Shown here piece by piece: positions 1 to 21,283 of a stretch of DNA of 21,283 nucleotides (position 1 is the first letter of the stretch; each line of letters opens with the position of its first letter). Origin of the DNA: a virus. The notes under the pieces were generated by a model. That model was not told the origin of the DNA, searched no databases, and worked only from the letters and a program-made list of their open reading frames with translations. Made by a program: the position numbers and the translations under genes. The stretch lies in the IMG/VR virus record IMGVR_UViG_3300036398_002946, positions 1-21,283 of that record; one strand, written 5' to 3'.

Positions 1-104
1 GAACCTGAAGTACCATCTGTACCCGAAGTTCCTGAAGAACCACTTGTTCCGTCTGTTCCACTAGTTCCCGATGAACCACTTGTTCCGTCTGTTCCACTAG
101 TTCC
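1..104. repeat. 104-bp perfect direct repeat, copy A (copy B at 307-410)
   Basis: Positions 1-104 and 307-410 are identical over 104 bases, an offset of 306 bp or 102 codons. Beyond 104/410 the similarity continues to about 131 bp with two mismatches before diverging. The offset is not a multiple of the 36-bp unit (8.5 units), so this is a block duplication and not simple register slippage. Copy A may extend past the window edge. Confidence 0.9.
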
Positions 105-1331
105 TGAAGAACCCGAAGTTCCCGATGAACCTGAAGTACCATCTGTTCCACTAGTTCCTGAAGAACCTGAAGTACCATCTGTACCTGAAGTTCCTGAACT
201 ACCCGAAGTACCATCAGTACCTGAAGTTCCCGATGAACCTGAAGTACCATCTGTACCCGAAGTTCCTGAAGAACCTGAAGTACCATCTGTACCTGAAGTT
301 CCTGATGAACCTGAAGTACCATCTGTACCCGAAGTTCCTGAAGAACCACTTGTTCCGTCTGTTCCACTAGTTCCCGATGAACCACTTGTTCCGTCTGTTC
401 CACTAGTTCCAGAAGAACCTGAAGTTCCCGATGAACCACTAGTTCCTGAAGAACCAAAAGTTCCACCCGTAAAATTAATTGTTACATTACCATCTCCATT
501 ATCAACAACAGAAGCTTCTGAAAATGTCATACCAGTGACATCGGCTATATTTGTTGTACCATCTCCAACACTAAGAGGATTTCCTCCTCCTGATGTGAAT
601 CCAGTAATAACGATATTATCATCGTCACTTGTGTATAATGTTAACTCGTTAGTTCCACTATCATAAGTTCCACTAACTACCGCAGCGGCGAATCCTGTGA
701 CGGTAACTACTTGACCATCACTATCATATAATTCTAAAGATGTTGATGCAGAATAATATGTACCACCCGTAATTGCTGTGTCATTTAAATTGGCAATTCT
801 CCAACGAGCATTTTCTCTAGTAACACCACTAACACCTTCAATTGTTGAACCTGTCCAAGCATTCATTAATGCTTGTCCACCCGCTCCAACGTTTACTAAT
901 TGATATCCCGTTCCTAAATCAGTAATATCACCATCAGCCTCTGCAACGTTCCATAAACTTGAATAGTTAGGAATTGTATATTGATATGTTGTTAAATTTT
1001 CTTGAACAAAAACCAACATACCCAATCTTCTTCTACCCGAAGAAATTCCATCGTTATTAAGATTAACTTGGTTAATAACAGGTGGGTTATATGGAACATA
1101 ACCACCACTAATAAAACTGATGGGAATTACGTTTCCTGAAAACGCAACAGGACCTCCGTCATCATATGTTTCTTGAGGAATAACCCAATTTAAGTCGGCG
1201 AGGTTCCATACCTCCATGTATCCACCAATACTGTTTACGCTAAAAATTACACCAGTGTCATTATCTCTATCAACAGAAACTGGACCATATATTATTGATG
1301 TTGAAGTTGGATTTTTATATTGAAAACTCAT
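1..1331 (-). CDS. Phage tail fibre-like protein with Gly-X-Y (collagen-like) stalk, partial
   Basis: The gene starts at an ATG at 1331-1329 and stays open to the window edge, giving 443 complete codons and no stop, so the C-terminus is missing. Residues 1-292 form a non-repetitive, Gly/Thr/Asn/Asp-rich, probably beta-structured region beginning MSFQYKNPTSTS. From about residue 293 the protein becomes an uninterrupted series of Gly-X-Y triplets (GTS, GSS, GTD), about 50 triplets in the window. Gly-X-Y stalks are known in phage tail fibres, where they trimerise as collagen-like rods; here no triplet contains proline. It lies 36 nt downstream of the 532-aa Thr-Pro protein and is last in the fibre module as far as visible. 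I see no named N-terminal domain. A tail fibre or baseplate-attached appendage is the best reading; receptor binding would sit in the unseen C-terminal part. Confidence 0.8.
   Translation of the reverse strand, partial: MSFQYKNPTSTSIIYGPVSVDRDNDTGVIFSVNSIGGYMEVWNLADLNWVIPQETYDDGGPVAFSGNVIPISFISGGYVPYNPPVINQVNLNNDGISSGRRRLGMLVFVQENLTTYQYTIPNYSSLWNVAEADGDITDLGTGYQLVNVGAGGQALMNAWTGSTIEGVSGVTRENARWRIANLNDTAITGGTYYSASTSLELYDSDGQVVTVTGFAAAVVSGTYDSGTNELTLYTSDDDNIVITGFTSGGGNPLSVGDGTTNIADVTGMTFSEASVVDNGDGNVTINFTGGTFGSSGTSGSSGTSGSSGTSGTDGTSGSSGTSGTDGTSGSSGTSGTDGTSGSSGTSGTDGTSGSSGTSGTDGTSGSSGTSGTDGTSGSSGTSGTDGTSGSSGTSGTDGTSGSSGTSGSSGTSGTDGTSGSSGTSGTDGTSGSSGTSGTDGTSG
307..410. repeat. 104-bp perfect direct repeat, copy B
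   Basis: This is the second copy of the exact repeat at 1-104, inside the Gly-X-Y array. It carries the AGT/GAC-style synonymous codons that distinguish it from the intervening TCA/GAT-style units. Confidence 0.9.
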
Positions 1332-1346
1332 TTCTTTTTATCTTTA

Positions 1347-1358
1347 TTATTAAATATC
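1347..1358 (-). promoter_or_regulatory. TATTTA-type upstream element of the Gly-X-Y fibre gene
   Basis: The minus strand reads GATATTTAATAA, with TATTTA starting 25 nt before the ATG at 1331. It resembles elements before four other genes in the window. The whole gap is A+T-rich, so this copy is one of the weaker ones. Confidence 0.35.
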
Positions 1359-1367
1359 TTTAGGTTA

Positions 1368-2966
1368 TTAAATTAATGTTCCTCCTTGGAAGTAATTCGG
1401 TAAAGCTCCTGTTGTCAACCTGAAATCAGTACCACTATACGTTGAATACATTCTATAAACACCAGCAGGTATATTTGTACTTCCCGTATAGTCGATAAAC
1501 AAATTATTTGGTGCTGACCCATTATACGTCGTACTCATTGTTTTATCTGTCATCGCGCCTACCGATGTACCATTTTTAATGGTTGAGTATAATTGTCCGT
1601 TTGTTGCACCTGTTGAAACAAACACTATAACCCAGTTATTTGTTGTTGCAGTATACGCTCCAACTGGAATTTGAACAGTTTGGAATTTATATGCAACAAC
1701 TGGAAGTCCATAAGCATCTGTTGGACCACCACTTGTTGTTGATATTGGTGCTGTTATAATTGCTGGTTCTCCTCCTGTAGTTATATCTCCTGTCCATCCT
1801 GAATAAGCTAAATATGCGTTCATTTGTGAGTTAAATGTTGCTTGAACTTGTGATGGTGACCCAACTTGATTAAATCCTCTGAACGCACTACCTTGAGATA
1901 TCATCCAAGTACTTAAATTAGCTTTAGATTGTGTACCATTTGTATCAATGAATATATAAGCCATCAACCCTGGTTGCGTTGGTGTTGGAGTAGGTGTTGT
2001 TGTTGGAGTTATCGTATTAGTCGGAGTTTGAGTTACCGTTGGTGTTGGTGTTTGAGTATTTGTTGGTGTGTTTGTTGGTGTGTTTGTTGGAGTCTCTGTT
2101 GGAGTTTCAGTGTTCGTCGGTGTATTTGTTGGTGTCTCTGTGTTAGTTGGTGTTTGAGTTGGAGTCTCTGTGTTAGTTGGTGTTTGAGTTGGTGTTTGAG
2201 TTGGTGTTTCAGTATTTGTAGGAGTATTCGTTGGTGTTTCAGTATTTGTAGGAGTATTCGTTGGTGTTTCAGTTGGTGTAGGAGTTTGAGTTTCTGTCGC
2301 AGTTGGTGTTGAACCTGCAGTTGCGGTTGTAGTTGGTGTTTGAGTTTGGGTAGGTGTTTCAGTATTTGTTGGAGTATTTGTTGGGGTCTCAGTATTTGTT
2401 GGTGTCGGTGTTTGAGTCGGTGTCTCTGTATTAGTAGGTGTTGGAGTCTCTGTTGGAGTTTCAGTGTTTGTCGGTGTATTTGTTGGTGTTTCAGTATTAG
2501 TTGGTGTTACACTTGGAGTATTAGTTGGTGTAGGAGTCTGAGTTTCAGTTGCAGTAGGTGTTAATCCAACAGACGCTGTTGGAGAAGGTGTAAGTGTTGG
2601 AGTTGCAGTTTGAGTTGGAGTTTGAGTTGGAGTTTGAGTTTCAGTATTTGTTGGAGTTTGAGTTGGTGTTATAGTATTTGTTGGAGTAATACTTGGTGTT
2701 ACATTGGCAGGAGTTAACGTAGGTGTTGGTGTAGGAGTTGGTGTACCACATTGTAAATTAACAATAACACCATTTAACATTTCAGTTCTTGTTTGAGCAG
2801 AATAATAAATTACAGAATCAACAAAAACATCAAAAGGACCAACAGCATTTGAATTAGATGTAAGTCTAACGATATAAGAAGTACAACTCGTTACCGTTAA
2901 TTGTTGTTCAATTTCCGTTGTACAACCATTCGCATTATTTGTAACAAGAATAGAATATGTAGCCAT
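1368..2966 (-). CDS. Fibre-like protein with a long Thr-Pro repeat stalk
   Basis: This 532-residue protein has three parts. Residues 1-74 form a small beta-rich region with [13 protein letters not shown] and GPFDVFVDS, which resembles the end and beginning of SprB-type repeats seen in the neighbouring proteins. Residues 75-332 are almost only TPTN, TPTE, TPTQ and TPTP units, with a 10-residue period in places. Residues 333-532 form a Gly/Thr/Asn-rich C-terminal domain that I do not recognise. Such Thr-Pro stretches are extended, mucin-like linkers or stalks; this one could hold the C-terminal domain away from the particle. No signal peptide or membrane segment is visible, which fits a virion protein. 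The ATG at 2966 follows an 88-nt gap and lacks a Shine-Dalgarno sequence. A tail fibre or receptor-binding protein is inferred from position and architecture; a cell-surface adhesin is the alternative. Confidence 0.8.
1971..2744 (-). repeat. Thr-Pro coding repeat array (residues 75-332)
   Basis: The minus strand encodes 258 residues in which TP or TPT is followed by Asn, Glu, Gln, Pro or Thr. The register is kept throughout and only a few spots break it (for example ASVG and ATAGS). A 30-bp, 10-residue superunit of the type [10 protein letters not shown] is recognisable in several places. Confidence 0.9.
2201..2260. repeat. Perfect 30-bp tandem duplication in the Thr-Pro array
   Basis: Positions 2201-2230 and 2231-2260 are identical 30-mers, each encoding ten residues. 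The next ten bases (2261-2270) match the start of a third copy. A neighbouring stretch at 2131-2190 shows the same 30-bp period with very few changes. This is the footprint expected of recent in-frame repeat expansion. Confidence 0.9.
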
Positions 2967-2980
2967 TTAATAAGTTAATT

Positions 2981-2994
2981 TATTAAATAAATAC
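2981..2994 (-). promoter_or_regulatory. TATTTA-type upstream element of the Thr-Pro fibre gene
   Basis: The minus strand reads GTATTTATTTAATA, with TATTTA starting 27 nt before the ATG at 2966. It lies in an 88-nt gap (2967-3054) with no other recognisable content apart from a weak A+T hairpin at the stop codon of the upstream gene. Confidence 0.4.
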
Positions 2995-3054
2995 TTGTGA
3001 TGATTAGTTTTATTTTAAATACTAAAAAATAAGATGAATTAAGTTTCAAATAAC

Positions 3055-3387
3055 TTAAGATATACTAATATTGAAGTTACAAGACGAGTTTTCAATACTA
3101 ATATCAACAACACAAGAAGTTAATTGAATGGTAATTTCAAACGCACATCCAAATGTACAATCTAAAATATGAAACACACTACAATTATTATCATCAACCA
3201 AAGTTAACATAACTTGTGGAGCAGTATTAAATATTGTTGGTATTGTTGAATTGTAACTAACAATAGGAGGAACAGGTCCAGGATTTATTATTCCAAGAAG
3301 TGTTTGGTTATTACCATAAATGTCAGATAAATAAACACTTATAGGATAAGTACCACCCGATATTTCATCTATTCTAATTTGTGTCAT
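3055..3387 (-). CDS. Small SprB-repeat-like structural protein, 110 aa
   Basis: I place the start at the ATG at 3387-3385, which overlaps the TGA of the upstream 710-aa gene as ATGA, the usual arrangement for coupled translation. A longer frame would need a TTG at 3396. The protein opens with ISGGTYPISVYLSD (about residues 9-22) and later has LTLVDDNNCS (about 60-70), matching the start (GGTPPY) and end (VTDxxGC) of a SprB-type repeat. A Cys-rich tail follows, with five further cysteines (DCTFGC, TSC, SSC). It therefore looks like a one-domain satellite of its large neighbour, possibly an accessory fibre subunit or cap. No signal peptide or membrane segment is visible. The function is inferred from fold resemblance and position only. 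Confidence 0.75.
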   Translation of the reverse strand: MTQIRIDEISGGTYPISVYLSDIYGNNQTLLGIINPGPVPPIVSYNSTIPTIFNTAPQVMLTLVDDNNCSVFHILDCTFGCAFEITIQLTSCVVDISIENSSCNFNISIS

Positions 3388-5516
3388 GATAAGCAAATAA
3401 TGTTATAATCAATAAATAGTTTTAATATAATTGTCTTACCAATTAATTCATTATTTGTTGTACTTGATTGAATTGTAATTTCATTCAATATAGGATTAAC
3501 GATAACATTTTGAACACCAGGAACACTTAATAATAAACTTTGTGCCGCATCATAGTATAAATTATCAGCAGGAATATCCGTTACTGACGTTGATGTATAG
3601 AAGGTTGTTGTTCCTGAAATACCTGAAGGTTCTACATAAACATTAAGACTATATGTTGCGGAGATTAAACTACAATCTGTTCTACCTGAAGTTAATTGGT
3701 CATAACCTTGATTTAACATTTGTTGTAAACCAAATTGTGTTTGAATTATTTCAAATAATTGTCCACCCATTGGATATATCTCATAAGCAGAAATTGTTGC
3801 ATCACAAGCAATAATTGTATCTCGTTTTAATGAACAACCATTACTATCAATTAAAGTTAAACTATAAGTTCCTCCTGTTAATCCTGAAACGGTAATTTGT
3901 TGTGGATTTCCTGGAACATTATCTGACCAATTATAATTAAATGGAGGAACTCCACTTGAAATAAATGCGGTTATTGCTCCATCAGAACCTGAACCACAAG
4001 AAGTTTCATATAAATTAAAATTAACTTGAGATGTCCCGTTAACAAAAACATTTGTTGTTTGAGTACATCCTGTAGCATCTGTTACACTAATAGTATGTTG
4101 TCCATAAGGAATACTAGTAAATGTAACAGCAGAAAAACTTGATGATATTGAATTATTATTATCCAATAAATAAGTATATGGTGACAAACCTCCATTAGTT
4201 TTTGTCACAGATATCACACCATTATTACCACTACAAGTAGCTCCTGTAACTTGTGTTGATATTGTAAAATTATTTGTGGCGTATAGAGTTATTTCACTAC
4301 TATAAAAACAACCAGATGAATCCGCAACAACGACAGTGTAAGTTCCCGATTGTAAATTAATAAATGAATATGTTGTTTGATAAGTTGTAAAAACACTAGT
4401 GTTTGTATCAGGATATATTAAGGTATACGTATAAGGACCAACACCACCATTAATTGACACAGTGATTAAACCGTCAGTACTAGAACAAGTTGAACCTTGT
4501 GATGTTATATTAACAGAAGATAAACCTTCAGGAGTTAATAATTCTACCGATGTAGCTAATGTACAAAAAGCAGCATCAGTAACTAAAACAGAATACGACC
4601 CAGGTGATAACCCTGAAACAGTCCAAGATGTTCCGTATTGAACCGTAACATTTCCTGTTGACGCAGAATAATAATATGGAGCAGTACCCCCAGTTATTTG
4701 AAGAGTAAATGACCCGTCGGCAGAAAAACAAGTTGGTTGTGTAACCGTAAATTGTCCAAAACCAATTGGGTCTACATTAACAATAGTACCTGTTTTAGTA
4801 TCTGTACATCCATAGTCATCGGTAACTTGTACAGAATAACTACCACTAGTTAAACCTGTAATTGTACTACCTGTTTGTCCATTATTCCATAAATAAGTGT
4901 AAGGAGGAGTTCCTGTAACACCAGTAACATATATCTTACCAATTGGACTACCACCACAACTTGAATTTGGAACAACATATAAACCATATTCTAATGGTGT
5001 TGAATCTTCAATAATAAAAGTTTGACTTTGTCCTGTACATCCACCTAAATCTAAAGCGGTAGTATAATAAGTTCCCGCGGATAAATTCAAGAATGTTACT
5101 TGAGAAGCATCCGTAATGGCTGACGTAATATAGTTACCATCAAAATCATATAAATAAAAATTTGTTGATGAGTAATCAGAACTTGATGTGGCAACAACAG
5201 AACCGTTATCTAATCCACAAGTTGTACTTACAACAGTTTCTATCGTAGCACAAACTCCTGATGATATTGGTATATCAATTGGAAAACTTAAATTTAATGG
5301 TAAAGTACTATCTACAACATATAAACCATAGGTGGTTGTTGTTAAACCAGTTCTAACTGATGGATTTAGTGTTACAACATCTAACCCCAAACTAGGTGAT
5401 ACCCATTGTACACTATATGGTGGAGTACCTCCTGAAAAAGAAATAGAAATAACCCCCGAATTAGTATTCGAACAATCGCCTGTTAATGATATAAAATATT
5501 GAAACGGTGATGCCAT
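3384..5516 (-). CDS. SprB-repeat phage tail/fibre protein, 710 aa
   Basis: About seven consecutive 65-85-residue repeats fill residues 11-566. Each has the SprB-repeat pattern: a Cys near the start, DG or NG, then GGxPPYxYxW, a xGLxxGxYxVxVTD segment and a closing GC (clear pairs near C100/C160, C187/C237, C263/C318, C344/C403, C428/C484, C507/C561). SprB repeats are known from the giant surface adhesin that the Flavobacterium gliding machinery moves. The final 140 residues form a different domain, whose last 90 resemble the C-terminus of the upstream 990-aa protein. The gene starts 2 nt after that gene's stop, and its own TGA overlaps the next ATG. There is no signal peptide or type IX secretion-like C-terminal domain, which argues for a virion protein. 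A fibre or adhesin contacting the host surface is inferred. Confidence 0.85.
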   Translation of the reverse strand: MASPFQYFISLTGDCSNTNSGVISISFSGGTPPYSVQWVSPSLGLDVVTLNPSVRTGLTTTTYGLYVVDSTLPLNLSFPIDIPISSGVCATIETVVSTTCGLDNGSVVATSSSDYSSTNFYLYDFDGNYITSAITDASQVTFLNLSAGTYYTTALDLGGCTGQSQTFIIEDSTPLEYGLYVVPNSSCGGSPIGKIYVTGVTGTPPYTYLWNNGQTGSTITGLTSGSYSVQVTDDYGCTDTKTGTIVNVDPIGFGQFTVTQPTCFSADGSFTLQITGGTAPYYYSASTGNVTVQYGTSWTVSGLSPGSYSVLVTDAAFCTLATSVELLTPEGLSSVNITSQGSTCSSTDGLITVSINGGVGPYTYTLIYPDTNTSVFTTYQTTYSFINLQSGTYTVVVADSSGCFYSSEITLYATNNFTISTQVTGATCSGNNGVISVTKTNGGLSPYTYLLDNNNSISSSFSAVTFTSIPYGQHTISVTDATGCTQTTNVFVNGTSQVNFNLYETSCGSGSDGAITAFISSGVPPFNYNWSDNVPGNPQQITVSGLTGGTYSLTLIDSNGCSLKRDTIIACDATISAYEIYPMGGQLFEIIQTQFGLQQMLNQGYDQLTSGRTDCSLISATYSLNVYVEPSGISGTTTFYTSTSVTDIPADNLYYDAAQSLLLSVPGVQNVIVNPILNEITIQSSTTNNELIGKTIILKLFIDYNIICLS
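3407..3419 (-). promoter_or_regulatory. TATTTA-type element before the 110-aa gene
   Basis: The minus strand reads CTATTTATTGATT, preceded by AAAA, with TATTTA starting 31 nt before the ATG at 3387. It lies inside the last codons of the 710-aa gene, so coding constraint may explain part of it, but it shares AAACTATTTAT with two intergenic copies (18018-18029 and 9411-9423). Confidence 0.35.
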
Positions 5517-5518
5517 TG

Positions 5519-8491
5519 TTAGTTACAATCTATATTAATATTTATTCCTACGTTTAAGTAAACAGTATCTATTGAATTATTGGCATTACAAGTTAAATCT
5601 GTAACGGTTAATTGATTTCCATTTAAAGTATAGGTATAACCATAATTATGAATTAAAGGCAAATATTCAATAAGAGCATTTCTCCATTCTTCAGTTGTAG
5701 GTGAGTCTGTTAATGTTACACCATTATAAAATGGTTCTTGAATTAAAACAACATTGTCAACTCTAAAATCAACATACCAAGTTGTTGAAATTGAATTTTG
5801 AACACAATCATTTAATGTTAATCCACTCTGAGCTAACATATAATTAACTCTATTAACCAAAACACTATCAAAATTGGATACAGTAATATCACCATTTAAC
5901 CAAGCGAATATATTAAATTCTGCATATTCCGTAGAACAATTAACACTGAATATATCGGTAATTAATTCACAAGGTTGAACTTGAACAGGGATAAACTGAC
6001 AACCACTTTGTCTTCTATAAACAAATTTTTGTCTATTTAAAATTGAGTTTTCTAATCTAATACCACTATTCCAAATAGTACTTGCTGGAATCATTTGTTC
6101 AACTAACTTTGTCCAATAAGGACCAATACCATCAACATAATCAATAAGTTTTTGGTATGTGTATTGATTGTTTGGTATTCCAACAGTATTATTTGATTCA
6201 AGATATTTCCAAAAGATTGATTGTAAGTTTGGATAACCACCTGTTTTACCATCACTACTTGTTTGTCTATTTCTAACGTTAATTGTATTCTCAAAAAATG
6301 TTTGAGAAAACTCAAAAAATGTTTTTGTCTTTGGATTAGGTTTATAATATGTTGGTTCAACTCCACCAGGAACTGGGTAATCAATTGTATATCCAGATTC
6401 AGGAATCGGGTAATCGTAATTAACCGATTGGTTCCAAATGTCATATAAAATACCTTGACTTGGATTCATAAACAAATCAACATTCTTAGCGTTTAACACC
6501 AATTTTTCGTTATCAACAAAATAATAAGCATTGTAATCCGAAGAATTTGAAACTCTTATCTTATCATTATCGGATAGCCAAGCTTTATTATTATCTACAA
6601 CTTTTGTAAGTTCAAACCCTAATTCCATATATGGAAATTGTCTGTATCTATCCAAATATGTTTGTCCATAAGTGAACGGAGCAAGTTGTGTTTGTATATC
6701 AAGATTTTGTCCCGTGTAAACAGCACCAGTAATTTGAACCTCATTTGGACTTCTATGACTAGAAGTTTGTTCATACCAACCAGCACCGATTTGGTTAAAG
6801 AATGTTTCGGTGTTTGCCGGAGCATTAGGATAACCTTCTATGTCAATTGGATAATCTCTTAAAGATATGTTAGCATTAATATATGTATTACTTTCAGTAA
6901 ATGCGGTATAAAGAACACCTTTTATCTTATAGGTATCACTAACCAAATAACTCGGAGTTTTTTCAACATATGTACCACCTGATATTTGTGTCCATTGTGT
7001 TGTGAATTGCTCAAGATTAATTCTTTGGTCAGCCAAGTATATGTGTTCGTTATATTCAATTAACGACTCTGGAGCACCAACCAATCTTAATAAAAACTCT
7101 ACCGACCTTCTTGTTCCTTTTGATTTAAAAAGATAAGAAGCATTCAATATTAAGTTTCTGTAATAGGCATAATTTAATTCTGTTGGAGTGAGAGCTCTAG
7201 CATATCCAGGATATGTTGGAGTTGATGTATTACCAAAAACAGAACCTAAGAAATCTTCATTTGTTATCGGTGAAAAGTTTGATGACCATCCCAATGTTCG
7301 AGACAAGTTAACCAATAATTGTGAAGGTATATCATTTGATGGATTATAATTAACTGAGTTCATATAAGCCAAACCATCAATAAATTGTTTTACTTGGTCA
7401 AAACTTCTACCATATATTTGAAATATCTTTTCAACTTTTTGACCTAATGTATCAAACTCTTTTAACGATGCGGTAACCAAAAATCTTGAAATAAGGTTTG
7501 TCTTAAATGAATCTAAATTAACCGCAATTGCTTGAATTTCCTCCAAATATCTGTCAAATAAAAATGACCTAATATCTAAATTCCAATCACCATCTTTTGG
7601 CCAAGTCACCTGTTGATACTCCGTATATTGTTGTCCAAACTCATTTTGTTGTGGAACTTGGAATACAGCGGTATACTCAGGACGAACCAATCTATTAACT
7701 AAAAATTGTTCAACCTCATCAAAGTTTTCTAAGAATGTTTTATCAACAATAAAATCATTTGGTCTTATTTGATATTCACCATCAAAAGTAGTTGCCGTGG
7801 TTCCAAAAGGAGCTCCCGAAACATAAAAACTAATATATCCAGTACTTAACGTCTCTGATGGTGTAAATGATAATACTTTATAAATGTTATCGTTAATACT
7901 AACACAATAATCCAAGTATGTCTGATATAAATTTCTATATGGTGAAACAGTAATTTCTCTAACACCAAGATTAGTTGTTGCACTAACAGAGTAATCAATA
8001 TCAAATGGATTATTTATCCTATCAACATTAACTCTAAAATAAGTTTCATCTTGTTGAGCATCATAAATAATATCATAAGCCGTGTTTCCTGTCGTATAGT
8101 AGATACTATTAAACATAACATCCAAAGATGCTGGAAAATAATTAATAATCTTTGTAATAGACACACTAAATCTTTTTGATAGTGAACCATACATTGAAAA
8201 GTTTAGAACTTGAGAAACATCATAGTTAGGATAAACTTTAAATTGTGTTGCAAGTATTCTTCTACTTTCTTCAAGGTCATTAATGTCCAACATCTCCAAA
8301 GATATTGGTTCAGAGAATGCCCCGACATTAAAAGTTCTATTAACTTTTTCCGTTATTCCTGTTGTGAACTCGAAATTACCTTGCGTAAGTCCTCCCCCTT
8401 CAACAGTTTGTAAACCTACAATGTTGTCTGAAAAAGTTCCCGCTCCGTTTCCGGGTCTTGGTGGATAAAAAAACTTACTACCTGTAGCCAT
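5519..8491 (-). CDS. Baseplate protein with tail-protein-I (BW3/gp7-type) signature, 990 aa
   Basis: Residues about 388-475 have the order of features found in P2 gpI-type tail proteins: IPSQLLVNLSRTLGW, a variable stretch, YYRNLILNASYLFKSKGTRR and a short EFLLRLVGAPESL helix. The helix plus KGT block is the family's most conserved part. Tail protein I is the BW3 wedge component (gp7 in T4) that pairs with gp6/J. Here it is much longer than gpI (about 180 aa in P2) and nearer T4 gp7 (about 1030 aa). A later conserved-looking block is EQMIPASTIW near residue 800, followed by a Cys-containing C-terminal region whose last 90 residues resemble those of the downstream 710-aa protein. The start overlaps the upstream stop as TAATG. 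The assignment is by visible motif and not by alignment; another baseplate or fibre-connector protein is possible. Confidence 0.6.
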   Translation of the reverse strand: MATGSKFFYPPRPGNGAGTFSDNIVGLQTVEGGGLTQGNFEFTTGITEKVNRTFNVGAFSEPISLEMLDINDLEESRRILATQFKVYPNYDVSQVLNFSMYGSLSKRFSVSITKIINYFPASLDVMFNSIYYTTGNTAYDIIYDAQQDETYFRVNVDRINNPFDIDYSVSATTNLGVREITVSPYRNLYQTYLDYCVSINDNIYKVLSFTPSETLSTGYISFYVSGAPFGTTATTFDGEYQIRPNDFIVDKTFLENFDEVEQFLVNRLVRPEYTAVFQVPQQNEFGQQYTEYQQVTWPKDGDWNLDIRSFLFDRYLEEIQAIAVNLDSFKTNLISRFLVTASLKEFDTLGQKVEKIFQIYGRSFDQVKQFIDGLAYMNSVNYNPSNDIPSQLLVNLSRTLGWSSNFSPITNEDFLGSVFGNTSTPTYPGYARALTPTELNYAYYRNLILNASYLFKSKGTRRSVEFLLRLVGAPESLIEYNEHIYLADQRINLEQFTTQWTQISGGTYVEKTPSYLVSDTYKIKGVLYTAFTESNTYINANISLRDYPIDIEGYPNAPANTETFFNQIGAGWYEQTSSHRSPNEVQITGAVYTGQNLDIQTQLAPFTYGQTYLDRYRQFPYMELGFELTKVVDNNKAWLSDNDKIRVSNSSDYNAYYFVDNEKLVLNAKNVDLFMNPSQGILYDIWNQSVNYDYPIPESGYTIDYPVPGGVEPTYYKPNPKTKTFFEFSQTFFENTINVRNRQTSSDGKTGGYPNLQSIFWKYLESNNTVGIPNNQYTYQKLIDYVDGIGPYWTKLVEQMIPASTIWNSGIRLENSILNRQKFVYRRQSGCQFIPVQVQPCELITDIFSVNCSTEYAEFNIFAWLNGDITVSNFDSVLVNRVNYMLAQSGLTLNDCVQNSISTTWYVDFRVDNVVLIQEPFYNGVTLTDSPTTEEWRNALIEYLPLIHNYGYTYTLNGNQLTVTDLTCNANNSIDTVYLNVGININIDCN

Positions 8492-9399
8492 TAACCTGTG
8501 ATGTTTGTAAAGTTTTTACTGAAATCAATATTAGTTCCCCTACTTTGTCTAACCTCATATAACAATGCGTTAAATTGGTCTCTAATTTCATATAAGTTGT
8601 ATTGTCTGTATATGTTATTTTCAGCATCGTAGATTGTGTAAATACCGTCATCAATAGATTTAGTTTGATTTCCGTAAAGAGCAATAGCAAGAGACGAAAT
8701 ATCGTATTCAACCATTTCAATCTCCAACGTCAATGGGTTAAAGAATGTATTTGTAATAATAATACTTTGATTTGGTTGACCAATAAACGGAGTTGCGTTT
8801 GGCTTATTTGTTGGTGATGATGAAGGTGATAATGTTAAGAAGATTAAATTTGAATCTCCATCAACATATCTATATCTAATTGATTTTTGTGTTACGTTAA
8901 CTTCGTTTGTAATAACTGGCTCACAGAAAAATGCTGAAGTGATAACTCTAAAAAAGTTAGGTATCTTTGAACCATCGGGATTTAAGTATTCAACTCTGAA
9001 TCCTGTTAATCCTTGAGTAACAAACTTATTTTGGTATTGTGCTGGAACATTTGAAATATCGATAATAATACCCTTCACATTAGGTAGTGCAGATAACACA
9101 CCACAATCTGTAATTATTGTTCTTATCTGAGCTGGTCTTATATATAATGTATAAATTCCAACCGCATTGAACGTATCGGCAGGTAAAGTTAAATTGTATA
9201 ATCCACCCAAAACTTCAACACCAGCGTTTCCACCTGTCTCCGTATTATTGAAATAAGGTTTCAATATAGATTGAGCATCCAATTGTGTTAACACAAAATT
9301 ATCTGTTATATCCCTCGTAGGAGTGTAATTTAATATAATCTGAACATCTTCAGGACTTACGTCTGAAGGTCTTATTGTCCCATATGCACCAATTGCCAT
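8491..9399 (-). CDS. Phage structural protein of unknown family, 302 aa
   Basis: I do not recognise a family. The protein begins MAIGAYGTIRPSDVSPEDV and has alternating beta-type segments, few charged clusters, no signal peptide and no membrane segment. Its C-terminal 40 residues (YNLYEIRDQFNALLYEVRQS) look helical and could be an assembly or connector element. It follows a 43-nt gap after the PKD-like gene and carries a strong copy of the TATTTA element 23 nt before its ATG. Its TAA overlaps the ATG of the tail-protein-I-like gene as TAATG, so the two are probably made together and may interact. Its position in the baseplate cluster suggests a baseplate or tail accessory protein. Confidence 0.7.
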   Translation of the reverse strand: MAIGAYGTIRPSDVSPEDVQIILNYTPTRDITDNFVLTQLDAQSILKPYFNNTETGGNAGVEVLGGLYNLTLPADTFNAVGIYTLYIRPAQIRTIITDCGVLSALPNVKGIIIDISNVPAQYQNKFVTQGLTGFRVEYLNPDGSKIPNFFRVITSAFFCEPVITNEVNVTQKSIRYRYVDGDSNLIFLTLSPSSSPTNKPNATPFIGQPNQSIIITNTFFNPLTLEIEMVEYDISSLAIALYGNQTKSIDDGIYTIYDAENNIYRQYNLYEIRDQFNALLYEVRQSRGTNIDFSKNFTNITG

Positions 9400-9410
9400 A
9401 AATTATTATT

Positions 9411-9423
9411 TATTTATAAATAG
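9411..9423 (-). promoter_or_regulatory. TATTTA-type element, strongest copy, before the 302-aa gene
   Basis: The minus strand reads CTATTTATAAATA, preceded by AAA, with TATTTA starting exactly 23 nt before the ATG at 9399, the same spacing as the copy at 18018-18029. It also contains TATAAATA (9418-9411), identical to the T4 late-promoter consensus. It sits in a 43-nt intergenic gap, so coding constraint does not explain it. Confidence 0.5.
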
Positions 9424-9442
9424 TTTAGTTCTTTTTTTCAAA

Positions 9443-10552
9443 TTAATTCTTTTTCTCAACATTGAAGAAACCATATCCGTAGTTAATCATATCACCCAAG
9501 TTGTCTACCTCCCCAAGTCGTTGTACTCTTTCATAAGCAGAATTCTTTCCACGTTCAACGAATACGTCAGTTTGGATTTGAGCTTGGTCAACAACTTTAG
9601 TTAAAACCTCCTCCTTTGTAATAGGACGAGCAGTTAAATTATTTGTCGTAAACCCTGATGATTGTTGGAAAAATATTGTTGTTCCATCACTATAATCATA
9701 GTAATCAACCAAATTAACTGTATAGGCAGTAAAAGTTGTCGCAGTATTTGTTATCTGTCCCCAAATCACACCGTTCCTCTGAACAGGTTTTCCAACAATA
9801 TATTTAACAGGACCATATTGAGCAAGTTCAGTTAATTTTGATTTGGTTAAACCTGATATGGTATATGGAACCGAAACATAGTTATTCGATGTTTGAGCCG
9901 ATACCGTATTCTCAGCATCCCCATTAAAAATATAATCATAACTAACAGGAGTATTCAACCAATTACCACCAGCAGGAATAAAAAACGCAGTCCCGTTTGG
10001 ATTATTTGGAACCACATTTTCATATGGTGTAGTCACTTGTTTCTCAACTCTTGTTATTCCCCACGGATTGGTTTGCTCAAGGGTGATTGTATATGTCCTA
10101 TCTGCAATAGGATAGGTGTGGCGTAAAAAACTCGGAGTTAATGAGGTAATCGCTTGTTTTCCCGACCCGTCTCCCCAGTCGACCCTATATTGTGATAAAT
10201 CCAAAAACTTCTGATACTCACTCGATGTGTTATAAACATAATAAACATAAGGACTATCCGTTGTCGATGAAAAGATAAAATTGGCAACAACATCCTTCTG
10301 TAATACAGCGCCATCAAACGGACTATAATATCCCATATCAGTAGCACTCTGAGTTATCATAATCGGAATTGTAAGTCCCGTCAATAATGAACTACCATTA
10401 GGACCAGCACTCAATACCTCAGTCATCGCAGAATAAACTCCAATCGTAACTCCAGTGTATGTGGCACTAACATTTTGACCGTTTAAGTCAACCCTAAATA
10501 AATCACCACGAATGTTCTCCGGTGATACTATGTAATTATAAACATTTTCCAT
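9443..10552 (-). CDS. PKD-domain baseplate/tail structural protein, 369 aa
   Basis: Residues about 88-176 resemble a PKD domain: YRVDWGDGS (about 122-130) is the characteristic (W)DxGDGS turn, followed by RHTYP (about 144-148) and the closing strand YTITLEQTNPWGITR. PKD domains are immunoglobulin-like beta sandwiches common in surface and virion proteins, where they space or bind. The N-terminal 85 residues and the C-terminal half are not recognised. The C-terminus has a charged helical stretch (KEEVLTKVVDQAQIQTDVFV) that could serve oligomerisation. The start overlaps the upstream stop as TAATG. No signal peptide or membrane helix is visible. The specific role is not determinable; a baseplate decoration protein is the best inference from context. 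Confidence 0.75.
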   Translation of the reverse strand: MENVYNYIVSPENIRGDLFRVDLNGQNVSATYTGVTIGVYSAMTEVLSAGPNGSSLLTGLTIPIMITQSATDMGYYSPFDGAVLQKDVVANFIFSSTTDSPYVYYVYNTSSEYQKFLDLSQYRVDWGDGSGKQAITSLTPSFLRHTYPIADRTYTITLEQTNPWGITRVEKQVTTPYENVVPNNPNGTAFFIPAGGNWLNTPVSYDYIFNGDAENTVSAQTSNNYVSVPYTISGLTKSKLTELAQYGPVKYIVGKPVQRNGVIWGQITNTATTFTAYTVNLVDYYDYSDGTTIFFQQSSGFTTNNLTARPITKEEVLTKVVDQAQIQTDVFVERGKNSAYERVQRLGEVDNLGDMINYGYGFFNVEKKN

Positions 10553-11427
10553 TATGGGTTAATATATTCATACCACTTTATGGGAACCGAAGTTCCCGCT
10601 CTTTGACCGTAATTATTGTATATGTTTTGGGCGGGGTTTGTATTAAACACCTGATAAGTTTGTTTTTCATAATCAAGTTCCACTCGATAATAGAAAAATC
10701 TTGAGTTATCAAATGTGGTTGTTGTTCCTGATGATACCGATTGAGGCATATTCATCATCTTTACAAAAATTCCTTTTTCAGCATCATAAAACTTTGCCGT
10801 CATATAAAAAGTTCTAATATTCAAAAACGTTCTCTTCTTTAACCAATAAAGAAAAAATCCTTCCTTATCTCCAACATAGTCCAAAACAAAATCTGGTTTT
10901 TTAATTTCAACGTTTGTTCTATTCATTGGGGCCTCCATTGTAAGTCCTTGTTGAGTTGGAAGAATTATTGTAACATAATTTGTTTGTTTCTTCTCGTCCA
11001 CACTATCATATAAGTCCAACTTAAAAAATGAATTTGAAAAGTTGTTATTATAATAGAAAATCTCTTGAGCGGTAAAACCTTCCTGACGATAATCAATACT
11101 CCAGTTATTTACGTTATTAACAGATGTTCCACCTGAATGGAAATAAAATTGATATTGAATATATGTGTCATCCGTTGGATTATATCTTGGAGATATTGGT
11201 AAAGAGTCTTCATCTAAATTGACAGTTACTGTATTTTGTGGTGCGTGAGCAAATCTTGTCACCTCAAAGTCTCTACCAACACCAATAACTTTATTGATTG
11301 CTTCAACTTCAAACTCGTCAATAGCTTGGTCCAAACCAGAATAATCCCAATCTAATTGAATTGGAAATGTAATGGTCTTATCTGTTAAACCACCATCTTG
11401 TCGTATTGTATACTTATTCACATCCAT
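10552..11427 (-). CDS. Phage structural protein, 291 aa, start related to the upstream 591-aa gene
   Basis: I do not recognise a family. The chosen ATG at 11427 gives MDVNKYTIRQDGG; an in-frame GTG two codons later would give a start identical to the upstream gene's (NKYTI). The first 14 bases overlap the end of the 591-aa gene, and a 17-bp sequence here recurs exactly at the start of that gene. The protein is rich in aromatic and beta-type residues (for example YIQYQFYFHSGG and FFYYRVELDYEKQTYQVF), with no signal peptide or membrane segment. The stop overlaps the next ATG as TAATG. Coupled translation with both neighbours suggests a stoichiometric baseplate component. Whether it is a true paralogue of the 591-aa protein beyond the first residues cannot be settled by eye. 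Confidence 0.7.
   Translation of the reverse strand: MDVNKYTIRQDGGLTDKTITFPIQLDWDYSGLDQAIDEFEVEAINKVIGVGRDFEVTRFAHAPQNTVTVNLDEDSLPISPRYNPTDDTYIQYQFYFHSGGTSVNNVNNWSIDYRQEGFTAQEIFYYNNNFSNSFFKLDLYDSVDEKKQTNYVTIILPTQQGLTMEAPMNRTNVEIKKPDFVLDYVGDKEGFFLYWLKKRTFLNIRTFYMTAKFYDAEKGIFVKMMNMPQSVSSGTTTTFDNSRFFYYRVELDYEKQTYQVFNTNPAQNIYNNYGQRAGTSVPIKWYEYINP
11405..11421. repeat. 17-bp direct repeat at gene junction, copy 1 (copy 2 at 13173-13189)
   Basis: The plus strand reads ATTGTATACTTATTCAC at both places. On the coding strand it holds the upstream gene's last Glu codon and TAA stop and the first codons (V/M)NKYTI of the downstream gene. The copies differ immediately on both sides. Confidence 0.9.
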
Positions 11428-13189
11428 CTATCAAAGGTTTGATTGGGAAATTAATTCCCAATAAGTTTTCATTATAATTTATTCCCTCAGGTATTAATCT
11501 AAAATTAGAATTACTATATGGGTAATGTGCTGAGTTTAAAAAAGGATAATCAACACCTTGTTGTAAGTTATCTATAAAACCATAAGTATATAGGTCCCTC
11601 CATCTAAACTGTTGGTCGGCGTTTGAAAAATACGAATAACTTGGTACTCCTTGAATAAGTCCCAAATCTCCTGTCTCAACATAATCAGAAAAAACTCTGA
11701 TTGACATCGATTGATGTGGCTGATAATAATATCCAGGAGCGTTTTTATCAACATTTACAGAAGTAGTATTGGTTGTTAAAGTTTCTTCCGTAGAGAAATT
11801 TGTAGAGGATTTTAAAGATGTTTGGAACACATTTTGATTAAACTTTAACTTGTGGAAATATGGTGAAATAACTCTTTCCAATTGTTCATAATCATTCCAC
11901 TCACAAAAGTCTCCATCAATCGTATCACCCGACATTAAGTCTTGGTTATAATAAAAGTTCTTGGTCACACCACTTGTTAAAGTATATCCCGAAGTTTTTA
12001 TATTAGTATTTGATGTTGGATTATCATCTTGCCACCAAGAAGTTGCCGTTGGGTTAATGTTAAATTGCCAACCCTGTTTCAACCCAATACCAACATAAGG
12101 TTTATTAATTTCAAATGAACTTGGTTTATTAAAATATCCAGTATATCCTTTATTAACCACAGTTAAAAATATCTCAGTTAACGGTCTCTTTTGATTGTCC
12201 GTTATGTTTAATAAATTTAAATCGTAAGCCAACGTAACATTATAAGAATTACTACTTGTTTTTTGTGATATTCGGGTAATCTTATTTGGTGTTATTGAAC
12301 TATATTCTAATTTCTTTTCTTCAGTAAATAAATTCTTTTCAAAACCGGCTTTAGTCATAATACAATCACCTACGTTTGTCATTATCTTATGTTGTCTAAC
12401 ATAATACTTAGAAGTTGTTTCAAGATAATTTTCGGGGTTTATAACTCTTTTGAAAGTACCACTAACACCATTACTAAATGTTGTTCCAGTATATCCAATA
12501 TTGAATATATTAAATATATAAACATCACTATCAAATAAATCATTTCCTAATGAGTAAACTTGGAATGTATCAATTTCATTATAAAAAAACGATAACTTAA
12601 CAAATTCACCAGGAGTTAATCCGTGAGGAGCAATACATTGGAATTGAATAATACCATTTCCATTCTGAGTTGAATTGTTAATTACAAATGGAATACCTTC
12701 TGAGGCAATCCAACTTCTATTATCATTATTTAATGAATACTCTAATTGTTTAGTATAATCGTTTGAATACGGATAACTTATATAATAAGTCCAATTATAT
12801 GTGTAAGCACTTTTTGCTTTATATGAAATGTGTTGGTCTTTAACATCAGGTCTATAAAAATCAAATTCATAATATTGTGGAAACCCATACCAAAAACCCG
12901 ATTGCATAGATGATATTGGGTCAATATAATATAAATTATATTGAAATGGTAAGTAATTTGTTGTACCACTAAGTGTATTATCATATAGATACGTTAACTT
13001 AAACGTTGGTCTAAATACCGTACACGCCTGTCTTTCATTATCAAAAACTTGTTCTAAATTAATACTAGCACTTCTATCAAACTCAGTCAGTAATCGAGTT
13101 TTTTGATTTAACGAAATATCAATATCTTGGTCTACAGCAGGCGCCGACTTATATTGTTGACTACTTGGTATGATTGTATACTTATTCAC
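11414..13189 (-). CDS. Large phage structural protein, 591 aa, GTG start
   Basis: The start is a GTG at 13189-13187 inside the last codons of the 1607-aa gene (GTGAATAA overlap, 8 nt). No family is recognised. The protein is rich in Tyr, Phe, Asn and Ser with many short beta-type segments. CIAPHGLTPGEFVKLSFF (residues about 185-202) resembles the small HGLxxGDxVxL beta motif that recurs in phage baseplate and fibre proteins. It has no signal peptide or membrane segment. It lies where T4 places wedge proteins 7 and 8 after gene 6, but similarity to either is not visible. Overlap with both neighbours indicates coupled translation. A baseplate wedge or peripheral baseplate protein is the likely role. 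Confidence 0.75.
   Translation of the reverse strand: MNKYTIIPSSQQYKSAPAVDQDIDISLNQKTRLLTEFDRSASINLEQVFDNERQACTVFRPTFKLTYLYDNTLSGTTNYLPFQYNLYYIDPISSMQSGFWYGFPQYYEFDFYRPDVKDQHISYKAKSAYTYNWTYYISYPYSNDYTKQLEYSLNNDNRSWIASEGIPFVINNSTQNGNGIIQFQCIAPHGLTPGEFVKLSFFYNEIDTFQVYSLGNDLFDSDVYIFNIFNIGYTGTTFSNGVSGTFKRVINPENYLETTSKYYVRQHKIMTNVGDCIMTKAGFEKNLFTEEKKLEYSSITPNKITRISQKTSSNSYNVTLAYDLNLLNITDNQKRPLTEIFLTVVNKGYTGYFNKPSSFEINKPYVGIGLKQGWQFNINPTATSWWQDDNPTSNTNIKTSGYTLTSGVTKNFYYNQDLMSGDTIDGDFCEWNDYEQLERVISPYFHKLKFNQNVFQTSLKSSTNFSTEETLTTNTTSVNVDKNAPGYYYQPHQSMSIRVFSDYVETGDLGLIQGVPSYSYFSNADQQFRWRDLYTYGFIDNLQQGVDYPFLNSAHYPYSNSNFRLIPEGINYNENLLGINFPIKPLIDGCE
13173..13189. repeat. 17-bp direct repeat at gene junction, copy 2
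   Basis: This is identical to 11405-11421 and spans the stop codon of the 1607-aa gene and the GTG start of the 591-aa gene. Confidence 0.9.
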
Positions 13190-16100
13190 TTATTGAGTAT
13201 TTTGTTTTAAATTTATCTAAAGCTGTTTGTCCTTTAGTAACACCAAAATAAAATTGGAATGGTGCTCCAACCATTACTTTATTATTTAATGTACCCAGAG
13301 TAGAATAATTACCGTCAGAATCAACACCAAAAATATAACCTCTAGCACTTGTTTCTCCAGAAACCGTATTTAAATCAACATTTGGACTTAAAAAATAAGA
13401 CGGTGATGATACAGGATTTCTTTCCCTATCATTAGATTGATAAGCTCTACCTTGAACAATATCAGTATCTTTGGTTGCCCAATTATTATATTGAGTACCA
13501 AATACATTAACAGAAGTACTACCAGTCGACGTGTCAATATTCCACTGATAAAAAGGAACAACTTGTGATTTAATTCCATACGTAAATGGAAAGTTATTTA
13601 AATTATCAGTAGTTCTAAAATTAATTCTACCAGGTGTAATATAATCTTTAATCTGTAAATCTTCAGTTGTAGATGAAAACCAAACAGCAATTACTGGATT
13701 ATTTGCAGTTCCCAAAATTTGAACGGAATTATCATTATAAAATTCTTGAGAAAATCCAATTACACCAACCTCAGAATTGATAGATAATAGTTGAGCCAAA
13801 TCACCATCAATTCTTCTTTTTCTTGGGTCATTTTCATATCTAGAAAATAATTGATTTAATGAATTATCACCAAACGAAATTATTCTTTGTAAGAAATTCT
13901 CATCAGTTATTCTTGAAATAACAAATAAATTAATTAAGTCTGATGTATCGTTATAACTAGTTGGATTTATATTTGGTATAACATATCCTTTAGTTGATGG
14001 GTCAAAAGTTATTTCAGAATAAAAATAATCTTTCATACCTAAATTCATTATTGTTGTTGGAAATAATAAATTTCTATCATTAACACCACTATCAGGAGAA
14101 TCAATACCAATAAATTTAGGAATTGGTGATTGTTGATATGGACTACTTCTATAATAAAAATTATTAGTCGTACTATCAAAATAAACTAAATTTTCACAAT
14201 ATTCCGGTAATTTTGGTTTATTATTTTTATCGTATGTAGTATTAACTTGAATTGGAAATGCAAATAAAGAACCATTAATCCAATTATTTGTAAATGATTG
14301 TGATAAAACTCCTCTACAAAGACCATAGAAAAATCTAAACCTATAACCCCATTCATTAAATGACCCTAAATCTTTACCTAAATTTAATGGTTCTTGAAAA
14401 AAGACATAACATCCATTAACAACTTGGTCACTTGTAACACAATTTTGATTAACCTGAAAATTAGAACCAAATCCTTCATAACAACTTAATCCAACCATAT
14501 TTTCACAAGTAAATGTTTCGGCAACAGTAACACTATTTGGAAGTCCATCTATTTCTGCTGTAACAATACTCGCACCTGTACTATATCTTGGTCCACTATA
14601 CGTTTCAAATTTAGCATCTATTCCATAGATTGCAAATTTTAAATTTTGTTGTAATAATGCACAACCATATTCCCAATCATAACCATCCAACACATCAGAA
14701 CTAGGTAATCTATCAGTTCTCATAACATTTAAACTTCCATTACTCATTAACGTTGGTTTTGGTCTTACTAATCTATCCTGAAGTTTAGAAGTAAAAGTAG
14801 GACCACCATTAACCGGAAGTTCAACAAAAGACGAATAATTTGCAGGTATAACGGTATAACTTGTGAAATTAACAATAGGACTTGACGAATTAGACCAAGT
14901 ATTAGTATATGGTGTTATATACATGTTTCCAAGTCCTGATAATTCTTCACCATTATTATATTTACCAGGTTTAATATCATACGAATACAAAGCATTTGAT
15001 GTAATTGTACTAATACCTTGTATATTACTATTGGAAACAAATGGAGATTCAACAATATTAAAATAAAATGAGTAATAGGCATCAGCAATTCCATAGTATC
15101 CCGTACTTGTTGAAGAGTATCCCGAATATGTATATCCAGGTGTTGTATTACCAACGATACCTGGTTCAAAGAAATATGATGAATAAAACATATCGGTCTG
15201 TCCTGTAAATTTTTGTACCGCAATTTGATTATTATCAGGTAATTTTTGTATTGGTATATTTAATCTTGTTTTAGTTTTAACAACAAAATTATCATCACTA
15301 GCAAAATCCTCTTTACCAAATATTTTACTTAAATCATACTCAGTTTCATATAGTGGAGAATATGGGTCAACACCTCTTTGAAAAATAACAATGTATTGGT
15401 CTCCAAAATTTTGATATGTATCAAATAATGAAAAATTGTATGAAGCAGAACTCCAAGAACTTCCAGGTCCAGCCGTTTCACCAAACCAATCAATCACTGT
15501 TTGAGTACTAATAATACCGGGAAAACTATTTTGATTGTCCACATTAACATTTGAATTTTTCCATAAAGTAACCGCATCCGATACTGTAATAGCGGTTACA
15601 ACTTGAAAATATTCTCTATCTGATGCAAATTCATAATTTGTTATTGTTGAACCTGTTGGTAAACTATATTGTACTGTTTTTTCAGTTATTTGAGTGTCAG
15701 CATAAACAACATTGACCGTTGTTTCTCCACCAACATAACCTTTTGTATTACCACTAATACCACCTAAAGTAAATCCTGAGTATGCCCAATTAACATCTGA
15801 ACTTGTTGCAGGATTAACAAACGTAACCAAATCACCTGATGTAAACGATTGATTACTTAAAACCGTTAGTGTATTGTCATAATGAAATTTACCAATATTT
15901 GAATTAGGTTCAACTGAAACTTTTATTTTATTAAGTCCAGTAAAATAATTGTATCTACCATTGAATATATTTATTCTTTCACCTAATGGTAATGTACTTG
16001 ATATTGCAAATTTACTATAAGTCTGATTTGGAATTACATATGGTTGAGATTGTGTAATTTTATAAATGCTATATGTATCTGTAGTCCAGTTTGTTGATTG

Positions 16101-18005
16101 AGTAAAGGTAAAGGATGAAATTGTAGACAAACCACCTGTCGCATCACAAAAAGCATTTGAATTAAGTATTTGTTCATCGATAGAAGTACCCGAAAAATAC
16201 GATTTAAAATAATTAATATATGATTCACGACTAGAAGTATAACTTAAAAAACCAGCACCCGAAACATAATATTGTTTTTGTACTTGGTTTGTTGTTGTTA
16301 CTTGACACTCACAAGCTTGACAATCAGGATATGTAATCATTGGTAATTCCATCGTAGCATCCCATTTATTACATTCAATATTTAAATTGTCACAAACATA
16401 CCCAAGCCCAGGAAATTTACAAATTTCACATAAAGCAGATTTAACTAATCTGTAAAGATATAATACTATATGTCCTACAATTATTAAAATAGGTCCTATT
16501 ATTTGAATAATTACCATTATTATTGAAAATAAAAAAAATAAAAAATCAAAATTCCTGAATCCGTCATTAACCGGAAATTTATTATTTGTCGAAGCACAAC
16601 TATCATCATCAATCTCTTTAATACCAATAAATCTACCTCTACCACCTTCTTTATATTCGTCAATTAATGATGCAACCGTATAAACCCTATTAAAGTTAAA
16701 TTCATAAAATGTATCCTCACAATTAACAATCTCATTAACTCGGTTATTGTAGTCATCACCACTTAGAAAATTTTCAGTATAACCTGTCCAATCTAATCCA
16801 AAATAATATGAACTATGTTTTTTTGTTTCAGAATATTCTTTAATGTTTGGAACTAAATAATATGGTCTTCTTGTTTGTTCCGCTGGAGTATTTGCTTGTT
16901 GCCATTTAATTTTAAATCTATATTTTGATTTTGTTGGTATACCTATTGTTGGGTCATAAGATAATACTTTTTCTCCAAATTCATTTGTAATATAATAATC
17001 CAAATTCATAGGTAATTCCGTAACCCAAGTACCATCCCCATCAATAACATTACCTGCCTGTTCTAATTGATACACTTCCAATATTGGTAATCCATTACTA
17101 TCAATATTAATTGTTTGTCTTAAAGCAAGAATTTGACCCGGTCCTGTTGTTAAATCACATAAATTACCCAAATTGTCTTTAGGTCTACATCCAGGTCTAA
17201 CTCTCATATTATCAGGACTTGAAAACATTGAACCCATAAAAACCGAAGTTGGTTGAATATCAATATTAGCATTATCTCTTAAATCAAAATCCGCTCTACT
17301 AACGGCAATCTGACAAACCGCAGGGTCACCCCACAACGGAGCAACATCAACTGTTTGTTGTATGTTTACAATTTGAGGTAATGAATTTAAATCTGTTGAT
17401 GTTTTAAATTGGTTACCAGCAACTTGTGATTCGGTAGCCAAACCCATTCTAATTAAATCTTGAGGTGTTAAAGAGAACTCACCGATATCAGATAAGTCAA
17501 CATCCATAAATAAAGTTTGACCACCTAATGGAGTTCCCATTATCATATAGTCACCACTATCATTTGTTTTTGTTGTATACTTGTAATACTTGTCGTAAAT
17601 TTCCACAACAGTATTATCAGTTAAAACATCTAATCTACCAGGTAATGTTCCTGTCGCGGCATGTTTAGAATATGATTTTTCGTAAGGTAATAGATTATAT
17701 CTATAACCATCTTCATTTCTATCGTTTGGTGATTTGTATGGGTATATGCTTGAAATTAGAGGATTTGATTCATCAATAGTATCAATTGGAATAAAAATAG
17801 ACACTCGGGCATTTGGTAACCCTAATCCATTGTTAGCAGTAACCCTACCAACAACAACACCATAGTTTGCACAATTTCTTGTATAAATCTCTGATTGTTG
17901 AATTTTTAATGATAAAATTTCTAAAAACTCGAAATCTTGGTCTAATTCAATATTAATTGTTTTATTGATACCAAGTTCAGTTCTTATTCTATATGATTGA
18001 CCCAT
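13182..18005 (-). CDS. Giant baseplate/tail protein with membrane-type segment and Cys cluster, 1607 aa
   Basis: This is the largest gene in the window. Residues about 48-170 resemble a carboxypeptidase-regulatory-like beta sandwich: VVVGRVTANNGLGLPNARVSIF, then after an insertion TNDSGDYMIMGTP. Residues about 487-521 are strongly hydrophobic (FLFFLFSIIMVIIQIIGPIL and beyond), long enough for one long or two short membrane passes. They are followed by a Cys cluster with CxxC, CxxxxxxC, CxxC and CxC spacings (C526, C529, C538, C545, C562, C565, C567), which could bind metal or form disulfides. The rest is beta-type, Tyr/Ser/Thr/Asn-rich. It directly follows the gp6-like gene, the position of T4 gene 7 (about 1030 aa), but no gp7 similarity is evident and a downstream protein has the better BW3 signature. 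The role is inferred as a large baseplate component, possibly one that inserts into the host envelope. Confidence 0.8.
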   Translation of the reverse strand: MGQSYRIRTELGINKTINIELDQDFEFLEILSLKIQQSEIYTRNCANYGVVVGRVTANNGLGLPNARVSIFIPIDTIDESNPLISSIYPYKSPNDRNEDGYRYNLLPYEKSYSKHAATGTLPGRLDVLTDNTVVEIYDKYYKYTTKTNDSGDYMIMGTPLGGQTLFMDVDLSDIGEFSLTPQDLIRMGLATESQVAGNQFKTSTDLNSLPQIVNIQQTVDVAPLWGDPAVCQIAVSRADFDLRDNANIDIQPTSVFMGSMFSSPDNMRVRPGCRPKDNLGNLCDLTTGPGQILALRQTINIDSNGLPILEVYQLEQAGNVIDGDGTWVTELPMNLDYYITNEFGEKVLSYDPTIGIPTKSKYRFKIKWQQANTPAEQTRRPYYLVPNIKEYSETKKHSSYYFGLDWTGYTENFLSGDDYNNRVNEIVNCEDTFYEFNFNRVYTVASLIDEYKEGGRGRFIGIKEIDDDSCASTNNKFPVNDGFRNFDFLFFLFSIIMVIIQIIGPILIIVGHIVLYLYRLVKSALCEICKFPGLGYVCDNLNIECNKWDATMELPMITYPDCQACECQVTTTNQVQKQYYVSGAGFLSYTSSRESYINYFKSYFSGTSIDEQILNSNAFCDATGGLSTISSFTFTQSTNWTTDTYSIYKITQSQPYVIPNQTYSKFAISSTLPLGERINIFNGRYNYFTGLNKIKVSVEPNSNIGKFHYDNTLTVLSNQSFTSGDLVTFVNPATSSDVNWAYSGFTLGGISGNTKGYVGGETTVNVVYADTQITEKTVQYSLPTGSTITNYEFASDREYFQVVTAITVSDAVTLWKNSNVNVDNQNSFPGIISTQTVIDWFGETAGPGSSWSSASYNFSLFDTYQNFGDQYIVIFQRGVDPYSPLYETEYDLSKIFGKEDFASDDNFVVKTKTRLNIPIQKLPDNNQIAVQKFTGQTDMFYSSYFFEPGIVGNTTPGYTYSGYSSTSTGYYGIADAYYSFYFNIVESPFVSNSNIQGISTITSNALYSYDIKPGKYNNGEELSGLGNMYITPYTNTWSNSSSPIVNFTSYTVIPANYSSFVELPVNGGPTFTSKLQDRLVRPKPTLMSNGSLNVMRTDRLPSSDVLDGYDWEYGCALLQQNLKFAIYGIDAKFETYSGPRYSTGASIVTAEIDGLPNSVTVAETFTCENMVGLSCYEGFGSNFQVNQNCVTSDQVVNGCYVFFQEPLNLGKDLGSFNEWGYRFRFFYGLCRGVLSQSFTNNWINGSLFAFPIQVNTTYDKNNKPKLPEYCENLVYFDSTTNNFYYRSSPYQQSPIPKFIGIDSPDSGVNDRNLLFPTTIMNLGMKDYFYSEITFDPSTKGYVIPNINPTSYNDTSDLINLFVISRITDENFLQRIISFGDNSLNQLFSRYENDPRKRRIDGDLAQLLSINSEVGVIGFSQEFYNDNSVQILGTANNPVIAVWFSSTTEDLQIKDYITPGRINFRTTDNLNNFPFTYGIKSQVVPFYQWNIDTSTGSTSVNVFGTQYNNWATKDTDIVQGRAYQSNDRERNPVSSPSYFLSPNVDLNTVSGETSARGYIFGVDSDGNYSTLGTLNNKVMVGAPFQFYFGVTKGQTALDKFKTKYSISE

Positions 18006-18098
18006 CTAATGTCTTTAATTAATAAATAGTTTATGTGGAATTTTTAAAATGTACCCACACAATTTAATTATAAGTTAAAGTGTTTATAAATAAACCAG
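18006..18098. other. Intergenic region between the gp6-like and 1607-aa genes
   Basis: This 93-nt A+T-rich gap is the longest in the window. It holds a copy of the TATTTA element near the downstream start, a short GTTTA/TAAAC hairpin just after the gp6-like stop, and no open reading frame of note. It is a reasonable place for a new transcript start. Confidence 0.6.
18018..18029 (-). promoter_or_regulatory. TATTTA-type element before the 1607-aa gene
   Basis: The minus strand reads CTATTTATTAAT, preceded by AAA, with TATTTA starting 23 nt before the ATG at 18005. Sequence and spacing match the copy at 9411-9423. It is intergenic. Confidence 0.5.
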
Positions 18099-19937
18099 TT
18101 AAGAGAAAGTAACTGATTGGAAGTTTTTAACCAAAACTTTAATATCTTTAGTTGGATATCTAATTTGATAAACTTGTGAAGGTTGAGCAAAAATTGTATC
18201 ATCAACCGTTGAAATAAGTTTTGTTTCAGCATCTGCATATGACATTGAAGTCTCCGCTGAAGAATACTGACCACCAACTTGATTGAATACATCTAATCCA
18301 GCAACAGTTAAAACACCATTTGTATTTTGAATTAAACTCTTTATCTCAGATAGATAAACGTTTTGTCCCAACTCTCTTGTTTGTGGATTAAAGTATGTCG
18401 AAATTTTATCAATAACACTTGAAATTACTTGTCCTGAGTTTTGTGCCGAATCTAAAACGATTGAAACCTCAACACCTAAGTCAATAACCTCAGCGGTAAA
18501 GATTGAAATATAATCATTCATCATTCGATAGTTTGATAAATAATTGGCAATATTTTGTCTTAAAGTATTTGATACAATATTAGTTAACTTACCCGAAGTA
18601 TCATAAGATAATACTTGAATTAATATTTTGTTATCATTTTCAGTTATTGATACTTTAGCAGGAGCTCCGAACTCTGCTGGCATGTTTCTAATCAACGAAT
18701 CATAATCTTGAACGGTAACGGCTCTTTTTTGAGCTGAAAAGTTAAATGAAACGTAATTTCTAATTTCTTCTAATGAAGGAATACCAGCTCCACCAACTGC
18801 TGCAGTTACGTTAGTACATCTTAAAGAGTTAACTACTGATGAGTTTGTTGTCTCTGATGGACCATTAACTGAGAACGATACGGTACCAATTTGATTAATA
18901 ACACTTGTTCCCAAGTTTGTTCCTAATCCACCACCAACTCTATATTGAATAAACAAAGTTGAATTAGGTATTAATGTTGAACCTAATGAAATGTTATTAG
19001 AATATCTTTGTAAATCTAAAGTAACCCCAAGTGTTGTAAATTGATTTAATTGGTCTTGAGCAGTATTTGTACCACCACCAAATGTCATCTTTTTAAATCC
19101 TTCAGGTGTGTATTCTGTTATAAATCTATCTTGTGTTTGAATATATTTACCCACTTTAATACCTGGTTGGTCAGAAACTTTGGTAGGGTCTTCAATAAAA
19201 ACTCTATCTTCAGCTAAGGCATCAACTTCATACCATCTATTAGATAAACCTAAAAATTCTGCGGTTGTTGGAATATTTGTATATTCTGTTCCACTTTTTA
19301 ATAATACACTTGTAATACCAAGTACATTCTTTTCAGGTAAAAATAATTCAAAGAATGGTTTAACATCATTTGCACCAATTACTCTTTTAAACACTTTGGT
19401 TATACCATTGACAACCATTTCTCGTTTTGTAATTGTATAATTCACAAGAACATTATTAGAGTTAAAGTTTGGTATTTTTAATCTATTAGGATAACCTTGA
19501 GAATTATATGGTGAAGCAAAATCAATATCATAAATGTTTTCAAATACAACACCAGCACCAGTTACTTGTGAACCTCTTAATAATGTTCCAAGATATCTTT
19601 CATCTTCTTTATCACCAAAGGCAGGAACCGTAATTGAAAAATCAACTAAAGCAACCGATGGTCTTTGACCCGGTAATTTTAAACCATAAGTTCTTGCAAT
19701 ATTATAAATTGAAGACCTTTGTTGAGCATATTGTAATACAGTTTCCTGAATACTTCTATCAATTTGATAGTTTAAGTTATCTGCAACGGCAGCATTTAAA
19801 TCAAGGAAAACCGAGAACACCGAAGCATCATTAAAATCCTGAATTAATTCAGGGTAATACGTTTTTACGTAATTTAATAATTCAGTTCTTATTCCTTGGA
19901 AATCTCTGGTTGTGTACGATATTTTGTTATTTGCCAT
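18099..19937 (-). CDS. gp6: Baseplate wedge protein, gp6/J-like, 612 aa
   Basis: The N-terminus (ISYTTRDFQGIRTELLNYV, then DFNDASVFSVFLDLNAAVAD) is the start typical of T4 gp6-like wedge proteins. The block near residues 402-416 (AQKRAVTVQDYDSLI) matches the RAVTxxDY core motif of the baseplate-J family. T4 gp6 is 660 aa, so the length fits. In contractile tails gp6/J dimerises around gp7/I to form the wedge ring that gp25/W joins to the sheath. The start lies 5 nt after the gp25-like stop, the W-J order typical of these phages. No Shine-Dalgarno sequence is visible. The assignment is firm at family level. Confidence 0.92.
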   Translation of the reverse strand: MANNKISYTTRDFQGIRTELLNYVKTYYPELIQDFNDASVFSVFLDLNAAVADNLNYQIDRSIQETVLQYAQQRSSIYNIARTYGLKLPGQRPSVALVDFSITVPAFGDKEDERYLGTLLRGSQVTGAGVVFENIYDIDFASPYNSQGYPNRLKIPNFNSNNVLVNYTITKREMVVNGITKVFKRVIGANDVKPFFELFLPEKNVLGITSVLLKSGTEYTNIPTTAEFLGLSNRWYEVDALAEDRVFIEDPTKVSDQPGIKVGKYIQTQDRFITEYTPEGFKKMTFGGGTNTAQDQLNQFTTLGVTLDLQRYSNNISLGSTLIPNSTLFIQYRVGGGLGTNLGTSVINQIGTVSFSVNGPSETTNSSVVNSLRCTNVTAAVGGAGIPSLEEIRNYVSFNFSAQKRAVTVQDYDSLIRNMPAEFGAPAKVSITENDNKILIQVLSYDTSGKLTNIVSNTLRQNIANYLSNYRMMNDYISIFTAEVIDLGVEVSIVLDSAQNSGQVISSVIDKISTYFNPQTRELGQNVYLSEIKSLIQNTNGVLTVAGLDVFNQVGGQYSSAETSMSYADAETKLISTVDDTIFAQPSQVYQIRYPTKDIKVLVKNFQSVTFS

Positions 19938-19942
19938 TTCTA

Positions 19943-20413
19943 TTAAATATTGATAATCACAAAATCACTCTGAGCAAATGTTGAACCATTTGTAGAATAA
20001 TCTAATCTTATTTTTGCTGTATATTCTGATGTTCCTTTACCAGGAAATCTATAAACCGAAGATTCACTAGTTCCTGCAGAGTTTTGTCCTGTTGCAATGT
20101 CCAATTCTTCTTGTGGGTCTGCGGGTGTTATTGTTAAATTATTAATTAAAAGATTTGGCATAAAATTTTCAACCGCGTCTCTAATGTCAGATTCAATAGC
20201 ATTAAATGTTAAACCATCAAATGGTTCAAATAAAAATTCATACAATCTAGTACCAAAAGTTGGTAAATAATACCTTGAACCTTTTCGAGTTAATAAAAGA
20301 TGAATCAAATCAGCCTTTATTTCTTGTTGTTGAAATTGAGTTAATTCTAAGTAATCACCCCTTTCAGAATCTCTGAAGGGAAAATTAAGACCATATGTTG
20401 TACCGTCTGCCAT
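19943..20413 (-). CDS. gp25: Baseplate wedge protein, gp25/GPW family, 156 aa
   Basis: The conserved family core is clear: IKADLIHLLLTRKGSRYY followed by LPTFGTRLYEFLFEP (to about residue 64) and a helix IESDIRDAVENFMPNL. T4 gp25 is 132 aa; the extra length lies in the loop around residues 98-125 (PADPQEELDIATGQ and on). gp25/W is the wedge component that links the baseplate to the first sheath ring and triggers contraction. The gene is followed at 5 nt by the gp6-like gene, as expected. It starts 20 nt after the DUF5522-like stop, with an A+T-rich leader and no Shine-Dalgarno sequence. It is small, cytoplasmic before assembly and part of the virion. Confidence 0.93.
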   Translation of the reverse strand: MADGTTYGLNFPFRDSERGDYLELTQFQQQEIKADLIHLLLTRKGSRYYLPTFGTRLYEFLFEPFDGLTFNAIESDIRDAVENFMPNLLINNLTITPADPQEELDIATGQNSAGTSESSVYRFPGKGTSEYTAKIRLDYSTNGSTFAQSDFVIINI

Positions 20414-20433
20414 ATAACATAAATATACTTAGA

Positions 20434-20637
20434 TTATTTTTTTATTGAAGTGTGAATATTTCTATTACCTTTTATATGTGTAGGGTCAAAAGGACAATGT
20501 CTACAACCTGAACCACAACAAATACCTCTCTTTATATGATATTCTTCAGTAAAAACCATATTACCAAACTTATCGTAGTAAAAATCAGAAGGGAGAAGTT
20601 TATTCGACTTCTCCCTTTTGTTATTATTTAAATTCAT
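20434..20637 (-). CDS. DUF5522-like small Cys/His protein, 67 aa
   Basis: The core DFYYDKFGNMVFTEEYHIKR followed by GICCGSGCRHCPFDP (about residues 18-52) fits the DUF5522 pattern, in which an aromatic segment with MVFTxxYH precedes RGxCCGxGCRHCP. The four Cys and neighbouring His suggest metal binding, but the family has no established function that I know of. Such proteins are typical of Bacteroidota chromosomes, so a copy beside phage baseplate genes suggests acquisition from a host. It begins 8 nt after the nrdJ stop and is probably co-transcribed with it. The only suitable start is the ATG at 20637; the next in-frame ATG lies inside the core. Codons 7-16 encode both arms of a perfect hairpin, which is odd for an ordinary coding start. 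Confidence 0.8.
   Translation of the reverse strand: MNLNNNKREKSNKLLPSDFYYDKFGNMVFTEEYHIKRGICCGSGCRHCPFDPTHIKGNRNIHTSIKK
20589..20617 (-). terminator. Perfect 11-bp stem hairpin inside the 5' end of the DUF5522-like gene
   Basis: AAGGGAGAAGT (20589-20599) and its exact complement ACTTCTCCCTT (20607-20617) flank a 7-nt loop. On the coding strand the stem is followed by CTGATTTTTA, so there is a short U run four bases after the stem. It lies 29 nt downstream of the nrdJ stop. It could terminate part of the nrdJ transcripts, protect their 3' ends, or modulate translation of the small gene. On the plus strand it is followed by a T-rich tract too, so it may act in both directions. Confidence 0.4.
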
Positions 20638-20645
20638 ATTATAAA

Positions 20646-21283
20646 TTATTTAACCTCGCAAGCACCACCAGAACAGGCCAACTCACCACTTAAATCTGTT
20701 TCATCACTCACTTCAACAACATTTTTTAAGTCGATTGAATGTAGTTTTTCAAACATTTTTTCAAATTCTTCTTTAGTACAATCGGTAAATGGTGCTTGAG
20801 TATACGAACCATTATCATAGGGTAATACAGATAGTCCATTGTAAAATTCTCTATTATTCCAAAACCACTCACCAGCTAATTCCCAATCTTCAGGTTTTAA
20901 ACTAATTGTTGCAGATACGTTATGTGTATTTGAACCAGTTCTGTGTCCAGGTCTAACCCATTCTTGTGTAATTTTTTTAACACGTTCTAATAATTGGAAC
21001 GGACTTTCAGTTCTTAAGATAGAACCTTCAGGTGCTTTTTGTGGAACTGAAATTACCGCTGTATCGTGTGGACGGAAATATTCATCTTCAACTAACTCAG
21101 GGTGATTTTCAGATAAGTATTTGTAAATTGCTTCATTCTTTCCAACACGAATACGACGAACGTAATAATCATTATGCCAAGCATGAATACCTGATGATGT
21201 TCCTAATGTTAACGATGTCGTTCCCGCAGGTTTAACCGTTGTTGTTCTTGCTGATTTGTTAATTCCAATTAAGGTAGCAACTC
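20646..21283 (-). CDS. nrdJ: Adenosylcobalamin-dependent ribonucleoside-triphosphate reductase, C-terminal part
   Basis: The 5' part of the gene lies outside the window; 211 residues up to the TAA remain. TTTVKPAGTTSLTLGTSSGIH is the substrate-binding loop typical of class II reductases (VKPSGT in Lactobacillus), followed by YYVRRIRV. The C-terminus CSGGACEVK has two Cys five residues apart, as in the C731/C736 pair that re-reduces the active site of the monomeric Lactobacillus leichmannii enzyme. The protein makes deoxyribonucleotides from ribonucleoside triphosphates using coenzyme B12 without oxygen. In phages it supplies DNA precursors during infection. The full family length is about 740 aa, so about 530 residues are missing; the catalytic Cys and Glu cannot be inspected. 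It is followed at 8 nt by the DUF5522-like gene. Confidence 0.9.
   Translation of the reverse strand, partial: VATLIGINKSARTTTVKPAGTTSLTLGTSSGIHAWHNDYYVRRIRVGKNEAIYKYLSENHPELVEDEYFRPHDTAVISVPQKAPEGSILRTESPFQLLERVKKITQEWVRPGHRTGSNTHNVSATISLKPEDWELAGEWFWNNREFYNGLSVLPYDNGSYTQAPFTDCTKEEFEKMFEKLHSIDLKNVVEVSDETDLSGELACSGGACEVK

Follow-up and report, generated by a model that had tools for sequence, protein, structure and literature searches.

A conserved protein of seven SprB-type repeats as a possible baseplate-linked arm for exchangeable adhesins in an uncultured phage clade

The window, the whole stretch of 21,283 nucleotides analyzed here, is part of a virus record (IMG/VR record IMGVR_UViG_3300036398_002946, positions 1 to 21,283), and all of the genes and domains located in it below lie on the minus strand. 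It contains a gp25 baseplate wedge protein (19943..20413; PF04965, E=4.7e-10) and a gp6, or baseplate J-like, wedge protein (18099..19937; PF04865, E=6.1e-7; PHROG baseplate wedge, 3.8e-24). The same cluster holds a 710-aa open reading frame with an ATG start (3384..5516), referred to here as the SprB gene, which begins 2 nt past the stop of p990 (5519..8491), a large baseplate-cluster protein of 990 aa. A preliminary description of this DNA had reported that spacing and had placed the gene in a phage baseplate/fiber cluster, and both points hold. A chromosomal surface-protein locus does not fit what was found, as the neighbors are gp25, gp6, and phage genes, with no link to sprC, sprD, or sprF. 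Upstream of p990 lies p302 (8491..9399), the most conserved gene of its unit (72-90% identity across the clade). Being far more conserved than its neighbors and belonging to no known family, p302 is a good marker gene for the phage group; neither the 50,697 phage records searched nor 395 Bacteroidota genomes contained a match. A prophage or host link through p302 was considered and dropped, as the 395 Bacteroidota genomes held no host copies, although such an empty answer proves little.

Downstream of the SprB gene, p113 (3055..3396) encodes a small protein of uncertain start that has relatives in many loci and matches no family in Pfam or NCBIfam. It is followed by p532 (1368..2966), which consists of an N-domain, a Thr-Pro linker, and a tip of about 190 aa, and which matches phrog_15511 (E=1.2e-16), a family whose function is unassigned. 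This protein is probably a separate adhesin module. An open reading frame cut at the window edge (1-1331) carries many collagen-like GTSGSSGTDG triplet repeats and probably encodes another fiber protein.

The preliminary description had read the 710-aa protein as seven SprB-type repeats, and profile searches and structure prediction agree with that reading. PF13573, the Pfam SprB family, matches the whole protein in six stretches (E=2.5e-25, 88.2 bits against a cut-off of 28) and is also matched by 47/47 aligned relatives. Seven Ig-like repeats of about 80 aa were delimited: R1 (residues 5-92, 5241..5504; PF13573 E=1.5e-5), which has position-specific orthologues in 50/50 relatives; R2 (residues 90-172, 5001..5249), the most divergent; R3 (residues 173-249, 4770..5000; E=1.1e-6), the best conserved, with a mean identity of 61% across the phage family; R4 (residues 250-331, 4524..4769; E=1.8e-8); R5 (residues 332-415, 4272..4523; E=3.5e-6); R6 (residues 416-496, 4029..4271; E=2.8e-4); and R7 (residues 497-571, 3804..4028; E=3.2e-6). 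Cut out singly, six of the seven units thus match PF13573 (E 1.8e-8 to 2.8e-4), although only two of the six, R3 and R4, exceed the curated single-domain cut-off of 28 bits. R2 alone gave no PF13573 match, showing weak matches to Ig_7/SpaA instead; it is Ig-like in the AlphaFold2 model and retains its Cys pair in 92% of relatives. The model, built from a 47-row alignment, places seven beta-sandwich domains in series (mean pLDDT 84, pTM 0.39). As had been stated, the repeats of one protein are divergent from each other, with identities of 11-38% (mean 27%). Depending on the repeat, the Cys pair is present in 68-100% of phage relatives.

An uncultured Caudovirales phage protein annotated as "SprB repeat" (A0A6J5LD72, 714 aa) is already present in UniProt and BFVD and belongs to the same family, with 36% identity over the full length and a Foldseek E-value of 1.7e-64; it bears an automatic domain name only, and no description of its function or context was found. 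Nor did the open-access literature, with most subscription journals outside its scope, yield a description of SprB repeats as a phage part. The best PDB match by both profile (E=6.8e-7) and fold (E=5.5e-21) is the GhpA grappling hook of Aureispira (9flp and others), which likewise consists of tandem Ig-like domains. However, GhpA is a cellular hook protein of 5,898 aa, and only the domain type is common to both.

A scan of IMG/VR for the SprB family returned at least 259 contigs with relatives, of which 80 were examined. In all 80, the SprB gene lies directly behind p990, and the order p1607-p591-p291-p369-p302-p990-SprB is complete in 79, the remaining record (L058) beginning at p302. As a guard against circularity, p990 served as the bait of a second scan. 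It yielded at least 564 relatives, of which 80 were examined, and some contigs were common to both scans. SprB was adjacent in 78/78 contigs with sequence at that position; 74 of these contain the C-terminal domain described below, three are cut by the contig end, and in one (L247) the open reading frame is broken after about 166 aa. Core length is similarly constant, at 703-718 aa in 69/71 members of the p990-baited set and 698-724 aa in 43/49 representatives, holding down to 37-40% identity, while the other six measure about 700 aa once an N-terminal extension is removed. The 642-kb phage LR756502.1 was not counted as an orthologue because its 14 SprB matches, borne by a 1675-aa open reading frame at about 514-519 kb (L004), occur without the C-domain. 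No isolate of this clade was found among the 50,697 phage records.

For each repeat, the best average match in other phages is the repeat at the same position (350/350 comparisons, 50 representatives). Together with the 27% identity within one protein, this positional orthology indicates that the array was complete before the clade diverged and, to judge from these sequences, it has not been remodeled since. Trees of the SprB repeats and of p990 correlate (Mantel r 0.93, null maximum 0.27) and have 27/35 supported splits in common, and the repeat trees are also congruent with the wedge gene. The origin of the repeats is therefore not recent, as the preliminary description had proposed. The C-domain evolves at least as fast as the repeats, a pattern that would not be expected of a direct, host-specific receptor tip.

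Residues 572-710 (3387..3803) make up a distinct C-terminal domain that the preliminary description overlooked. In the AlphaFold2 model, this separate domain follows the seven Ig-like domains as a helix, two strands, a helix, and three strands (H-EE-H-EEE); it holds an invariant Cys pair (C615/C708) and finds only middling matches among PDB structures (Z 4-5, mixed proteins). Aligned by hhalign, SprB residues 566-710 match the C-terminus of p990 (probability 96%, P=4.9e-9), whereas all other 150-aa segments of six phage proteins stayed at or below 5% and eight column shuffles at or below 0.3%. An HMM of the SprB C-domain retrieves the p990 of the window directly (E=2.4e-5), and in two separate AlphaFold2 models, the C-terminal domains of SprB and of p990 (residues 836-990, 5522..5986) show the same order of helices and strands. 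By these comparisons, the two C-domains are paralogues. The SprB C-domain was not found in 79 Bacteroidota loci, Flavobacterium phage immuto, Microcystis phage Mel-JY01, or LR756502.1, and sister phages of the immuto group, which encode a distant homologue of p990 and no SprB protein, lack both C-domains. Paralogous end domains on neighboring genes, both present or both absent, suggest that the two domains contact each other or one shared partner.

The preliminary description had called the gene upstream of SprB tail-protein-I-like, an assignment that found no support in Pfam, PHROGs, NCBIfam, or the PDB. With p990 examined as a candidate tail protein I or gp7, neither Pfam nor PHROGs gave a match in 39 members, and the protein has no family assignment. 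The AlphaFold2 core of p990 is poor (pLDDT 55); Foldseek returned nothing below E=0.001 for this model, and in a structural comparison (VIA) the best Z was 5.6, with the T4 baseplate chain 5iv5_AF at a Z of 3.8 that does not constitute evidence. Residues of about 284-479 are homologous to proteins of Mel-JY01 and immuto, and in these isolate phages the homologue of this middle part is a large protein encoded by the second or third gene past gp6. Its position and this weak homology to baseplate-cluster proteins suggest that p990 is a baseplate protein.

The layout of the SprB protein recalls that of T4 Hoc, in which Ig-like domains are likewise strung ahead of a conserved C-terminal domain for attachment (PMC10385173), and it could accordingly be a generic surface-decorating Ig fiber of the Hoc type, which would stick reversibly to polysaccharides or particles and keep the phage near its hosts. 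The two differ in that the SprB protein has seven domains, not three, and a C-domain related to p990 and, as far as tested, not to the capsid-binding domain of Hoc; a weak match to the Hoc-like phrog_4069 (E=0.041) lies in R5 (residues 345-407), outside the C-domain. Both operon and paralogy tie the SprB protein to p990 and not to capsid genes, and it is present in every clade member, whereas Hoc is dispensable. We consider a Hoc-like decoration quite unlikely.

SprB-type domains were found in 136 phage records, mostly in the whiskers of enterobacterial phages, which points to a second alternative, namely that the protein is a neck whisker or collar fiber of the fibritin type rather than a baseplate arm. 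The fibritin (Wac) of RB43/RB16-type T4-like phages has Ig-like domains (PMC3797505) and shares the SprB/Ig-type domain: RB16 Wac reaches 41.9 bits with PF13573, above the cut-off, besides matching Ig_3, and its gene comes after baseplate genes, as the SprB gene does. A T5-like neck whisker bears the same domain, and the profile also finds the solved structure 9occ ("neck whiskers gp24"; E=2.6e-4). The SprB-type domains of these two whisker genes were located at L170:1444-3729 (RB16 wac) and L171:3761-4507 (T5-like neck whisker protein). However, the foldon and coiled coil of the RB43/RB16 fibritins are missing from the SprB protein, and the gene neighbors are different. Fibritin_C (PF07921), which scores 81.5 bits in RB16 Wac, did not match the SprB protein of the window even with E-values as high as 1 allowed; the C-domain is related to p990 rather than to a neck protein, and no neck genes are adjacent in the loci read. 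A whisker or collar fiber is thus unlikely in our assessment.

While the core is constant, its ends are not. An extension of more than 30 aa stands behind the core in 22/50 representatives, mostly as a Thr-Pro-rich linker followed by an unrelated domain, and some fifteen unrelated tip domains were counted, most of them behind Thr-Pro linkers. Six representatives have an N-terminal extension of about 300 aa, instead of or besides the C-terminal one. L009 and L011 have cores that are 89% identical and tips of 1 and 376 aa, and L006 and L008 combine nearly identical cores with wholly different C-terminal extensions behind Thr-Pro linkers. The window protein ends at the C-domain, and the N-domain, linker, and tip sit in the separate gene p532. 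Such tip swapping onto a stable core is the pattern of a platform with exchangeable parts, for which we infer an adhesin role. The fixed length and strict conservation would also suit a scaffold or tape-like factor in tail or fiber assembly that is absent from the finished virion, but an Ig-like array whose Cys pairs are conserved and whose adhesive tips are swapped fits an exposed part, and we regard such a factor as extremely improbable. The same phages encode further downstream proteins with one or a few SprB-type domains (L059:12588-16893, L061:16375-20285, and L053:13866-15290). In two loci, an insertion that separates the SprB gene from the next tip genes encodes a 325-aa protein (L061:13794-14771 and L002:11773-12750); this protein looks glycosyltransferase-like by eye and possibly modifies the virion or host surface.

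In 41/54 distinct upstream regions of p302 (2.0 in shuffles), the box A(C/G)TATTTAT is present about 23 nt before the gene, and it recurs at this distance upstream of p532 in 21/24 relatives (1.2 in shuffles). TATTTAT occurred upstream of p990 in 0/52 cases and upstream of SprB in 2/60, which is chance level (2.5 when shuffled). From this enrichment, A(C/G)TATTTAT is probably the late promoter of the clade, with ACTATTTAT (9416..9424, minus strand) as the putative box of the p302-p990-SprB unit. On the minus strand of the window, the box was seen at 9416-9424, 18022-18030, and 2987-2993. The T4 late promoter TATAAATA, from which the clade box differs, was not enriched. Because the box stands before p302 and none stands before p990 or SprB, the three genes probably form one late transcription unit, with the tip gene p532 in another.

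No Shine-Dalgarno signal above shuffles was detected in the clade genes, and the same was true of the Bacteroidota loci and Flavobacterium phage immuto; the comparison phages Mel-JY01 (28 genes) and E. coli phage RB16 (only 4 genes) differed, and LR756502.1 looks alike in this comparison. Together, the missing signal and the relationship to immuto indicate Bacteroidota hosts, an indication that falls short of proof, and the clade probably infects this phylum. A search for the Bacteroidota-type promoter TTTG-N17-21-TAnnTTTG gave no clear difference between groups.

Whether the repeats were taken from such hosts is a separate matter. At least 554 SprB-repeat relatives were found in genome contigs, and 79/79 examined loci are from Bacteroidota, with 1-85 repeats per protein. 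On this evidence, cellular SprB-repeat proteins represent a broad Ig-like class in Bacteroidota that is not peculiar to SprB. In the comparison with SprB, the gliding adhesin, and other such host proteins, the PF13573 domain type and the Cys pair (90% of 1,863 host repeats) proved common to both sides, whereas the phage protein has exactly seven repeats, a phage operon, and a C-domain found only in phages, and lacks the variable repeat number and the type IX secretion (T9SS) domain of the host proteins. The preliminary description had correctly noted the missing T9SS domain: no sorting domain (NCBIfam TIGR04131/TIGR04183) was found at the C-terminus, and 5/5 host SprB-repeat controls were positive. 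Likewise, nothing resembling a signal peptide was seen by eye at the N-terminus MASPFQYFISLTGDC.

That description had further proposed that the phage may have captured host adhesin domains in order to bind the same ligand, contact the adhesin directly, or engage the gliding machinery when adsorbing. The nearest cellular relatives are indeed Bacteroidota SprB-repeat proteins, SprB has been discussed as a possible phage receptor, and gliding proteins are suspected receptors (PMC13288928, PMC7345892). Against the best host repeats, R3 reaches 68.6 and R7 68.5 bits, which equals their scores with other phage positions, although the best host score is taken over about 1,900 host repeats and is inflated by their number. 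This equal resemblance indicates a domain class common to hosts and phages, and profile scores do not tell the direction of transfer. The same domain occurs in whiskers of phages that infect enterobacteria, which lack a gliding apparatus, and the breadth of the class in Bacteroidota, the fixed array, its vertical inheritance, and repeats no more variable than the C-domain all speak against mimicry of a host adhesin. Capture from the gliding adhesin thus found no support, nothing was found that links the protein to gliding, and we judge such mimicry very unlikely. The more specific version, in which the array binds host SprB-type adhesins through like-like contacts and the phage rides the moving adhesin to an injection site, is highly improbable. 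Should the arm bind SprB-type proteins of the host after all, the phage would clearly exemplify the use of an adhesin domain that belongs to the host itself.

We favor, with moderate confidence, the view that the SprB protein is an arm or platform of the virion, linked to the baseplate and fitted with exchangeable adhesins, in a large T4-like phage clade that probably infects Bacteroidota. Under this model, the seven SprB-type Ig-like domains would form a stiff rod of fixed length. The C-domain, duplicated from or common to that of p990, would anchor the rod on the baseplate, with either p990 or a partner that both bind as its contact. Beyond this domain, Thr-Pro linkers with exchangeable tips, in the same protein or in the next genes, would provide host-specific binding, so that the array would be the permanent arm and the tips its changing adhesins.

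Ig-like arrays are already known from phages in fibritins and Hoc, and the SprB array is a variant of these. A comparable case is the BACON tandem repeats of crAss-like phages, also a Bacteroidota-typical tandem domain in a tail-linked phage protein (PMC6949934); BACON is a different domain, and its arrays are variable and originated by duplication or transfer, whereas the SprB array is fixed at seven units across the clade. The combination of seven SprB repeats with a p990-type C-domain provides a marker protein for a large uncultured phage clade, and an "SprB" annotation in viromes marks an Ig-like structural domain rather than gliding or host genes. The arm model offers a concrete guess at how adhesins may be mounted in these phages.
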